Shown here one piece after another: positions 1-64,000 of a stretch of DNA of 64,000 bases. The stretch lies in assembly GCF_022829545.1 (NCBI RefSeq), contig NZ_JAKSYM010000321.1, positions 62,001 to 126,000 of the forward strand, in the 5' to 3' direction. The position numbers and the translations under genes were made by a program. Below the pieces are notes generated by a model that was not told where the DNA came from, made no database searches, and saw only the letters and a program-made list of their open reading frames with translations. This DNA is from Methylobacterium sp. J-030. GTDB taxonomy: Bacteria; Pseudomonadota; Alphaproteobacteria; Rhizobiales; Beijerinckiaceae. Positions within the stretch are counted from its first letter, which is position 1. Each line of letters begins with the position of its first letter.

Positions 1-1914
1 CTTGGTGGAGAGCGAGGTCGTCTCGTTGACCGCGCAGGTGATGCACCACGCGGCCGTCATGTTGACGAAGGCGGGCTTGCGCGCGTTCACCAGCGCGTCG
101 AGGCGCGCCTGCGTGAACGGCTCGATGCCGTCCGCGGCGGCCCGGGTGCCCGCGCCGGCTCGGTCGTGCTCGAGGCTCACCATGATCACCCCGACGGCGG
201 CGAGCGCGATGGCCGCGGTTACCCGCGCGACCCGCCCCGCTGACGGGTTCGCGCCCCGGCCGCGGTTCAGGGCCCAGGCGGCGAAGCCCACCAGCACGAG
301 GCCGATCAGCGCCGCCAGCAGGCCCTGCGGAGCGACCTGCTGCGCGAGGACCCAGATCAGCCAGGCTACGGTGGCGTAGACCGGGAAGGCCAGGATCTGC
401 TTGAGTGTCTCCATCCAGGCGCCGGGCCGCGGCAGCGCCCGCAGGGCCGGGGGCCAGACGGTGAGGGCCAGGAAGGGCAGGGCGAGGCCGAACCCGAGGC
501 TCGCGAAGACGACGAGCGCCACGCCGGCGCTCTGGGTCAGTGCGAACCCCACCGCGGAGCCCATGAACGGCGCCGTGCAGGGCGTCGCCACCAGCGTCGC
601 CAGAACGCCGGTGAAGAACGAGCCGGCCAACCCGTCCCGCCGGGCGAGGCTGTCGCCGACACCCGCGAACCGATTGCCGAGCGCGACCACGCCGGACAGG
701 CTCAGGCCCATCGCGAAGAGCAGATAGGCGATCCCGGCCACGACCAGGGGCGATTGCAGCTGGAACCCCCAGCCGATCGCCGCCCCACCGCCCTTCAGGC
801 CGATCAGCACGGCGGCGAGTCCGAGAAAGCTCGCCAGCACGCCGGCCGTGTACGCAAGACCGTGCAGGCGCAGGCGGGCCGGGCCCTCTCCGGCATGCCG
901 CACAAGGCTCAGCACCTTGATCGACAGGACGGGGAAGACGCAGGGCATCAGGTTGAGGATCAGACCGCCGAGGAAGGCGAAGGCGGCCGCGGTCGCGAGC
1001 GTCAGCGCATCGAGGTCGGACACGGCTGCCCGCGCCGGCGCCGTCTCCGCGGGCAGCGGCGCGGTCGCGGCCGGAAGCACCGGATCGTCGCCATACGCAA
1101 AGGCGAGGCGGCGGGGCCCCGATGCGGTCACCTCGTCCAGGGTCAGCACGCCCGGAAGGGCCGCGGGGGCCGGTTCGTCCGGGCTGCTCCGGGCGAGGGT
1201 GAGGTGCAGGCCGGAACCGTCGACGGTCATCACCTGCGCGGCGGCGTTGTCGATCGCGGTCTCGGCATAGGGAAAGTAGGCGGCGTTCCGGATGGCGTCG
1301 GGTTTGAGGCCGGTCGCCGCGAAATCGAGCTTCAGGGTATCGCCCTGGCTCGACAGGCCGAGTGGCCAGAGCGCCGGGGCGGGGAGGGCGGCCCGGGCGC
1401 GGGCGAACAGGGCGGCGTTGTCCGGGTCGGGGCGCGGCGCGCCCACCGGCAGGGTGAGGGCGAGGTCGGCGGAACCCGGCACGCACTCGGTCTCGCAGAC
1501 GAGGTAGGTCAGCTTGGCCTGGATCTGCACCGGGCTTGCCGGGTCCAGGCTCGGCGGCGGCGTCACGGGGACGAGGAGGGTGACCTCGCCCTCGTAGCCG
1601 TAGTTCATCAGCGTGGCGATCGGGATGCGCTCCGGCGACGGCCACCGGATCGCTCCCGCGTTGAAGCCGGCCGGCAGGGTCCAGGTCACCTCGGGCGGTA
1701 GGCCCGAATCCCCCGGGTTGCGCCAGTAGACGTGCCAGCCGGGCTTCACCTGCATCCGCACCGCCAGGGTGAAGGGCTGCGCCCCCGCCACCGCGGCAGG
1801 CTCGGCCACGAGGCTCGACCGCACGAGATCCGGCGGCGTGCGCAGCCCCTGCGCTAGGGCGGCCGACAGACTCGCGGCGAGGAGCAGGATCGGGAGTACG
1901 AGGCGGCGGATCAT
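1..1914 (-). CDS. DsbD/ScsB-type protein-disulfide reductase (3' end cut by window edge)
   Basis: A membrane thiol-disulfide reductase that would pass electrons from cytoplasmic thioredoxin across the inner membrane to periplasmic acceptors. The visible 638 codons begin with a signal peptide (MIRRLVLPILLLAASLSAALAQ). A periplasmic DsbD-N-like domain follows (about residues 23-270, with a C-E-T-E-C pair in TYLVCETECVPG). The CcdA-like membrane domain carries the two redox cysteines in NLMPCVFPVLSIK (Cys325) and TPCTAPFMG (Cys446). The C-terminal thioredoxin-like domain has its WCITC motif at Trp623-Cys627, and the frame is still open at base 1. The three-domain order is typical of DsbD or the related ScsB; the two cannot be told apart here. 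I took the ATG at 1914 because the signal peptide starts directly at it. Confidence 0.9.
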   Translation of the reverse strand, partial: MIRRLVLPILLLAASLSAALAQGLRTPPDLVRSSLVAEPAAVAGAQPFTLAVRMQVKPGWHVYWRNPGDSGLPPEVTWTLPAGFNAGAIRWPSPERIPIATLMNYGYEGEVTLLVPVTPPPSLDPASPVQIQAKLTYLVCETECVPGSADLALTLPVGAPRPDPDNAALFARARAALPAPALWPLGLSSQGDTLKLDFAATGLKPDAIRNAAYFPYAETAIDNAAAQVMTVDGSGLHLTLARSSPDEPAPAALPGVLTLDEVTASGPRRLAFAYGDDPVLPAATAPLPAETAPARAAVSDLDALTLATAAAFAFLGGLILNLMPCVFPVLSIKVLSLVRHAGEGPARLRLHGLAYTAGVLASFLGLAAVLIGLKGGGAAIGWGFQLQSPLVVAGIAYLLFAMGLSLSGVVALGNRFAGVGDSLARRDGLAGSFFTGVLATLVATPCTAPFMGSAVGFALTQSAGVALVVFASLGFGLALPFLALTVWPPALRALPRPGAWMETLKQILAFPVYATVAWLIWVLAQQVAPQGLLAALIGLVLVGFAAWALNRGRGANPSAGRVARVTAAIALAAVGVIMVSLEHDRAGAGTRAAADGIEPFTQARLDALVNARKPAFVNMTAAWCITCAVNETTSLSTK

Positions 1915-2050
1915 GCTGTCCCTTCGCGCGCCGGGCGTTCGTAGTTTCAGGCGCGGAGTCTTCGTGCGCGGCGCGGGCTTTTCCGTGACGGGATGTTGTA
2001 GCGCGCCGGTCGGCTCCCTGTCGCCCGCCGGATCATCGCATCGTCAATGC

Positions 2051-2251
2051 TCAACGGCGGGGTTCGAACAGGATGAGAAGATAGGACGCCCTGCGCTGAT
2101 CTTCGGTCGGCCGCCTCAATCGGTCGACCGCCGAGCGGGCGGTCTGGAGCGCGGCGCGCGCATCGATGCGCGCCGAAGCTGCGGTCGGATCATCGTCTGC
2201 CTGATACTGTCGATCCTGCAACTCTACGACGGCCCCCGCGATCGTCGCCAC
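2051..2251 (-). CDS. small hypothetical protein, 66 aa
   Basis: A possible small soluble protein, charged and alanine/arginine-rich, with no family I recognise. The GTG start at 2251 is the first start codon after an in-frame stop (TGA) eight codons upstream, so the N-terminus cannot extend far. No clear ribosome binding site is visible. It lies between the dsbD-like gene and another small unknown gene, all on the minus strand. An overlapping plus-strand frame is also open, so coding status is uncertain. Confidence 0.3.
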   Translation of the reverse strand: MATIAGAVVELQDRQYQADDDPTAASARIDARAALQTARSAVDRLRRPTEDQRRASYLLILFEPRR

Positions 2252-2312
2252 ATCGCTGCCGAATCCCCAGCCGACTCATAAGGCTTATGCCGGAATGAAC
2301 AGATGCTCCGGA

Positions 2313-2711
2313 TTAATAAGTGCCAAGCTCGTCGAGCGCACGCTGCCCGGCGTACTCGACCATGACCCGCAGCGGCTCGCCAGCCGTCTCCAGCGCCCTG
2401 CGAATCGCCAGACCGGCGTCGAGCAGCGCCTCTTCATCGATTTGCTCGATGGCATCGTCCTTTAGGATCAAACGGCCACGTCGAACCGCGTCGCCGTCCG
2501 AACCAATCATGTCGCCAGGGTGAGCCGCCTCGACGCGGGGACTGCCGAACACCGTGTCGGCAGCCTCGCGGGCGACCTCCGTGCGATCAGCGGGCAGGTC
2601 CGAGCCCCTTCGAGCGCTTGCCAAAACCTTGGCCGTTCGCTGGTCGGGAGCGACCGGCCCGCGACCGAATGTGTCGCCCCGCCGGAGACCGCGCAAGGGC
2701 GCACGGTGCAT
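2313..2711 (-). CDS. hypothetical protein, up to 132 aa
   Basis: No family recognised. The C-terminal half, from an internal ATG at 2510, is an acidic, helical-looking stretch ending VMVEYAGQRALDELGTY. It reads like a genuine compact protein of 65 residues. The N-terminal half from the ATG at 2711 is arginine- and alanine-rich and may not be translated. Neither start has a strong Shine-Dalgarno sequence. It ends just downstream of the start of nothing else and lies 27 bp beyond the end of pepP on the same strand. Confidence 0.4.
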   Translation of the reverse strand: MHRAPLRGLRRGDTFGRGPVAPDQRTAKVLASARRGSDLPADRTEVAREAADTVFGSPRVEAAHPGDMIGSDGDAVRRGRLILKDDAIEQIDEEALLDAGLAIRRALETAGEPLRVMVEYAGQRALDELGTY

Positions 2712-2738
2712 CCCCGGCAGCCGCGGGTCGAGCAGCTC

Positions 2739-4577
2739 TCAAACCGCCAGCGCCTCCGTCGCTTGCTCGAGCCATGCGCGCGTCCCGGCGTCGAGGTCCG
2801 GCGACAAAACCTCCCGGACCCGGGCGTGATAGGCGTCGATCCAGCTCCGCTCGCCCGGGTCGAGTAGGTCCGGGCAGATCAGCCGCCGGTCGTAGGGGGC
2901 GAGCGTCAGCGTCTCGAATCCGAGCATCGGGCGCTCGCCGTCCGGGATGGCGCGCGGCTCGACCAGCACGAGGTTCTCGATCCGGATGCCGTAGGCGCCA
3001 GCCGCGTAGTAGCCCGGCTCGTTCGACAGGATCATGCCGGCCTCCAGCGCCACCATGCCGGTCTTGGCGATCCGCTGCGGCCCCTCGTGGACCGACAGGA
3101 AGGCGCCGACCCCGTGACCGGTGCCGTGGTCGAAATCGAGCCCCGCCTGCCAGAGGGGTGCCCGGGCGAAGGCATCGATCTGCGCGCCGGTCGTCCCCTT
3201 CGGAAACACCGCCCGGGCGATGGCGATGTGGCCCTTCAGCACCCGGGTGAAGCGATCACGCATCGCCGGGCTCGGCTCGCCCACCGCGACGGTGCGGGTG
3301 ATGTCGGTGGTGCCGTCCGGGTATTGCGCGCCGGAATCGATCAGGAACAGCTCCCCCGGGCGGACCGCCCGGTCGCTCGCGCGGGTGACCCGGTAATGCA
3401 CGATCGCCCCGTTCGGGCCGGACCCCGAGATCGTCGGGAACGAGACGTCGCGCAGGTCGCCGCCCGCATCGCGAATATCCTCCAGCGCCTCGACGGCGGC
3501 GATCTCGGTGAGGCCGCCCTCCGCGGCCGCCGCGTCGAGCCAGGCGAGGAAGCGCACGACGCTCGCTCCGTCCCGGCGATGGGCGGCGCGCGCGCCGGCG
3601 ATCTCGGCGGCGTTCTTGACCGCCTTCATCCCGGTGATCGGATCCTTGCCGACATCGACCGTGCCGCCGGCCGCCTCGATCCGCTCCCTGAGCGCGACAG
3701 CCCCGGTCGCCGCGTCGAGCCGCACCCGCGCGCCGCCGAGGGAGGCCAGCCCATCCTCCAGTTCCGCCCGGGTCAGGATCTCGGCGACGGGGGCGAGGGC
3801 CGCGCGCAGGTCCGGATCGACGGACGGCGAGACCAGGAAGAGGCGTGCCAGCCCCTCGCGCGGCAGGATCGCGTAGCCGAGGGCCAGCGGCGTGTGCCCG
3901 ACATCGGCGCCCCGCAGGTTGAACGCCCAGGCGAGGTTGTGGGGGTCCGAGACAACGAGGGCGTCGCACCCGGCTTCCTTCAGGCTCTCGCGCACCCGGG
4001 CGAGTTTGTCTGCGACCGTCTCGCCCGCCAGGGCGTCCGGATGGCGGTTGATTCGTCCGACGGGCGGCTTCGGCTGGCCGGCCCAGACGGCATCCACGAG
4101 GTTCGGCACAGCCCGCAGGGCGCCCCCCGCTTTCGTCGCGGCCCGTTCCAGCCGCGCGAGCCCGTCCGGCGTGTGCAGCCAAGGGTCGTAGCCGAGCACC
4201 TGATCGCGCCTTAGGTTGGCGCCGACCCAAGCCTCCGGCGTCGATTCGGCCAGCGGCACGACCGTGAGGATGCCGGTATCGACCTGCTCGGGGGCCTGGA
4301 GGGTGTAGCGGCCGTCGACCACCAGAGCAGCGGATTCGGCCAAGATCACCGCGGTTCCGGCCGAGCCGGTGAAGCCGGTGAGCCAAGCGAGCCGTTCCGC
4401 GTCGGCGGGGACGTATTCCGACTGGTGCTCGTCGGCCCGCGGAACGACGAATCCGTCGACGCCCGTCTCGCGCAGCGCCGCCCGCAGGGCCTCGATCCGC
4501 TCAGGCCCCTTGCGATGGCTCGGATCGTCGAAGCTCTGGAAGCGCTGGCGCGGTCGGGACGGAGGCGGTTCGATCAT
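2739..4577 (-). CDS. pepP: Xaa-Pro aminopeptidase (aminopeptidase P, M24 family)
   Basis: A cytoplasmic metallopeptidase that removes the N-terminal residue when proline is in second position. The 612-aa product has two creatinase-like N-terminal domains (about residues 20-320) and a C-terminal M24 pita-bread catalytic domain. All five metal ligands are recognisable: Asp414 and Asp425 in LIDSGAQYPDGTTDITRTV, His488 in HGTGHGVGAFLS, Glu520 in SNEPGYY and Glu534 in GIRIENL. The length fits the long, eukaryote-like aminopeptidase P class. The frame is open further upstream, but I chose the ATG at 4577 because the preceding 43 codons are low-complexity and unlike the family. It looks monocistronic. 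Confidence 0.93.
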   Translation of the reverse strand: MIEPPPSRPRQRFQSFDDPSHRKGPERIEALRAALRETGVDGFVVPRADEHQSEYVPADAERLAWLTGFTGSAGTAVILAESAALVVDGRYTLQAPEQVDTGILTVVPLAESTPEAWVGANLRRDQVLGYDPWLHTPDGLARLERAATKAGGALRAVPNLVDAVWAGQPKPPVGRINRHPDALAGETVADKLARVRESLKEAGCDALVVSDPHNLAWAFNLRGADVGHTPLALGYAILPREGLARLFLVSPSVDPDLRAALAPVAEILTRAELEDGLASLGGARVRLDAATGAVALRERIEAAGGTVDVGKDPITGMKAVKNAAEIAGARAAHRRDGASVVRFLAWLDAAAAEGGLTEIAAVEALEDIRDAGGDLRDVSFPTISGSGPNGAIVHYRVTRASDRAVRPGELFLIDSGAQYPDGTTDITRTVAVGEPSPAMRDRFTRVLKGHIAIARAVFPKGTTGAQIDAFARAPLWQAGLDFDHGTGHGVGAFLSVHEGPQRIAKTGMVALEAGMILSNEPGYYAAGAYGIRIENLVLVEPRAIPDGERPMLGFETLTLAPYDRRLICPDLLDPGERSWIDAYHARVREVLSPDLDAGTRAWLEQATEALAV

Positions 4578-4788
4578 GGGGGAAGGGTAGAGCGCCCCCC
4601 GCCAGCATGGCAACCGAAACGCGGTTTGGCCGGGTCGGGGGCCGCTACTCTGTGTGCGCGTAAAAGTTGCCGGACCACGATCGTTATGCAGTGCGCGGCT
4701 CAGCAATGGGCGCGGCGCATACCTTATTCAACATGAAAAAATCGCGAACAATCTTATCAAGCCATCGCTTTTGGCTTATCAGAGTACG

Positions 4789-5052
4789 ATGGCACGCCGC
4801 GTCTATTACCGGATCAGCGACAGACCGGATGGCTGCTTCGACGCCGTCGTCACGATCGAACCCGATACCGTGATCCGACGCGAGGGCTTCGCCTCGCTCG
4901 CGGATGTGGAAGACTGGATCGAGGGCCTGCGGGTCCTGATGGCCGCGCTCGGCGCACCGGTCGCGCACGCGGATGCGACCGAACGGCCAGCCGATAGCGA
5001 AACTGCGCTGGACGGGTTGTGCCTGCCGCGGGGTTTGCGCGCGGCGCGATAG
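4789..5052 (+). CDS. hypothetical protein, 87 aa
   Basis: A small, acidic, probably soluble protein beginning MARRVYYRISDRPDG, with a compact fold-like central part (VVTIEPDTVIRREGFASLADVEDWIEGLRVL). I do not recognise a family. The ATG at 4789 was chosen over an upstream in-frame start at 4654 because the intervening bases are AT-rich and look like promoter and leader. The upstream stretch 4700-4788 is notably AT-richer than its surroundings. It is divergent from pepP, so the shared interval probably holds both promoters. Confidence 0.6.
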   Translation: MARRVYYRISDRPDGCFDAVVTIEPDTVIRREGFASLADVEDWIEGLRVLMAALGAPVAHADATERPADSETALDGLCLPRGLRAAR

Positions 5053-5289
5053 CGACGCCGGGGGTTCGAGCCTCGGCCGCTCGTCAGGAGGCGATCGGGC
5101 GCGGAGCCGGCCGGCAGGCTGTCATGGGCCTCCAACCACGCGATCCGGGCCGCCGAGTCCGCTGGATACGGGCAGGCGTCCTCGGGACGACCCGGCGCCC
5201 GGGCGCATCCCGACATCGATCGGGTCCGACGGCGAATCGCGGAGTGACGTCCGGGTCGTGCCGGGGGCGAGCGCCCGCTTGCGCGCGGT

Positions 5290-6216
5290 TCAGCGCCGAG
5301 GCAACGGTCGTGCGGCCGCGCCGCCGCGCATCAGCACGAGGGCGACCCAACCCTCGATCAGACCCCGGCGCACGAGGGCGAAGCCCTGGTGGCGGTAGGC
5401 CGCGAGCACGCCGGCCACATCGCGCTCGATCAGGCCGGACAGGACCAGCACGCCCCCGGGCGCGACCACCCGGCTCAGGGACGGCGCGAGGAGCCGCAGC
5501 GGCCGCGCCAGGATGTTGGCGAAGACCAGATCGAAATGGCGGGACCGCGCCGCGAGCCGGTGGCGTACCCCGGCGCCGTGATAGAGCTTGAGGTGAGGGC
5601 CGAGCCCGTTGGCCCGGGCGTTCTCCCGGGCCGTGCGCACCGCCTCCGCGTCGAGGTCGCCCGCCACGATGGGCTGCCGCAGCGCCTTGGCGGCTGCGAA
5701 GGCCAGGATGCCGGTGCCCGTGCCGACATCGAGGACGTGGGCCGGACGGCGCTGCTTGAGCACTTGGACCAGGGCGCGCAGACAGCCCAACGTCGTGCCA
5801 TGGTGGCCGGTGCCGAAGGCGAGAGCCGCCTCGATCTCGATCGGCAGGTCGTTGGCGCGGACCGCCGCGCGGTCGTGCGAGCCGTGCACGAGGAAGCGCC
5901 CGGCCCGAACGGGCTTCAGCCCCTCCAGCGAAGCGCGCACCCAATCCTGCTGCGCGATCGTGTGGAACTCGGCCGCGTCCGCCGCATCGCCGATCACCGG
6001 CCGGATCAGCGCGCGGACGTAATCCTCGTCGGGCGCATCCGCGAAATAGGCTTCGAGCCGCCACGTTCGGCCGTCGGCATCCTCGAAGGCCGCCACGGCG
6101 GTCTCGGTCGGATCGAACATCTCGCCCAGCAGGTCGGTCATGGCCCGCGCCGAGCGCTCGTCGGTCAGCAGGCGCAGGACGTGGGACGGGCGGTGGGGCG
6201 GCAGACCTTCCAGCAT
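5290..6216 (-). CDS. prmA: ribosomal protein L11 methyltransferase
   Basis: An S-adenosylmethionine-dependent methyltransferase that modifies ribosomal protein L11 in the cytoplasm. The 308-aa protein has the PrmA-type N-terminal region, then a class I Rossmann methyltransferase domain. Motif I is LDVGTGTGILAFAAAKAL, preceded by the family hallmark AFGTGHHGTT; the post-motif acidic strand is VAGDLDAEAV. The substrate-side motif ANILARPL replaces the NPPY of DNA and protein-glutamine methyltransferases. The ATG at 6216 gives the normal family length; the longer upstream frame encodes arginine-rich sequence with no family resemblance. It appears monocistronic. Confidence 0.92.
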   Translation of the reverse strand: MLEGLPPHRPSHVLRLLTDERSARAMTDLLGEMFDPTETAVAAFEDADGRTWRLEAYFADAPDEDYVRALIRPVIGDAADAAEFHTIAQQDWVRASLEGLKPVRAGRFLVHGSHDRAAVRANDLPIEIEAALAFGTGHHGTTLGCLRALVQVLKQRRPAHVLDVGTGTGILAFAAAKALRQPIVAGDLDAEAVRTARENARANGLGPHLKLYHGAGVRHRLAARSRHFDLVFANILARPLRLLAPSLSRVVAPGGVLVLSGLIERDVAGVLAAYRHQGFALVRRGLIEGWVALVLMRGGAAARPLPRR

Positions 6217-6451
6217 GGGCCCGGGCTGTAGCGCCGTCGCGCACCGCCGCACAGGGGGCAACCGGATGCCGACGCGAAAAAACCGGCGTCGTGACGCCGG
6301 TCCGGCCAGCGCGCCGCGACGCCGCCATGCCGTTTGTTGCCCGGAGGACACAAACGGCAATACTCATTTCATAACGATCTTAAACAGGTTTCCTGGACCG
6401 ATATGTGTGTTTAGAAAGTCTCGGCTTCCCCAAGCTGGAACCCTGAACTTG

Positions 6452-6488
6452 GGCGCGCCGTCCCTCCGTGGACCGGCGCGCCAGTTTT
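6452..6488 (+). terminator. GC-rich hairpin with short T tract
   Basis: Two copies of the 8-bp palindrome GGCGCGCC (6452-6459 and 6475-6482) can pair across a 15-nt loop, and AGTTTT follows directly. It resembles an intrinsic terminator read on the plus strand, but no gene is visible immediately upstream on that strand. It could equally be an attenuator ahead of the small gene at 6507 or a structured leader. Confidence 0.35.
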
Positions 6489-6506
6489 GACAGGCACACG
6501 TCGCCC

Positions 6507-6650
6507 ATGACCGCACCCCTCTTCATCAGCGCCGCGCTCGCCTGTGCCACGACCGGCGTGGCGTGGCTCTGGGGGCTTCTCGTGGCGGCCGGCATGAGCC
6601 AACTACCGGAAGTTGGATCGCCGGAGCGGCGCGACATCCGCACGTGGTGA
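6507..6650 (+). CDS. small single-pass membrane protein, 47 aa
   Basis: The product starts MTAPLFISAALACATTGVAW and contains one hydrophobic helix of about 22 residues covering roughly positions 5-28. A short polar tail ends RRDIRTW. No family recognised. The ATG at 6507 was preferred over an upstream alternative start at 6468 because it opens directly into the membrane segment. The GC-rich hairpin described at 6452 sits in its leader. Confidence 0.5.
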   Translation: MTAPLFISAALACATTGVAWLWGLLVAAGMSQLPEVGSPERRDIRTW

Positions 6651-6810
6651 CCCTACCGGATTGCGATTCGCGGCGCTGAGCGCTCAGGAATGCGGCATGG
6701 TGCGCGCGCGTTAACCACAGGGATCGGCGAAACAACGGGAACCCGTCTGCGGGCACGACGTTTTCGGCCCGCCTTTCCCGTGAACCGCGATTGAGCAGGG
6801 TGCGTACCGC

Positions 6811-7005
6811 GTGACCAAGTCCAGACGTTCCGGCCCCCGCGGGCCCGTAATCGTCAACGAGACGACGGGGTCCGGGCGCCCGCGCGAGCGGCTCTTCGGC
6901 GGCCCGACCCCTGACGGGCCGCTTCCGGGACACCTCCTCGTCCTTCTCAGCCGCCTGCATCGCGCGGAGAACGCGCCGAAGGAGCCCCGCGACTCCGCGC
7001 TTTGA
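6811..7005 (+). CDS. hypothetical protein, 64 aa
   Basis: A basic, proline- and glycine-rich short protein from a GTG start (begins MTKSRRSGPRGPVIVNETTG, ends KEPRDSAL). The stretch GHLLVLLSRLHRAENAPKEP looks helical. No family recognised, no strong Shine-Dalgarno sequence, and no operon partner. It could be a chance open frame in GC-rich DNA. Confidence 0.35.
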   Translation: MTKSRRSGPRGPVIVNETTGSGRPRERLFGGPTPDGPLPGHLLVLLSRLHRAENAPKEPRDSAL

Positions 7006-7319
7006 GGCGCGCCCGATCGCGCGGCGCGCCGTACCCGAGACGGAAACGCGAAGGCTTCGGAGCCCGCTGCCGCAGGCGCTTCAGCATGACGAGATGGGTG
7101 GGATCACCCGTTCGATCCCGTCACGGGGTGCTGGCGTGCGTCGGGCGGGTTGCCGTCGCGCAGGGGCGAGCCGTCGGTTCGACGCGCTGTCCTGCGGCCA
7201 ACCAGTATCCGCGCCTTGCAGCGCGGCGCGCTGGACCTTGGCCGCGCGCGCGGCGGCCTCTATGCTCCCCGTCATACCCGGCCGGATATAACGGTCCGCG
7301 AGAGAGGGGACCCTCAGCC
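7006..7319 (+). other. gene-free interval upstream of modA
   Basis: About 310 bp with no convincing coding frame on either strand. The only structure I can support is the ModE-like inverted repeat at 7270-7293, near the modA end. The rest is GC-rich and featureless to the eye. Confidence 0.5.
7270..7293 (+). promoter_or_regulatory. putative ModE (molybdate repressor) operator
   Basis: An imperfect 24-bp dyad: left half CGTCATACC, six bases CGGCCG, right half GATATAACG. The reverse complement of the right half is CGTTATATC, so seven of nine positions match. The half-site sequence and six-base spacing agree with the known ModE box pattern (CGNTATATA, N6, TATATNNCG). It ends 26 bp before the modA ATG, where a bound repressor would block transcription. 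No modE gene is in the window. The fit is by eye, not a scored matrix match. Confidence 0.55.
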
Positions 7320-8135
7320 ATGCGCCCGACTCGACGCAGCTTGGTCGTGCTCGCCCTCGGTCTCCTGATTGTCTGTCCCACGTCCCGGCGGGCGCGGGCG
7401 GGGGATCCCGTCGTGGTTTTCGCCGCGGCCAGCCTCAAGAACGCGCTCGACGATACCACGGCGGCCTGGACGAAGGAGACCGGCAAGACGGTGCGGATCT
7501 CCTACGCGGGCTCGAACGCCCTCGCCAAGCAGATCGAGGCGGGGGCGCCGGCCGACCTGTTTCTCTCGGCGGATCAGGCCTGGATGGATTACGTGGCGCG
7601 GGCCGGCCTTCTGAAGCCAAGCTCGCGGATCGACCTGTTGCGCAACTCGCTGGTTCTGATCGCGCCGGGGCCGAAGAATCCCGGTTCCGATCCCCAGATC
7701 GCCCTCGCGCCCGATCTCGGCACGACGCTGGCGAAGATGCTCGACGGCGGCAAGCTGGCCATGGCGACGATCGACGCCGTCCCGGCCGGCAAGTACGGCA
7801 AGGCCGCCCTGGAGAAACTCGGCGCCTGGGAATCCGTGAAGGGGCAGGTGGCCCAGGCCGACAACGTGCGCGGGGCCCTGCTGCTCGTCGCCCGCGGGGA
7901 GGCGCCGCTCGGCATCGTCTACGCCACCGACGCGGCGGCGGATCCCGGCGTCCACGTGCTGGCGACCTTCCCGGCAGACAGCCACCCGCCGATCGTCTAC
8001 CCGGCGGCCATCATCGGGGATTCGCGCAATCCCGATGCCGCCGTCCTGCTGAGCTATCTGCGCAGCCCGGCGGCGCGAGCTGCGTTCGAGCGCCAGGGCT
8101 TCACGGTGATCGACGCGCCCGCGGCCGGCCGATAG
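7320..8135 (+). CDS. modA: molybdate ABC transporter, periplasmic substrate-binding protein
   Basis: Captures molybdate (or tungstate) in the periplasm and delivers it to ModB. The 271-aa product has a signal peptide (MRPTRRSLVVLALGLLIVCPTSRRARA). The mature protein begins GDPVVVFAAASLKNALDD, the classic ModA N-terminus whose Ser contacts the oxyanion. Further family blocks are YAGSNALAKQIEAGAPADLFLSAD and AVPAGKYGKAALEKLG. The ATG at 7320 opens directly into the signal peptide. modB follows after 10 bp. Expression is probably repressed by molybdate through the operator at 7270. Its product would supply molybdenum for the nitrate reductase encoded at 52-55 kb. Confidence 0.94.
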   Translation: MRPTRRSLVVLALGLLIVCPTSRRARAGDPVVVFAAASLKNALDDTTAAWTKETGKTVRISYAGSNALAKQIEAGAPADLFLSADQAWMDYVARAGLLKPSSRIDLLRNSLVLIAPGPKNPGSDPQIALAPDLGTTLAKMLDGGKLAMATIDAVPAGKYGKAALEKLGAWESVKGQVAQADNVRGALLLVARGEAPLGIVYATDAAADPGVHVLATFPADSHPPIVYPAAIIGDSRNPDAAVLLSYLRSPAARAAFERQGFTVIDAPAAGR

Positions 8136-8145
8136 CAACGCCGCC

Positions 8146-8838
8146 GTGCTGGACCTCACCCCGGCGGAGTGGGCCGCCGTCGCCCTGAGCCTCAAAGTGG
8201 CGCTGGTGGCGACACTGGCGAGCTTCGGCCCGGGTCTCGCGATCGCGTGGATCCTGGCCCGCCGCCGGTTTCCCGGGCGCGCGCTGCTCGACGGGCTGGT
8301 CCACCTGCCGTTGATCCTGCCGCCCGTGGTGACCGGCTACCTTCTGCTCCTGGCCTTCGGCCGGCGTGGCCCGCTCGGAAGCCTGCTGGCGGAGGCGGGA
8401 ATCGTCCTGGCGTTCCGCTGGACCGGGGCGGCGCTCGCCTGCGCGGTGATGGGCTTCCCCCTGATGGTGCGGGCGATGCGCCTGTCGATCGAGGCGGTGG
8501 ATCGCCGGCTGGAGCAGGCGGCCGGGACGCTGGGCGCGCGCCCGCTGGCGGTGTTCCTCACCGTGACGCTGCCTCTGAGCCTGCCGGGCTGCATCGCGGG
8601 GGCCTTGCTGGCCTTCGCCAAGGCGATGGGCGAATTCGGCGCGACCATCACCTTCGTGTCGAACATCCCGGGCGAGACCCAGACGCTGCCCTCGGCGATC
8701 TATACGCTGACTCAGGTTCCGGGCGGGGAGGGGCCGGCCCTGCGCCTCACCCTGGTCTCGATCGGCATCTCGGTGACGGCGCTGCTCGCCTCCGAGTTTT
8801 TGGCCGACCGGGTCGGGCGCCGGCTGGGCGCGGGCTGA
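8146..8838 (+). CDS. modB: molybdate ABC transporter permease
   Basis: The inner-membrane channel of the molybdate importer. The 230-aa protein has about five membrane segments. It carries the binding-protein-dependent transport signature region EQAAGTLGARPLAVFLTVTLP, whose EAA loop docks on ModC. The sequence LPLILPPVVTGYLLLLAFGRRGPLG is characteristic of ModB. Translation starts at GTG 8146, ten bases after modA stops. Downstream, the next plus-strand gene of the system (modC) is separated by an antisense gene, so co-transcription with modC would have to read through it. Confidence 0.93.
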   Translation: MLDLTPAEWAAVALSLKVALVATLASFGPGLAIAWILARRRFPGRALLDGLVHLPLILPPVVTGYLLLLAFGRRGPLGSLLAEAGIVLAFRWTGAALACAVMGFPLMVRAMRLSIEAVDRRLEQAAGTLGARPLAVFLTVTLPLSLPGCIAGALLAFAKAMGEFGATITFVSNIPGETQTLPSAIYTLTQVPGGEGPALRLTLVSIGISVTALLASEFLADRVGRRLGAG

Positions 8839-8886
8839 ATGACCAGTCCGATCCCGCCCCGCGTTCCGTCAGCGATGCGCCGGGTC

Positions 8887-9567
8887 TCAGGCGGACGACG
8901 ATCCGCCGGTGCCCGCATACGCGTAGGGTCCGCCTGCCTCCAGCGCCCGCCGATAGGCCGGACGGGCGTGGATCCGCGCGAGCCACGCGAGAACCCGCGG
9001 CCCCGTCCCGGTGCCGCGCGCGGCAAAGGCCTCCAGCGGGAAGCGCATCATCACGTCGGCGGCGGTGAAATCGTTGCCGCAGACATACGGACGTTCGGCC
9101 AGTTCCGCCTCCCAGAAGGCCGCGTGCCGTCGCAGGTCCGGATCGACGAAGCTCCGCAGCACGGTGTCGGCGATCCGGCGGACGAGGGGGCGCAGGAGAC
9201 GCGGGCTGCCCGGCGCCAAGCGGGAGAGGACCAGCTTGAGCAGGAGCGGCGGCATCGCCGAGCCCTCCGCGTAGTGCAACCAATAGGTGTAGCGTGCGTG
9301 GGCCTCAGTGCCCGGGTGCGGCACCAGGGTGCCGCCGGCCTTGCCGGTGAGATAGGTGACGATGGCCCCGGTTTCCGCGATCACGGCGCCGTCGTCGGTG
9401 ATCACCGGCGCCTTGCCGAGGGGATGGACGGCGACCAGATCCGGCGGAGCCCGCATCGTCCGGGGATCGCGTGCGTAGCGCTTCACCGTGTAGGTCAGCC
9501 CGAGTTCCTCCAGCAGCCAGAGCACGCGCTGCGAGCGGCTGTTCTCGAGATGGTGGACCGTGATCAT
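8887..9567 (-). CDS. glutathione S-transferase
   Basis: A cytosolic glutathione-dependent enzyme of unknown substrate. The 226-aa protein has an N-terminal thioredoxin-like domain (residues 1-80). It starts MITVHHLENSRSQRVLWLLEE, where the Ser in ENSRSQR is the likely glutathione-activating residue. The glutathione-binding loop is PLGKAPVITDDGAVIAETGAI. The C-terminal helical domain contains the N-capping motif NDFTAADVMM. The gene lies antisense between modB and modC, with 48 bp to modB and 62 bp to modC, an unusual position. Nothing ties it functionally to molybdate. Confidence 0.9.
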   Translation of the reverse strand: MITVHHLENSRSQRVLWLLEELGLTYTVKRYARDPRTMRAPPDLVAVHPLGKAPVITDDGAVIAETGAIVTYLTGKAGGTLVPHPGTEAHARYTYWLHYAEGSAMPPLLLKLVLSRLAPGSPRLLRPLVRRIADTVLRSFVDPDLRRHAAFWEAELAERPYVCGNDFTAADVMMRFPLEAFAARGTGTGPRVLAWLARIHARPAYRRALEAGGPYAYAGTGGSSSA

Positions 9568-9629
9568 CGCGGCTGCGTCCCCGCCGGCGCAGGAGCACGC
9601 CGCACCGTTCGTTACCCGAGTCGCCTCGC

Positions 9630-10733
9630 GTGAGCATCCAGGTCGACGTCACCCTCCACCGGGGCGCCTTCACCCTCCAGGCGGCGTTCGCGGCCGGGCC
9701 GGGGCTAACGGCGCTGTTCGGCCGCTCGGGCTCGGGCAAGACGACGCTGATCGATCTGATCGCCGGGCTCGCCCGGCCGGATCGGGGCCGGATCGTCGCC
9801 GACGGCACGGCGCTGGTCGATACGGAAGCCGGCCTGTTCCTCCCGTCCCACCGGCGGCGCATCGGCGTGGTGTTTCAGGATGCGCGGCTGTTCCCGCATC
9901 TCAGCGTGCGGACCAACCTCGGCTACGGCCGCGTTTTCGCCCGGCACCGGGCCGATCCCGCGCAGGTCGACGCGGTGATCGCCATGCTCGGCATCGGCCA
10001 CCTGCTCGATCGCCGGCCGTCCGGCCTTTCCGGCGGCGAGCGCCAGCGGGTCGCCATCGGCCGGGCGCTTTTGGCGCGACCGCGCCTGCTGCTGATGGAC
10101 GAGCCCCTGGCGGCGCTGGACGAGGCCCGCAAGGCCGAGATCCTCCCCTACATCGAGCGCCTGCGCGACGAGGCCGGCGTGCCGATCGTTTATGTCAGCC
10201 ACGCCGTCTCGGAGGTCGCGCGCCTCGCCACCACGGTGATCGTGCTGGAGGCGGGGCGCGTGGCCGCCGCGGGCCCCGCCGAGGCGATCCTGCGCCGGGC
10301 CGATCTCGCGCCGATCCACGACGCCGAAGCCGGCGCGCTGCTCGACATGGTCGTGCAGGCCGCCGATCCGGAGACCGGCCTGACGCATCTGACCGGCGAC
10401 GCGGGGCGCCTGCTGGTGCCCGGGCTGGCGCGCCGGATCGGGACGCGCCTGCGTGTGCGGATCCCCGCCCGCGACGTGCTGGTGGCGACGACGCGGCCGC
10501 AGGGCCTCAGCGCGCGCAACATCCTTCCCGGTCGGATCTGCGGGATCGTGCCGGTGGGCGATGAAGTGGCCGTCGAGATCGCGTGCAACGGTGCGCATCT
10601 CGTCGCACGCGTGACCCGGGCCGCCGCCGCCGACCTGGGCCTCGCGAACGGACAGGCCGTCTTTGCCATCGTGAAGAGCGTCGCCTTCGACCCGGCGGGG
10701 ATCGGCCTCGTGCGCGGCTCTGTCGCAATCTAG
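9630..10733 (+). CDS. modC: molybdate ABC transporter ATP-binding protein
   Basis: The ATPase that powers molybdate import on the cytoplasmic face of ModB. The 367-aa protein has Walker A GRSGSGKTT (about residue 31), Q-loop FQDARLFPHL, signature LSGGERQRVAIGRALL, Walker B LLLMDEPLAALD and the H-loop in YVSHAVSE. The C-terminal third is a Mop/TOBE molybdate-binding domain (ARNILPGRICGIVPVGDEVAVEI), which normally senses the ligand. Translation starts at GTG 9630. It is separated from modB by the antisense GST gene, so it may use its own promoter in the 62-bp gap. The stop codon lies within a repeated intergenic element (10730-10762). Confidence 0.94.
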   Translation: MSIQVDVTLHRGAFTLQAAFAAGPGLTALFGRSGSGKTTLIDLIAGLARPDRGRIVADGTALVDTEAGLFLPSHRRRIGVVFQDARLFPHLSVRTNLGYGRVFARHRADPAQVDAVIAMLGIGHLLDRRPSGLSGGERQRVAIGRALLARPRLLLMDEPLAALDEARKAEILPYIERLRDEAGVPIVYVSHAVSEVARLATTVIVLEAGRVAAAGPAEAILRRADLAPIHDAEAGALLDMVVQAADPETGLTHLTGDAGRLLVPGLARRIGTRLRVRIPARDVLVATTRPQGLSARNILPGRICGIVPVGDEVAVEIACNGAHLVARVTRAAAADLGLANGQAVFAIVKSVAFDPAGIGLVRGSVAI

Positions 10734-10777
10734 AGCGCTCTCCCCCAAAGGGCGACCGGTTCGGGGCAAGAGAGCGC
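10730..10777 (+). repeat. stop-codon-overlapping intergenic repeat (copy 1) with hairpin
   Basis: The element begins CTAGAGCGCTCTCC, ends ACCGGTTC at 10762, and overlaps the TAG of modC. A second copy in opposite orientation is at 13081-13114. Here GCGCTCTC (10735-10742) can pair with GAGAGCGC (10770-10777), enclosing CCCC/GGGG. That gives a stable hairpin without a T tract that could end mod transcripts. Confidence 0.6.
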
Positions 10778-10952
10778 GCTGCATCAAGGCCTTAGCGCCG
10801 CGCGCAACGGCAACGCGATCGGGCACGGCTCAAGACGGCCGGTAAGCCGGTTTTAACGCAACCAATATTTTAAATACACAACCCTTGGTTAGGATTCGGA
10901 CGCCACGGTAGATTGAAGGGACGAAGCAGACACAACTTTCAGAGGCAATTCG

Positions 10953-11399
10953 ATGGGCATCCGACGCCTGCTCCATCATCCTTCCATCGCTGGATCGACC
11001 GGCCGCAGCGGCAGTTCCGCGGTGGAGTTCGCCCTCGTGGCGCCGATGCTCCTGCTGTTCTTCGCGGGCATCGCGATGTTCGGGATCTGCCTCGGGGCGG
11101 CCCACAACCTGCGCCAAATCGCGGCAGAGGCCGCGCGCGCCTCCGTGGCGGGCGTCACCGACGGCGAACGGGCGACGCTGGCGCAGAACACCGTGAACCG
11201 CAGCCTGAGTACGGGCGCGATGTTCCGTCCGGGCAGCGTCGTGGTGCAGGTCGGGCCCGACCCCAACGACGCGACGGTCTACACGGTCACGCTCACCGCC
11301 GACACCGCGCCGCTCGGCGTCAACGTCTTCTCGCGCCTGCTGCCGATGCTGCCCACCATGCTGCGCAGCACGGTCAGCGTCCGGAAGGGGGGCCTGTGA
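10953..11399 (+). CDS. TadE-family pseudopilin-like protein
   Basis: A single-pass, pilin-like membrane protein of the TadE/TadF class, normally a minor component of Flp/Tad pilus assembly. The 148-aa protein has the family's N-terminal motif GSSAVEFALVAPMLLLFFAGIAMFG, in which the Glu after the cleavage-type glycine starts the hydrophobic helix (about residues 24-46). The remainder is a periplasmic domain. The ATG at 10953 has an AGAGG-like ribosome binding site. Its stop overlaps the start of the next gene (GTGA). No other tad genes (cpaF, tadB, tadC, rcpA) are in the window. Confidence 0.85.
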   Translation: MGIRRLLHHPSIAGSTGRSGSSAVEFALVAPMLLLFFAGIAMFGICLGAAHNLRQIAAEAARASVAGVTDGERATLAQNTVNRSLSTGAMFRPGSVVVQVGPDPNDATVYTVTLTADTAPLGVNVFSRLLPMLPTMLRSTVSVRKGGL

Positions 11400-13036
11400 T
11401 TTGCCGGATCGCGCGCCGGCTGCATCGCTTCGGCGTGGCGCGCGGCGGCAACGTCGCGATCCTCGTCGCGTTCGGTAGCGCGCTCCTGCTGGCGGCGAGC
11501 GCCGTCGGGATCGATCTCGGCCTCGTGTTCCAGGCACGGCGCAAGGCGCAGGGCGCGGCCGACATCGCCGCCATGATGGGGGCCATCGACCCGACCCAGG
11601 CCGACGCGATGGCGCGCCGTTCGCTCGGCGACAACGGTTACGGCGGAGCAGTCGCCACGGTCGATACCGGCAGCTACGACGCGAGCGTATCGGGGGTCGC
11701 CCCAGCCAGCCGGTTCCAGCCCGGCGCGAGTCCGGTGAACGCCGTTCGGGTCGGCCTGTCGACCGTGGTGCCGATCACCTTCGGGCGGGCGATCGGGCTC
11801 GCCGGCTCGGTTCCGCTCCGGGTGACCGGGACAGCCGCCAGCGCGCAGTTCGCGGCCTTCAGCATCGGATCTGGCATCCTGCAATTCAGCAACGGCATCG
11901 CCAACGCCCTGCTCGGAGGCCTGCTCGGCGCACAGCTGTCGCTGAGCGCGAGCGACTACAATGCCCTTCTGGGCGCCCGGGTCGATGGCCTGCGGGTCCT
12001 CGACGCGCTGGCGACGAACCTGAACCTGCAGGCGGCGAGCTACACGGACATCGTCCAGGCCAACGCCAGCGTCGGCCAGATGCTGATGGCGCTCCGGGTC
12101 GCCGCCCAGGGCAACGCCGCCGCGGTCAACGCGCTTTCGGGCATCCTGAACGCGCTGCCGAATGCCGGCGGCACGGTCCCGATCGGGCAGGTGGACCCGC
12201 TCGGGGATGCCGCGGCGCTGGCGCCCCCGCGGGGATTCGGCGGCCCCTCCGTCGACCTGATGAATATCCTCGGGGCCACCGCGGCGCTGGCCAACGGCCA
12301 GAACCAAGTGGCGGTCGATCTGGGCGCCACCATTCCGGGGCTGCTGTCGACCCGCCTGACCGTGGCGATCGGCGAGCGCCGCCGCAGCTCGGGCTGGGTC
12401 CGGCCGGGGGGGCCGAACGCCACCGTTCAGACGGCGCAGACCCGGCTGCTGATCGAGGCCACGGCTTCGGCGCCCCTGGGGCTGGGAACGCTCTCGCTCC
12501 CGATCTACGCCGAGGTCGCACCGGCCCAGGCGACGCTGCAGGCGCTGAGCTGCGTCGGCGGCGCGCGTCAAGCCGCGATCAGCGCCCAGACCGGCCTCGC
12601 GACCCTTGCGGTGGCGGCGGTCTCGCGCAGCGCCATCACGGGCGGCACCACCAGTCCGAGCCTGTCGCAGCCCGCGCCCCTGATCGCACTTCCGCTGGTG
12701 AACGTGACGGGGCGTGCCCTAGCGACGATCGGGTCGGCCACGCAGACCCTCGTCTTCAACGACGCCGCCATCACCAACCACACGGTGCAGACGGTGTCGT
12801 CGGGCGACCTGACCCAATCCCTGACCGGCAGCCTGCTGCGCAACCTGTCGCTGAACATCAACGGCATCGGCGTGAGCCCGCTGCTCCAGACGTCGCTCGG
12901 CGCGACCTTCACCGCCATCGCACCGAGCCTGGATCTCGTGCTCGACACCGCCCTGCGCAGCCTCGGCCTGCACCTCGGCTACGCGGATGTCGACGTGGAC
13001 GGCGTCCTTTGCAGCCAAGCCGTGCTGGTGCAGTGA
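11396..13036 (+). CDS. TadG-family pilus assembly protein
   Basis: A membrane-anchored secreted protein. The N-terminus has the TadG-like segment GGNVAILVAFGSALLLAASAVGIDLGLVFQARRKAQGAADIAAMMGA (quoted here in part: the helix GSALLLAASAVGIDLG). The remaining roughly 480 residues are a periplasmic region rich in Ala, Leu, Asn and Thr with no motif I recognise. The 546-aa product starts at GTG 11396, inside the stop codon of the tadE gene (GTGA overlap), and AAGGGGGG lies just before it. The pair is therefore translationally coupled. TadG proteins are thought to anchor the Tad machine, but the machine itself is not visible here. Confidence 0.8.
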   Translation: MICRIARRLHRFGVARGGNVAILVAFGSALLLAASAVGIDLGLVFQARRKAQGAADIAAMMGAIDPTQADAMARRSLGDNGYGGAVATVDTGSYDASVSGVAPASRFQPGASPVNAVRVGLSTVVPITFGRAIGLAGSVPLRVTGTAASAQFAAFSIGSGILQFSNGIANALLGGLLGAQLSLSASDYNALLGARVDGLRVLDALATNLNLQAASYTDIVQANASVGQMLMALRVAAQGNAAAVNALSGILNALPNAGGTVPIGQVDPLGDAAALAPPRGFGGPSVDLMNILGATAALANGQNQVAVDLGATIPGLLSTRLTVAIGERRRSSGWVRPGGPNATVQTAQTRLLIEATASAPLGLGTLSLPIYAEVAPAQATLQALSCVGGARQAAISAQTGLATLAVAAVSRSAITGGTTSPSLSQPAPLIALPLVNVTGRALATIGSATQTLVFNDAAITNHTVQTVSSGDLTQSLTGSLLRNLSLNINGIGVSPLLQTSLGATFTAIAPSLDLVLDTALRSLGLHLGYADVDVDGVLCSQAVLVQ

Positions 13037-13080
13037 CAGGCAGCCCCGAGAGCCCTCGGATTGACCTGCTCTTCTGCGCC

Positions 13081-13114
13081 GAACCGGTATCCGCTCCGGC
13101 GGAGAGCGCTCTAG
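13081..13114 (-). repeat. stop-codon-overlapping intergenic repeat (copy 2)
   Basis: Read on the minus strand this is CTAGAGCGCTCTCC followed by a variable middle and ACCGGTTC, the same element as at 10730-10762. Again it overlaps the TAG stop codon of the gene just upstream on that strand, the 35-aa membrane protein at 13111. Confidence 0.6.
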
Positions 13115-13218
13115 CCGATCTGCGTCAGAAGCGTGAACGCACCGAACAGCAGCACGGCGACGACCGACACGGCGAGCAGGATGAGCGCGGCGCGCGATTC
13201 CCGTATTTCCGGCGACAT
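13111..13218 (-). CDS. small membrane protein, 35 aa
   Basis: A very short frame starting MSPEIRESRAALILLAVSVV. It has a charged N-terminus of nine residues and then a hydrophobic helix running to the end (VLLFGAFTLLTQIG), with few polar residues. Such single-helix proteins often assist membrane complexes, but nothing here identifies a partner. The ATG at 13218 and TAG at 13111 are clear, and coding is suggested by the clean charge-then-helix layout. No family recognised. Confidence 0.55.
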   Translation of the reverse strand: MSPEIRESRAALILLAVSVVAVLLFGAFTLLTQIG

Positions 13219-13415
13219 GGGCCTGCCCGATCTCATGACCTCGCGGCTCGCGAACCCGCGAGCCGCCGAACGTCGCACCGATGCCGCCGCCTGTCGACGT
13301 GCATCGGGGCCGCGCAGCCGACAGCTTGGCGGATCTGACGCCGCGTCGTGCCGAATCCGGCGCGCGGGCCGGTCGATCCGGTGCAGGATGCCTCCGGATC
13401 ATCACGGAGCGAGAG

Positions 13416-14321
13416 ATGCGGACCGATATCGCCTTTGTCTCGGAGGGCCGCACCCTGCGCGGCTGGCTCTACTGCCCCGACACGACCCCCGATGCGGCAC
13501 CTGCCATCGTGATGGCGCACGGCTTCTCGGCCGTGAAGGAGCAGTATCTCGACCGCTACGCCGCGGTCTTCCAGGCTGCCGGATTCGGCGTGCTGGTCTA
13601 CGACCACGCCAATCTCGGAGCCAGTGACGGCCTGCCCCGGCAGGAAATCGACCCGGTTCTGCAGAAGCGGGGCTATCGGGATGCGATCAGCTTCGCGCAG
13701 ACCGTGCCGTGGATCGATCCGGACCGGATCGGCATCTGGGGTACCAGCTACAGCGGCGGCCACGTGATCGAGGTGGCCGCCCTCGACCGCCGCGTCCGCT
13801 GCGTCGTCGCGCAGGTTCCGCAGATCAGCGGCTCGGCCTCGGCGCAGCGCCGCACGCGGGCGGATCTCGTGCCGGCCCAGCTGCGCCGCTTCGAGGCGGA
13901 CCGCGCCGCCCGCTTCCGCGGGGAGGAGCCCGCCCTGCTGCCGGCGGTCTCTGCCGATCCGCAGCAACCCTGCGCCATGCCGGGGGCCGACAGCTACGCC
14001 TTCTTCACCGGGACGGAAGCCTTCGCGCCCACTTGGCGCAACGCCGTGACCCTGCGCAGCGCCGAACTGTCCCGGGAGAACGAGCCGGGCTTCCACATCG
14101 CCCGGATCAGCCCGACGCCCCTGCTGATGATCGTCGCCGAGCACGATCTGCTGACCGCCACTGATCTATGCCTGGAGGCGTATCAGCGGGCGCTGCCGCC
14201 CAAGCACCTCGTGATGGTGCCGGGCGGCCATTTCGACCCCTATGTCCGGCACTTCGACCGGACCAGCGCGGCGGCGCGCGACTGGTTCACGGCCCATCTC
14301 GGCGATGCGGTTCGCACCTGA
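13416..14321 (+). CDS. alpha/beta hydrolase (esterase/peptidase-like)
   Basis: A cytoplasmic serine hydrolase of unknown substrate, 301 aa, covering the whole alpha/beta-hydrolase fold. The oxyanion-hole region is VMAHGFSAVKEQYLDRYA. The nucleophile elbow is WGTSYSGGHV (Ser about 111), and the acid probably lies near LLMIVAEHDLLTATD. The catalytic His is in PGGHFDPYV. The pattern fits the dienelactone-hydrolase/acetylxylan-esterase-like group often called alpha/beta hydrolase. I chose the ATG at 13416, preceded by GGAGCGAGAG. It has no obvious operon partner. Confidence 0.85.
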   Translation: MRTDIAFVSEGRTLRGWLYCPDTTPDAAPAIVMAHGFSAVKEQYLDRYAAVFQAAGFGVLVYDHANLGASDGLPRQEIDPVLQKRGYRDAISFAQTVPWIDPDRIGIWGTSYSGGHVIEVAALDRRVRCVVAQVPQISGSASAQRRTRADLVPAQLRRFEADRAARFRGEEPALLPAVSADPQQPCAMPGADSYAFFTGTEAFAPTWRNAVTLRSAELSRENEPGFHIARISPTPLLMIVAEHDLLTATDLCLEAYQRALPPKHLVMVPGGHFDPYVRHFDRTSAAARDWFTAHLGDAVRT

Positions 14322-14472
14322 CCGTCACCCGAACGGGCATTCGGACCCGGCCATCGCCCGGCTCGGCATGGTCCGGCGGCAGGTCGGTGTATCCCCCCTC
14401 GGCCTCCCGAGCGGGACGCACGCCGTTCCGCGCGCCCGAAGAAATCGTTTGACAGTCACACGGCGCGACGAT

Positions 14473-14498
14473 CAGTTTGTACCGATCGGTACAAACTG
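14473..14498 (+). promoter_or_regulatory. perfect palindromic operator, probably for the adjacent TetR regulator
   Basis: A perfect 26-bp inverted repeat with half-site CAGTTTGTACCGA. A TTGACA hexamer sits at 14449-14454, so the palindrome covers the expected -10 and start-site region and ends 12 bp before the GTG of the DUF1348 gene. A regulator bound here would block transcription. The TetR gene two positions downstream is the obvious candidate, giving autoregulation of the pair. Confidence 0.75.
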
Positions 14499-14510
14499 GA
14501 GCCCTGCATC

Positions 14511-14978
14511 GTGTCGGACCGTCCCCCCCTTCCCCCCTTCACCGCCGAGACCGCCGCGCAGAAGGCCCGCATGGCCGAGGACGCCTGGAACGGGCGCGAC
14601 CCCGAGCGCGTGGCGCTCGCCTACACGTCCGACAGCGTCTGGCGGAACCGCAGCGAGTTCCTGACGGGACGCGCGGCGATCGTGGCGTTCCTCCAGCGCA
14701 AGTGGGCGCAGGAACGCGAGTATCGGCTGATCAAGGAGGTCTGGACCTTCGGCGGCGACCGGATCGCGGTGCGCTTCGCCTACGAGTGGCACGATGCAGA
14801 GGGGCGGTGGTTCCGCTCCTACGGCAACGAGAACTGGGCGTTCGATGCCCACGGCCTGATGCGCCGCCGAATCGCCAGCATCAACGATCTCGCCATCGCC
14901 GAGTCCGAGCGCAAGTTCCACTGGCCGCTCGGCCGCCGGCCCGACGATCATCCAGGCCTCACCGATCTCGGCCTCTGA
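14511..14978 (+). CDS. DUF1348 (nuclear transport factor 2-like) family protein
   Basis: A small cone-shaped-barrel protein of about 155 aa with the DUF1348 hallmarks: [42 protein letters not shown] and [13 protein letters not shown]. The fold is that of SnoaL/NTF2 enzymes and binding proteins; no substrate is known for this family. Translation starts at GTG 14511 just after the palindromic operator. The TetR gene begins 6 bp after its stop, so the two form an operon in which the regulator probably controls both genes in response to a small molecule. Confidence 0.88.
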
Positions 14979-14983
14979 CGGCG

Positions 14984-15532
14984 TTGACCAGCCGGGCCGA
15001 AACGCTGTCGAAGCTCGCGGAGGTGTTTCGCGCGCACGGCTACGAGGGCGCCAGCCTCGCGCGGATCGGCCGGGCGACAGGCCTGGGCAAGGGCAGCCTG
15101 TACAACCTGTTCCCCGGCGGGAAGGCCGAGATGGCGACCTGCGTGCTGGCGGAGATAGACGGGTGGTTCGAGACCAACCTCTACGCGCCGCTCCGCGCGG
15201 CGGAACGCCCGGGCGAGGCGGTCGCGGCCATGTTCGACGCGGTCGACGCGTATTTCCGCTCCGGGCGGCGGGTCTGCCTCGTGGGCGTCGTGGCGCTCGG
15301 CTCGGAGCGGGATCGATTCGGCGAGGCGGTGCGCAGCTACTTCGCGCGCTGGGTGGCAGCGCTGGCGGACGCCCTGCAACGGTCGGGCCGGGACGCGGCG
15401 GGAAGCACCGCCCTGGCGGAGGAGATCGTCGTCCAGATCCAGGGGGCCATCGTCCTGTCCCGGGCGCTGGACCAGCCGGCGGTCTTCTCGCGGGCGATGA
15501 CGGCGCTGCGGGCCAGGGCCGCCGCGGACTGA
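14984..15532 (+). CDS. TetR/AcrR family transcriptional regulator
   Basis: A 182-aa repressor with an N-terminal helix-turn-helix (residues 1-50: LAEVFRAHGYEGASLARIGRATGLGKGSLYN shortened here to GYEGASLARIGRATGLGKGS) and a C-terminal ligand-binding domain. The start is the TTG at 14984, five bases after the DUF1348 stop; no ATG or GTG lies in frame nearby, and the domain begins right after it. The likely target is the 26-bp palindrome at 14473. The inducer is unknown. Confidence 0.85.
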   Translation: MTSRAETLSKLAEVFRAHGYEGASLARIGRATGLGKGSLYNLFPGGKAEMATCVLAEIDGWFETNLYAPLRAAERPGEAVAAMFDAVDAYFRSGRRVCLVGVVALGSERDRFGEAVRSYFARWVAALADALQRSGRDAAGSTALAEEIVVQIQGAIVLSRALDQPAVFSRAMTALRARAAAD

Positions 15533-15552
15533 ACTCCGCGGCGGCCCACGCC

Positions 15553-16713
15553 TCATGCGGCGGTGCGGCGCTCGACCATCCGGGCCAGGAACGCGCTGCC
15601 CACAGGGATGATCGAGTCATCGAAATTGTAGCCGGCATTGTGCAGGCCGGGGCCGGCATTGGCGCCGAGCCAGACATAGGCGCCGGGCACCGCCATGGTC
15701 ATGTCGGCGAAATCCTCGCTGCCCATCTTGGGCGTGACGTTCGTCTCGACCTTGTCGGTCCCGAGGAGTTCGGTCGCGACCTCCGTGGCGGCGGCGGCCT
15801 GCTCGGGGGCGTTCTCCAGCACGGAGAACACGTCCTGAAGGTCGACCTTGATCTCGGCGCCGTAGGCCGTGGCAAAGCCCGCCGCCAGCTCGCGCATGCG
15901 CGTGCCGGCGAGCGCCCGGATCTCCGTGTCGAAGGTCCGGATCGTGCCGGCGAGGTGCGCCGTCTCCGGGATCACGTTGTAGGCCGAGCCCGCCTCGATC
16001 CGGGTGATCGACAGCACGATCGACTTCAGCGGGTCGGCGTTGCGCGACACGATCGATTGCAGCGCCTGGGCGAGCCCGGTGGCGATGATGATCGGATCGG
16101 TGCCCCGGTGCGGCTGGGCCGCGTGGATGCCCTTGCCGCGGATGTGGATGTCGAAGAAGTCGGCCGCCGCCATGATCGGGCCGGGCCGCAGCTTGATCGT
16201 GCCGGCGCCGCCGCCCGGCTGGTTGTGCAGGCCGTAGATCTCGTCGCAGGGGAATCGCTCGAACAGGCCGTCCTTCAGCATGGCGCGGGCGCCGCCGCGG
16301 CCCTCCTCGGCGGGCTGGAACACGAACACCGCGGTGCCGTCGAAATTGCGCGTCTCCGCGAGGTAGCGGGCGGCGCCGAGCAGCATCGTGGTGTGCCCGT
16401 CATGGCCGCAGGCGTGCATCTTGCCCGCGTAGGTCGAGCGGTAGGGGAGGTTGGTCTCCTCCTCGATCGGCAAGGCGTCCATGTCGGCCCGCAGGCCGAT
16501 CCGTTTGCCATGATCGGTGCGGCCCTTGAGCAGACCCACGACCCCGGTGCCGCCGATTCCGCGATGCACCTCGCAGCCGAGCTTCTCCAGCATGTCGGCG
16601 ACGATGCCGGACGTGCGCACCTCCTCGAAGCCAAGTTCCGGATGGGCGTGGAGGTCGCGGCGGAGCGCCGTCAACTCGTCGGCAAAGGACTTGATGTGGT
16701 CGATCGGACTCAT
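15553..16713 (-). CDS. M20 family amidohydrolase (hippurate hydrolase-like)
   Basis: A dinuclear metal-dependent amidohydrolase that cleaves N-acyl amino acids or related amides. The 386-aa protein has the family blocks RRDLHAHPELGFEE, GLRADMDALPIEE, MHACGHDGHTTMLLG (metal-binding Cys and His), FQPAEEGRGGARAML (catalytic and metal Glu) and KMGSEDFADM. The lid/dimerisation domain lies between about residues 180 and 290. The start at 16713 overlaps the end of the upstream acetyltransferase-like gene by 4 nt (ATGA), so the two are co-transcribed. Substrate preference cannot be read from the sequence. Confidence 0.92.
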   Translation of the reverse strand: MSPIDHIKSFADELTALRRDLHAHPELGFEEVRTSGIVADMLEKLGCEVHRGIGGTGVVGLLKGRTDHGKRIGLRADMDALPIEEETNLPYRSTYAGKMHACGHDGHTTMLLGAARYLAETRNFDGTAVFVFQPAEEGRGGARAMLKDGLFERFPCDEIYGLHNQPGGGAGTIKLRPGPIMAAADFFDIHIRGKGIHAAQPHRGTDPIIIATGLAQALQSIVSRNADPLKSIVLSITRIEAGSAYNVIPETAHLAGTIRTFDTEIRALAGTRMRELAAGFATAYGAEIKVDLQDVFSVLENAPEQAAAATEVATELLGTDKVETNVTPKMGSEDFADMTMAVPGAYVWLGANAGPGLHNAGYNFDDSIIPVGSAFLARMVERRTAA

Positions 16714-17984
16714 GTCTCGGGCACTCTCGGGGGACGTGTGGGGGAGGGCTCCGCGCCGTCGCAGGCGCCGCCCCCGTCCGCGCGCCGGAACGGCGTCAGC
16801 GTGTCGAGGACGTCCACCGCCTCGGCGACGTGGGCGCGTTCCCGCTGCAAGTAGTCGGCCACGCCGCGCCGCAGCGCCGGGTCGGCGATGTCGTGGGCCG
16901 AGTGCATCAGCACCGGCCGGTAGCCGCGGGCGAGCTTGTGCTCCCCCTGAGCGCCGGCCTCGACCCGCTTGAGGCCGCGGGCGATCGCGAAATCGATCGC
17001 CTGATAGTAGCAGACCTCGAAGTGCAGGAACGGGTGGTCCTCGATGCAGCCCCAGTTGCGGCCGTAGAGGGCCGTATCGCCGATCAGATTGATGGCGCCC
17101 GCGATATAGATACCCGCGCGCTTGGCCATCACCAGCAGCACCCGATCCGCCATGCGCTCGGACAGCAGCGAGAAGAATTTTCGATTGAGGTACGGACGGC
17201 CCCACTTCCGCGAGCCGGTATCCGTGTAGAAGGCGTAGAACGCGTCCCAGTGGGCCTCGGTGATGGCCGCGCCGGTCAGGTGCTCGATGGTGATGCCGGA
17301 ACTCAGCGCGTCCCGGCGCTCCTTGCGGATGTTCTTCCGTTTGCGCGAGGCGAGGGCGGCGAGGAAATCGTCGAACGTGGCGTAGCCGTCGTTCTCCCAG
17401 TGGAACTGCTGATCGGTGCGCTGCAGGAAGCCCGCGGCACCGGCCCGGTCCCACTCGGCCTCGCGCATGAAGGTGACGTGGATCGAGGACGCCTTGGTCT
17501 CGCTCCGCAGCGCCCGCAGGCCGGCGACGAGCCCGGCGGTCGCCTCGTCCGGGTCGGCCCCCGGCGCGATGAGGAAGCGCGGGCCGGTCACCGGCGTGAA
17601 CGGCACGCTGACCTGCAGCTTCGGGTAGTAGGAGCCGCCGGCCCGCTCGTAGGCATCCGCCCAACCGTGGTCGAACACGTATTCGCCCTGACTGTGCGAT
17701 TTGAGGTAGCAGGGCACCACGCCGAGGCGCTGTCCGTCGCGCTCCACCGAGACGTGGAGCGGCAGCCAGCCGGTCCGGCGCGAGACGCAGCCCGAATCTT
17801 CGAGCGCCGACAGGAAGGCGTGGGAGACGAAGGGGTTGTGCGTCTCGTCGCCCGCCGCCAGGGTCTCGGGCGAGAACGCGCAGGCATCCCAATCCGCTGC
17901 CCCGATCTCCTTGAGTCCGGGCAGCGCCCGCACAATGAGCGTGGGGGTTTCCGGCGTCGGCCCGGGTGCTTGCTTCATGGGCAT
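16710..17984 (-). CDS. GNAT/FemAB-like N-acyltransferase (DUF482, PF04339 type)
   Basis: A 424-aa protein of the conserved family once annotated as peptidogalycan biosynthesis or DUF482, with a FemAB/GNAT-like double fold. Typical blocks are THNPFVSHAFLSALEDSG, YVFDHGWADAYERAGG, HVTFMREAEW, FLAALASRKRKNIRKERR and GAQGEHKLARGYRPV. It is probably cytoplasmic and acyl-CoA or aminoacyl-tRNA using, but the acceptor is unknown. It is coupled to the M20 amidohydrolase by a 4-nt overlap, so the pair might add and remove an acyl group on the same kind of compound. That link is inference only. Confidence 0.85.
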   Translation of the reverse strand: MPMKQAPGPTPETPTLIVRALPGLKEIGAADWDACAFSPETLAAGDETHNPFVSHAFLSALEDSGCVSRRTGWLPLHVSVERDGQRLGVVPCYLKSHSQGEYVFDHGWADAYERAGGSYYPKLQVSVPFTPVTGPRFLIAPGADPDEATAGLVAGLRALRSETKASSIHVTFMREAEWDRAGAAGFLQRTDQQFHWENDGYATFDDFLAALASRKRKNIRKERRDALSSGITIEHLTGAAITEAHWDAFYAFYTDTGSRKWGRPYLNRKFFSLLSERMADRVLLVMAKRAGIYIAGAINLIGDTALYGRNWGCIEDHPFLHFEVCYYQAIDFAIARGLKRVEAGAQGEHKLARGYRPVLMHSAHDIADPALRRGVADYLQRERAHVAEAVDVLDTLTPFRRADGGGACDGAEPSPTRPPRVPET

Positions 17985-18190
17985 GAGTCTAATCCCTGCC
18001 CGGGCAGGGGCAAGCGGGCGGATCCGCGCGGTGGGGTGGACGGCCTTGTCAGAGGGCCGTCGTCGTCACACCATGCGGCTGCCGAATCCGGGAACGAGCG
18101 AAGCGCATCCCCACGACCTGGTATGCTCCAGACCGCGATATCAACGGGACCGCCCACCGGCATCCGCCGGACGATTTCGTCGACGACGTC

Positions 18191-18520
18191 ATGTGCGAGA
18201 CGAGTAATCTCGACACGCAGGATACGAACGTGCCGGCTACGGTTTTCATCTCGACCGCGCTCGGCGCGCCTGCGCCGCGTGTGAAACGATGTCCGGGCCG
18301 GGCCGGACGGGCCTTGCCCTGTCTGAGCGCCTCCGTCGAAGCCGATCCCAAAGTGCGGGACGCCGTCATCCAGACGCCCATCTCCCGGGCAGCCGCGCCG
18401 CCGGTGATCGCCCGGGCGCGCCTGAACCACGCGGCGCTGCTCGATCTCTGGGCCAACGGCGCGTCGTGGAACCGCCGGGAGGTCTCTGCCGTCCTCGATG
18501 GGCTCCGCAAGCTTCCCTAG
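18191..18520 (+). CDS. hypothetical protein, 109 aa
   Basis: No family recognised. The N-terminal half is Thr/Ala/Pro-rich. The C-terminal part (RARLNHAALLDLWANGASWN and RREVSAVLDGLRKLP) looks like two helices and gives the best case for coding. The ATG at 18191 has no strong Shine-Dalgarno sequence. A minus-strand frame overlaps it but looks less protein-like. Confidence 0.4.
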   Translation: MCETSNLDTQDTNVPATVFISTALGAPAPRVKRCPGRAGRALPCLSASVEADPKVRDAVIQTPISRAAAPPVIARARLNHAALLDLWANGASWNRREVSAVLDGLRKLP

Positions 18521-18543
18521 CGCCCCACCGACAAGGCGTGAGC

Positions 18544-18942
18544 TTACTCCCCGAACCCGCCGACGCAGATGACATCCGCCTCCGCGCATGTGAGGTAACC
18601 CGTCAGCATCTTGGTCCGCGCGGCCGTCACCCGGGCCAGGCAATTGGCCCGGACTTGCGGCTGCATCGAGCCGCCTTCCGCACCCGTGGCTTCGAGGGTG
18701 CAGCTCGCGTCTCGGAACGGAAGCCAAGCCTTCTGGGCCGCCCGCAGACCGTCCTTCGCCTTCGGACCGATCTGCTTCATGAGTTTGCCGTAGGCGGCGT
18801 TCATCGCCGCATCCGCCCGGTCGTAGGCGGCCGCGGCGCAGGCGTTCAGATCCATCTGGGTCGAGCCGGCGCACGGCGCGGCCGCGCTGGCCGGCGCGGC
18901 CGCAAGAAGGAACGCGGCGAGACAGATCGCCGACCGTCTCAT
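18544..18942 (-). CDS. LprI/DUF1311-family secreted protein
   Basis: A small exported protein: signal peptide MRRSAICLAAFLLAAAPASAAA, then a cysteine-rich domain of about 110 residues. The domain has the DUF1311 pattern: CAGSTQMDLNACAAAAYDRAD, MNAAYGKLMKQI, RAAQKAWLPFRDASC. Members include the lysozyme inhibitor LprI, but most have no tested function. Six cysteines suggest disulfides in the periplasm. Its start overlaps the stop of the GDPD gene by 4 nt (ATGA), making it the last gene of a RidA-GDPD-LprI operon. Confidence 0.82.
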   Translation of the reverse strand: MRRSAICLAAFLLAAAPASAAAPCAGSTQMDLNACAAAAYDRADAAMNAAYGKLMKQIGPKAKDGLRAAQKAWLPFRDASCTLEATGAEGGSMQPQVRANCLARVTAARTKMLTGYLTCAEADVICVGGFGE

Positions 18943-19685
18943 GGAACGAACCCTTCGAACACCATCTGGTCGGCATGTGCGCCTGCGCGGGCACGCTGGT
19001 CGTCGGTCCGCACCGTCCAGGCCATCACGGGGATCCGCCCGAGCAGCCGGCAGAGATAGGTCGGCGCGCAGGGCAGGTCGTCCACCCGCCAGGATAGGAA
19101 GTCGGGCCGGGTTTCGGCGAAATGCAGCAGGTTGGACAGGGCGAGCCGCATGCTCGGCGGCAGCGCCGCGTAGGCTGGATCGTCCTGGGTCGTCTCGGAC
19201 ACGATCCCGCGCGGGATCGTCGGGCAGAGCGCGCGCAGGGCCGCGACCACCTGCGGGTCGAAGGATTTCAGCGCCACCGGCCCGTCATAAGCGCCAGCCA
19301 CCGCGGCGGCGCGGGTGGCCAGCCGCAGGTCGCCGTCGTAGCGGGACTTCACCTCGATCACCACCGGCACCGCCCCGGCCACCGCGGCCAGGAAGGCCGG
19401 CAGGGTCGGGATCGTCTCGGCAGTCCCGCCGATCGCCAGCGTCCCGAGATCGGCGGCCGAGCGCTTCGCCACCGCCTCGCTCGCCCCGGTCAGACGGCCG
19501 AGGGCGGCGTCGTGGAACACCATCGCCTCGCCGTCCGCGCTGATCTGGACGTCGCACTCGATGGCAAATCCCCCCGCCACCGCGGCGCGAGCCGCAGCCA
19601 GCGTGTTCTCCGGCCGGCCCGCCGCACGGTCATGAAGACCGCGATGGGCGATCGGCCGCGCGGTCAGCCAGTCCGGCGCCGCCAT
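18939..19685 (-). CDS. glycerophosphodiester phosphodiesterase
   Basis: Hydrolyses glycerophosphodiesters to sn-glycerol 3-phosphate and an alcohol. The 248-aa TIM-barrel protein has the GDPD active-site blocks ARPIAHRGLHDRAAGRPENT (first catalytic His plus Glu), AIECDVQISADGEAMVFHD (metal Glu and Asp, second His), VVIEVKSRYDG and MAWTVRTDDQ. No signal peptide, so it is cytoplasmic. The ATG at 19685 lies just beyond the stop of the RidA gene, and its own stop overlaps the LprI-like gene. This indicates one transcript for all three. Confidence 0.92.
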   Translation of the reverse strand: MAAPDWLTARPIAHRGLHDRAAGRPENTLAAARAAVAGGFAIECDVQISADGEAMVFHDAALGRLTGASEAVAKRSAADLGTLAIGGTAETIPTLPAFLAAVAGAVPVVIEVKSRYDGDLRLATRAAAVAGAYDGPVALKSFDPQVVAALRALCPTIPRGIVSETTQDDPAYAALPPSMRLALSNLLHFAETRPDFLSWRVDDLPCAPTYLCRLLGRIPVMAWTVRTDDQRARAGAHADQMVFEGFVP

Positions 19686-19687
19686 CG

Positions 19688-20161
19688 TCAGCGGACCTCG
19701 AACATCGCCTCGACCTCGACGGCGGCGTCGAGGGGCAGTTCCGCCACGCCGACCGTGGAACGGGCGTGGCGCCCCCGGTCGCCCAGGAGCTCGACCATCA
19801 GGTCGGAGGCACCGTTCATCACGCCGGCCACCGCCGAGAAGCCCGGCGCCGCGTTGATGAAGCCGCCGAGGCGCACGCACTGGACGACCGCACGGTCGAG
19901 ATCCCCCACCGCCGCCTCGAGCTGGGCGAGGACGTTCAGGGCGCAGAGCCGGGCCGCCGCCCTGCCGGCCTCCGCCGGGACGGTGCCGCCGACCTTGCCC
20001 GTGTGCTCGGCCGCGATGGCGCCGTCAGGGCCGAAGCAGACCTGGCCGGAGATCACCACGAGATTGCCGGTTCGCACGAACGGCACGTAGTTGGCGACCG
20101 GCGCCGCCGCCTTGGGCAGGCTGAGGCCGAGCGATGCCAGGCGTTCCTTGATCGTGCTCAT
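19688..20161 (-). CDS. RidA family protein (YjgF/YER057c/UK114)
   Basis: A 157-aa member of the RidA family, whose archetype hydrolyses reactive enamine/imine intermediates released by pyridoxal-phosphate enzymes. Recognisable blocks are NYVPFVRTGNLVVISGQVCF, KVGGTVPAEAGRAAARLCALN and RSTVGVAELPLDAAVEVEAMFEV (quoted as GVAELPLDAAVEVEAMFEV). The Arg of the ARST-VG motif, which binds the carboxylate in RidA, is present. It is longer than canonical RidA (about 128 aa) and resembles the YjgH-like variants of about 155 aa. The ATG at 20161 begins the conserved sequence. First gene of the RidA-GDPD-LprI operon. Confidence 0.9.
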   Translation of the reverse strand: MSTIKERLASLGLSLPKAAAPVANYVPFVRTGNLVVISGQVCFGPDGAIAAEHTGKVGGTVPAEAGRAAARLCALNVLAQLEAAVGDLDRAVVQCVRLGGFINAAPGFSAVAGVMNGASDLMVELLGDRGRHARSTVGVAELPLDAAVEVEAMFEVR

Positions 20162-20309
20162 CGGGCGCGTCCTCGCTGATCGAAACGGCCGGAGCTGGAG
20201 CATGGCCGCCCCCCGTCGCGCAAGGGGCGTCGCCCGCGGGCAGGCCAGAAATCGCTGGGCCGGAAGCAGGGCGCAGCTCTGCCGCGCGGCTGCAACGCGC
20301 ATTGAAACG

Positions 20310-20337
20310 TTGACAGGACCGCGCACTTTCATAGTAA
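20310..20337 (+). promoter_or_regulatory. sigma-70-type promoter for argD
   Basis: A perfect -35 TTGACA (20310-20315) is followed after 16 bp by TAGTAA (20332-20337), in an ATAGTAAT context close to the -10 consensus. Transcription would begin near 20344, about 78 bases ahead of argD, placing the hairpin at 20346 at the very 5' end of the message. Confidence 0.6.
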
Positions 20338-20345
20338 TCGCGCGC

Positions 20346-20378
20346 GTGCCGCCCCCGACCGAGGCGGCACTTTCATTT
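20346..20378 (+). terminator. hairpin with T-rich tail in the argD leader (possible attenuator)
   Basis: GTGCCGCC (20346-20353) pairs with GGCGGCAC (20363-20370) across a 9-nt loop, followed by TTTCATTT. It sits between the predicted argD promoter and gene. It may end transcripts early or simply protect the 5' end; it could also be the terminator of an unseen upstream plus-strand transcript. Confidence 0.45.
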
Positions 20379-20421
20379 GGAGCCGGCTAACGCTTGCTCC
20401 GGGATCGACTGAAGAACGGAG

Positions 20422-21621
20422 ATGGGACCCGTGACGTCAGCCCTTCTGCCGACCTATGTCCGCGCGCCGCTCGCCTTCGAGCGCGGCGAAGGCGCCTGGC
20501 TCGTGACGGAGGGCGGGGAGCGATACCTCGATTTCGGCGCCGGCATCGCGGTCAACGCGCTGGGCCACGCCCATCCCCACCTCGTCGGGGCGCTGACCGA
20601 GCAGGCGAATCGGATCTGGCACACCTCGAACCTGTTCGAGATCCCCGGCGGCGAGCGGCTCGGCCAGCGCTTGGCGGAGGCGACCTTCGCTGACGTCGTG
20701 TTCTTCTGCAACTCGGGCGCGGAAGCCAACGAGGCGGCGATCAAGATCGCCCGCAAGTACCACGCGGCCGATGGCCATCCGGAGCGTTTCCAGATCGTCA
20801 CCTTCGCGGGCGCCTTCCACGGCCGGACGCTGGCGACGCTCGCCGCGGGTGGCCAGCAGAAGTACCTCGAGGGCTTCGGACCCAAGGCGGAAGGCTTCGA
20901 TCAGGTCGCTGTCGGCGACTGGGCGGCGCTGGAGGCCGTGATCGGACCGGAGACGGCCGCGCTGATGATCGAGCCGATCCAGGGCGAGGGCGGCGTGCGG
21001 GTGATTCCCAATGCGGATCTTCGCCGCCTGCGCGAGATCTGCGACGCCAACGGCCTGCTCCTGATCATGGACGAGGTCCAGACCGGCATCGGCCGCACCG
21101 GCAAGCTGTTCGCGCACGAATGGTCTGGCATCGCGCCGGACATCATGAGCGCCGCCAAGGGCATCGGCGGCGGCTTCCCGATGGGCGCCTGCCTCGCCAC
21201 GGGCGAGGCCGCCCGGGGCATGACGGCCGGCACGCACGGCACCACCTTCGGGGGCAACCCGCTCGCCATGGCGGTGGGCAACGCGGTGCTGGATGTCGTG
21301 CTGGGCGAGGGCTTCCTCGATCGGGTCGCCCGCTCCGGCCTGCTCCTGAAGCAGAAGCTCGCGGCCCTGCGCGATCGTCATCCGCACGTCTTCGATGAGG
21401 TCCGCGGCGAGGGGCTGATGCTTGGCCTCAAGCTCGGCGTGCCGAACACCGACTTCGCCGCCGCCGCGCGCGACGCACATCTCCTCGTGATTCCGGCGGG
21501 CGACAACATCGTGCGCCTGCTGCCGCCCCTGACCATCGGCCAAGCGGAGATCGACGAGGCGGTCCGGCGCCTCGACGCGGCCGCATCCGGATTCGAAGCC
21601 GTGCGCGGCGCGGCCGAATAG
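20422..21621 (+). CDS. argD: acetylornithine aminotransferase (class III PLP aminotransferase)
   Basis: Transfers the amino group from glutamate to N-acetylglutamate semialdehyde in arginine synthesis; enzymes of this type often also act in lysine synthesis. The 399-aa protein carries the family blocks [67 protein letters not shown] and the PLP lysine in [14 protein letters not shown]. The ATG at 20422 or the GTG at 20431 could be the start. argF and hslO follow on the same strand, the argD-argF-hslO order common in Rhizobiales. Transcription probably starts at the promoter at 20310. Confidence 0.94.
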
Positions 21622-21789
21622 GTTTGCTTCCGAGACCCGTCGAACACCGCCCGCCGCCCCCGGCGGGCGGCCCGAAGCGTTTCCGGATACGGTCGATCAC
21701 GCCGTGTCGGACGGAAATGCCCCTGCCAGGAGGTAGAGTGTCGTTCATGATCAGGTGATCGTTGAGCAGACTCTAGGTATTGTGACGCG

Positions 21790-22770
21790 ATGAAAGCCCA
21801 GATGAATGGCCGGGCGAAGGCCCCGGCCCCGCACCTGAACGGTGGCGGCCCCCGTCATTTCCTCGATCTCAAGGATTTCTCCGGGGAAGAGCTGCGCCGG
21901 GTCCTGGACGCCAGCGCCGCCATCAAGGCGGCTCGACGCAAGGGCGAGCGCGCTGCCGACCGGCCGCTGACGGGCAAGACCCTGGCGATGGTGTTCGACC
22001 GGCCCTCGACCCGCACCCGCGTCTCCTTCGACGTGGCGATGCGCGAACTCGGCGGCGAGACGCTGATGCTCACCGGCTCGGAGATGCAGCTCGGCCGCGG
22101 CGAGACCATCGGCGACACCGCGCAGGTGCTGTCGCGGTTCGTCGACGCGATCATGATCCGCATCCTCGATCACGGGCAGATGCTGGAGCTTGCGGAATAT
22201 GCGACCGTGCCGGTGATCAACGCGCTCACCAAGGTCTCGCACCCGTGCCAGATCATGGCGGACGTGCTGACCTTCGAGGAGCATCGCGGGCCGATCAAGG
22301 GCCGCACCGTGGCGTGGTCGGGGGATGCCAACAACGTGCTGGCGAGCTGGGTCCACGCCGCCGCGCGGTTCGACTTCACGCTCAACGTCGCGAGCCCGCC
22401 GGAACTCGCGCCGCCGCCGGCTCTGCTCGCCTGGGCCAAGCAGCAGGGTGCGGCCGTCAACGTCACCACCGACGCCTTCGCGGCCGTGGAGGGCGCCGAC
22501 GCGGTGGTGACCGATTGCTGGGTCTCGATGGGCGACGACGACGAGGGCCACCGGCACAACCTGCTGAGCCCGTATCAGGTCAACGCCAAGCTGATGGCGG
22601 CGGCGAACCGGGACGCGATCTTCATGCACTGCCTGCCGGCCCATCGCGGCGAGGAGGTGACGGCCGACGTGATGGATGGCCCGCGCTCGGTGGTGTTCGA
22701 CGAGGCCGAGAACCGCCTGCACGCGCAGAAGGGCATCCTGGCCTGGTGCCTGCGCGCCGGCGGACTCTGA
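21790..22770 (+). CDS. argF: ornithine carbamoyltransferase
   Basis: Makes citrulline from ornithine and carbamoyl phosphate in the cytoplasm. The 326-aa protein has the carbamoyl-phosphate site in [35 protein letters not shown], the ornithine-side block [12 protein letters not shown], and the C-terminal [15 protein letters not shown] with the catalytic Cys. About 15 N-terminal residues precede the conserved [10 protein letters not shown], slightly more than in shorter homologues. It follows argD by 168 bp on the same strand. A six-codon open frame with a strong Shine-Dalgarno sequence lies just upstream (21738-21758). Confidence 0.95.
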
Positions 22771-22810
22771 GAGCGGGCTCGACGGAAGCGGAGGACGCGG
22801 GCCGCGGTTT

Positions 22811-22903
22811 CGAAAGGGCGGGCCCTTTCGCGGGTCCAGGGCAGAGCCCTGGAGATCGCCTCAGGGCCTTGCGCTGAGGACCCGCCGAAGGGCGGGCCCT
22901 TCG
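22811..22903 (+). repeat. cluster of intergenic stem-loops after argF
   Basis: The 378-bp argF-hslO gap holds several tight palindromes. CGAAAGGGC/GCCCTTTCG is at 22811-22830, TCCAGGGC/GCCCTGGA at 22835-22853, CCTCAG/CTGAGG at about 22859-22879 and CGAAGGGC/GCCCTTCG at 22886-22903. The first and last are near copies of each other. They resemble REP-like elements and would fold strongly in RNA. The rest of the gap, to 23148, shows no gene. Confidence 0.6.
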
Positions 22904-23148
22904 AAGCCCGGGATCCGGGTCGAGGCGGATCCGGGCTCGCGTCCGCGGGCTCGGCATACCATATAGGGAACAGCGGGCGGCATGCGCGGCCCGTATCCCC
23001 ATCACGGCTGCCGACAGGCGGCAACCCGGCGACGGATGTGGCGCAATGCGTCCGTTCTCCCGCGGGGCGCGGGCGGGGTGAGGGATCGCTCCGCTCAGGC
23101 TTGCCCCTCACGCCGTTCGGCGTCCCTGGCGCATCGATCGGAGAGGGC

Positions 23149-24174
23149 ATGAGTTCAGGAACCCCATCGCACTTGGACGCCGGGCAGGCCGGCAACGGTC
23201 ACGCGGGCGGCGACGACGCCGTGCTGCCCTTCGCCGTGGAGGCGCTGGACGTGCGCGGCCGCGTCGTCCGGCTCGGCCCCGCCGTGGACACGATCCTGCG
23301 CCGGCACGGCTATCCGGATCCGGTAGCGCGGCTGCTCGGCGAGGCGGCGGCGCTCACGGTTCTGCTCGGCTCCTCCCTCAAGTTCGAGGGCCGGTTCCAG
23401 CTCCAGACCAAGACCGACGGGCCGGTGGCGATGATCGTGGTCGATTTCGAGGCGCCGGATCGCCTGCGCGCCACCGCGCGCTTCGAACCTGAGCGCGTCA
23501 CCGCCCTCGGCTCCGGCCCGCTCAAGGATGCCGACCTGATCGGCACCGGGCACCTCGCCATGACCATCGACCAGGGCCCCGCGGCCAGCCGCTACCAGGG
23601 CGTGGTGGCGCTGGAAGGCCAGAGCCTGGAGGAGGCCGCGCACCAGTATTTCCGCCAGTCCGAGCAGATCCCCACGCAGGTCCGCCTCGCGGTCGCCGAG
23701 GCCGTGGAGGAGGGGGCCGGGCACTGGCGGGCCGGTGGCTTGGTCGTGCAGTTCCTGCCCCAGTCGATCGACCGCGCCCGCCTCGCCGACCTTCCGCCGG
23801 GCGACATCCCGGAGGGGCACGCCCATCTCTCGGACGCGGCGCCCGAGGACGATGCCTGGGTGGAGGCGCGCTCCCTCGTCGCCACGATCGAGGATCACGA
23901 GCTGGTTGATCCCAACGTGTCGAGCGAGCGCCTGCTGTACCGGCTGTTCCACGAGCGCGGCGTGCGGGTGTTCGACCGCCAGCCCGTGCATGAGACCTGC
24001 CGCTGCTCCCGCGAGCGGGTGTTGGGCATGATCCGCTCCTTCACGCCGCAGGAACGGCGCGACATGGTGGCGGATGACGGACGGATCGTCATCACCTGCG
24101 AGTTCTGTTCGCGGCGCTATGACCTCGATCCCGAAGCGGTCGAGGCCGAGATCGCGGAGCAGCCGAAGCAGTAG
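23149..24174 (+). CDS. hslO: redox-regulated molecular chaperone Hsp33
   Basis: A cytoplasmic holdase chaperone that is switched on by oxidation. The 341-aa protein has the N-terminal Hsp33 domain (ALTVLLGSSLKFEGRFQLQT, GPVAMIVVDFEAPDRLRATA) and the linker. The C-terminal zinc centre has four cysteines, CRC (in HETCRCSRERV) and CEFC (in ITCEFCSRRYDLDPE). Its Cys-X-Cys and Cys-X2-Cys pairs are the redox switch. The ATG at 23149 follows GGAGAGG. The residues before LPFAVEALDVRGR are a Gly/Ala-rich extension. It is the third gene of the argD-argF-hslO set. Confidence 0.93.
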   Translation: MSSGTPSHLDAGQAGNGHAGGDDAVLPFAVEALDVRGRVVRLGPAVDTILRRHGYPDPVARLLGEAAALTVLLGSSLKFEGRFQLQTKTDGPVAMIVVDFEAPDRLRATARFEPERVTALGSGPLKDADLIGTGHLAMTIDQGPAASRYQGVVALEGQSLEEAAHQYFRQSEQIPTQVRLAVAEAVEEGAGHWRAGGLVVQFLPQSIDRARLADLPPGDIPEGHAHLSDAAPEDDAWVEARSLVATIEDHELVDPNVSSERLLYRLFHERGVRVFDRQPVHETCRCSRERVLGMIRSFTPQERRDMVADDGRIVITCEFCSRRYDLDPEAVEAEIAEQPKQ

Positions 24175-24344
24175 AAGTCGACACAGCAACCCGCTGGACA
24201 GCTTCTCATCGCGGCTTCACGGCCAAGCTTTGCTCGCGAAACGCAGGAATATCGGTATTCGTTGCGTGAATTTTTCAGGGGTCTGAGCAGAACTGTTTCC
24301 GGATCTTCGACGTTGCGTGCCCGATTCAACATTGGAGGAACGCC

Positions 24345-25523
24345 ATGCGGAGATTGTCGATCGGTTTGGCCGCGCTGCTGATGAGCACCTCGGTCTACGC
24401 GCAGCAAGGCGGCGCCGAGCGCGGAGCCGGGATGGCCGGTCGCGGTGGCCAGAACGGCACCGAGTCGGGCATGAAGGCCGGCGGCGAGCGCGGCGGCATG
24501 CAGGGTCGCCAGAAGGGCAGCCCGGCGACCGCCGACCGGAATGCTGGCCCTGGGCGGGCGGATCAGGACCGGAACGCCGGGGGCGCGGACCGGATGGCGC
24601 AGGATCGTGACCAGGGCAACCGTGCCGGCGCCGCGCGCCAAGACCGCGACAATGCCCGCGCGACCGACCGCAACGCCCGCGACGGCGCCCGGGCCGAGCG
24701 TGGCGACCGCCGGGGCGAGCATGTCGACGTTCGCGACCGCACCGACGTCAGCAGCCGGACCGACACGCGTCACGACCGGGTCGAGGGCGGTTTCCGGCGC
24801 GAAGGCCGCTACGTCTTCATCGGCGGGCAGCGGGTTGTGTACGGCTCCCCCGAGTACCGCCGGCTGATCGTCACCGAGACCCGCGGTCCGCGCGAGCGCT
24901 ACGTCGTGATCCGTGGCCAGCGCGTCCTCTACGGCTCGCCGGACTATCGCCGCCTCGTCAGCGTCCGCGAGACCGGCCCGCGCGAGCGCTACGTGGTGAT
25001 CCGCGGACAGCGCGTTCTGTACGGCTCGCCCGAGTACCGTCGCCTCGTGTCGGTGCAGGAGGATCGCTTCGTGACGATCCGCGGCCAGCGGGTCCGTTAC
25101 GGGTCCGCCGAGTATCGTCGCCTCAGCGGCGGCGGCACGGTCGACGCCAGCTTCCACGCGGAGCAGCGCGCCGGCGCCCGGTTCGACAAGCATGGCGACC
25201 GGGACGGAATCCGCAACGTCTCGCGCAACGAGGACCGCGACAACGGCCGCAATGCCGGCAAGATGGACCGCGGGATGGAGCGCAATGCCGGGCGCGACGG
25301 TCGGAATGACGGCATGCGCAACGGCGACATGCGCGGCAACCAGCAGGCCGGTATCCGCAACGCGTCCGACCGCGGCAACGGGCAGGGCGGCATGAAGTCC
25401 GGCGCCGAGGGCGGCCGGATGGGTGGCGGCGAGCGCAGTGGCGCGCCGGGCAGCGCCAAGGGCGGTGGCGCCATGGGCGGCGGCCGGACCGGCGGCGGAG
25501 AACCGGGTGCCGGGCGCAACTGA
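24345..25523 (+). CDS. secreted protein with four 30-residue GQRVxYGSPEYRRL repeats and low-complexity flanks
   Basis: No known family recognised. The 392-aa product begins with a signal peptide (MRRLSIGLAALLMSTSVYAQ) and a TTGGAGGAAC ribosome binding site precedes it. Residues 21-150 are Gly/Arg/Asp/Asn-rich and highly charged. Residues 155-260 hold four repeats of the pattern RYVVIRGQRVLYGSPEYRRL, spaced 30, 30 and 26 residues apart. Residues 261-392 return to Gly/Arg/Asn/Met-rich sequence. It would be exported and mostly disordered around a repeat core. The flanks contain no cysteine, and their alternating charge suggests a matrix, polyelectrolyte or surface role, but nothing proves one. 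A perfect hairpin follows the gene. Confidence 0.75.
   Translation: MRRLSIGLAALLMSTSVYAQQGGAERGAGMAGRGGQNGTESGMKAGGERGGMQGRQKGSPATADRNAGPGRADQDRNAGGADRMAQDRDQGNRAGAARQDRDNARATDRNARDGARAERGDRRGEHVDVRDRTDVSSRTDTRHDRVEGGFRREGRYVFIGGQRVVYGSPEYRRLIVTETRGPRERYVVIRGQRVLYGSPDYRRLVSVRETGPRERYVVIRGQRVLYGSPEYRRLVSVQEDRFVTIRGQRVRYGSAEYRRLSGGGTVDASFHAEQRAGARFDKHGDRDGIRNVSRNEDRDNGRNAGKMDRGMERNAGRDGRNDGMRNGDMRGNQQAGIRNASDRGNGQGGMKSGAEGGRMGGGERSGAPGSAKGGGAMGGGRTGGGEPGAGRN
24807..25124 (+). repeat. tandem coding repeat, four units of about 90 bp
   Basis: Four in-frame direct repeats inside the secreted protein gene. Units two and three are nearly identical in protein (RERYVVIRGQRVLYGSP-D/E-YRRLVSV) but differ at many third codon positions. 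Unit one (RYVFIGGQRVVYGSPEYRRL) and unit four (RFVTIRGQRVRYGSAEYRRL) are more diverged. Synonymous differences argue for an old duplication kept by selection rather than a recent slippage event. Confidence 0.85.
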
Positions 25524-25537
25524 GCGACGTGATCCCA

Positions 25538-25561
25538 GGGAGGGGCCGTGCGGCCCCTCCC
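25538..25561 (+). terminator. perfect 10-bp hairpin after the repeat-protein gene
   Basis: GGGAGGGGCC (25538-25547) and GGCCCCTCCC (25552-25561) pair perfectly around a GTGC loop, 14 bp after the stop codon. There is no T tract, so it may act as a transcript end stabiliser or a factor-assisted terminator. Confidence 0.6.
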
Positions 25562-25703
25562 CGTCGGTAGACGGGGTCTCCTGCGGAAACCGAGCGCCGC
25601 AAACCGCTTGTCTCCCGCCCCTGCAGGGGAAAGGGAAAGCAAGCGGAAGACCGAAATCATCGGTTGAAAGCGGTCAGGACGCCTGAGAGCGCAGCCCGTC
25701 CCC

Positions 25704-26273
25704 TCACACCTTCAGGACGGGCTCGGCGATGTCGCCACCCCCGCCGCGGGCCTTGAGATAATCCGGCTGGAACAGGCACATCCGCACGGCGTCGCGATAG
25801 CGCCCGTTCACGAAGAACTCGTCCTTGAGCACCCCCTCCGGCCGAAAGCCGCAGCGCTCGTAGATGCGCACCGCCCGGGCGTTGTCCCGGTCGACGTGCA
25901 GGTAGAGCTTGTGGATATTCAGCACGCTGAACGCGTAATCCATCGCGATCCGGGTCGCCTGCCACGCATAGCCCCGGCCCTGGAAGCTCGGATGGATCGC
26001 GATCTGGAACTCGCAGCGCCGGTGCAGGTGATTGATCTCCACCAGCTCGATCAGCCCGGCCGGCTCGCCACTCGGATCGGCCACGATGAAGCGCCGCTCC
26101 GTCTGGTTGTGGATGTTGCGCTCGTAGAGCTGCTGCAGTTCGGCGAAGGACTCGTAGGCCTCCTCGAACCAGTAGCGCATGATGCTGTCGTTGTTGTTGA
26201 GCTGGTGGACGAAGCGCAGATCCTCCCGCTCCAGCGGCCGCAGCTTGATGGTGACGTCGGTGAGCGGTTTCAT
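25704..26273 (-). CDS. speG: spermidine N1-acetyltransferase (GNAT family)
   Basis: Acetylates spermidine or spermine using acetyl-CoA, lowering free polyamine levels. The 189-aa protein matches SpeG throughout: [59 protein letters not shown], the acetyl-CoA site [22 protein letters not shown], and [13 protein letters not shown]. The start at 26273 overlaps the argE stop by 4 nt (ATGA), so speG is co-transcribed with argE. That links polyamine acetylation with ornithine supply, an inference from position. Confidence 0.9.
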
Positions 26274-27439
26274 GCCGCGCAGGCCTCGATCAGATCACGC
26301 AGGAACCGTTCGCCCTGGCCGAGGGCGTCCAGCGTGATGAACTCGTCGGGCTGGTGCGCCTGCGCGATGTCGCCCGGCCCGCAGACCACGGTGGGCAGGC
26401 CCGCCACTTGGAACCGCCCGGCCTCGGTCGCGTAGGGCACCGCCACGGTGCGGTTGCGCCCGGCCAGGCGCAGGCATAGGGCCTCCGCGGCCGAACCCAG
26501 ATCGGGTGCGAGGCCCGGGATATCGATCTCCTCGAGCGTCTCGATCCGCCCGAAATCGCCGTAGCGGTTGAGCCGGACCCGGGTCACCCGCTCCACCTCC
26601 CCGGCGAACAGACGCGGGATCTCGGCCGGGTCGAGGTCCGGCAGGCCGCGGTACTCCCAATGGAAGCGGCACTCCTTGGCGATGATGTTCCGGGCGGTGC
26701 CGCCCTGGATCGTCCCGACATGGACCGTCGTGGAGGCCGGATCGAACCGGCCGGAGGGGTCGCCGCGCTCGATCATCAGGTCGGCGATCCGGTTGAGGCC
26801 TGCAACCAGTTCGCAGGCGGCAGTTACGGCGTTCGCCCCGAGGGCCGGCCGGGCGGAATGGGCCTCGCGGCCATGCACGGTGGTGAGGCAGGTCACGATG
26901 CTCTTGTGCGCGTCCGCCACCTCCATGCCGGTCGGCTCGCCGACGATCACCGCGCCGGGCCGCGGCAGGTCGGCGCCGAAGCGGGCGATCCCGTCCATCG
27001 AGCCGAGGCAGGTGGTCTCCTCGTCGTAGGAGAGCAGGATGTGGATCGGCCGCTTCAGGTCGGCCGCCAGCATCTCGGGCACAAGGGCAAGGGCGAGAGC
27101 ATCGAACCCCTTCATGTCGACGGCGCCGCGCCCGTAGGCCCGTCCGTCGGCGACGCGCAGCGTGAACGGGTCGCTGCTCCAGGCCTGGCCCGCCACCGGC
27201 ACCACGTCGGTATGGCCGGACAGCACCACGCCGCCCGCGACCATCGGGCCGATCGTGGCGAGCACGGCGGCCTTGTCGCCCGCCGCGTTCGGCAGGCACA
27301 GGTGCGGGACGCCCCAGCCATCGAGATAGGCGCGGACGGACTCGATCAGCGCGAGGTTGGACTTGTCGCTCTCCGTGTCGAACGACACGAGGCGGGCCAG
27401 CATGTCGAGCGTGCTCAGTCGCTCGCCGGTCGCGGGCAT
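26270..27439 (-). CDS. argE: acetylornithine deacetylase
   Basis: A zinc- or cobalt-dependent M20 peptidase-family enzyme releasing ornithine and acetate from N2-acetylornithine. The 389-aa protein has the metal-binding His in [16 protein letters not shown], the bridging Asp in [15 protein letters not shown], the catalytic Glu pair in [12 protein letters not shown], and a C-terminal metal ligand His in [13 protein letters not shown]. The central lid domain has [11 protein letters not shown]. The ATG at 27439 matches the family N-terminus ([16 protein letters not shown]). It is the first gene of the argE-speG pair and separate from argD/argF. Confidence 0.92.
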
Positions 27440-27476
27440 GCAATCCTCCGGGGACAAAGTCCCGGGTGACAGGACC

Positions 27477-27869
27477 TCAGTGCAGGCTGCGGCGGACGTG
27501 CGGGCTGTCGAGGGAGAAGGCGGGGATCTCGGCCTCGAAGCTCTCACCGGCTACCGTCGCCATGGTGTAGCTGCCGGCCATCAACCCGTCGGGCGTGTTG
27601 AGCGGGCAACCACTGGTGTAGCAGAAGGACTCGCCGGGCTCCAGCACCGGCTGCTTGCCGACCACGCCGGTCCCGCGCACCTCCTGACAGGCGCCGTGCC
27701 CGTCGATGATCCGCCAGTGGCGCGAGCGAAGCTGGACTTGCTCGCTGCCGTTATTCACGATCTCGACCGTATAAGCAAAGAAATAGCGGCTCTCATTCGG
27801 CGAAGATTCCTCTTCAACGAAACGAGACTGTACAGTTACACTTATCCCCCGCGTCTCGGCCTTGTACAT
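27477..27869 (-). CDS. apaG: Co2+/Mg2+ efflux-associated protein ApaG
   Basis: A small cytoplasmic protein with a fibronectin-III-like fold; ApaG is associated with Co2+ resistance and Mg2+ efflux in enterobacteria, though its mechanism is unclear. The 130-aa protein shows the conserved YKAETRGISVTVQSRFVEEES, YFFAYTVEIVNNGSEQVQLRSRHWRIID, VVGKQPVLEPGESFCYTSG and GLMAGSYTMA blocks. I chose the ATG at 27869, which opens into the conserved sequence. Frames further upstream are not conserved in style. It ends 37 bp before argE starts on the same strand, so an apaG-argE-speG transcript is possible. Confidence 0.92.
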   Translation of the reverse strand: MYKAETRGISVTVQSRFVEEESSPNESRYFFAYTVEIVNNGSEQVQLRSRHWRIIDGHGACQEVRGTGVVGKQPVLEPGESFCYTSGCPLNTPDGLMAGSYTMATVAGESFEAEIPAFSLDSPHVRRSLH

Positions 27870-28144
27870 CGCCCTATTTGGCCCTTCTTGCGGACGGTAC
27901 GATTCGCGAAGCAGAATGGAACGCGCTTCCTGCGCGGTGGTAGTTGGCGGCGGAATCCCCGTCAATTGCGGCGGACTACCTCGCGCGGTCGCAAATGGCG
28001 CGCCGGCATGATTCGCTCAGCGATCCGGGCCCACCCCGCGCTGTGACGGCGGGACGAACGGGTTAAGGCCGCGTTAGCCAGTCCCGGAGGAAAACGGAGG
28101 CGGACGCGGACCGGGCGGCGGCGCGCGAGGGAGATACGGGCGCG

Positions 28145-29269
28145 ATGACAGCGGGCGCAGCCACGGGAGGGCCCGGTTCAGGTGCCGGGAGCCGCAGCGG
28201 CATCCTGCCGGCCCAGGCCATTGCGGCGCTGGCGCAAGCCGGCGGGATCCGCACCGAACGCCCCTTCGCGCCCGACCAGATCCAGCCGGCGAGCATCGAC
28301 CTGCGCCTCGGCGCCACCGCCTACAGGGTGCGCACGAGCTTCCTGCCGGGAGCCGGGCGCACGGTCCAGGCCTGCGTCGACCGCCTGTCGCTGCACCGGA
28401 TCGATCTCCGACCGGGCGCGGTGCTGGAGACCGGCTGCGTCTACATCGCCGAGTTGCAGGAGAGTCTGGCGCTGCCCGCCGGCCTCGCGGCGGCGGCGAA
28501 CCCGAAGAGCTCCACCGGGCGCATCGACGTGTTCACCCGGGTGATCACCGATCGGGGCGAGGCGTTCGATCAGGTCGAGCCCGGCTACGACGGCCCGCTC
28601 TACGCCGAGATCTCGCCGCGCACCTTCCCGGTCCTGGTCCGCACCGGCTCGCGCCTGTCGCAGATCCGCTTTCGCCAGGGGACACCGCGGCTGACAGAGA
28701 CCGAACTCGGCCTGCTCCACGCCCGCTCGGCCCTGGTCGATGCGGGCAACCCGTCCTTCCAGGGGGGCGTGGCGGTCTCGGTCGACCTCGCGGGCTTCGA
28801 CGGGCTGATCGGCTTCCGGGCGAAGCGCCATACCGGCCTAGTGGACGTGGATGCCCCCGGGCGCCACAAGGCCTCCGAGTTCTGGGAGCCGCTCCCGGCC
28901 GACGGATCGGGCAGCCTGATCCTCGATCCCGGCCAGTTCTACATCCTGGCCTCGAAGGAGGCGGTTCAGGTCCCGCCGGACCACGCCGCCGAGATGGTGC
29001 CGTTCGATCCGCTGGTCGGCGAGTTCCGCGTCCACTACGCGGGCTTCTTCGATCCGGGCTTCGGCTATGCCGGGGCGGGGGGCGCGGGGGCCCGCGCCGT
29101 GCTGGAGGTGCGCTCGCGCGACGTGCCGTTCCTGCTCGAAGATGGCCAGATCGTCGGCCGCCTCGTCTACGAGCGCATGCTCGACGTACCCGAGACCCTC
29201 TATGGGGCCGGCGCCGGCTCGAACTATCAGGCGCAGGGGCTCAAGCTCTCCAAGCACTTCGTCCTGTAG
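28145..29269 (+). CDS. dcd: 2'-deoxycytidine 5'-triphosphate deaminase (long form)
   Basis: Deaminates dCTP to dUTP, feeding thymidylate synthesis. The 374-aa protein is about twice the length of E. coli Dcd and fits the long alphaproteobacterial form with two dUTPase-fold halves. Motifs include QIQPASIDLRLGATAYRVR, ANPKSSTGRIDVFTRVITD (substrate-contacting Ser/Arg) and YDGPLYAEISPRTFPVLVR in the first half. The second half has FYILASKEAVQVPPDHAAEMVPFDPLVGEFRVHYAGF (quoted as PPDHAAEMVPFDPL). About 20 Gly/Ala-rich residues precede the fold. The downstream Lrp gene starts after 23 bp. A dUTPase gene, which would act next, is at 62.1 kb. Confidence 0.88.
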   Translation: MTAGAATGGPGSGAGSRSGILPAQAIAALAQAGGIRTERPFAPDQIQPASIDLRLGATAYRVRTSFLPGAGRTVQACVDRLSLHRIDLRPGAVLETGCVYIAELQESLALPAGLAAAANPKSSTGRIDVFTRVITDRGEAFDQVEPGYDGPLYAEISPRTFPVLVRTGSRLSQIRFRQGTPRLTETELGLLHARSALVDAGNPSFQGGVAVSVDLAGFDGLIGFRAKRHTGLVDVDAPGRHKASEFWEPLPADGSGSLILDPGQFYILASKEAVQVPPDHAAEMVPFDPLVGEFRVHYAGFFDPGFGYAGAGGAGARAVLEVRSRDVPFLLEDGQIVGRLVYERMLDVPETLYGAGAGSNYQAQGLKLSKHFVL

Positions 29270-29292
29270 CGCCCGCGGGGAGCCTGGATCGC

Positions 29293-29754
29293 ATGGACGC
29301 GGTGGACCGGAAGATCCTGGACATCCTGCAGCAGGACGCGACGCTGCCCGTGGCCGAACTCGCCGAGCGGGTCGGCGTGAGCGCGGCGCCGTGCTGGCGC
29401 CGGGTGAAAAAGCTGGAAGCCTCCGGGGTGATCCGCGGCCGGGTCGCCCTGGTCGACCGCCGCAAGGTCAACGTGCCGACGACGGTGTTCGTGGCCGTGA
29501 AGGCCCCGCGCCATGCCGCCGACTGGTCGGACGCGTTCCGTAGGATCGTCGCCGACTTCCCGGAGATCGTCGAGGCTTGGCGCCTCACCGGCGAGATCGA
29601 TTACCTGCTGCGCATCGTCGTGCCCGACATCGAGGCCTACGATGCGGTGTATCAGCGGCTCATCGCAAAGCTCGACTTCTCGAACCTGTCCTCCTCCATC
29701 GCCATGGAGGAGATGAAGTACACGACCGCCGTCCCGACGCTCTACGTGGCGTGA
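29293..29754 (+). CDS. Lrp/AsnC family transcriptional regulator
   Basis: A 153-aa feast/famine regulator. The N-terminal helix-turn-helix reads LDILQQDATLPVAELAERVG then SAAPCWRRVKKLEASGVI. The C-terminal RAM ligand-binding domain has TGEIDYLLRIVVPDIEAYDAVY. It starts 23 bp after dcd and is convergent with the cysteine dioxygenase gene, whose stop is only 18 bp away. The effector is probably an amino acid. An attractive but unproven idea is control of the adjacent cysteine dioxygenase gene. Confidence 0.9.
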   Translation: MDAVDRKILDILQQDATLPVAELAERVGVSAAPCWRRVKKLEASGVIRGRVALVDRRKVNVPTTVFVAVKAPRHAADWSDAFRRIVADFPEIVEAWRLTGEIDYLLRIVVPDIEAYDAVYQRLIAKLDFSNLSSSIAMEEMKYTTAVPTLYVA

Positions 29755-29772
29755 GATCGTCGCCGCAGCGCC

Positions 29773-30294
29773 TCAGCCCGCCGCGATCTCGTAAGTCCGG
29801 TCGATCGAGGAATCCTGGGTCCGGTGATCGTAGCCGTAGACATGAATCGAGACCGCCGCCTCCGGCCCCTCATTGGCGATCCGGTGCAGGTTCGGCCCCG
29901 TGGGCATCATGCAGGCGACGAAGCCGGACTGCCGGACGGCATCCAGGGTCGCCACCGCGTGCGTGTCGCTGATCGGTCGATACCATGTCTCGCGCAGGGT
30001 GCCGCGCAGCAGCCCGAAGCAGCACGAGCAGTGGTGATCGTGGACCGGCGTAACCGTGCCCGGCGCCCACACCATGGCCCAGACGCTGATCGCCTCGGTG
30101 CCGAACAGCAGGTTGCGGCTCAGGCCCTCACCCCGGCCGACGAGACGCGCCGGGTCGAGCAGTTCCGGCCGGGACAGGAGACGCAGCAGCGTCGTGCGCG
30201 CGGCGGCGAGATAAGCGTCCGGGGCATGGCGGGCCGAGACGGCAAGATCCGCCATCATCGCCGCGACGTCGGCGGACGGGATCGACTGGGCCAT
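29773..30294 (-). CDS. cysteine dioxygenase family protein
   Basis: An iron cupin enzyme that oxidises cysteine (or a related thiol such as 3-mercaptopropionate) to the sulfinic acid. The 173-aa protein has the iron-binding motif PVHDHHCSCCFGLLRG with the His-X-His pair. The distal His is in NLHRIANEG, and the cupin strand TEAISVWAMVWAPG precedes the metal site. The ATG at 30294 follows AAGGAGATCTGCG. Which thiol is the substrate cannot be decided by eye. It is convergent with the Lrp gene. Confidence 0.85.
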   Translation of the reverse strand: MAQSIPSADVAAMMADLAVSARHAPDAYLAAARTTLLRLLSRPELLDPARLVGRGEGLSRNLLFGTEAISVWAMVWAPGTVTPVHDHHCSCCFGLLRGTLRETWYRPISDTHAVATLDAVRQSGFVACMMPTGPNLHRIANEGPEAAVSIHVYGYDHRTQDSSIDRTYEIAAG

Positions 30295-30577
30295 CGCAGA
30301 TCTCCTTCGCTGCGCTTCTCGAAGACCTGGGTATCGTATCGCGTTCTCGAGGCTCTGCGTTTGCGTTGTTGTCGTCTGAAGCGGTCCGACGCGAAATCCT
30401 ATCGCGCGATGTGGCGCGCGCGCGAAACGAGATTGCGCCGTGCGCGCGTTCGCTGGATACGGCTGTCCTGATTCGAGCGGGGAGCCGTGCCGACAGGAGC
30501 CCCGTCGGCATCGCGGGGGATCGGGTGTGTCCGGCGCTGGTGGCGAGTGGCGTCCGCGCGTGCGATCCGGTGCGGCC

Positions 30578-31303
30578 TCAGCCCGCCGCCGCCGCGTCGA
30601 GCAGCCACGCGACCGCGCCCGCGCCTGTAACGCGGCCCGCCGGCAGATCCTCGCCGGCGGCGAGGCGGGCCAGCGGCGCGCGCTTGCCCGCACCAGTTAC
30701 CAGGAACAGCACGTGGCGGGAGGAGGCGAGCGCCGGGAAGGTCAGGGTGATACGCGGCACGAAGGGCGTCAGCCCCGCCTCCGGCACCGGGGCGACCAGC
30801 CGTTCCGCCTCGTCCACGGCCGGCTTGCCGGGGAAGAGCGACGCCGTATGCCCGTCCTCGCCGAGCCCGAGCAGCACGAGGTCGAACAGCGGCCGGGCGG
30901 GATCGAGCCCGTCGGCCCCGTAGAAGTCCAGCAGCGTGCGCTCGTAGGCGCGGGCGCCCGCCTCCGCACCCGCGTCCGAGGGGATGAAATGCAGGTGCGT
31001 CGGCGGGATCGGCGCGCCGTGCCCGAAGGCCTCCCGGACCATGCGGACGTTGCTGCGCTCGTCGTCCCAGGGGACCACCCGGTCGTCACCGAAGAACCAG
31101 TGGACGCGCTCCCACGGGACCCGGGCGGCGTAGTCAGGGCCGGCGAGGAGGCCGTAGAGCACCTTCGGGGTCGAACCGCCCGACAGGCAGATCGCGATCC
31201 GCTCGGACTGGTTCTCGCCGCAGGCCACGATCAGCCGCTCGGCCGCTTCGCGGGCGACGGCCTGCGCATCCTCCAGGACATGGGTGCCGGCGGGGAGGCT
31301 CAT
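30578..31303 (-). CDS. pgl: 6-phosphogluconolactonase
   Basis: Hydrolyses 6-phosphogluconolactone in the oxidative pentose-phosphate pathway. The 241-aa protein has the NagB/Pgl-type blocks ICLSGGSTPKVLYGLLAG, HWFFGDDRVVPWDDERSNVRM, HFIPSD and LLGLGEDGHTASLFPG. It is the last gene of the five-gene minus-strand operon, nine bases after gnd. The preceding enzyme, glucose-6-phosphate dehydrogenase, is not encoded in the window. Confidence 0.93.
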   Translation of the reverse strand: MSLPAGTHVLEDAQAVAREAAERLIVACGENQSERIAICLSGGSTPKVLYGLLAGPDYAARVPWERVHWFFGDDRVVPWDDERSNVRMVREAFGHGAPIPPTHLHFIPSDAGAEAGARAYERTLLDFYGADGLDPARPLFDLVLLGLGEDGHTASLFPGKPAVDEAERLVAPVPEAGLTPFVPRITLTFPALASSRHVLFLVTGAGKRAPLARLAAGEDLPAGRVTGAGAVAWLLDAAAAG

Positions 31304-31312
31304 GGTGCGGCC

Positions 31313-32290
31313 CTACTTCTTCGGCTCCTGGTGGCCGCCGAAGCCCTTGCGCATCGCCGAGAGCAGCTTGTCGGCGTAGCTCTCGTGCTCGCGGGAGCGG
31401 AAGCGGCGATAGAGGGCGGCGGACAGCACGGTCGCCGGCACACCCTCCTCGATGGCGGCGTTGATGGTCCAGCGGCCCTCGCCGGAATCATCGACATGGC
31501 CGGAGAATTCGGTGAGTTGCGCGTCGCCGGCGAGCGCCTGCGCGGTCAGGTCGAGGAGCCAGGAGGAGACGACGCTGCCGCGCCGCCAGACTTCGGCGAT
31601 GTCGCCCATGTCGAGGTCGAAGCGGCGCTCCTCCGGCAGGGCCTGCGCATTCGCGTGGCGGAGGATGTCGAACCCCTCGGCGTAGGCCTGCATCAGGCCG
31701 TACTCGATGCCGTTATGGACCATCTTGACGAAATGGCCCGCGCCGGTCGGCCCGGCATGGATGTAGCCCTGCTCGGCGCGGGGATCGCGGCCCTCGCGGT
31801 TCGGGGTCCGCGGGATGTCACCGATGCCGGGCGCGAGCGTCTTGAAGATCGGGTCGAGCCGGTCGACGGTCTCGTGATCGCCGCCGATCATCATGCAGTA
31901 GCCGCGCTCCAGGCCCCAGACGCCGCCCGAGGTGCCGACATCGACGTAGTGCAGGCCCTTCGCCTTCAGCGCGAGGCCGCGGCGGACATCGTCGCCGTAG
32001 AACGAATTGCCGCCATCGATGATGCAGTCGCCGGCCTGCATCAGGCCCCCGAGGGTCTGGACCGCCTGCTCGGTGATGGTACCCGCCGGCAGCATCACCC
32101 AGGCCGCGCGCGGCGCTTCGAGCTTGGCGACCAGATCCTCCAGGCTCGCCGCGCCGACCGCGCCGGCCTCGACCAAAGCCGCCACGGCGTCCGGGTTCTG
32201 GTCGAACACCACGGCCTTGTGCCCGTCCCGCAGGAGCCTGCGGACGATGTTGCCGCCCATCCGGCCGAGGCCGATCATGCCGAGTTGCAT
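31313..32290 (-). CDS. gnd: 6-phosphogluconate dehydrogenase (decarboxylating), short GndA-type
   Basis: Oxidatively decarboxylates 6-phosphogluconate to ribulose 5-phosphate. The 325-aa protein starts with the dinucleotide motif [16 protein letters not shown]. It has the substrate blocks [15 protein letters not shown] and [19 protein letters not shown] with the catalytic Lys and Glu. It is much shorter than the 470-aa NADP-dependent Gnd of E. coli and fits the shorter class, which is often NAD-linked. It lies between tal-pgi and pgl on the same strand. Confidence 0.92.
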
Positions 32291-32410
32291 CGCTGCTCTT
32301 CCTTTGATCGACCTCGCGGAGCGAGGTTCAGGTGTCTACGGCTTCACCAACGTCCGACGTCGAAACGCACCGCTTTCCCGGACGCCCGGAACGTCAGTGG
32401 GAGGTGATCC

Positions 32411-32490
32411 GGGATCCAGCACACCAGGCGCCGCGAAAGCGGCTCAGGTCGAAGTCTGCGGACATTTCGCGTCTTCCTGTGCTGGATCCC
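32411..32490 (+). repeat. long inverted repeat in the tal-pgi/gnd gap
   Basis: The 13-base arm GGGATCCAGCACA (32411-32423) is perfectly complementary to TGTGCTGGATCCC (32478-32490), with 54 bp between. The whole 260-bp gap between gnd and tal-pgi holds no gene. Such GGATCC-centred palindromes look like a dispersed intergenic element rather than a local regulatory site. Confidence 0.65.
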
Positions 32491-32550
32491 CGGTCGTATT
32501 CCGCTGGCGCTCCATGCGCCCGGGAAAGGGCGCCGACCCTGGGCATCGTC

Positions 32551-35397
32551 CTACGCCACCGCCGCCCTCAGCGCTGCGGCGACACGCTTCAGCCCGGCTT
32601 CGAGATCGCCCTTGATGTGGACCCGCAGCGCCCGCCGCCCGCGCTCGGCCAGCACGGCGAAATCGCCCCGGGCCTGCGCGGCCACCACCGTGGCGAAGCC
32701 GAGCGTCCGGCCGGGGATCGGCAGATCCTCCGACGGGTCCGCGGTGATCTGCAGGAATACGCCGGTATCCGGCCCACCCTTGTAGGCCTGACCGGTCGAG
32801 TGCAGGAAGCGCGGCCCGAATTCCAGGCAGGTCGCGACCTTCCGGGCGTCGCGCACCGCGATCCGGGCGTCCTGAAGGATGCCGGCCGTCTTCGCGTTAC
32901 GCGGCACGTAGGCGAGGAGGGCGAGGTAATCCCCGTCCTTCAACCGGGCGACCTGCGCCTTCAGCGCCGCGTCGAGCCCGTCCGAGGCCTGCCTCAAGCC
33001 CGCGGCGTTCTTCGGATCGGCGTAGAGCGCGATCGTGTCGTCGGCAAACAGCGGCGTCTCGGAGGGCAGGGCGCCGCTGGCCTCGGCCTCCGCGAACAGC
33101 TTCTTGGTCTCGACCTTGCTGGCCTCGACATCGGGCTGGTCGAACGGGTTGATGCCGATCACCGCGCCGGCCACCGCGGTCGCCATCTCCAAACGGTAGA
33201 ATTCCTGCGGCAGTTGCTCGATCGAATCGAGGGTGATGCGGGCGATCGGGTGGCCGTCGCGCTCCAGGGCGCGCAGGGCCTCGTCCTGCGCCACCTCGGC
33301 ATGGCCGTCCAGGCGCAGGTAGAGGAAGAACCGGTCGTGGCCGTAGACCGCCGGGACGCCGACCGGCTCCCCGTCCACCGGCACGAGGCCCTTGCCCTGC
33401 TTGCCGGTCGATTCCGCGATGAGCTGCTCGGCCCATGCGCCGAAGCTCTCGATCCCCGGCGAGGCGGTCACCGTCACCTTGTCGCGACCGGCGAGCGCCG
33501 CGGCGCCCAAAGCGGTGCCGAGCAGCACGCCCGGGTTCACCGCCGGCGGCACGACCGGCCCGCAGGAGCGGACCATGATGCGCGCCGCCTCCAGGAGCGC
33601 CTTCACGTCGAGGCCCATGGCGGCCGCCGGCACCAGCCCGAAGGCCGAGAGCACCGAGTAGCGCCCGCCGATCTGCTTCACCCCGTAGAAGATCTTTTTG
33701 AATTGATCCGCCTTGGCGACGCGCTCCATGTCGGAGCCGGGGTCGGTGACCGCCACGAAGTGTTCGCCGGCCTTCTCGCCGAGAACCTCTTTGGCGCGGG
33801 CCAGAAAATAGTCGCGGAACACGTTGGGCTCCAGCGTCGAGCCCGACTTCGACGCCACGATGAACAGTGTTCTGGCCAGATCGATGCTCTGCTCCAGGGC
33901 GCGCACCTGATCCGGATGGGTCGAGTCGAGGATCTGCAGCTTCGGGAAACCCTGGCGCTGGCCGTAGGTCAGGCTCAGCACCTCCGGGCCAAGGCTCGAC
34001 CCGCCCATGCCGAGCACCACCGCGTCGGTGAAGCCTTCAGCCTTCACCCAATCCGCGAAGGCGGCGTAGTCGGCGGCCTTCTCCAGCTCCTCCTCGACGA
34101 TGTGCAGCCAGCCGAGCCAGTTCGCCTCGTCGTGGCCTGACCAGACGGAGGCGTCGCCCGCCCAGAGCCGGCGGATCGCGCCGCTCGCACGCCAGGATTC
34201 GACGGTCTTCTTCGCCTCGTTCGCCAGCGTCTCGTCGAGCGCGAGGCTCTGGCCGTCGAGCCGATGGCCCAGAAGCGCGGCGCGCTTGCCCGCGACCGCG
34301 CCGAGCAGATTGTCGGCCGCGTCGATGAACAGCTGGACGCCCTCCCGCACCAGTTGCTCGGCAACCTTCTCGATGTCGATACCGGTCCGGGCCAACCGGG
34401 CCATCACGGCCTCGGCACCCGGCACGTCCTCCTCGATCGTCGCCCGCACGGTGCCGTGGTCGCGGAACGCGTCCATGGTGGCCGGCGGCATGGTGTTGAC
34501 GGTGTTCGGGCCGATCAGCTCCTCGACATAGAGCACGTCGGAATAGGCTTTGTTCTTCACGCCCGTGGAGGCCCAGAGCAGCCGCTGCGCCTTGGCGCCC
34601 TTCTCGGCCAGGGCCTTCCACTTCGGCTCCGAAAAGATGCGCGTGTAGCGCTGATAGGCGAGCTTGGCGTTGGCGATCGCCACCTTCCCCTTGAGCTGCT
34701 CCAGGGCGATCTTCTCGTCGGGGTCGTTGGCCTCACCGATCTTCTCGTCGAGCAGCTTGTCGACCAGCACGTCGATGCGGCTGATGAAGAAGCTCGCCAC
34801 GCTGGCGATCCGTGCGACGTCGTGGCCGGCCTTGGCCCGGGCATCGAGCCCGTCGATGAAGGCGCGGGCTACCGCTTCGTAGGCCTCCTGCGAGAACAGC
34901 AGGGTGACGTTGATCGAGATGCCCTCACTGGTCAGCTGCCGGATCGCCGGGATGCCCTCCGGCGTCGCCGGCACCTTCACCATCAGGTTGTCGCGGGAGA
35001 CCGCCTTGTGCAGGCGCCGCGCCTCGGCGAGCGTCTCCTCGGTGTCGAGGGCGAGGTAGGGCGAGACCTCCAGGCTGACGTAGCCGTCCGCCCCGTCGCT
35101 CGCCTCGTAGACCGGGCGGAGCACATCGGCCGCCGCCTGGATGTCGGCGATGGCCATCCCCTCGTAAAGGTCGATGACGCGGCTGTCGCCGTTCGCCTGC
35201 ACGGCCTTGAGGCTGTCGTCGTACTCGTCCGAGTGGCCGATCGCCTTCTCGAAGATCGACGGGTTGGAGGTGACGCCCCGCAGGCCGTCGCGCTCCACAA
35301 GCTGCTTCAGCTCGCCCTTCTGAATGAAGCCGCGGGCCACGAAATCGAGCCAGACCGCTTGATCCTGTTCGTCGTGCAGGGCCTTGAGCGCGTTCAT
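32551..35397 (-). CDS. tal-pgi: bifunctional transaldolase / glucose-6-phosphate isomerase
   Basis: One 948-aa polypeptide joins two central carbon enzymes. Residues 1 to about 360 are transaldolase (GLRGVTSNPSIFEKAIG, the Schiff-base Lys in DNLMVKVPATPEGI, TLLFSQEAYEAVARAF). Residues from about 400 on are phosphoglucose isomerase. Its blocks are LGMGGSSLGPEVLSL, IVASKSGSTLEPN, ASPGIESFGAWAEQLIAES and TGKQGKGLVPVDGEP. The fusion is known in some alphaproteobacteria and actinobacteria-like lineages. It would allow fructose 6-phosphate made by transaldolase to be converted at once to glucose 6-phosphate. It sits between tkt and gnd in the operon. Confidence 0.95.
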   Translation of the reverse strand: MNALKALHDEQDQAVWLDFVARGFIQKGELKQLVERDGLRGVTSNPSIFEKAIGHSDEYDDSLKAVQANGDSRVIDLYEGMAIADIQAAADVLRPVYEASDGADGYVSLEVSPYLALDTEETLAEARRLHKAVSRDNLMVKVPATPEGIPAIRQLTSEGISINVTLLFSQEAYEAVARAFIDGLDARAKAGHDVARIASVASFFISRIDVLVDKLLDEKIGEANDPDEKIALEQLKGKVAIANAKLAYQRYTRIFSEPKWKALAEKGAKAQRLLWASTGVKNKAYSDVLYVEELIGPNTVNTMPPATMDAFRDHGTVRATIEEDVPGAEAVMARLARTGIDIEKVAEQLVREGVQLFIDAADNLLGAVAGKRAALLGHRLDGQSLALDETLANEAKKTVESWRASGAIRRLWAGDASVWSGHDEANWLGWLHIVEEELEKAADYAAFADWVKAEGFTDAVVLGMGGSSLGPEVLSLTYGQRQGFPKLQILDSTHPDQVRALEQSIDLARTLFIVASKSGSTLEPNVFRDYFLARAKEVLGEKAGEHFVAVTDPGSDMERVAKADQFKKIFYGVKQIGGRYSVLSAFGLVPAAAMGLDVKALLEAARIMVRSCGPVVPPAVNPGVLLGTALGAAALAGRDKVTVTASPGIESFGAWAEQLIAESTGKQGKGLVPVDGEPVGVPAVYGHDRFFLYLRLDGHAEVAQDEALRALERDGHPIARITLDSIEQLPQEFYRLEMATAVAGAVIGINPFDQPDVEASKVETKKLFAEAEASGALPSETPLFADDTIALYADPKNAAGLRQASDGLDAALKAQVARLKDGDYLALLAYVPRNAKTAGILQDARIAVRDARKVATCLEFGPRFLHSTGQAYKGGPDTGVFLQITADPSEDLPIPGRTLGFATVVAAQARGDFAVLAERGRRALRVHIKGDLEAGLKRVAAALRAAVA

Positions 35398-35439
35398 GTC
35401 GGTTCCTCGTCTCGCGTGCCGCTTTTTGCCGGGCGCCCT

Positions 35440-35463
35440 CCCTCCCCCGCTGAGGGGGGAGGG
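35440..35463 (-). repeat. C-rich/G-rich hairpin between tkt and tal-pgi
   Basis: CCCTCCCCC (35440-35448) faces GGGGGAGGG (35455-35463). The same C/G-rich palindrome type recurs at 55207-55366, which points to a dispersed intergenic element. It could reduce read-through between tkt and tal-pgi. Confidence 0.5.
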
Positions 35464-35482
35464 GGCCGTCGCGTATCAGTCG

Positions 35483-37558
35483 TTACCGCTTGTGCTTGGC
35501 CACCTGGGCCTTGGCGGCCTCCAGCACCTTCTCGGGGGTAAAGCCGAACTTGGTCTGGAGATCCTTGATCGGCGCCGAGGCCCCGAAGGTGTGCATGCCG
35601 ATGATCGCGCCCTCCGAGCCGGCATAGCGGTCCCATCCGATCACGCTGCCCTGCTCGACCGCCACCCGCGCCTTCACGGCGGGCGGCAGCACCGAGTCGC
35701 GGTAGGCCTGATCCTGCCGCTCGAACAGCTCCCAGGACGGCATCGACACCACCCGGGCCTTCACGCCCTCCGCCTTCAGCGCCTCGTAGGCGCCGACGCA
35801 GAGCTGGACCTCCGATCCGGCGCCCAGCAGGATGACTTCGGGCGTCCCGTCGCAATCGGCCAGCACGTAACCGCCCTTGGCGGTTCCCGAGGCCGCGCCA
35901 AATTTCGTCCGATCGAGTGTTGGCAGCGGCTGACGGGAGAGCGCGAGCACCGCCGGCTGGTTCTTCGACGAGAATATCACCCGGTAGGCCTCGGCGACCT
36001 CGTTGGCGTCGCCCGGGCGCAGGGTCACGAGACCGGGGATGCAACGCAGCGACAGGAGTTGCTCCACCGGCTGGTGGGTCGGCCCGTCCTCGCCCACGCC
36101 GATCGAGTCGTGGGTGAAAATGTGGAAGACCGGCAGCTCCATGAGGGACGCGAGCCGGATCGGCGGGCGCATGTAGTCGGCGAAGACCAGGAAGGTCGCG
36201 CCGTAGGCCCGGAGCCCGGAGAGCCCCAGCCCGTTCACGATCGAGCCCATGGCGTGCTCGCGGACGCCGAAATGCAGGTTGCGGCCGCCCGGCGAGAACG
36301 GGCCGAACGAGCCGGCGCCCTCGAAGGTCAGGTTCGACTTGTTGGACGGCGCCAGATCGGCCGAGCCGCCGAGCAGGAACGGCACGTGCTGGGCGATCGC
36401 GTTCAGCACCTTGCCGGAGGATTCGCGGGTGGCGAGGCCCTTGGCGTCGGGCTCGAAGACCGGGATGTCCCTGTCCCAGCCCTCCGGAAGACGCCCCTCC
36501 AGCAGCGCGTTCAGATCCTCGGCGTGGTCGGCATCGGCCTCCTTCGCCTGGGTCAGGAGGCCCTGCCACGCGTCGTAGAGGGCGGCGCCGCGCTTGCCGA
36601 TCCCGTCGCGAAAATTCTCCAGGACGCCGTCCGGCACCAGGAACTGGGCATCCTCCGGCCAGCCATACGCGCGCTTGGCACCCTTCACCTCGTCCGGACC
36701 GAGGGCGTCCGAGTGGGCCTTCGAGGTGCCCTGCTTGGTCGGCGCGCCGTATCCGATCACCGACTTGACGATGATCAGCGTCGGCCGGTCGTTCGTGGCG
36801 AGGAACGTCTCGATCGAGCCCGCTAGGGCGTGCACGTCGTTGGCGTCGGCGACGCGCAGCACCTGCCAGCCGTAGGCCAGGAACCGGGTCGCCACCTCCT
36901 CCCCGAAGGCGAGTTCCGTGTGACCCTCGATGGTGACGGTGTTGTCGTCGTAGATCCAGCAGAGGTTGCCGAGCCGCAGGTGGCCGGCGAGGGAGGCCGC
37001 CTCGGAGGCCACGCCCTCCATGAGGTCGCCGTCCGAGCAGACCGCGTAGACATTGTAGTCGAACAGCGGCAGGTTCGGCCTGTTCAAGTGCTGGCCGAGG
37101 TAGCGGCTGCCCATCGCCATGCCGACCGAGTTGGCGACCCCCTGGCCGAGCGGCCCCGTGGTGGTCTCGACGCCGGTGGTGAAGTGGTATTCCGGATGGC
37201 CGGGGGTCCGGCTGTCGAGCTGGCGGAATTTTTTGATATCGTCCAGCGCCACGGCCGGTGCGTTGCCGCCGTCGCTCTGGGCCACGTTGGCGAGATGCAG
37301 CAGCCCGTAGAGCAGCATCGAGGCGTGGCCGCAGGACAGCACGAACCGGTCGCGGTTCGGCCAGTGCGGGTGCGCCGGGTCGTAGCGCAGGTAGCGGTTC
37401 CACAGGGTGTAGGCCACGGGCGCGAGGCCCATGGGCGCCCCGGCATGGCCCGAATTGGCCTTCTGCACCGCGTCGATCGCCAGCGTGCGGATCGTGTTGA
37501 TGCTGAGCGTATCGATCTCAGCCAGGGCCGCCTTGGCGGGAGTGTCAGCGCCGCTCAT
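35483..37558 (-). CDS. tkt: transketolase
   Basis: Thiamine-diphosphate enzyme moving two-carbon units between sugar phosphates. The 691-aa protein shows AVQKANSGHAGAPMGLAP, the ThDP/metal motif CSDGDLMEGVASEAASLAGH followed by LCWIYDDNTVTIEGHT, DRPTLIIVKSVIGYGAP, and the pyrimidine-domain FGVREHAMGSIVNGL and THDSIGVGEDGPTHQPVE blocks. The length is normal. The start at 37558 overlaps the GH15 gene by 4 nt (ATGA), so both are on one message, followed by tal-pgi, gnd and pgl. Confidence 0.95.
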   Translation of the reverse strand: MSGADTPAKAALAEIDTLSINTIRTLAIDAVQKANSGHAGAPMGLAPVAYTLWNRYLRYDPAHPHWPNRDRFVLSCGHASMLLYGLLHLANVAQSDGGNAPAVALDDIKKFRQLDSRTPGHPEYHFTTGVETTTGPLGQGVANSVGMAMGSRYLGQHLNRPNLPLFDYNVYAVCSDGDLMEGVASEAASLAGHLRLGNLCWIYDDNTVTIEGHTELAFGEEVATRFLAYGWQVLRVADANDVHALAGSIETFLATNDRPTLIIVKSVIGYGAPTKQGTSKAHSDALGPDEVKGAKRAYGWPEDAQFLVPDGVLENFRDGIGKRGAALYDAWQGLLTQAKEADADHAEDLNALLEGRLPEGWDRDIPVFEPDAKGLATRESSGKVLNAIAQHVPFLLGGSADLAPSNKSNLTFEGAGSFGPFSPGGRNLHFGVREHAMGSIVNGLGLSGLRAYGATFLVFADYMRPPIRLASLMELPVFHIFTHDSIGVGEDGPTHQPVEQLLSLRCIPGLVTLRPGDANEVAEAYRVIFSSKNQPAVLALSRQPLPTLDRTKFGAASGTAKGGYVLADCDGTPEVILLGAGSEVQLCVGAYEALKAEGVKARVVSMPSWELFERQDQAYRDSVLPPAVKARVAVEQGSVIGWDRYAGSEGAIIGMHTFGASAPIKDLQTKFGFTPEKVLEAAKAQVAKHKR

Positions 37559-39444
37559 GGTTTTACGTCTTCCAGTTGCCCTCGCGCGAGCCGCTTGTCG
37601 GCCTCGCGCTGCCGCAGGACGGCGGGAGGGGCGCCGTTGCCCTTACCACCCTGCCGATCCGCAGGCCCTTCGCCGCGCGTATAGCTGAGGAGCGTGTTGA
37701 CCAGCGCCACGTGGGTGAACGCCTGCGGGAAGTTACCCACAAGGCGCTTGGCCTGCACGTCGTATTCCTCGCTGACGAGGCCGAGATCGGTGCAGATGCC
37801 GATCAGGCGCTCGATGATCGTCCGCGCCTCATCGCGTCGGCCCAGGCCGATCAGGTTGTCGGCGTACCAGAACGTGCAGGGCAGGAAGGCGCCCTCGTTG
37901 CCCGAGAGGCCGTCGGTCGACTGGCCCTCGGTCTCGTAGCGGAGGACGAAGCCGTCCCGCATCAGCCCCTTGCCGATGGCCTCGACGGTGCCGACCACCC
38001 GGGGATCGTCCTGCGGCAGGAAGCCGGTATGGGCCATCAGCAGCAGGCTCGCATCCAGGGCCTTCCCGCCGTAGGACTGGACGAAGCTGTTCAGCTCGGG
38101 ATCGAAACCCTTCTCGCAAACCTCGGCGTGGATCCGGTCGCGGACCGCCCGCCAGCGCTTGGCATGCACCTCCGTGGCGCCGGATTCGTGCATCTCGTGC
38201 ATGCGCAGCGCCCGGTCGAACGCCACCCAGGCCATCACCTTCGAGTGGGTGAAGTGGCGCGGGCCCCCGCGCACCTCCCAGATTCCCTCGTCGGGCTGAT
38301 GCCACGCCTTCTCCAGGTGGTCGAGGATCGCGAGGCCGACCCGGAGGCCGTCCTTGCTGACCGGCAGGCCGCGGGCATGGGCCTGGTAGAGCGCGTCGAA
38401 CAACTCGCCGTAGACGTCGAGCTGGAACTGGCTTGCGGCCGCGTTGCCGATCCGCACCGGCTTCGAGTTCTCGTAGCCGGGCAGCCAGTCGAGCTCGATC
38501 TCCGGTAACAGTCGCTCGCCGCCGATCCCGTACAGGATGTGCGCCTGCTCGGGGTTGCCGGCTACGGCCCGCTGCAGCCAGTCGAGCCAGTTGCGCGCCT
38601 CGTCGATATAGCCTGCATCCATCAGGGCGATGAGCGTGAGGGTCGAATCGCGCAGCCAGCAGAAGCGGTAATCCCAGTTGCGCTCGCCGCCGAGCCCCTC
38701 CGGCAGGGAGGCGGTGGGCGCGGCCACGATGCCGCCGGTGGGCTCGTAGATCAGCGCCTTCAGGGTCAGAAGGGAGCGCTGGAGCATCCGGTCCCAGGCC
38801 GTGCCGCCAGCGCAGCGGCTCGACCAGTCGCGCCAGCCCTGGTCGGCGATCTCCAGCGCCCTGCGCGGCTCGATCGCCACCGGATCGTCCTCGTGCGACG
38901 GGCCGTAGCTCAGGACGAAGCGGTGCTTGTCCCCGGCCTGGACGGTGAACTCGGCGACCGTGGTCTGGGCGTCCGAGCCCTTGAGGTGCACGTCGGTGCG
39001 CAGCACGACCTTGTGGGGACCCGAGACGGCGCGCAGGTTGCCGAGTTCGGAGCGCGAGACCCAGGGCACCGCCGACCCGTAATCGAACCGGACCGCCATC
39101 TCCATCCGCATCGCGACGCGGCCATGGATGCCGTCCACGAGCCGCACGAGGTGCGAGCCGTCGCCGACCGGCATGAAGTCGGTGACCAGAACCTCGCCCT
39201 GCCGGGTGATGTGGCGCGTCTCGAGCACGAGGCTGCCCGGCCGGTAGGACCAGCGCGTCTCGACATGTGCCGCTTCCGGAAAGATCTTCCAGAACCCGTG
39301 TGCCTCGGTCCCGAGCAGGCTGGTGAACAGGGCGGCCGCGTCGAAGCGCGGCCAGCACAGCCAATCGACGCTGCCCTGTCGGCTGATCAGCGCGGCGCTG
39401 CGGCAATCCCCGACAAGCGCGTAGTCCTCGATGCGTGCAGCCAT
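37555..39444 (-). CDS. glycoside hydrolase family 15 protein (glucoamylase/trehalase type)
   Basis: An alpha-glucosidase-type enzyme that would release glucose from trehalose or alpha-glucans. The 629-aa protein starts IEDYALVGDCRSAALISRQGSVDWLCWP, here an N-terminal beta domain. It then has the (alpha/alpha)6 barrel with ERNWDYRFCWLRDSTLT (general-acid region) and LSGNEGAFLPCTFWYADNL. No signal peptide, so it is cytoplasmic. The ATG at 39444 begins the conserved sequence. It is the first gene of the operon and overlaps tkt, coupling glucose release to the pentose-phosphate pathway. Related bacterial GH15 proteins are trehalases, but the substrate is not proven here. Confidence 0.9.
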   Translation of the reverse strand: MAARIEDYALVGDCRSAALISRQGSVDWLCWPRFDAAALFTSLLGTEAHGFWKIFPEAAHVETRWSYRPGSLVLETRHITRQGEVLVTDFMPVGDGSHLVRLVDGIHGRVAMRMEMAVRFDYGSAVPWVSRSELGNLRAVSGPHKVVLRTDVHLKGSDAQTTVAEFTVQAGDKHRFVLSYGPSHEDDPVAIEPRRALEIADQGWRDWSSRCAGGTAWDRMLQRSLLTLKALIYEPTGGIVAAPTASLPEGLGGERNWDYRFCWLRDSTLTLIALMDAGYIDEARNWLDWLQRAVAGNPEQAHILYGIGGERLLPEIELDWLPGYENSKPVRIGNAAASQFQLDVYGELFDALYQAHARGLPVSKDGLRVGLAILDHLEKAWHQPDEGIWEVRGGPRHFTHSKVMAWVAFDRALRMHEMHESGATEVHAKRWRAVRDRIHAEVCEKGFDPELNSFVQSYGGKALDASLLLMAHTGFLPQDDPRVVGTVEAIGKGLMRDGFVLRYETEGQSTDGLSGNEGAFLPCTFWYADNLIGLGRRDEARTIIERLIGICTDLGLVSEEYDVQAKRLVGNFPQAFTHVALVNTLLSYTRGEGPADRQGGKGNGAPPAVLRQREADKRLARGQLEDVKP

Positions 39445-39568
39445 CCGACAGCGGCTCCGGTCCGCGGAGGGATGCCCGGACCGTCCGCTGCAATGCACCT
39501 AGGACATGAGGCGGGGAGATCCAGAGGCTGTGGATCCGGCGCGGACAGGCCGAGCGCGCACCCCGCGG

Positions 39569-40228
39569 TCAGCGCAGGCACTCGGCCACGGCCAGGGAAA
39601 CGGAACCGCGAACCGCCACCGCGCCGTCGCGGACGAATGCGGCCGCATCGCCGACCACCTGGGCGGCCGGCGCGAGGGTTTCCGACACCGTATCGGTCAC
39701 CGTCTCGGCGAACGTATCCGCGAAGGGCAGGGCAGGGCCCGGAATTCCGGTGCGTGCGGCGGGCTCTGCGGCTTCCGCATAGGCGGCGGCGAACGGATCG
39801 GTGCCGCGCGGCGAAGCATCCGGGCATCGCCGGCCCGGGCAGGCCCGCCGATTCGCGATCGCGAGGCGCGGCGCCGGCCGAACCGACCCGATGCGCGGAC
39901 TGGGAGCGACGGCCTTCGGCGCCAGATCGTCGAGCGGAAAAGCCTCGGCGAAGATCAGGGCGGCCGGGAGACGTCCCGGTGACGCCGTGTTGGCGGGGTG
40001 ACGCGCGAACGCCGTCGTGGCCGCCACCGGAGGCATCGCCGCCAGGGATTCCGTCGTGAGCGGATCCGCCTGCGCGCGATCCATATGCGACGGCCGGATC
40101 GGGTTGGTCGAGGGGCAGTAGAACGAGGCCACGCCCAGGATGGCGATCACCGCCAGGGTGGGCAGGAACGGCATCGTGACGCGGGCGGCGCCGGCGTCCG
40201 TGAGAGCGGGCTGATCTGGCCTGCGCAT
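39569..40228 (-). CDS. hypothetical protein with N-terminal membrane segment, 219 aa
   Basis: No family recognised. Starting MRRPDQPALTDAGAARV, it has a hydrophobic helix (MPFLPTLAVIAILGVASFYC, about residues 19-38). A long Ala/Pro/Arg-rich, probably disordered region follows. The C-terminal third (FADTFAETVTDTVSETLAPAAQ) has a Thr/Ala/Glu-rich helical pattern. It would be anchored in the inner membrane. An alternative start is the ATG immediately before the helix. It is divergent from nasT, and the 232-bp interval probably contains both promoters. Confidence 0.45.
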   Translation of the reverse strand: MRRPDQPALTDAGAARVTMPFLPTLAVIAILGVASFYCPSTNPIRPSHMDRAQADPLTTESLAAMPPVAATTAFARHPANTASPGRLPAALIFAEAFPLDDLAPKAVAPSPRIGSVRPAPRLAIANRRACPGRRCPDASPRGTDPFAAAYAEAAEPAARTGIPGPALPFADTFAETVTDTVSETLAPAAQVVGDAAAFVRDGAVAVRGSVSLAVAECLR

Positions 40229-40381
40229 CCGAATCACCGATCCCCCTGACCGTTCCCAGACGATCAGGATGCAGCCCGCAATGCGGCGGAAACGGGACCG
40301 TTTCTTTTCGCGGCCGTTGCAGCCCGTCGCAAACGGTGGGCGCGCGACCGTGGCCCCCCGCTTTTCCGGATCGCCCGGTGG

Positions 40382-40399
40382 CGGGCATATACCTTGCTT
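40382..40399 (+). promoter_or_regulatory. possible sigma-54 promoter for nasT-nasS
   Basis: CGGGCATATACCTTGCTT has GG and GC elements separated by exactly ten bases, with TTGCT at -12 and GGCA at -24. The -24 part is weaker than consensus (TGGCACG). Transcription would start near 40409, about 50 bp ahead of nasT. The assignment is more tentative than the site at 60246. Confidence 0.35.
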
Positions 40400-40460
40400 C
40401 GCTTCCGCCGCCCCCTCCGGGCTGCCCCGACCAAGACGACCCGCCCCGAACCGGGCTCCG

Positions 40461-41048
40461 ATGACCGAAACCAGCTTGACCGTCGCCGTAATCGATCCGA
40501 GCCGCGCTCGCGCGGCGATTCTGGAGGAGGGTCTGCGCGCGTCGGGCGTCGGCCGCGTCGTCGTGATTCCCGATACCGCCGACCTGATGGAGCGGGTGAC
40601 CGCCCTCAAGCCCGACGTGGTGGTGATCCACCTGGAGAGCCCGAGCCGGGACATCCTTGAGCAGATGTCGGGGGTCTCGCGGCAGGTCGAGCGGCCGGTG
40701 GCGATGTTCGTCGACCGCTCGGACACCACCATGATGCAGGCCGCCGTCGACGCGGGGATCTCGGCCTACGTGGTGGATGGTCTGCGGGCCGAGCGGATCA
40801 AGTCGATCCTGGACATCGCGATCCTGCGCTTCAACGCCTTCGCACGGCTTCAGCGCGAACTCTCCGAGGCGCGGGGCGAACTCGCCGACCGCAAGCTGAT
40901 CGAGCGCGCCAAAGGCATCCTGATGAGCATGAAGGGCCTGTCGGAGGACGAGGCGTACAAGCAGCTGCGCCGCAAGGCCATGAACGAGAAGCGCAAGATC
41001 GCCGACATCGCCCGGGCGATCGTCACCACCGCGGACCTGCTCGGATGA
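40461..41048 (+). CDS. nasT: NasT-type ANTAR-domain antitermination regulator
   Basis: An RNA-binding response-regulator-like protein that prevents termination in nitrate-assimilation leaders. The 195-aa protein has a receiver-like domain (residues 1-120: VAVIDPSRARAAILEEGLRA, DVVVIHLESPSRDILEQM). A C-terminal ANTAR domain follows, ending ADRKLIERAKGILMSMKGL then SEDEAYKQLRRKAMNEKRKI. The usual phospho-acceptor Asp region is VVVIHLESP, with no standard Asp, as in pseudo-receivers. Its stop overlaps the start of nasS (ATGA). NasT should act on the leader at 60140-60235 ahead of the nitrate operon. Confidence 0.88.
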   Translation: MTETSLTVAVIDPSRARAAILEEGLRASGVGRVVVIPDTADLMERVTALKPDVVVIHLESPSRDILEQMSGVSRQVERPVAMFVDRSDTTMMQAAVDAGISAYVVDGLRAERIKSILDIAILRFNAFARLQRELSEARGELADRKLIERAKGILMSMKGLSEDEAYKQLRRKAMNEKRKIADIARAIVTTADLLG

Positions 41049-42046
41049 GGCTCCAGCTCGGTTACATTCCGCTCTGCGACGCCGCACCCCTGATCGCGGC
41101 CCACGAGCTGGGCTTCGCCCGGGCAGAGGGTCTCGACCTCGACCTCACCGCCGAGCCCTCGTGGGCGACGTTGCGCGACCGCTTGGCGCTGGGCCATCTC
41201 GACGGGGCCCACATGCTGGCGCCGCTGGCGCTGGCGAGCCGCCTCGGCCTGTCCGGCCCGCCCTCGGACCTGATCGTGCCGATGCAGCTCAGCGTCAACG
41301 GCAACGCCATCACGCTGTCACGGAGCCTCTGGGACGCGATGGCTCCGGAGAGCGGGGCGCCCATCGCGGTCGCGCGCGCCTTCGCCCGGATCGCCGAGGA
41401 GCGGCGCGCGACGGGGCGGCCCCTGACGCTCGGCACCGTCCATCCGTTCTCGTGCCACAGCTACCAAGTGCGGCTCTTCGCCGAGGCCGGCGATCTCGAC
41501 CCGGCCGCGTTCCGCACCGTCGTGGTGCCGCCGCAATACTGCGTCGAGACTCTTGCGCGGGGCCTCGTCGACGGCTTCTGCGCGGGCGCCCCGTGGAACG
41601 ATGTGGCAGCCGCCGCCGGCCACGGCCGCATCGCGGTGCTCGGAAGCGCCCTGACGCCGGATGCGCCCGAGAAGGTTCTGGCCGTTTCCGAACGGCTCGA
41701 CGGTGCGATCCTGCCGCTGATCCGGGCGGTGGCGCGGGCCGGACGGTGGTGTGCCGATCCGGAGAACCGGTCGGAGCTGATCCAGCGGCTCGCCCGCCGG
41801 ACCTATCTCGATCTCGATGCGGAGATCGTCGGCCGCGCCCTGCCGGGGGGACTGGGGGAGCAGCCGATCGCCGGTGCCGCCCTCGATTTCGGCGGTGCCA
41901 TCCAAGAACCGCGTCCGGTCGACGCCCGGTGGCTCCTCGCGCAGATGCGGGCCGCCTGTCAGATCCCGGATCGGAGCACATTCGACGACGCGATCCCGAC
42001 CATCTACAGGGCAGATCTCTACGGCGCGGCGGGAGTCGGTTCATAG
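41045..42046 (+). CDS. nasS: NasS-type nitrate sensor (CmpA/NrtA-like ligand-binding protein)
   Basis: A 333-aa protein of the NrtA/CmpA nitrate-binding family but without a signal peptide, so it is cytoplasmic. It begins MRLQLGYIPLCDAAPLIAAHELGF and has FSCHSYQVRLFAE and PPQYCVETLARGLVDGFCAGAPWND. In NasS/NasT systems NasS holds NasT inactive and releases it when nitrate binds. The start overlaps nasT by 4 nt, so the two are translationally coupled. This is the sensor for the nitrate operon at 50.8-60.1 kb. Confidence 0.88.
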   Translation: MRLQLGYIPLCDAAPLIAAHELGFARAEGLDLDLTAEPSWATLRDRLALGHLDGAHMLAPLALASRLGLSGPPSDLIVPMQLSVNGNAITLSRSLWDAMAPESGAPIAVARAFARIAEERRATGRPLTLGTVHPFSCHSYQVRLFAEAGDLDPAAFRTVVVPPQYCVETLARGLVDGFCAGAPWNDVAAAAGHGRIAVLGSALTPDAPEKVLAVSERLDGAILPLIRAVARAGRWCADPENRSELIQRLARRTYLDLDAEIVGRALPGGLGEQPIAGAALDFGGAIQEPRPVDARWLLAQMRAACQIPDRSTFDDAIPTIYRADLYGAAGVGS

Positions 42047-42190
42047 CCGGGAGACAACGCGACGCTTTCGTCACCGGGCGATGCCGCGGCGGCCGGTGGA
42101 AGCGGAACGTTGCGCGCAATGGCCCGTTGTGTCTGTGCCATGCCCGGATGCCGCAAACTCGATACTGGCTCGTATTCATCGCATCCGCGG

Positions 42191-42352
42191 ATGCGCGACG
42201 AGCTTCGTCGTCACATCTACCGTGGCGGCAGGCCTCCCCGGGCCTGTAACGACAACCGGCGTGCCGGCGTCAGCCGCGGCTGGTATTGGGCGCTGATGGT
42301 CGGCGCGATGCCGACCATCGGTCTGTTGGCCGTCCTGTCAGTCCTGATCTGA
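42191..42352 (+). CDS. small hypothetical membrane protein, 53 aa
   Basis: Begins MRDELRRHIYRGGRPPRACN, a basic N-terminus, then a single hydrophobic helix to the end (WALMVGAMPTIGLLAVLSVLI). In-frame ATGs at 42119 and 42140 and a TTG at 42110 could extend it. I chose the start that directly precedes the basic segment. No family recognised. Confidence 0.4.
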   Translation: MRDELRRHIYRGGRPPRACNDNRRAGVSRGWYWALMVGAMPTIGLLAVLSVLI

Positions 42353-42557
42353 CCGACCCCCCCGGCCTTGCCGCCCCTACGGCGACGGCGGTCGTTCCCC
42401 CGGAAACCGCACGCAGCGTTCGTTGGATGCGTGCGCCGGTTGCGGAGCGTGATCCACAACGTTCTGCGCGTGGATGGAGTCCTGTCGGGCTCTCCACGTC
42501 GTTTCGCAGGCTCGGTGCTTGTGTCCGTCTAGGCCACCGTGCCCTAGCTCAGACTGC

Positions 42558-43073
42558 ATGAGCACCGCGTCCGCGCTTCCCGTCCGCCATATCGCCCGGG
42601 CGATCGTCCTCGATCCGCAGGATCGGATCCTGCTGATCGCCTACGCCTCCGTCCACGCGAAGGGACCGGACGGTGCGCCCTTGCGGTTCTGGTTCATGCC
42701 CGGCGGCGGCCTGGAGCCCGGCGAGGACCACGTCACCGCCTGTCGCCGGGAACTCGATGAGGAGATCGGGCGCGCCGACGTCGCGATCGGCCCGCAGGTC
42801 GCCACCTGCGACGGCCCGTTCCACCTGTTCCGCCAGCCTCGCGACGCCCGCGAGCGCTATTTCCTCGTCCGCCTGCCCGACGATCGGGTCGACACCAGCC
42901 GGCTTGCGGAGACCGAGGACAATCCGGTGCTCGGCACCCGCTGGTGGCCGCTTGAAGAGCTGCGCACCAGCGGCGAGCGCGTCGAACCGTCCGGACTGGC
43001 CGATCTCGCGGCCGACCTCGCCCGCGGGATTATGCCTGCGAAGCCCCGCGTTCTGGCTTGGCAGACACGCTGA
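42558..43073 (+). CDS. NUDIX hydrolase
   Basis: Hydrolyses a nucleoside diphosphate linked to another moiety; the substrate is unknown. The 171-aa protein contains a complete Nudix box, GGLEPGEDHVTACRRELDEE then IG, fitting GX5EX7REUXEEXGU. Strands RAIVLDPQDRILLIAYASV and LRFWFMPGGG surround it. The protein is probably cytoplasmic. It lies 44 bp before the carbonic anhydrase gene on the same strand. Confidence 0.9.
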   Translation: MSTASALPVRHIARAIVLDPQDRILLIAYASVHAKGPDGAPLRFWFMPGGGLEPGEDHVTACRRELDEEIGRADVAIGPQVATCDGPFHLFRQPRDARERYFLVRLPDDRVDTSRLAETEDNPVLGTRWWPLEELRTSGERVEPSGLADLAADLARGIMPAKPRVLAWQTR

Positions 43074-43116
43074 TTGCAGCCGCGCCGCGGCGGATGTTTC
43101 AACTGGAGGTTCTTCT

Positions 43117-43782
43117 ATGTTTCCCGTTTATTTGACCGAAGGTTATCGGACGTTCCTCGAGCAGCGCTTTCCGGCCGAGCGCCGGCGCTTCGCGCAGTTG
43201 GCCACCTCCCAGACGCCGGAGATCCTGATCATCAGTTGCTGCGACAGCCGGGTCTCGCCCAGCGCGATTTTCGATGCCGGACCGGGCGAGCTGTTCACGA
43301 TCCGCAACGTCGCCAACCTCGTGCCGCCCTACCAGCCGGACGAAAACTATCACGGCACCTCCGCGGCGCTCGAATTCGCCGTCCAGGCCCTGGAGGTGAA
43401 GCATATCGTCGTGCTCGGGCACGCCACTTGCGGCGGGGTGAAGGCCTACGCGCAGAAGGCCGCGCCGCTCTCCGAAGGGAATTTCATCGGCAAATGGGTT
43501 TCGCTGGTGGAGCCCGCCGTGGCGAAGGCAGGCGACCCCAAAGCGCCGGACTACCTGACGCGTCTCGAATACGCCGTGGTGGCGCAGGGTCTGGAGAACC
43601 TGATGACCTTCCCGTTCGTGAAGGAACGGGTCGAGAATGGCCGGCTCGAACTCCATGGCGCGCATTTCGGCGTTGCCAGCGGGTCCCTGGTGGTGCGCGA
43701 CCCGGAGACGGGGGCGTTCAAGCCGCCGATCGACACGGGCGGCCTGCCGGTGCGTTCGGTGGCCGCCATCGCGTGTGACTGA
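43117..43782 (+). CDS. beta-class carbonic anhydrase
   Basis: Interconverts CO2 and bicarbonate. The 221-aa protein has the zinc ligands in ISCCDSRVSPSAIFD (Cys, with the Asp-Arg dyad) and GHATCGGVKAY (His and Cys). Other conserved blocks are FTIRNVANLVPPY and SAALEFAVQALEVKHIVVLGH. It lacks a signal peptide. AACTGGAGG lies just ahead of the ATG at 43117. The gene follows the Nudix gene closely, and a minus-strand terminator lies beyond it. Confidence 0.94.
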   Translation: MFPVYLTEGYRTFLEQRFPAERRRFAQLATSQTPEILIISCCDSRVSPSAIFDAGPGELFTIRNVANLVPPYQPDENYHGTSAALEFAVQALEVKHIVVLGHATCGGVKAYAQKAAPLSEGNFIGKWVSLVEPAVAKAGDPKAPDYLTRLEYAVVAQGLENLMTFPFVKERVENGRLELHGAHFGVASGSLVVRDPETGAFKPPIDTGGLPVRSVAAIACD

Positions 43783-43929
43783 TACCCAAGTTGCGCCGAT
43801 GCCGACCCATGGTCGGGATCGGCGCCTCCAGCGGACGCCCGCCGTCGCGCGGGCAACTGGCGACGGGTCCAGCTCATCGTCAGCGTCGGCTCGTGTAAGG
43901 CCGAGGCCGCGCGGTGATCTTCCGCACGC

Positions 43930-43959
43930 AAAAAAGGCGGCCCGCTTGCTCGGGCCGCC
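43930..43959 (-). terminator. intrinsic terminator for the DUF4142 gene
   Basis: Read on the minus strand, GGCGGCCCG and CGGGCCGCC form a perfect 9-bp stem around a 6-nt loop, followed by TTTTTT. This is a textbook Rho-independent terminator 45 bp after the DUF4142 stop codon. It may also serve the convergent carbonic anhydrase gene. Confidence 0.88.
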
Positions 43960-44003
43960 TGTCCTGACGGCCCGGCCGAAGCCGGGCCGGGCGATCCGGT
44001 GCC

Positions 44004-44708
44004 TTACATCGCGCCCGGCAGACGCTGCGCCTGGTCGTAGTGCATCTGCAGGGCCGGCAGGGCCTGCTGGGCGTAGTTGCGCAGGGCCGGGTTCGGGCCA
44101 CCCTGGGCGTAGGCCTGGGTCATCGCGATGGTCATCTGATGGGCCTGAAGCTGCTGCGTCGCGAACACGCGATCGAAACGCGCGCCGGGCGGCGTCGCCG
44201 ACAGCTCGGCCAGCATCGCCTGCTGCTGCGGATTCGGCTGCACGATGGTGGAGCCGCCCGTTGCCATCATGTCGCCGCCGCCGAGGCGGCCTCCGACCGC
44301 TGCGCCGTTCGCCGCGCCGGCACCGGCGCCCTGAAGGCCGCCGACCGGCCCGCCCGAGAGGGTGCCACCGACCACGCCGGTCGCCGCGCCGACGCCCGCA
44401 CCCACGGCGCTGCCGGCCACCGCGATCGGAGCCGTCACCAGGCCGCCGAGGCCCGGATCGCCGCCTGCCATCGCGCCGGGCTGGCCGCCGGCCAGGGCCA
44501 CGTTGGCGGCACGGTGATCGCGGATCACCTCCTGGGCGTAGGAACGGATCCGCGGATTGCGCGACTTGGACAGGGCGATCTGCGAGGACTGGATCTCGAA
44601 GGCGTTCGCCTGCATCGACTGCATGCGGAAATCGTTGGCACTCTGCGCCAGCGCCGGGGTCGACAGCGCGACGACCAGGGCGGAGGCGGCGGCGTAATTC
44701 TTGAGCAT
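44004..44708 (-). CDS. DUF4142-family secreted protein with glycine-rich insertion
   Basis: A 234-aa exported protein: signal peptide MLKNYAAASALVVALSTPALAQ, then a DUF4142-like helical start (NAFEIQSSQIALSKSRNPRI then RSYAQEVIRDH). The domain is interrupted at about residues 74-157 by Gly/Ala-rich sequence with GxxxG-like spacing (AVAGSAVGAGVGAATGVVGG). It resumes with ARFDRVFATQQLQAHQMTI and NYAQQALPALQMHYDQAQRL. DUF4142 proteins are periplasmic or outer-membrane-associated with no settled function. The ATG at 44708 opens directly into the signal peptide. A strong terminator follows the gene. Confidence 0.82.
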   Translation of the reverse strand: MLKNYAAASALVVALSTPALAQSANDFRMQSMQANAFEIQSSQIALSKSRNPRIRSYAQEVIRDHRAANVALAGGQPGAMAGGDPGLGGLVTAPIAVAGSAVGAGVGAATGVVGGTLSGGPVGGLQGAGAGAANGAAVGGRLGGGDMMATGGSTIVQPNPQQQAMLAELSATPPGARFDRVFATQQLQAHQMTIAMTQAYAQGGPNPALRNYAQQALPALQMHYDQAQRLPGAM

Positions 44709-44943
44709 CAGGAACCTCGTTTCGAGATGAGAGCGCGAACTGGCATGGGGCGCCGAGCGGAGATCGAACGACCTCACGCCGCGCGTTCGCGAATTGTGGC
44801 GTCAACGGAGCCATCGACTTATGGTTCCTGCCGTTTTCGGTTCGGACCGACGGCAAGGCGGAGGTTTGCCCACAGCGCCGCCACCTCGGCGCAGCCGATC
44901 GCGGCCGCCGCTGGACCCGGCCGGACCGACCGCTGAGGACCGG

Positions 44944-46092
44944 ATGATCCTGGTCCCGATCCAGATCCTGCGCGCCGTCGCCGCCCTCATGGTGGTCTGG
45001 CACCATGCCCGGCACGAGGCGGAGCTCCTGGCCCTGCGCAGTGCCGGTCCGGCCCCGGAGCCCGGCACCGTCCTGCCCTGGTGGGGCGGCGTCGATCTGT
45101 TTTTCGTGATCTCCGGCCTCGTCATCGTCCTCGCGAGCGGACGCCTGGTCGGGAGACCGGGCGGCCGGGCGCGCTTCCTCGCCCACCGGATCGCCCGGGT
45201 GGTCCCGCTCTACTGGCTGGTGAGCCTCCTCTATCTCGGCCTCGCCCTGGCGCGTCCCGATCTCGTCGGGGATGCCGCCGCCCTCGTCCACGAACCCGTC
45301 GCCCTCCTGTCCAGCTTCCTGTTCTGGCCGGCCGCCCGGCCGGACGGCACGATCCAGCCCCTCTACGGGCTGGGCTGGACCCTGAACTACGAAGCCTTCT
45401 TCTATGCCCTGTTCGCCGCCGGGTTGGGTTTCGGTCTGCGGGGCGCGGTCACGTGGCTCGTCGCCAGTCTGGGACTCCTCGCCGCCGCCGGGGCCGCTTG
45501 GCCGGATCTGCCCCTGCCGCTGCGGTTCTGGGTGAACCCGATCGTGCTCGAATTCGCCGCCGGCGCAGGGCTGGCCCTCATCTATCGGGACGGCCTTCGG
45601 CTCGCCGCGCCGGTCCGCGCCGGTCTCGCGGCGCTGGGGCTCCTCGGGCTGATCCTGGCGGCGCGCTGGCTCGCCGATCTCGGCGAGGCCGACGGCATCC
45701 TGCGACCGCTCCTCGTAGGTATACCGGCGGCCTTGCTCGTGGCGTCCGCCCTTGGGCCAGGGCGCAATGCCGCGCAGGTCGCATGTCTGCCGGGCTGGAC
45801 GCGCGCCCTCGTGCGTCTCGGGGATGCCTCCTACGCCCTCTACCTCGTGCATCCGTTCGCGCTGCGCCTCGTGCGCGAGATCCTGCTGCGGCTCGGCGCG
45901 GCGCCGGTCCTGCACCCCTATGGCGCCATGGTCCTGATGCTGACGGCGAGCGTCGTGGCCGCCCTCCTGGTCCACCGGTTCGTCGAGATGCCGCTGACCC
46001 GCTGGTTGCGCGGAATCCTCGATTCCGGCGATCCTCAGAACCGTGTGCGCGCCGGAGCGGACGCGGTTCCCCAGAGACGCGCGCCGGATTAG
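44944..46092 (+). CDS. acyltransferase family 3 membrane protein
   Basis: An integral membrane O-acyltransferase of the family that modifies surface sugars or peptidoglycan. The 382-aa protein has about ten membrane segments. It has the N-terminal blocks QILRAVAALMVVWHHARHE (catalytic His), WWGGVDLFFVISGLVIV, FLAHRIARVVPLYWLVSL and WTLNYEAFFYALFA. A late LGDASYALYLVHPFALRL block is also typical. The ATG at 44944 begins the first conserved helix. The target glycan is unknown. The universal stress protein gene follows 24 bp downstream. Confidence 0.92.
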   Translation: MILVPIQILRAVAALMVVWHHARHEAELLALRSAGPAPEPGTVLPWWGGVDLFFVISGLVIVLASGRLVGRPGGRARFLAHRIARVVPLYWLVSLLYLGLALARPDLVGDAAALVHEPVALLSSFLFWPAARPDGTIQPLYGLGWTLNYEAFFYALFAAGLGFGLRGAVTWLVASLGLLAAAGAAWPDLPLPLRFWVNPIVLEFAAGAGLALIYRDGLRLAAPVRAGLAALGLLGLILAARWLADLGEADGILRPLLVGIPAALLVASALGPGRNAAQVACLPGWTRALVRLGDASYALYLVHPFALRLVREILLRLGAAPVLHPYGAMVLMLTASVVAALLVHRFVEMPLTRWLRGILDSGDPQNRVRAGADAVPQRRAPD

Positions 46093-46116
46093 CCTCGCTC
46101 CGAGGAGGACACCGCC

Positions 46117-46980
46117 ATGAAGACCCTGCTCGTACCCGTCGCGATGCACGATGCCCTGCCTTCCGTGTTCGAGACGGTGCGGCTTGCCGCGGCCCGCTTC
46201 GGCAGCCTGATCGAGGGTGTGTCGCTGCGCCCGGCGCTGGCCGAATACGTCCCCGTCGACATGGTCGGCGGCATGACCTGGCTACGGGACGAGGAGGCCG
46301 ACCGGGCCGAGGCCGAGGAGGCGGGCGGCCGCTTCGTCGCCTTCATGGACGCGGCCGGCATCCCCCGCCATGCCCGCGACGGGCTCTGCATACCGGAGCG
46401 GGTGCCGGACGCCGGACCGCGCTATCGCTGGCGGCAGGACGTGCCGACCGGCGACGCGTTCCTCGGCCAGTACGCCCGCCTGTTCTCCGCCACGGTGGTC
46501 GGCCGCCCGGGCACCACCGACAATGCCCCGCGAATGACGACGTTCGAGACCGCCCTGTTCGAGAGCGGCCGCCCGATCCTGCTGGCGCCGCCGACCGCGC
46601 CCGCGACCCTCGGCGACGCGATCCTGATCGCCTGGAACGGCTCGACAGAGACGGCCCGGGCGGTCGCCTTCGCGATGCCGTTCCTGCGCAAGGCCCGGCG
46701 GGTGCTGGTGCTGAGCGTCGAGGGCGGGATGGTGCCGGGCCCGAGCGCCCAGGACCTCGCTCAGGCGCTGGCCTGCGAGGGGGTGGAGGCCGCCCACCGT
46801 GCCCTGCCGGCGGGGCGTCGCGTGCCCGGCGAGACCTTCCTGGCGGAGGCCAAGGCGTTCGGCTGCGACCTGTTGATCAAGGGTGCCTACACACAGAGCC
46901 GCCTGCGCCAGATGATCTTCGGCGGCGTCACCAGCCACGTGCTGGCCTATGCCGACATGCCGGTGCTGATGGCGCATTGA
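46117..46980 (+). CDS. universal stress protein family protein, two-domain length
   Basis: A 287-aa cytoplasmic protein with the Usp fold. The second domain is clearest: DAILIAWNGSTETARAVAFAMPFL (quoted as AILIAWNGSTETARAVAFAM) and a C-terminal nucleotide-type segment GAYTQSRLRQMIFGGVTSHV. The first domain (MKTLLVPVAMHDALPSVFET) is more diverged. A GAGGAGGA ribosome binding site lies before the ATG at 46117. Tandem-domain Usp proteins are typical of soil Proteobacteria; the trigger is unknown. Confidence 0.88.
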   Translation: MKTLLVPVAMHDALPSVFETVRLAAARFGSLIEGVSLRPALAEYVPVDMVGGMTWLRDEEADRAEAEEAGGRFVAFMDAAGIPRHARDGLCIPERVPDAGPRYRWRQDVPTGDAFLGQYARLFSATVVGRPGTTDNAPRMTTFETALFESGRPILLAPPTAPATLGDAILIAWNGSTETARAVAFAMPFLRKARRVLVLSVEGGMVPGPSAQDLAQALACEGVEAAHRALPAGRRVPGETFLAEAKAFGCDLLIKGAYTQSRLRQMIFGGVTSHVLAYADMPVLMAH

Positions 46981-47022
46981 GTTGCCGACCGAGGGCCGGG
47001 CCCGGCCTTCACGACGGCCCGG

Positions 47023-47310
47023 TCAGCGGCTCTGGACCGCCCGATATCGACGTTTCAGGTACGCGTGAACGGCATGTTCGAAGGCGGCATTCTCGATCGT
47101 CCGCAGATCATCCCGCGCCGCGAACGGACCGTGGACGACGACCTTGTCCATCTCGTCGGCGTAGGATCGGGCACGGCAATAGCCATCACCCTGCTCGAAG
47201 TGATAGTCGAAAAAGTTGTAGTATTGCTCCATCCGGCCCTCGACAAAGATCGCGTCGATGCTGTGCTCGATCTCGACGGGTCTGATAGGATCGTCAAACG
47301 GCTCGGCCAT
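47023..47310 (-). CDS. hypothetical protein, 95 aa
   Basis: A compact, acidic and aromatic-rich protein starting MAEPFDDPIRPVEIEHSIDA. It has a distinctive GRMEQYYNFFDYHFEQGDGY stretch and ends YLKRRYRAVQSR. I do not recognise a family, but the composition looks like a real folded protein. It is convergent with the universal stress protein gene and divergent from the secreted protein at 47452. Confidence 0.6.
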   Translation of the reverse strand: MAEPFDDPIRPVEIEHSIDAIFVEGRMEQYYNFFDYHFEQGDGYCRARSYADEMDKVVVHGPFAARDDLRTIENAAFEHAVHAYLKRRYRAVQSR

Positions 47311-47451
47311 GAATCACCTCCGCACTCAGGCCAGTCTCTCGCCCTGCTCGTGAAGCACAAGCGAAACCGCCCCGTGCCGATCATCGACGGCTTCGGGAAC
47401 CGCGGCGCAGGCGTGGCGTTCGGCTCCCGCGCGCCCCGAAAAAGGATCCCC

Positions 47452-48057
47452 GTGACGAGCCTTGTGAACCGCAACCTCATTGCCGCCCTGCTGACGGCAG
47501 CTTGCGTCACCACCGTACGGGCCGAGCCGGTCACGGCCCGGTTCCGGGGAACGGTCGAGCGGGCCGAGGCCGACCGCATCGAGATCCGCCGGCCCAGCGG
47601 CAGCACATTGGCCCTGCGGATGGATCCGAAGACGAGAGTGTACGCGGTGAACGAGACGGACCTGCGGGCGATCAAGCCTGAGAGCTATGTGAGCGTGCTC
47701 GGCGTCGCGGGGGCGGAGCCGCGCCGCGCCACTGCCGTGATGCTGTACTCGCCCTCCGAACGCGGCTTCGAGGCGGGAAGCCAGCCTTGGGACACGGCGC
47801 CAGGCGCGACGCTGACGGCCGGCTGGGTTGCCGACCTGCAGCGCGGCTCGCCCCTGCGGATAGCCCTCTCGTACGGCGGCGGGCAATCCACCTTCAAGGT
47901 TCCCCACGATACGCCGGTGACCCAGCTCTCACCCGGCGAGAAGGCGCAACTCCAGCCGGGGGCCGCCGTGACGGTCTTCGCCCGATCGGACGCGGACGGC
48001 GCCCTGACGGCCGGGACGATCGCGGTGGGCCGGCAGGGCGCCGTCCCGGGCCTTTGA
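47452..48057 (+). CDS. secreted hypothetical protein, probable OB-fold (DUF5666-like)
   Basis: A 201-aa exported protein. The GTG at 47452 opens into a signal peptide (VTSLVNRNLIAALLTAACVTTVRA). The mature part has repeated beta-strand patterns, FRGTVERAEADRIEIRRPSG and TLTAGWVADLQRGSPLRIAL, ending DGALTAGTIAVGRQG. This pattern resembles DUF5666-type small beta-barrel repeats, an impression rather than a firm match. Upstream in-frame sequence is open but not signal-like. Confidence 0.6.
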   Translation: MTSLVNRNLIAALLTAACVTTVRAEPVTARFRGTVERAEADRIEIRRPSGSTLALRMDPKTRVYAVNETDLRAIKPESYVSVLGVAGAEPRRATAVMLYSPSERGFEAGSQPWDTAPGATLTAGWVADLQRGSPLRIALSYGGGQSTFKVPHDTPVTQLSPGEKAQLQPGAAVTVFARSDADGALTAGTIAVGRQGAVPGL

Positions 48058-48136
48058 CGCATCCGGGCGCGCGCGGCGTCACCGTTCCTGCCCCCGGACC
48101 GCGCACGGGGCGCGAAGCTGCGCTACATCGATCGCG

Positions 48137-48556
48137 ATGACCGAATCGTCCTTCACGCTCGATCCGCACCTGGCCGCCGACACCGTCGAGGTGGGCGACC
48201 TCGCTCTGTGCCGCGTGCTGCTGATGGACGATGCCCGGTTCCCGTGGCTGATCCTCGTGCCGCGCCTGCCCGCGATCACCGAAGTGACCGACCTGCCCGA
48301 GCCGGATTCGTCCGCCCTGTGGCAGGAGATCCGGATCGCCACCGGTGTGATGCAGGCGCTGGCAAAGCCCGACAAGGTGAACGTCGCCACCCTCGGCAAC
48401 GTCGTGGCGCAGCTCCACGTCCATGTCGTCGGCCGCTTCCGCTCGGACCCGGCCTGGCCCGGTCCGGTCTGGGGGGTCGGCACCCGCACGCCCTATCCGC
48501 TCCATGCCCGCGCCCAGCTCATCGAGCGCGCCGGCGCCCTGTTCTCCGCGGCCTGA
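48137..48556 (+). CDS. HIT domain protein
   Basis: A 139-aa nucleotide hydrolase or transferase of the histidine-triad superfamily. The active site reads QLHVHVVGR: the middle, nucleophilic His is present, but the first triad His is Gln. This is common in the short alphaproteobacterial HIT branch. Other blocks are FPWLILVPRLPAITEVTDL and DPAWPGPVWG. The adjacent nudC starts seven bases later, so the two nucleotide-processing enzymes form an operon. Confidence 0.88.
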   Translation: MTESSFTLDPHLAADTVEVGDLALCRVLLMDDARFPWLILVPRLPAITEVTDLPEPDSSALWQEIRIATGVMQALAKPDKVNVATLGNVVAQLHVHVVGRFRSDPAWPGPVWGVGTRTPYPLHARAQLIERAGALFSAA

Positions 48557-48562
48557 ACTTCC

Positions 48563-49465
48563 ATGACCGACCCCCGCGACACCCTCGGCTTCGTCCGGAA
48601 CCGACTCGACCGTCATTCGGCTGAACAGCCGGAGGAGGCGGTGCCCGCCTTCGATGCGCCCGGGGCCCGTCTCGTCCTCCTGTGCGGCGACCGGATCGTG
48701 CTGCACGGGTCCACCGCGCTGATCGCGCCCGGGGAGGCCGCCGACCTCGCCACCGGCACGCGGATCTTCCTCGGACACCGGGACGGACGGCCGGTCTTCG
48801 CCCTCGCGGCGCCCGCCGAGGCCGCGGAACGCCATGCCGGGGAGGGGACCCGCACCCTCGACCTGCGCAGCATCGCCACGGACTCAGCCGTTGAACCCGA
48901 GGAACTCGGCCTGCTGGCGGTCGCCAAGTCGATGCTCGACTGGCACGCCCGCCACGGCTTCTGCGCCAATTGCGGCACCGCGACCGTGTCGAAGGCCGGC
49001 GGCTTCCGCCGGGAGTGTCCCTCCTGCGCCGCGCATCACTTCCCCCGGGTTGATCCGGTGGTGATCATGCTGGTGCGCCGGGGGGATGCCTGCCTGCTGG
49101 GCCGGGGACCGCATTTCCGGCCGCACATGTATTCCTGCCTGGCGGGCTTCCTGGAGCCCGGCGAGACGATCGAGGATGCGGTGCGCCGCGAGGTGTTCGA
49201 GGAGACGCATATTCGCGTCGGCGCGGTCACCTATCGGGCCTCGCAGCCCTGGCCGTTTCCCTCGTCACTGATGATGGGCTGTGCCGCCGAGGCCCTGGAC
49301 GAGGCCATCGTGACCGATCCCAGCGAGTTGGAGGATGCCCGCTGGTTCAGCCGCGCGGACGTCGCCGCCATGCTGGCGGGGACGCATCCCGAGGGCATCC
49401 TGGCGCCGCCACCCATGGCGATCGCCCATTACCTGATGCGGGCCTTCGTGGCCGGGGAGACCTGA
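48563..49465 (+). CDS. nudC: NAD(+) diphosphatase / NAD-capped RNA hydrolase NudC
   Basis: Cleaves NADH or NAD and can remove NAD caps from RNA. The 300-aa protein has an N-terminal domain and the zinc ribbon CANCGTATVSKAGGFRRECPSC (quoted as CANC and CPSC). A Nudix domain with GFLEPGETIEDAVRREVFEE follows, then the NudC-specific SQPWPFPSSLMMG. The last Gly of the Nudix consensus (EEXG) is His here (EETHI), a small oddity. It is co-directional with the HIT gene, six bases apart. Confidence 0.92.
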   Translation: MTDPRDTLGFVRNRLDRHSAEQPEEAVPAFDAPGARLVLLCGDRIVLHGSTALIAPGEAADLATGTRIFLGHRDGRPVFALAAPAEAAERHAGEGTRTLDLRSIATDSAVEPEELGLLAVAKSMLDWHARHGFCANCGTATVSKAGGFRRECPSCAAHHFPRVDPVVIMLVRRGDACLLGRGPHFRPHMYSCLAGFLEPGETIEDAVRREVFEETHIRVGAVTYRASQPWPFPSSLMMGCAAEALDEAIVTDPSELEDARWFSRADVAAMLAGTHPEGILAPPPMAIAHYLMRAFVAGET

Positions 49466-49474
49466 GCCCGCGCC

Positions 49475-49975
49475 TCAGCCCGGCCCGCCTGCATTCCGGC
49501 TCGGATCGTCGGCGGGGTTGATGTAGGTCAGGCCGAACGGGCCGGAGCCGTTGACCTGCAGTTCCACCGGCTCGTCGGTGGTCCAGAGCGCGTGCGGCAT
49601 GTCCTCCGGCAGGTAGACGAAGCCGCCAGTCTTGAGCGCTGACCCCTTGGTCTTGTCCAAGATGCGCCCGTGCTCGTGATAGATCGAGCCCGACAGGATC
49701 GTCAGCGTCTCCGGCTTCGAATGGGTATGGGGCGCGATCACCGTGTTGGCCGGGATCTTCAGCCGCAGGACGAAGGCGCCTGGCTTGGCCGGATCCCCGG
49801 CGACGCGGCTGATCTGCGTGCCCTTGGGCAGGTTCGCGGGCCCGGGCTCGTAAGCGACCGCGGCGGCATCCGGGAGAACCACGAGGTCGGCATGATCGTG
49901 ACCGACGGCGATCGCCGGCTCGGAGCCACCGAGCACCGCGACCGCCAGTGCTGCACCGATCCAGGTCCGTGTCAT
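49475..49975 (-). CDS. secreted cupin-domain protein
   Basis: A 166-aa exported cupin. Signal peptide MTRTWIGAALAVAVLGGSEPAIAV is followed by a single barrel. Motif 1 is NTVIAPHTHSKPETLTILSGSI (quoted as APHTHSKPETLTILSG, with the metal-binding His-X-His) and motif 2 is GGFVYLPEDMPHALW. The substrate or metal is unknown. The ATG at 49975 opens into the signal peptide. It is convergent with nudC, only 9 bp apart. Confidence 0.85.
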   Translation of the reverse strand: MTRTWIGAALAVAVLGGSEPAIAVGHDHADLVVLPDAAAVAYEPGPANLPKGTQISRVAGDPAKPGAFVLRLKIPANTVIAPHTHSKPETLTILSGSIYHEHGRILDKTKGSALKTGGFVYLPEDMPHALWTTDEPVELQVNGSGPFGLTYINPADDPSRNAGGPG

Positions 49976-50115
49976 CGCTTGCCTCCCGCAATGATTACGA
50001 TTTTGCGCCCATTGATGGAGTGGTTCTTGACCGGGCTGGGATGATTCCCAGCCCCCATGCCCTGACGCAGTTCGTCGCGGATCCGGATTTGGGACCATTG
50101 CAGAGGAACGGGAGC

Positions 50116-50460
50116 TCAAACCTGCTCGCGCGGGTATGCGGTGATGAAAAGACCGTCGCCCGTCTCCTGAAGCAGCCAGACCGCGAGGATCGTCCGGCGC
50201 GTGCCATTGGGCATCAACATCAAGTCTCTGAACGCCAGTTGAGCGCCATATCGTCCGTGCCGAACGCTCGCGACCGGATTCTCCACGATATGCTCGAACA
50301 GCGCATCGGCCAGGGTCTTGGGATCGTCGGGCCGGAAGCCTTAAGCGAGAAAGAACTTTGCTTTTGACCCCCCATCGGGGTGCTGAAGATCGAGAAGGTA
50401 GTGAACGATCTTCTCGTGCGGGACGAGTGCATTCCTGAACGGAACACGGGTGCCGATCAA
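50116..50460 (-). pseudogene. DUF6883-like gene with in-frame stop codon
   Basis: From a TTG at 50460, which overlaps the stop of the DUF4926 gene (TTGA), the frame reads PFRNALVPHEKIVHYLLDLQ, then HPDGGSKAKFFLA, then TAA at codon 40 (50341-50343). The same frame goes on without interruption for 74 codons: GFRPDDPKTLADALFEHIVE, GRYGAQLAFRDLMLMPNGTR and ILAVWLLQETGDGLFITAYP. The two parts join into one DUF6883-like protein in which a single codon (a Leu is usual before GF) has become a stop. It is likely a nonsense pseudogene, but recoding or a sequencing error is possible. Confidence 0.7.
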
Positions 50461-50708
50461 AAATCAGGCTTCGACGTCACGACAAATTGGTTCGGCTCGA
50501 GCGTGACCAGGGCGGAGAAGGGTCTCGTGAATTCCACTTCGTAGGCTGCGCCGCGCGCCCAGGTGCCGACGATCGTGCCTTCGCTCCCAGCCGGTAGAAC
50601 GTGCCCCTCCTCGGTCTCCTGCTCAGCGTTCAGCGCGACACGGCTCAACTCGCGGATCGCGGCGCCTTGCCCCAAACTTCTAGCATAGTAGGTCGAGTCG
50701 AACGACAT
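50457..50708 (-). CDS. DUF4926 domain protein
   Basis: An 83-aa protein with the DUF4926 beta-barrel pattern: LSRVALNAEQETEEGHVLPAGSEGTIVGTW (quoted as LPAGSEGTIVGTWARGAAYE) and EFTRPFSALVTLEPNQFVV. DUF4926 proteins are often found beside DUF6883 genes, and here the DUF6883 frame starts inside this stop codon. No biochemical role is established for the pair. The surrounding bases are less GC-rich than the neighbourhood, which could mean transfer. Confidence 0.75.
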   Translation of the reverse strand: MSFDSTYYARSLGQGAAIRELSRVALNAEQETEEGHVLPAGSEGTIVGTWARGAAYEVEFTRPFSALVTLEPNQFVVTSKPDF

Positions 50709-50778
50709 GGGGTAATTCTACCGTAGATCTCCGGACGCAGCAAAACCTCCGACTGCTTCCAGTGTGGAACATGCGTTC

Positions 50779-52251
50779 TCAGATCGCCCGACGCTCCGGC
50801 ACTGCCTCGGCCGGCACCGCCCCCCGCATCTCGGAGAACGCCTCGCCCACCATCAGCAGGGCCGGCCCGTCGAGGCCCGCCGCTTCGACGCGGTCGGCGA
50901 GATCGGCGGCCGTGCCGCGCAGGGCCTGCTGGTTCAGGCGGGTGGCGTTGAACACGAGGAGCGCCGGGGTCGAGGGTGCCAGCCCCTCCTCCACGGCGCG
51001 CGCCAGAAGCGCCCGCAGGGTGCGCTTGGGCATGTAGACCACGGTGGTGACGCTCGGATCGGCCAGCGCCCCCCAGTTCAGGTCGTCCGGCAGGGCGCCG
51101 CGGCGGTCGTGGCCGGTCACGAATTGCAGGCGGCGCGCGGCGTCGCGATGCGTCAGGGACAGGCCGAGCGCGGCGGCCGCGCCCTGGGCGGCCGAGACGC
51201 CCGGCACGACAGTGACCGGGATGCCGGCGGCCCGGCAGGCGTTGATCTCCTCACCGGCGCGGCCGAAGACCAGCGGATCGCCGGATTTCAGCCGCACCAC
51301 CTGCTTGCCCGAGCGGGCGAGTTGCACCATCAGCGCGTTGATGTCGTCCTGGCGGCAGGACGGGCCGTGACCGGTCTTGCCGACCAGCATGGTCCGGGCC
51401 TCGCGGCGGGCGTAGTCCAGGATCTCGGGGGCGACGAGATCGTCGTACAGGATCACGTCGGCGTTGCGCAGCGCCCGCAGCGCCTTGAGGGTCAGAAGCT
51501 CCGCGTCGCCGGGGCCGGCCCCGACCAGCGTCACTGCGCCGCCCTTCGGGGCAGCCTCCGTTTCGCCCAGCAGCTCGGCGAGGTCCCTGTCCGACGGTAC
51601 CCGGTCGGGCTCCGCGAAGGCGCGGTCGGTGAAGCGCTCCCAGAAGACGCGCCGCTCCGCGAAGCCGTGGAAGCGCGCGGTGACGCCGTCCCGCCAGTCG
51701 CGGGCGGCCGCAACCCAGCGACTGAACCCGCGGGGCAGCATCGCCTCGATGCGGGCGCGCACCGTCTGGCCGAAGACCGGGGCGGCGCCCTCCGTGGAAA
51801 TGCCCACGACGAGCGGCGACCGGTTGACGATGGCGCCGAACTTCACGTCGCAGAGATGCGGCCGGTCCACCGCGTTGACGATGGCCCCGGCCCCGCGGGC
51901 GGCCGCCACGAAGGCGACGCACTCGGCCTCGTCCTCCATCGCGCCGATGCAGAAGGCCGCGCCCCACAGGTCGTCCGGGTTCCAGGCGCGCTCGTGCAGC
52001 TGCACCTGACCGTCGACGATCTCACCCGGCACGGCGCGCAGCTCCTCGCCGGGCTCCGGGGCGTAGACATCGACATGGGCGCCGGCTGCGGCCAGCACCT
52101 TCACCTTCCAGGGGGCGCCGCCGGAGGAGCCGGCGAGCACCACCCGCTTGCCGCGCAGGGGGACGAAGACGGGCAGCACCGCCAGCGGCTCCAGCCCGGC
52201 GGCCTTGGTCTCGCGGGGGGCGCGGGTCGCGCGCAGGGGGGTGTCGGTCAC
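50779..52251 (-). CDS. cysG: siroheme synthase (SUMT / precorrin-2 dehydrogenase / ferrochelatase)
   Basis: Makes siroheme, the prosthetic group of the nitrite reductase encoded upstream. The 490-aa protein has the N-terminal precorrin-2 oxidase/ferrochelatase domain (RGKRVVLAGSSGGAPWKVKVL, about residues 30-230; quoted as VVLAGSSGGAPWKVKVL). The C-terminal uroporphyrinogen-III methyltransferase domain has VTLVGAGPGDAELLTLKALR, VRLKSGDPLVFGRAGEE and VPGVSAAQGAAAALGL. The NAD-binding motif GSSGGAPWK differs from the usual GGGxVAxRK. It is the last gene of the nitrate operon, after nasA. Confidence 0.94.
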   Translation of the reverse strand: MTDTPLRATRAPRETKAAGLEPLAVLPVFVPLRGKRVVLAGSSGGAPWKVKVLAAAGAHVDVYAPEPGEELRAVPGEIVDGQVQLHERAWNPDDLWGAAFCIGAMEDEAECVAFVAAARGAGAIVNAVDRPHLCDVKFGAIVNRSPLVVGISTEGAAPVFGQTVRARIEAMLPRGFSRWVAAARDWRDGVTARFHGFAERRVFWERFTDRAFAEPDRVPSDRDLAELLGETEAAPKGGAVTLVGAGPGDAELLTLKALRALRNADVILYDDLVAPEILDYARREARTMLVGKTGHGPSCRQDDINALMVQLARSGKQVVRLKSGDPLVFGRAGEEINACRAAGIPVTVVPGVSAAQGAAAALGLSLTHRDAARRLQFVTGHDRRGALPDDLNWGALADPSVTTVVYMPKRTLRALLARAVEEGLAPSTPALLVFNATRLNQQALRGTAADLADRVEAAGLDGPALLMVGEAFSEMRGAVPAEAVPERRAI

Positions 52252-52294
52252 GGGTCGGTCCTGATCGTCCTCGGTCGGCCTCTCCCATCCACCC

Positions 52295-52405
52295 CCTCAT
52301 CCTGAGGTGCTGCGCAGCAGCCTCGAAGGAGGGCTCCAGGGATCGCGCGGCCGGCTGGAGGGCTCCTTCGAGGCGGTCGCTGCGCGCCCGCACCTCAGGA
52401 TGAGG
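52295..52405 (+). repeat. nested long palindrome between cysG and nasA
   Basis: Outer arms CCTCATCCTGAGGTGC (52295-52310) and GCACCTCAGGATGAGG (52390-52405) are perfectly complementary. Nested inside are CCTCGAAGGAG (52321-52331) with CTCCTTCGAGG (52363-52373), and CTCCAG with CTGGAG. The whole can form a large cruciform or RNA hairpin. It resembles a dispersed Rhizobiales intergenic element, and as RNA it could lower cysG expression relative to nasA. Confidence 0.75.
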
Positions 52406-52456
52406 TGAACTGGTTGGACGGGCCGGTCTGTCCTCGCACTTCAGTGTACCAGATAA

Positions 52457-55153
52457 TCACGCGGCGCGGGCGGTCTGCCCGGCCAGCATCTTGCGGATCT
52501 CCGGTATGCAGGAGCCGCAATTCGTCCCGGCCTTGCAGACGGCACCCACCGCCTCCACGGAGCCGGCGCCCCCCGCAATGGTGGCAGCGATCACGTCGGC
52601 GCCGACGCCGTGGCAGGCGCAGACCACCGGGCCCGCCGACGCCGTGGCGGCCCGCCCGGAGAGGAGCGCCAAGCGCTCGGGCGTCTCCGGCTCCTCGGCG
52701 GCGAACAGGGCCTTGGCGGCCTCCCAATCCGGGCGCGCCCCGGCGGGGGCATAGGCGAGGCTGGCGACGAGGCGCGTGCCGTCGTAGACGGCGCAGCGGT
52801 AGCGGTCGCGGGCATGGTCGGCGTACTCGGCCAGGTCGCAGCCGGGCAACGCCTCGCTCTGGATCAAGCCGCGCATCATCAGCGCCACGGCCCGGGAGCC
52901 GTCCTGGGTGGCGAATTGAACGCCCCAGCCGCCGGTGATCGCCGCCCGCGCCCACCACCAGCCCGCCGGCAGCGGCACCTGCGCCCGGGACAGCAGGAAG
53001 CCGCGGGCGCGGTAGGCCAAGGGCGCGATCGCGGCCGGGGTCGCCTTCAGCTCAGGCTGGCCCGAGACCGGATCCGGCATCCCGCGCACCAGGGCGCCGA
53101 CCCGGGCCTTCGACGCGAAGGCGCCGCCCCAGTGCATCGGCATGAACAGGCTGCCCGGCACCACCGTGTCGGTGACCGTCACCTCCAGCTCGGCCTCGCC
53201 GTGTGCCGTCGTGAGCCGCGCGATGCCGCCGTCGACGAGTCCGTGGGCGGCCGCGTCGTCCGGATGCACCTCGACGAACGGGACGGCGCGGTGGGCCGAG
53301 AGGCGCTGGCTCTTCCCGGTGCGGGTCATGGTGTGCCAGTGGTCGCGGACCCGACCGGTGTTGAGCACCCAGGGGTAGGCCTCCGACACCGCCAGCGCGA
53401 GGGCCGGCGGCTGCACAGCGACGAAGCGGGCGCGCTGGTCGAAGGTGTAGAACCGCCCGTCGCCGAACAGGCGCGCCTTGCCCTGCGGTGCGTTGCGGGG
53501 ACCGGAGCGCTTCGGGATCGGCCACTGCACCGGCAGGGTCGAGTCGTAGGCGGCGTCGCTGATGTCGGTGAGGGCGCCGAGGTCGAAGTCGCGGGTGCCG
53601 TTGTTCTCGTAGGCCGAGAGGCCGGCATGCTCGCGAAAGATCGCGGCGGCGGACTCGAACGCGAAGGCCCGGCCGTGCCCCAGCCGGCGGCCGACCTCGG
53701 CGAGCACCGCCCAGTCGGGCCGCGCCTCGCCGGGGCTCGTGAGGAACCGGCGCTGGCGGGAGATCCGGCGCTCGGAGTTGGTGACGGTGCCGTCCTTCTC
53801 GCCCCAACCCTGCGCTGGGAGCAGGACGGTGGTCTGGCCGGCGCCCCGGGCGGTGTCGGAATCCGAGACCGCCTCGGACACCACGTAGAGGTCGAGCCCC
53901 TTCAGCGCCTCCCGGATCACGTCGGCCCGCGGCATCGAGACCAGCGGGTTGGTGCCCATCACCCAGAGGGCCTTGATCTTGCCCCGGCTGACCGCCTCGA
54001 ACAGGGCGACTGCCTTCATGCCCTCGCCGGTGATGATCCGCGGCGCGCCCCAGTAGCGGCGCACCCGGTCGACCTCCTCGGGGGCGAAGTGCATGTGGGC
54101 GGCCAGCATGTTGGCGAGCCCGCCGACCTCGCGCCCGCCCATGGCGTTGGGCTGGCCCGTGAGCGAGAACGGCCCCATCCCGGTCTGGCCGATCCGGCCG
54201 GTGATCAGGTGGCAGTTGATGATGCCGTTGCCCTTGTCGGTGCCCTGTGCCGACTGGTTCACCCCTTGCGAGAAGGCGGTGACCACCCGGCGGGTGCCGG
54301 CGAACAGGGCGTAGAAGGCCGCGATGTCGGCCTCCGGCACCCCTGTCGTCGCGGCGACCGCCGCCGTGTCGGGCGCGATCTGGCGGGCGCGGTCGAGGGC
54401 GGCGTCGAGGCCGGCGGTGTGCGCCTCCACGAAGGCGCGGTCGCGGAACCCGTTATCGGAGAGGTAAACGAGGAGCCCGGAGAACAGCGCCACGTCGGTG
54501 CCCGGCCGGAGGCCGAGAAAAAGGTCGGATTCCTCCGCGGTCTGGGTCCGGCGCGGGTCGATCACCACGAATTTTGTGCCCCGCCGGGCCTTGGCGTCGG
54601 CCATGCGGCGGAACAGGATCGGGTGGCACCACGCGGTGTTGGAGCCGACCAGAACGATCAGGTCGGCCTCGTCGAGATCCTCGTAGCAGCCCGGGACCGT
54701 GTCGGAGCCGAAGGCCCGGCGGTGAGCCGCGACCGCGCTCGACATGCACAGCCGTGAGTTGGTGTCCACGTGCGGCGTGCCGATGAAGCCCTTCGCGAGC
54801 TTGTTGGCGACGTAGTAATCCTCGGTGAGGAGTTGGCCCGACAGGTAGAAGGCGATCGCGTCCGGGCCGTGCTCCTCGGCGACCGCGCGGAGCTTTTCGG
54901 TGACCGTGTCGAGGGCCGCATCCCACGAGACCCGCGCGCCGTCGACGTGGGGGTGGAGCAGGCGGTTCTCCAGCGACAGGGTCTCGCCGAGCGCCGAGCC
55001 CTTGGAGCACAGGCGCCCGTAATTGGCCGGGTGCTCGGTGTCGCCCGCGATGGCGGCGCCGCCCTGATCATCCGGGGTCGCGAGCACGCCGCACCCGACC
55101 CCGCAATAGGGGCAGGTGGTCCGCACCGTCGGCGCCGCCACAGGCTCGATCAT
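52457..55153 (-). CDS. nasA: assimilatory nitrate reductase, molybdopterin catalytic subunit
   Basis: Reduces nitrate to nitrite in the cytoplasm using a molybdopterin guanine dinucleotide cofactor. The 898-aa protein starts with the [4Fe-4S] motif Cys14, Cys17, Cys21 and Cys49 (TTCPYCGVGCGVL, GRLCSKGSA). The molybdopterin oxidoreductase domain follows, with Mo-ligand region TNSRLCMSSAVAAHRRAFGSD (quoted as TNSRLCMSSAVAAHR) and QGVNQSAQGTDKGNGIINCHL. A molybdopterin-dinucleotide-binding domain (VLNTGRVRDHWHTMTRTGKS) comes next. A C-terminal BFD-like [2Fe-2S] domain ends the protein (VVCACHGVGADVI, CKAGTNCGSC). The ATG at 55153 starts the conserved sequence. Confidence 0.95.
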   Translation of the reverse strand: MIEPVAAPTVRTTCPYCGVGCGVLATPDDQGGAAIAGDTEHPANYGRLCSKGSALGETLSLENRLLHPHVDGARVSWDAALDTVTEKLRAVAEEHGPDAIAFYLSGQLLTEDYYVANKLAKGFIGTPHVDTNSRLCMSSAVAAHRRAFGSDTVPGCYEDLDEADLIVLVGSNTAWCHPILFRRMADAKARRGTKFVVIDPRRTQTAEESDLFLGLRPGTDVALFSGLLVYLSDNGFRDRAFVEAHTAGLDAALDRARQIAPDTAAVAATTGVPEADIAAFYALFAGTRRVVTAFSQGVNQSAQGTDKGNGIINCHLITGRIGQTGMGPFSLTGQPNAMGGREVGGLANMLAAHMHFAPEEVDRVRRYWGAPRIITGEGMKAVALFEAVSRGKIKALWVMGTNPLVSMPRADVIREALKGLDLYVVSEAVSDSDTARGAGQTTVLLPAQGWGEKDGTVTNSERRISRQRRFLTSPGEARPDWAVLAEVGRRLGHGRAFAFESAAAIFREHAGLSAYENNGTRDFDLGALTDISDAAYDSTLPVQWPIPKRSGPRNAPQGKARLFGDGRFYTFDQRARFVAVQPPALALAVSEAYPWVLNTGRVRDHWHTMTRTGKSQRLSAHRAVPFVEVHPDDAAAHGLVDGGIARLTTAHGEAELEVTVTDTVVPGSLFMPMHWGGAFASKARVGALVRGMPDPVSGQPELKATPAAIAPLAYRARGFLLSRAQVPLPAGWWWARAAITGGWGVQFATQDGSRAVALMMRGLIQSEALPGCDLAEYADHARDRYRCAVYDGTRLVASLAYAPAGARPDWEAAKALFAAEEPETPERLALLSGRAATASAGPVVCACHGVGADVIAATIAGGAGSVEAVGAVCKAGTNCGSCIPEIRKMLAGQTARAA

Positions 55154-55206
55154 GGCTGGGTCCTCGAAGATTCGTCTTGGGCAGCAGCAAGGTTCGCGCC
55201 GCGTGT

Positions 55207-55366
55207 CCCTCCCCCCTTTGCGGGGGAGGGTGGCCCCCGCAGGGGGTCGGGTGAGGGGAGCGCCCTTTCCGGAGAGGTCGCGACAGGAGCCGAAGCCCGC
55301 ACCGTCGCGCTGCCCCTCTCCCGCCCCGCTTCCGCGGGGCACCCTCCCCCGCAGAGGGGGGAGGGT
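55207..55366 (+). repeat. C/G-rich imperfect inverted repeat upstream of nasA
   Basis: Arms at about 55207-55260 and 55311-55366 are imperfect complements: CCCCTTTGCGGGGGAGGGTG faces CACCCTCCCCCGCAGAGGGG. Each arm also contains smaller C/G palindromes. It fills most of the 225-bp gap between nasA and the flavoprotein gene. The same sequence style occurs at 35440, so it is probably a dispersed element. Confidence 0.6.
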
Positions 55367-55378
55367 TGGCGGTGCGCC

Positions 55379-56983
55379 TCAGTACACGTCGGCCTGATAC
55401 CGCCCGGCCTTCCTGAGCGCTGCGAGATACGCCACCGCATCCTCGGGGCTCTTGCCCCCGAACTGGGCCGCGACGTCGATGATCGCCCGCTCCACATCCT
55501 TGGCCATGCGCTTGGCGTCGCCGCAGACGTAGAAATGCGCGCCGCCCTCGAGCCACTTCCACAGATCGGCGCCGTTCTCCCGCATCCGATCCTGGACGTA
55601 GGTCTTCTCGGTGCCGTCCCGGGACCACGCGAGCGACAGGCGGGTGAGGACCTTATCGTCCTTCAACTGGGTCAGCTCGTCCTTGTAGAAGAAGTCCGAG
55701 GCCTGACGCTGGTGGCCGTAGAACAGCCAGTTGCGGCCCGGCGCCTGCGTGGCGGCGCGCTCGCGCAGAAAGGCCCGGAACGGCGCGATGCCGGTGCCGG
55801 GGCCGCACATGATCACGTCCTTCGACAGGTCCGCCGGCAACCCGAACCCGTGCGCCTTCTGGAGATAGACCTTCACCCGGGTCTGCTCCGGCAGGCGCTC
55901 GCCGAGATGCGTCGAGGCCACGCCGAGCCGCAGCCGCGAGCGGTGGTTGTAGCGCACCGCGTCCACCGTCAGCGACACCCGGCCGACATCCATCTTGGGC
56001 GAGGAGGAGATCGAGTAGAGCCGCGGCTGCAGCTCGTCCAAGGCCTCCAGGAAGACCTCGGCGTCGGGCCGGGCCCCCGGGAACTTGTGGAGCGCGCCGA
56101 GCACGTCGAGATAGGCGGCATCGCCGTCCGGATCCTCGCCGGAGGCCAGCGCCTGCGCCTTTTTACGCGCTGCCCCAGAGGTCAGGAGCGACAGGAGCTG
56201 ATAGAGATTGTCCGGCGCGGCGCCCAGCGCGTAGTTGATCAGCAGGTGGTCGCGCAGGGTCCGGGCGCCGATCACCCGCTCGGGCCGGGCGCCGAGTTCG
56301 GCGATCACCGCGTCCACCAGCGCCGGGGCGTTGGCGGGGAACAGGCCGAGCGAGTCGCCGACCTCGTACTGGATCGGCGTGCCGTCGAGCCCGATCTCGA
56401 TGTGCCACGTCTCCTTCTCGCCGCCCGGATCGTTGAGGCGGCGGCGGGACAGGAACAGGGCCTCGACCGGGTTTTCCCGGCAGAAGCCCAGCGGCCCGAG
56501 ATCGGCCGCCTTCTTCGGCGCGTCGCCCTCCGCCTTCGGGGTGGCCGGCGCGCCGCCGGAGGTGCCGAACTCCTCGTCCAGCTTCTTGAGCATGCGCATC
56601 GTCTCCTTGCCGCCGGGCTGGCAAAGATTCAGGCGCTCCTCGTTCTTCAAGAAGATCGCGTTGGCGTAGTCGGCGCAGTTGTAGCCGCACTGGCCGCAAT
56701 CCTGCTGGGCCATGGCGGCCATCAGCTTCTGCGGCTCGGGCCGGTCCTTGGCCATCTCCATCCGCTCGCCGATCGGCACGGAGGGGTCGTGCCAGGGCGC
56801 ATCGTCGTTGTCGGCGAGTTTCGGCCCCGTGGCGGGACCTTCGCCGGGCGCGAGCGCCGTGGCGCCCGCGATGGCGGGGCCGAGCAACGCCGCGAAGTAG
56901 CCCGAGAGCCAGGCGCGCTGATCTTCGTTGAACGGGGCGGATTCGGGGATCAGGACGAGGGGGGGCGAGACGTGCTGGGTCAT
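55379..56983 (-). CDS. Fe-S/FNR flavoprotein reductase (CysJ-like, FMN domain replaced)
   Basis: Probably supplies electrons from NADPH or NADH to the nitrite or nitrate reductase. The 534-aa protein lacks the flavodoxin-like FMN domain of CysJ. Instead it has a cysteine motif near residue 100: Cys96, Cys99, Cys103 and Cys121 (QQDCGQCGYNCADYANAIF, NLCQPGG), as in the PF04060-type Fe-S domains. From about residue 170 it is a sulfite-reductase-like FAD/NAD(P) module with the FAD motif RLYSISSSP, CGPGTGIAPFRAFL, WLFYGHQRQASDFFY and the C-terminal YQADVY. Its start overlaps the nirA stop (ATGA). Confidence 0.88.
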   Translation of the reverse strand: MTQHVSPPLVLIPESAPFNEDQRAWLSGYFAALLGPAIAGATALAPGEGPATGPKLADNDDAPWHDPSVPIGERMEMAKDRPEPQKLMAAMAQQDCGQCGYNCADYANAIFLKNEERLNLCQPGGKETMRMLKKLDEEFGTSGGAPATPKAEGDAPKKAADLGPLGFCRENPVEALFLSRRRLNDPGGEKETWHIEIGLDGTPIQYEVGDSLGLFPANAPALVDAVIAELGARPERVIGARTLRDHLLINYALGAAPDNLYQLLSLLTSGAARKKAQALASGEDPDGDAAYLDVLGALHKFPGARPDAEVFLEALDELQPRLYSISSSPKMDVGRVSLTVDAVRYNHRSRLRLGVASTHLGERLPEQTRVKVYLQKAHGFGLPADLSKDVIMCGPGTGIAPFRAFLRERAATQAPGRNWLFYGHQRQASDFFYKDELTQLKDDKVLTRLSLAWSRDGTEKTYVQDRMRENGADLWKWLEGGAHFYVCGDAKRMAKDVERAIIDVAAQFGGKSPEDAVAYLAALRKAGRYQADVY

Positions 56984-58806
56984 GCGGCGGCCTTCAGGGC
57001 GGGCTGGTCCTCGGCAGCGTCGCGGAGCGCCTCCGCGCCGGTGCGGCTGGTGAAGGCCTGAAAGCTCTCCTCGGGGCCCTGGCGGCGGGCGAGGTAGGCG
57101 CGCAGCAGCGCCTCGACCCGGGAGGGACAATCCTCGGCCTTCACGGCCTTCCAGATCTCGGTGCCGATCTTCGGGTTCTCGGCGAAGCCACCGCCGACCA
57201 CGATGTCGTAGCCCTCGACGGTATCGCCCTCTTCGGAGACGACGACCTTGGCGCCGATCAGCCCAATATCGCCGATGTAGTGCTGGGCGCAGCTATGGTG
57301 GCAGCCGGTGAGGTGGACGTTCACCGGCACGTCGAGGTTCGGCACGGCCGTCTCGATATGGTCGGCGATGATCAGGGCGTGCCCCTTCGTGTCGGAGGCC
57401 GCGAACTTGCAGCCCCGCGCGCCCGTGCAGGCCACGAGGCCCGAGCGGATGCCCGCAGCCTTGGTGGTGAGGCCGAGCGCCTCGATCCGCGACTCGACCT
57501 CCGCGACCTTCGCGTCCGGGATCCCGGAAAAAATGAAGTTCTGCCAGACGGTAAGGCGGATCTGGCCGTCGCCGCACTCGGCCGCGATCTTCGCCAGGGC
57601 CCGGACCTGATCGCTGGTCATCTTGCCCACCGGCAGGACCACGCCGATCCAGTTCAGGCCCGGCTGCTTCTGGGCGTGGACGCCGACATGGGCGTAGCGG
57701 TCGGTGGGTTTACGCGGGGCCACGTGCTCCGACGCGACCCGGTCGAGCTTGCGGCCGAGCTTGTCCTCGACGGCGGCGAGGTACTTGTCGAAGCCCCAGG
57801 CGTCGAGCACGTACTTCATCCGGCTCTTGTTGCGGTTGGTCCGGTCGCCGTTCTCGATGAACACCCGGATGATCGCGTCCGCCACGGCGTTGCAATCCTC
57901 AGGCTTCAGCACGATGCCGGTGTCCCGGGCGAGGTCCCGGTGGCCCGAGATGCCGCCCAGCACGAGGCGCATGTAGATGCCCGGCGGCACGGATGCGCCG
58001 TCCAGTACCTCCACAGCCTGGAAGCCGATGTCGTTGGTCTCCTCCAGGGTCGGCATCACGCCGCTGCCGTCGAACGCGACATTGAACTTGCGCGGCAGGC
58101 CGAAGAGCGAGCGGTCGTTGAGGATCCAATTGTGCCAGGACTTGGCGAGCGGGCGCGTGTCGAGGAGTTCCTGGGCGTCGATGCCGGCGGTCGAGGAGCC
58201 GGTGACGTTGCGGATGTTGTCGGCCCCCGAGCCCCGGGCGGTGAGGCCGATATCGGTGAGCCCGTCGAGGAAGGGCTGGGCGTGCTCCGGGCTGATCTCG
58301 CGCACCTGCAGGTTCGCCCGGGTCGTCACGTGGACGTAGCCGCCGCCGTGCTCGTCAGCGAGGTCGGCGACGCCCGCGAACTGCCAATGGTGCAGGATCC
58401 CGTTCGGGATCCGCATCCGGCACATGTACGAGACCTGATTGGGCGCGACCCAGAACAGGCCGTGATAGCGCCAGCGGAAATTGTCCTCGGGCTTCGGCTG
58501 CTTGCCGGCCGCCGCCTCGCGAATCAGGCGGTTGTGGCCTTCGAACGGATTCTCGGCGCGCTTCCACTTCTCCTGCTCGCAGAGCTTGCCGCCGTCCTTG
58601 AGGGTCTTGTCCTGCGCCTTGATGTGAATCGCGTCCGGGCCCGTCGGCTCGGCGGGGGGCGCGGCCGCCCCCGCCCCGCCGGCGAGGCCGCCGGTCATCC
58701 GGACGGCGGCGATCCCGGAGGCGAACCCTTCGAGGTAGCGCTGCTGCTCGGCGTCGAACGGGTTCGGTGCAGCCTGCGGTGCAGTCTGGGTGAGGGTCTC
58801 GGCCAT
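56980..58806 (-). CDS. nirA: assimilatory nitrite reductase (NirA-type siroheme enzyme)
   Basis: Six-electron reduction of nitrite to ammonium using siroheme and a [4Fe-4S] cluster. The 608-aa protein has the two-fold nitrite/sulfite reductase repeat (parasite domains at residues 120-190 and 400-470: HGGGYVHVTTRANLQVREIS; GDGQIRLTVWQNFIFSGIPD). The cluster cysteines are in ACTGARGCKFAASDTKGH and LTGCHHSCAQHYIGDIG. The N-terminal 70 residues are an Ala/Gly-rich extension. It lies between the FAD oxidoreductase and the Fe-S flavoprotein genes and overlaps the latter by 4 nt. Siroheme comes from cysG in the same operon. Confidence 0.93.
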   Translation of the reverse strand: MAETLTQTAPQAAPNPFDAEQQRYLEGFASGIAAVRMTGGLAGGAGAAAPPAEPTGPDAIHIKAQDKTLKDGGKLCEQEKWKRAENPFEGHNRLIREAAAGKQPKPEDNFRWRYHGLFWVAPNQVSYMCRMRIPNGILHHWQFAGVADLADEHGGGYVHVTTRANLQVREISPEHAQPFLDGLTDIGLTARGSGADNIRNVTGSSTAGIDAQELLDTRPLAKSWHNWILNDRSLFGLPRKFNVAFDGSGVMPTLEETNDIGFQAVEVLDGASVPPGIYMRLVLGGISGHRDLARDTGIVLKPEDCNAVADAIIRVFIENGDRTNRNKSRMKYVLDAWGFDKYLAAVEDKLGRKLDRVASEHVAPRKPTDRYAHVGVHAQKQPGLNWIGVVLPVGKMTSDQVRALAKIAAECGDGQIRLTVWQNFIFSGIPDAKVAEVESRIEALGLTTKAAGIRSGLVACTGARGCKFAASDTKGHALIIADHIETAVPNLDVPVNVHLTGCHHSCAQHYIGDIGLIGAKVVVSEEGDTVEGYDIVVGGGFAENPKIGTEIWKAVKAEDCPSRVEALLRAYLARRQGPEESFQAFTSRTGAEALRDAAEDQPALKAAA

Positions 58807-58817
58807 TCCGTGCCTCC

Positions 58818-60086
58818 CTAAGCGGCCAGCGGCTCGGGCGCGGGGCACCCGAACATCAAGTCGTCCACGTTCTCGATCGGATCGCCCGTGCGAATCAGGC
58901 GCTTGCACGCCGCCTGCTCGGCGATGTCGCCCACGAACACGGCGCCGATCAGCTTGCCCTCTCGAACCAGCAGCTTGCGGTAGAGTCCGGCGCCGGGATC
59001 GGAGAGCACGATCGCCTCGGCGTCGTCCGGCGTATCCACGATGCCGGCCGAGAAGACCGGCAGGCCGGAAACCTTGAGGCTCGTCGACAGGGCCGTGCCC
59101 CGGTAAGCGGCGGCCTCGCCGGCGAGGTGGCGGGCCAGCGTGTCGGCGTGCTCGTAGGCGGGCTCGACGAGGCCGTAGACCATCCCGCGATGCTCGGCGC
59201 ATTCGCCCAACGCGAAGATGCGCGCGTCTGAGGTCGTCATCCGATCATCGACCGTGATGCCGCGGCCGGTCGCGAGCCCCGCGGCCTGCGCCAGCGCCAG
59301 CGAGGGGCGCACGCCCACCGACATCACCACGAGATCCGCCGGCAGCACCGTGCCGTCCGCCAGCGTGAGACGCTCGACCCGGCCATCGCCCTCGACGCGG
59401 GCGGTGTCGGCGCTGAGGAGGACCTTCACGCCGCGGGCCTCCATGGCGCGCTTCACCAGCCCGGCGGCGTGGTGGTCGAGCTGGCGCTCCATCAGGCGGT
59501 CCATGACGTGGAGCAGGGTCGTGTCGATCCCGAGCCGCGCGAGCCCGACCGCAGCTTCGAGGCCCAGCAGGCCGCCGCCGATGACGATCGCCCGTGCATG
59601 CTGGACGGCCGCCCGGCGGATCGCCGCCACGTCGGCGAGATCGCGAAACGTGATGACGCCGGGCAGATCCATGCCGGGCTTCGGCAGGCGGATCGGCAGC
59701 GACCCAACCGCGAGAACCAGCTTGTCGAACGGCAGGACGTGGGTCTCGCCCACGAGGACCAGCCCGTTCTCCCGGTCGATCTGCGTGACCGGCGCGCCGG
59801 TGATCAGGCGGATGCCGTGGGTCTCGTACCAGTCGAGGCCGCGGAACGCGCAGGCCGCCTCGTCGACCTCGCCGCCGAGCAGCGAGGAAAGCAGCACCCG
59901 GTTATAGGCGGCCTGGGGCTCGGCGCCGACGCAGGTGACGTCGAAGCGGCCGGGAGACCCCTCGGTCAGGCGCTCCAGGAAGCGCAGCGAGGCCATGCCG
60001 TTGCCGACGACGACGAGTCTCTCGCGCGGCAGGCCGGTCTGGCTACGCGCGTCGTGTCTCCGTGTGTCGATAGGGGATGTCGCCAT
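58818..60086 (-). CDS. NAD(P)/FAD-dependent oxidoreductase (NirB N-terminal-like)
   Basis: A 422-aa pyridine-nucleotide disulfide oxidoreductase-family protein resembling the N-terminal half of NirB: GNGMASLRFLERLTEGSPGR, YNRVLLSSLLGGEVDE, VLAVGSLPIRLPKPG, the NAD-binding GGGLLGLEAAVGLARLGIDT and the FAD-side FALGECAEH. The C-terminal [2Fe-2S] and siroheme regions of full NirB are absent. It is the first gene of the nitrate operon, 12 bp before nirA, and probably supplies reductant to nitrate or nitrite reduction. The ATG at 60086 lies about 54 bp beyond the predicted leader terminator. Confidence 0.88.
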   Translation of the reverse strand: MATSPIDTRRHDARSQTGLPRERLVVVGNGMASLRFLERLTEGSPGRFDVTCVGAEPQAAYNRVLLSSLLGGEVDEAACAFRGLDWYETHGIRLITGAPVTQIDRENGLVLVGETHVLPFDKLVLAVGSLPIRLPKPGMDLPGVITFRDLADVAAIRRAAVQHARAIVIGGGLLGLEAAVGLARLGIDTTLLHVMDRLMERQLDHHAAGLVKRAMEARGVKVLLSADTARVEGDGRVERLTLADGTVLPADLVVMSVGVRPSLALAQAAGLATGRGITVDDRMTTSDARIFALGECAEHRGMVYGLVEPAYEHADTLARHLAGEAAAYRGTALSTSLKVSGLPVFSAGIVDTPDDAEAIVLSDPGAGLYRKLLVREGKLIGAVFVGDIAEQAACKRLIRTGDPIENVDDLMFGCPAPEPLAA

Positions 60087-60139
60087 CGTTCGCTTGCGTC
60101 TGGAACCTCGATTGCAGGATCGTTGGCGGACCGCCCACG

Positions 60140-60235
60140 AAAAAGCCGCTGCCGGTGACCCCGGGCACGCTTCGAGCCCCAGGAGAACCGGATCAGCGGC
60201 CTCGCTGACGGCGCTGTCCGTCGCCGTTGACGGAC
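60140..60235 (-). promoter_or_regulatory. NasT-responsive leader: ANTAR-type hairpin, second hairpin, intrinsic terminator
   Basis: Read on the minus strand, hairpin 1 (60235-60216) has stem GTCCGTC/GACGGAC and the six-base loop AACGGC, with A at position 1 and G at position 4 as known for ANTAR targets. Hairpin 2 (60208-60193) has TCAGC/GCTGA and a six-base loop GAGGCC. The loop does not fit the A1/G4 rule. A terminator spans 60200-60140: GCCGCTG-AT-CCGGT pairs with ACCGG-CAGCGGC and TTTTT follows. The 5' arm of the terminator overlaps hairpin 2, so binding of NasT to the hairpins would prevent termination. Confidence 0.65.
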
Positions 60236-60245
60236 GGAGCTTATT

Positions 60246-60263
60246 AAGCAGCTTCCGTGCCAG
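60246..60263 (-). promoter_or_regulatory. sigma-54 (RpoN) promoter of the nitrate operon
   Basis: On the minus strand the sequence CTGGCACGGAAGCTGCTT differs from the sigma-54 consensus YTGGCACGNNNNTTGCW at one position. The GG (60261-60260) and GC (60249-60248) elements are exactly ten bases apart. The transcript would start near 60236, directly at the 5' end of the ANTAR-type hairpin. It is activated by enhancer-binding proteins such as NtrC in nitrogen limitation. A weak TGCAC-type half site (60347-60357) upstream might be part of an NtrC site. Confidence 0.75.
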
Positions 60264-60385
60264 ATCGGCCGCTTGGCGCTAGGGGCCGGAGCGAACAGAC
60301 GAAATGCGATCCGGTCGCAGGCGCCTGTCCGCCGCGAGGTCGCCTCGTGCAGTGCACAAAAAGCGGGCGCCCGGCGGATAAATCA

Positions 60386-61144
60386 TCATTCGCCCCGGAG
60401 CGCCGGCGGTTCCTGCACGGCCGGTGCCCAGATCACCACCGGCAGACCGTGACCGTCCTGTGCCGGCGGGTCGGGGAGCGGCCGGGCGCGGCCCGCCAGG
60501 ATGTCGCGCGCCACGACCAGGGCGGCCAGCGCATCGAGGTGGTCGTCCTCCGGGATGCCCTTGGCACGGGCATCGAGCAGCGCCGCCGGCAGGCCCGCCG
60601 CGGACAGAAGAGCGCGTCGGCGATCGAGCCCCAGGCGGGCCGCGCGCCCTTTCTTCGGCAGGCCGAGGGGCCGGTCGCCGTTGAGGGCGTGGAACGCCAC
60701 CTCCGGGTGGACCTCGTGAACCCGGTCGCGCAGTTCAGGCCGCTCCCGCAGCAGGGCATCGACCGCGCGGACGTAGCGGAAGATGTTGTAGCCCTGAATC
60801 GAGGGCGCGAAGGGTGGGTCGCTGTCGGCCCGGGAGGCTGCCTTGGCGGCCTCGTAATCGGCCGCGTAGATGGCGGCCCGCGGCGGCATCGGGAAGACCG
60901 ACGACCGCGCTGGACCGAGCTTGGCGCGCGCCGCCAGATCGGCCGCGCGGCCTCCGCCGAGGATCCGGTCGGGCAGGCCGATCGGCACGTCGATCCCGAC
61001 CACGAGCGGTCGTTCCGGCGCGTCGAGGAGCGCGGCGAGATCCGGGAACAGGGCGCAGCGGTGCCGGTCGGGATCATCGAGGTCGAGCAGGGCGCCCGCC
61101 CAGGCACCCCGGCATCCGTCGAGTCCCGCGATCCACCGCGCCAT
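60386..61144 (-). CDS. DUF429 domain protein
   Basis: A 252-aa protein of the DUF429 family, thought to have an RNase H/actin-like fold. Typical blocks are WIAGLDGCRGAWAGALLDLD, VVGIDVPIGLPD, ARAKLGPARSSVFPMPPRAA, YNIFRYVRAVDALLRE, VHEVHPEVAFHALNG and IPEDDHLDALAALVVARDIL. The conserved Asp residues (GLDGC, IDVPIG, DDHLDA) are consistent with a metal-dependent nuclease-like site, but no activity is established. It ends upstream of the nitrate-operon promoter and is divergent from the CoA ester lyase gene. Confidence 0.88.
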   Translation of the reverse strand: MARWIAGLDGCRGAWAGALLDLDDPDRHRCALFPDLAALLDAPERPLVVGIDVPIGLPDRILGGGRAADLAARAKLGPARSSVFPMPPRAAIYAADYEAAKAASRADSDPPFAPSIQGYNIFRYVRAVDALLRERPELRDRVHEVHPEVAFHALNGDRPLGLPKKGRAARLGLDRRRALLSAAGLPAALLDARAKGIPEDDHLDALAALVVARDILAGRARPLPDPPAQDGHGLPVVIWAPAVQEPPALRGE

Positions 61145-61247
61145 CGCGATCCTCCCCCGTGCGGAACCGGGTCCGCGCTGCGTCCTTGTCCGGGCTCGCG
61201 CGGACAGCTATCGCATCGCGCCGACGCACCGAATCGGGAGCAGCGTG

Positions 61248-62129
61248 ATGAGCGAGATCCGTCCCCGACGCAGCGTCCTGGCGATGCCCGGCTCCAACGC
61301 GCGGGCGCTCGAAAAGGCGCAGACGCTCCCCGCCGACGTGATCCTGATCGATCTGGAGGACGGGACTGCTCCGGAGGCCAAGGGGGCGGCCCGCGAACGG
61401 GTCGCTGCGGCGGTCGCCGCCCGGGGCTTCGGTCGGCGCGAGGTCGTGGTGCGGATCAACTCGCCCGAGACCGAGGACGGCGAGGCGGACCTCGTGGCCC
61501 TCGCCGCCGCCGCGCCGGACGCCATCCTGGTTCCGAAGGTCCGCACCTCCGATACGCTGATCGCCGTCGGCTCGCGCATGCGCCGCCTCGGCGCGCCGGC
61601 GGCGACCCGGGTCTGGGCGATGATCGAGACGCCGATGGCGGTGTTGAACGCCGCCGAGATCGCCGGAGCGTCGCGGGACGTCGATGGGCGGCTCTCCGCC
61701 CTGGTGATTGGCCCGAACGATCTCCTGAAGGCGGCCCGGATCCCGCCACCGGGTCGCGCCGCCCTCGTACCCTGGCTGATGACGGTGCTGGCCGCCGCGC
61801 GGGCCTACGAGATCGAGGCGATCGACGGCGTCTTCACTGACATGACCGATGCAGCCGGCTTCGAGACCGAATGCGCGCAGGGCCGCGACCTCGGCTTCGA
61901 CGGCAAGATGCTGATCCATCCGAGCCAGATCGGCCCGGCCAACGCCGCCTTCGGGCCGAGCACCGCGGCGGTGGCGCAGGCCCGCCGCCTGGTCGAGGTC
62001 TTCGCGGCGCCAGAGGCCAGCGGGCGCGGCGTGATCGCCCTGGACGGGAAGATGCTCGAGCGCCTCCACGTCGAGGCGGCCCGGCGGACGCTGGCGCTCG
62101 CCGAGGCGATCGAACGGCTCGGCGCGTGA
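61248..62129 (+). CDS. HpcH/HpaI aldolase / CoA ester lyase (CitE-like)
   Basis: A TIM-barrel lyase acting on a CoA ester such as malyl-CoA or citramalyl-CoA. The 293-aa protein has RRSVLAMPGSNARALEKAQT, ILIDLEDGTAPEAKGAARER, the catalytic/metal region VWAMIETPMAVLNAAEIA (Glu) and AIDGVFTDMTDAAGFETECA (Asp), and FDGKMLIHPSQIGPANAAF. Methylotrophs use malyl-CoA lyase in the serine cycle, but this short form could be one of the several paralogues, so the substrate is open. GGGAG precedes the ATG at 61248. Its stop overlaps the dut start (GTGA). Confidence 0.85.
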   Translation: MSEIRPRRSVLAMPGSNARALEKAQTLPADVILIDLEDGTAPEAKGAARERVAAAVAARGFGRREVVVRINSPETEDGEADLVALAAAAPDAILVPKVRTSDTLIAVGSRMRRLGAPAATRVWAMIETPMAVLNAAEIAGASRDVDGRLSALVIGPNDLLKAARIPPPGRAALVPWLMTVLAAARAYEIEAIDGVFTDMTDAAGFETECAQGRDLGFDGKMLIHPSQIGPANAAFGPSTAAVAQARRLVEVFAAPEASGRGVIALDGKMLERLHVEAARRTLALAEAIERLGA

Positions 62130-62596
62130 GCGATCTGCCGGACGTCGGCCTGCACCTCCTCGACCCGCGGCTGCCGGGCTGGGGGTTTCCGCGCTGGGGC
62201 TCGGCCTCGGCCGCAGGCCTCGATCTGCACGCCTGCCTGGAGGGCCCGATGGACCTGCCGCCCCAGGGCGCGCCGTCCCTGATCCCGGCCGGGTTCATGG
62301 TGCTGATCCGGGATCCCGCATGGTGTGGGCTGATCTTCCCGCGATCCGGCCGCGGCCACCGGGAGGGGCTGGTGCTGGGCAACGGCACGGGGGTCATCGA
62401 CGCGGATTACCAGGGGCCGCTGATGGTCTCCGCCTGGAACCGCGACGCCGTCGCCTCGATCCGGATCGTGCCCGGCGAGCGCATCGCCCAGCTGGTCTTC
62501 ACCCGCATCGCTAGGCCGGTCCTGACCGTGCTGGAGGGCGAGGCCGTCCCGGAATCGGCCCGGGGCGCGGGCGGTTTCGGGTCGAGCGGACGCTGA
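62126..62596 (+). CDS. dut: dUTP diphosphatase
   Basis: Hydrolyses dUTP to dUMP, keeping uracil out of DNA and feeding dTMP synthesis. The 156-aa trimeric-type dUTPase has motif 1 SAAGLDLHAC, motif 2 PRSGRGHREGL, motif 3 GNGTGVIDADYQGPLMV, motif 4 GERIAQLVF and the C-terminal motif 5 ARGAGGFGSSGR. The GTG start at 62126 lies within the stop of the CoA ester lyase gene, so the two are translationally coupled; this is a genomic pairing rather than an obvious pathway. dcd, the enzyme that produces dUTP, is at 28.1 kb. Confidence 0.93.
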   Translation: MSDLPDVGLHLLDPRLPGWGFPRWGSASAAGLDLHACLEGPMDLPPQGAPSLIPAGFMVLIRDPAWCGLIFPRSGRGHREGLVLGNGTGVIDADYQGPLMVSAWNRDAVASIRIVPGERIAQLVFTRIARPVLTVLEGEAVPESARGAGGFGSSGR

Positions 62597-63207
62597 TCCG
62601 CCGTCCAAGCGCACCGGACGCGGCGGCGCTGCCAGCCCCGCACGCGCGGACCCGCATCTGCACGGATCTGTCCGTCCTGCCGTGATCCGAGACCGGACGG
62701 CGATGACCTGACACAGGGCGCGATGTCGGAACGATGACCACCCCGCACAACGCGTCGCACATTTTGTGTTAGATAAGTAATCACTGCAACAAGATGGCAG
62801 ATTTTGGTCTATTAGACGATTATTCCAATTTAATAATTCGAACTTATACAATCTTTGTACCGGATTTGTATCAAATCAAAGTCTTTTACGTTGGCTTGAC
62901 CAATTTTCCTGATACGCGGCCATCGGGAGGGAGCGGTCTCGCCATCCCATCTCAACGCCCAGCAACCGGTTTTGTTAGAGGCGCTGAAACCGTTCCCGAT
63001 CGCGTTACATCACGGTACACGACACAAGTCAGAACGCTTCGGGTCGGCTGGAATCATCCGAGCAATCCGCTCCATCGCGATGTCGTAGACCGTGGGGCTT
63101 CGAGCGGAACGGCTCCGAGCCTGTGTTGTAATGCGCTTTCGGCCACCGAAGGATAGCGGCCTGGAACGGAGCCACGTCATGTGGTCCCGGATGCGTCGAA
63201 CGCGCGC
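62597..63207 (+). other. gene-poor interval with an AT-rich island
   Basis: Six hundred bases between the convergent dut and DUF815 genes. Bases 62757-62910 are strikingly AT-rich compared with the whole window. An open frame at 62794-63156 (120 codons, starting MADFGLLDDYSNLIIRTYTI) covers the island, but its C-terminal two-thirds have no protein-like pattern and there is no ribosome binding site. I do not call it a gene. It could be a remnant of foreign DNA, a cryptic small RNA locus or a degraded gene. Confidence 0.4.
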
Positions 63208-64000
63208 TCAGTCCAGCGTCTTGCCGAGCTGCCCTGCCAAATCCTGGATGAACTGAAACGCGGTGCGGCCCGAACGGGAGCCGCGGGTGGTGGCCCATTC
63301 GAGGGCTTCCGCCCGCAGCCGCTCCGGCGGCACGGCGAGCCCGTAGCGCTCGGCATAGGCACGGATCATCGCCAGATACTCGTCCTGGCTGCACTTGTGG
63401 AAGCCGAGCCACAAGCCGAACCGGTCCGAGAGCGAGACCTTTTCCTCGACCGCCTCGCCGGGGTTGATCGCGGTCGAGCGCTCGTTCTCCACCATGTCGC
63501 GGGCGAGCAGATGGCGGCGGTTCGAGGTCGCGTAGAACAGCACGTTCCCAGGCCGGCCCTCGATGCCGCCGTCGAGCGCCGTCTTGAGCGACTTGTACGA
63601 GGTGTCGTCGGCATCGAACGAGAGGTCGTCGCAGTAGACGAGCCAGCGGTGCGGGTCCGGGCGCAGCAGGGCCATCAGGTCGGGCAGGGCCTCGATATCC
63701 TCGCGGTGGATCTCCACGAGCTTCATCGGCCGCGATCCGGCAGGCCGGCGGGCGTTGATCTCGGCATGGGCCGCCTTCACCAGGGAGGACTTGCCCATGC
63801 CGCGGGCGCCCCACAACAGGGCGTTGTTGGCCGGCAGGCCACGGGCAAAGCGCTCGGTGTTCTCCATCAGGGTGTCGCGCGCCCGGTCGATCCCGGTGAG
63901 CAGCCCCATCTCGACACGAGCGACCTGCGGCACCGGGGTAAGCCGGCGCTCGGGCCCCCACAGGAAGGCGTCGGCGGCGTCCGGATCGAAGGCCGGCGGG
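63208..64000 (-). CDS. DUF815 family ATPase (5' end cut by window edge)
   Basis: An AAA+-like ATP-binding protein of the DUF815 family; its biological role is not established. The frame is open to the window edge, and at the edge it reads PAFDPDAADAFLWGPERRLT, which is typical of the family, so the N-terminus lies outside. Visible features are Walker A WGARGMGKSSLVKA, Walker B WLVYCDDLSFD, a sensor-like FYATSNRRHLLARDM and the C-terminal SDRFGLWLGFHKCSQDEYL. The visible part is 263 codons plus stop. It is convergent with dut across the AT-rich interval. Confidence 0.88.
   Translation of the reverse strand, partial: PPAFDPDAADAFLWGPERRLTPVPQVARVEMGLLTGIDRARDTLMENTERFARGLPANNALLWGARGMGKSSLVKAAHAEINARRPAGSRPMKLVEIHREDIEALPDLMALLRPDPHRWLVYCDDLSFDADDTSYKSLKTALDGGIEGRPGNVLFYATSNRRHLLARDMVENERSTAINPGEAVEEKVSLSDRFGLWLGFHKCSQDEYLAMIRAYAERYGLAVPPERLRAEALEWATTRGSRSGRTAFQFIQDLAGQLGKTLD

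Follow-up and report, generated by a model that had tools for sequence, protein, structure and literature searches.

The repeat-protein gene found in the window (the whole analysed stretch of 64,000 nucleotides from Methylobacterium sp. J-030) encodes a strongly basic protein in which, at the level of sequence, a constrained domain of tandem units is placed between two arms constrained mainly in composition. In our preferred interpretation, which is plausible and still tentative, the product would be a polycationic envelope protein of the Methylobacterium group that resembles hydrophilins, is induced by stress and exported, and grips anionic envelope polymers with its repeats. Two findings go beyond the earlier note on this DNA: the gene is preceded by a conserved sigma-EcfG-type promoter, which hints at the general stress response, and the family is restricted to one genus group in the genomes sampled.

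Organization and constraint of the repeat protein

From its N-terminus, the protein consists of a putative signal peptide followed by a Gly/Arg-rich arm, then the repeat domain of 115 residues, and finally the other arm (coordinates refer to the window):

24334–24338, forward strand: ribosome-binding site GGAGG, read from the sequence and kept as gGagG in the upstream alignment
24345–25523, forward strand: repeat-protein gene, ATG start, 392 amino acids, single copy in the genome
24345–24401, forward strand: putative signal peptide, residues 1–19, predicted cleavage VYA/Q, read from sequence and conservation
24402–24785, forward strand: N-terminal Gly/Arg-rich arm, predicted disordered
24786–25130, forward strand: repeat domain, residues 148–262, delimited by alignment, with four predicted beta-beta-alpha units
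24807–24866, forward strand: unit 1, RYVFIGGQRVVYGSPEYRRL, starting at residue 155
24897–24956, forward strand: unit 2, RYVVIRGQRVLYGSPDYRRL, starting at residue 185
24987–25046, forward strand: unit 3, RYVVIRGQRVLYGSPEYRRL, starting at residue 215
25065–25124, forward strand: unit 4, RFVTIRGQRVRYGSAEYRRL, starting at residue 241
25131–25520, forward strand: C-terminal Gly/Arg/Asn-rich arm, predicted disordered

The start of the protein, MRRLSIGLAALLMSTSVYA/Q, resembles a Sec-type signal peptide with a cleavage site read by eye from the sequence, and relatives keep the pattern GLAALL[LMF]STSV[YF]AQ in this region. The earlier note had taken the protein as exported; the conserved signal-peptide-like start speaks for this, with export itself standing as a prediction.

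All four units follow the pattern RYVxIxGQRVxYGSPEYRRL and are spaced by 30, 30 and 26 residues, so that the "four 30-residue repeats" described previously are right in number and, given the last spacing, slightly idealised in length. Units 2 and 3 are indeed nearly identical in protein with many silent differences, as had been noticed: 1 of 20 residues differs and 8 codons differ silently, and over 28 codons third positions hold 14 of the 19 base differences. Repeat number varies within the family, with three units in 18 of 31 distinct mature proteins, four in 12, and two recognised in one. Units keep their positional identity across species, which rules out a recent tandem duplication: unit 1 differs by a mean of 1.2 amino acids from unit 1 of other genomes and by 4.0 from unit 2 of the same genome. 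For units 2 and 3, the differences amount to 1.0 amino acids and 7.1 nucleotides within a genome and to 1.5 amino acids and 8.5 nucleotides between genomes, and since these two units are so close, some exchange between them is possible. In this comparison 15 of 24 proteins were usable, nine proteins with four detected units were included, and nine of the 24 were left out due to an unrecognised signal pattern or start.

Of the 14 relatives aligned over their full length, six were compared with the window, giving repeat-domain dN/dS values of 0.08, 0.09, 0.08, 0.13, 0.15 and 0.36, the last one coming from a three-unit protein set against the four-unit window protein, where units are hard to register. 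The proposal that selection acts on the repeat is thus borne out by values of 0.08–0.15 in five of the six comparisons, together with the silent differences between units 2 and 3. In the same comparisons, dN/dS reached 0.29–0.77 in the N-terminal and 0.33–0.97 in the C-terminal arm, while arm lengths (131–165 and 126–144 residues, respectively, with the N-terminal count of one locus, L017, including one unrecognised unit) and positive charge are kept.

The mature window protein has a net charge of +25, of which the repeat domain alone holds +15. It contains no Cys, while Gly makes up 20% and Arg 18.5% of its residues. Among the 31 distinct mature proteins, drawn from 53 loci of which the rest are duplicates or have no recognised signal pattern, net charge ranges from +22 to +30, Gly from 17.4 to 26.3% and hydrophilicity from 0.96 to 1.51, and Cys is absent from all 31. 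Repeat-domain charge lies between +12 and +18 across the family, the value of +8 in one row reflecting a unit unrecognised there.

With regard to known domains, the repeat family is firmly undescribed in the protein-family libraries searched, in agreement with the statement of the earlier note; Pfam, NCBIfam, PHROGs, PADLOC and PDB sequence searches returned no credible relative. The window protein gave only two Pfam matches (E 0.21 and 0.7) and one NCBIfam match (E 0.1), all below cut-off, no PADLOC match, and a best PHROGs E of 0.019, taken as chance. The best PDB sequence match of the domain profile had an E of 0.74, likewise taken as chance, and the unit profile, a search proposed in the earlier note, found no PDB sequence match up to E 10. 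No plasmid record matched the repeat domain. When 24 family members were scanned against Pfam, the best matches were to an MMTV superantigen (1.2e-5), DUF1330 (4.2e-5) and others; since such unlikely families as a mouse-virus superantigen match there, E of about 1e-5 was taken as the noise floor, and the weak matches, those of the window protein being below curated cut-offs, were rejected as compositional chance. In the literature searched, with most subscription papers outside its scope, no paper was found containing the string YGSPEYRRL, pointing to the repeat protein, or dealing with metal-free beta-beta-alpha repeats.

Structure prediction of the repeat region, also proposed earlier, suggests with modest confidence four beta-beta-alpha units between disordered arms. 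A strand-strand-helix order repeated four times appears in both AlphaFold models, one of the repeat domain alone (24 sequences, mean pLDDT 49.7) and one of the full-length protein (15 sequences), in which pLDDT is 63–81 in the blocks of residues 151–260 and 51 in block 261–270. The arms, at 33–46 (residues 21–150) and 34–44 (271–392) per 10-residue block, are predicted disordered, which agrees with the strong charge and partial disorder expected previously. The full-length five-model mean pLDDT is 35.7–48.5, and the pattern given here comes from the best-scoring model.

Such a topology could also mean that the units form a tandem array resembling C2H2 zinc fingers in shape, without metal and with a period of about 28 residues, and that this array attaches to nucleic acid such as extracellular DNA. 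The predicted helices carry Arg, Cys is absent throughout, and the top two Foldseek rows are tandem zinc-finger chains; their E values are, however, 1.1 and 1.2, none of the 168 Foldseek matches falls below 0.001, and a second structure aligner placed none of 211 chains at Z of at least 2. As 653 of 1000 shuffles score as high as the unit against the designed protein FSD-1, sequence likeness to the latter is ruled out, and we find the array improbable. True zinc fingers are ruled out, because no Cys is present in the 31 proteins and no His in the four window units.

Alternatively, the protein could be a distant relative of DUF1236 (PF06823) in which the last hairpin was amplified three to four times, working as DUF1236 envelope proteins do. 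The unit profile aligns with DUF1236 with hairpins in register (the last-hairpin pattern being Y-x-x-V-N-x-x-x-V-x-V-x-P-x-x-R-x-I-V-x-V) at a score of 17.64. None of 200 column shuffles and, in a later set, one of 1000 scored as high, the family having been picked post hoc. Furthermore, both kinds of protein look exported, one DUF1236 protein of the same genome (L056) has, as the repeat protein does, a long arm that is rich in Gly and contains Arg, and, according to PMC8909678, aluminium induces a Rhizobium DUF1236 gene. On the other hand, hmmscan does not list DUF1236 for the window protein up to E 10 or for 24 family members up to E 1, hhalign gives the unit a probability of 27% over 13 columns, and AlphaFold predicts a helix after the hairpin. 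Since the family was chosen post hoc and the Pfam profile found no match, the protein was not filed under DUF1236; we treat a relationship between the unit and the last DUF1236 hairpin as only a lead, and the reading as a whole as doubtful.

The same genome holds five DUF1236 matches (L054–L058). On its contig C103, a putative EcfG-type sigma ORF (L125) with a NepR-like N-terminus is followed at a short distance by one DUF1236 gene (L054) in the same orientation.

Upstream elements and predicted stress control

Two conserved elements precede the gene:

24290–24314, forward strand: predicted sigma-EcfG-type promoter, GAAC at 24290–24293, 17-bp spacer, CGTT at 24311–24314
24220–24230, forward strand: conserved upstream element CGGCCAAGCTT, pattern [ACGT]GG[CT]CAAG[CT]T

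The 48 loci with a recognised start were reduced to 34 distinct upstream regions, which are related and do not represent independent tests of what is a short motif (median pairwise identity over a 100-bp block 44 of 100; 23 regions left when no pair reaches 75). AAC-N17-CGTT is present in 33 of the 34; the exception, L030, has GGAAC-N16-CGTT, with a 16-bp spacer, at another position. The consensus of M. extorquens sigma-EcfG promoters, given as GAAC-N16,17-C/GGTT in PMC4814048, fits 30 of the 34 regions, compared with 0.51 expected from shuffles, and the four off consensus read AAAC instead of GAAC. Around the promoter the alignment reads gAACc.TTT....ac.t.cgaCGTTtcG, where the invariance of AAC and CGTT follows from the anchoring of the alignment, and that of TTT was not imposed. 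The AAC lies 54–57 bp before the ATG, with the earlier ATG taken for seven starts of MKTxxMGL type. Columns from 45 to 9 bp upstream of it hold 0–0.5 bits and the two columns just before it 0.7–0.8.

The element is also kept at loci lacking hslO, the usual upstream neighbour: among the 15 distinct upstream regions obtained from 18 such loci, 13 fit the published M. extorquens consensus, and so do all 12 distinct regions from loci without hslO, GNAT, argE and apaG nearby. For this reason the promoter element appears to travel with the gene and not with hslO. The base preceding GAAC in the window is A, and the GGAAC form of other alphaproteobacteria has G there; a stricter promoter pattern found no match in the own genome, since the window copy reads GAACTG. 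The genome itself has seven matches to the NepR model, five of them above cut-off, and one match sits in an ORF that, on our reading, encodes a sigma factor of EcfG type extended by a NepR-like part. Taken as a footprint conserved in sequence, the EcfG-type promoter is firm, and control of the gene by sigma-EcfG, hence by the general stress response, is predicted from it.

The second element, [ACGT]GG[CT]CAAG[CT]T, occurs in 22 of the 34 distinct regions against 0.18 expected from shuffles, at 71–77 bp before the promoter AAC in 16, at 53–55 bp in five and at 177 bp in one, and it is present also at some loci without hslO. It is no genome-wide repeat, as the genome holds six exact copies compared with 11 of a reversed-pattern control, and it is possibly an activator site. 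A second AAAC-N17-CGTT stretch was observed at 24239–24263 of the window, 51 bp upstream of the main promoter element; L002, L031, L038 and L040, each with a distinct upstream region, also have one.

The earlier note considered a matrix, cell-surface or polyanion-binding role. Put more fully, the protein would be a structural component of the matrix or surface, an adhesin or an organiser of polysaccharide, and would attach to exopolysaccharide or DNA through its basic repeats, its stress control being incidental. The signal peptide, the charge of the three to four repeats and the predicted disordered arms would suit such a protein, but conservation of the EcfG-type promoter speaks for a role under stress, no sorting or anchoring signal and no secretion signal other than Sec was noticed in passing, and we regard a purely structural function as unlikely.

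Distribution and gene neighbourhood

Among 61 genomes sampled as relatives, the gene was found in 33 of 37 genomes of the genus (own included) and in none of 24 from the rest of the order. Such a spread of relatives excludes a chance ORF, and conservation among them together with the low dN/dS of the repeats likewise rules out a non-coding one; the long antisense ORF at 24117–25193 is regarded as a probable side effect of high GC. A scan of contigs gave 23 loci, 22 from Methylobacterium/Methylorubrum and one from a Beijerinckiaceae MAG; with 94% identity over the repeat domain, these matches assign the organism of the window to this group. In wider samples, the sets being overlapping, matches came from 2 of 150 genomes of the order and 2 of 385 of the class, all in the genus, and from 26 of 298 of the family at E 0.01, comprising 21 of the genus and five weak ones; four further genus genomes were listed there without a match. 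The two largest searches scored no more than 15 and 11 candidates in each genome, so that distant relatives could be missed. The five weak matches in other genera (E 0.0054–0.0096) were judged false, the ORFs being long, without the unit, and read as molybdenum-hydroxylase large subunits. In the genomes sampled, the family is thus firmly confined, as judged from sequence matches, to the Methylobacterium/Methylorubrum group plus the one MAG.

Nine genomes of the genus had a missing, split or weak match. All nine possess hslO, and in none was a unit-bearing ORF seen within 1.5 kb downstream of it. Seven of them, all distinct, have no family match at all, so the general stress response can do without this gene.

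In the window, neighbouring genes match HSP33, a GNAT acetyltransferase, an M20 peptidase and ApaG. A functional link with hslO is weakened, because no more than 35 of the 53 loci have this gene as upstream neighbour (tblastn). The neighbours bear on the further idea of an antimicrobial or toxic cationic protein secreted against competitors: a strong positive charge and a signal peptide would be expected of such a product, but this set of neighbours, among which no immunity gene was noticed in passing, and the commonness of the gene in the genus make it highly improbable.

Proposed role and comparison with known systems

According to the preferred reading, that of a stress-induced envelope protein, the PhyR-NepR switch would free sigma-EcfG, which would transcribe the gene from its GAAC-N17-CGTT promoter, and the protein would leave the cytoplasm via Sec. 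In the periplasm, at the outer surface or in the matrix, the row of beta-beta-alpha units, small, basic and three or four in number, with a net charge of about +12 to +18, could dock on anionic polymers. The two long Gly/Arg-rich disordered arms might form a hydrated brush, so that less collapse and aggregation would occur under osmotic, solvent or drying stress. Both the docking partner and the protective effect are what we infer from these properties.

Methylobacteria live on leaf surfaces, where they are exposed to drying, heat and light, and many of the proteins made in their general stress response are, as far as known, still unnamed. The protein could be one likely envelope effector of that response, with a clear promoter, a conserved repeat and non-pathogenic laboratory relatives amenable to its deletion. 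For M. extorquens, PMC4814048 reports stress sensitivity of an ecfG1 ecfG2 double mutant and, in a quintuple ecfG mutant, sensitivity to methylglyoxal, salt and ethanol; a drying phenotype was not found in that text, where the word "desiccation" has no occurrence.

A bolder version, which we consider rather unlikely, is that the repeats constitute a new fold family: Cys-free tandem beta-beta-alpha modules of one genus group, exported under a stress sigma factor and gripping anionic envelope or matrix polymers, with cationic disordered arms hydrating the envelope. If true, this would be an exported counterpart of the cytoplasmic hydrophilins.

The hydrophilins are a class defined by composition, with Gly over 6% and GRAVY under -1, criteria described as insufficient in PMC4190154 itself. 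Gly exceeds 6% in all 31 distinct mature proteins; GRAVY is -1.30 for the window protein and clearly under -1 in 29 of the 31, with one at -1.00 after rounding and one at -0.96. The repeat protein resembles hydrophilins in its Gly content of 17–26%, hydrophilicity of about 1.3, long predicted-disordered regions and predicted stress control, and differs from them in its constrained, probably folded repeat domain, its signal peptide and its strong cationic charge. With the DUF1236 proteins of Hyphomicrobiales it shares a signal-peptide-like start, a similar-looking hairpin pattern and, in one case, a Gly-rich arm, while the tandem units, the predicted helix after the hairpin and the lack of a model match set it apart. 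C2H2 zinc-finger arrays and the metal-free designed FSD-1 (1fsd) are like it in the beta-beta-alpha topology predicted for its units and in a similar period, yet the repeat protein has no metal ligands and no significant fold or sequence match to them. Finally, likeness to the sigma-EcfG (PhyR-NepR) regulon of M. extorquens lies in promoter consensus and spacing.
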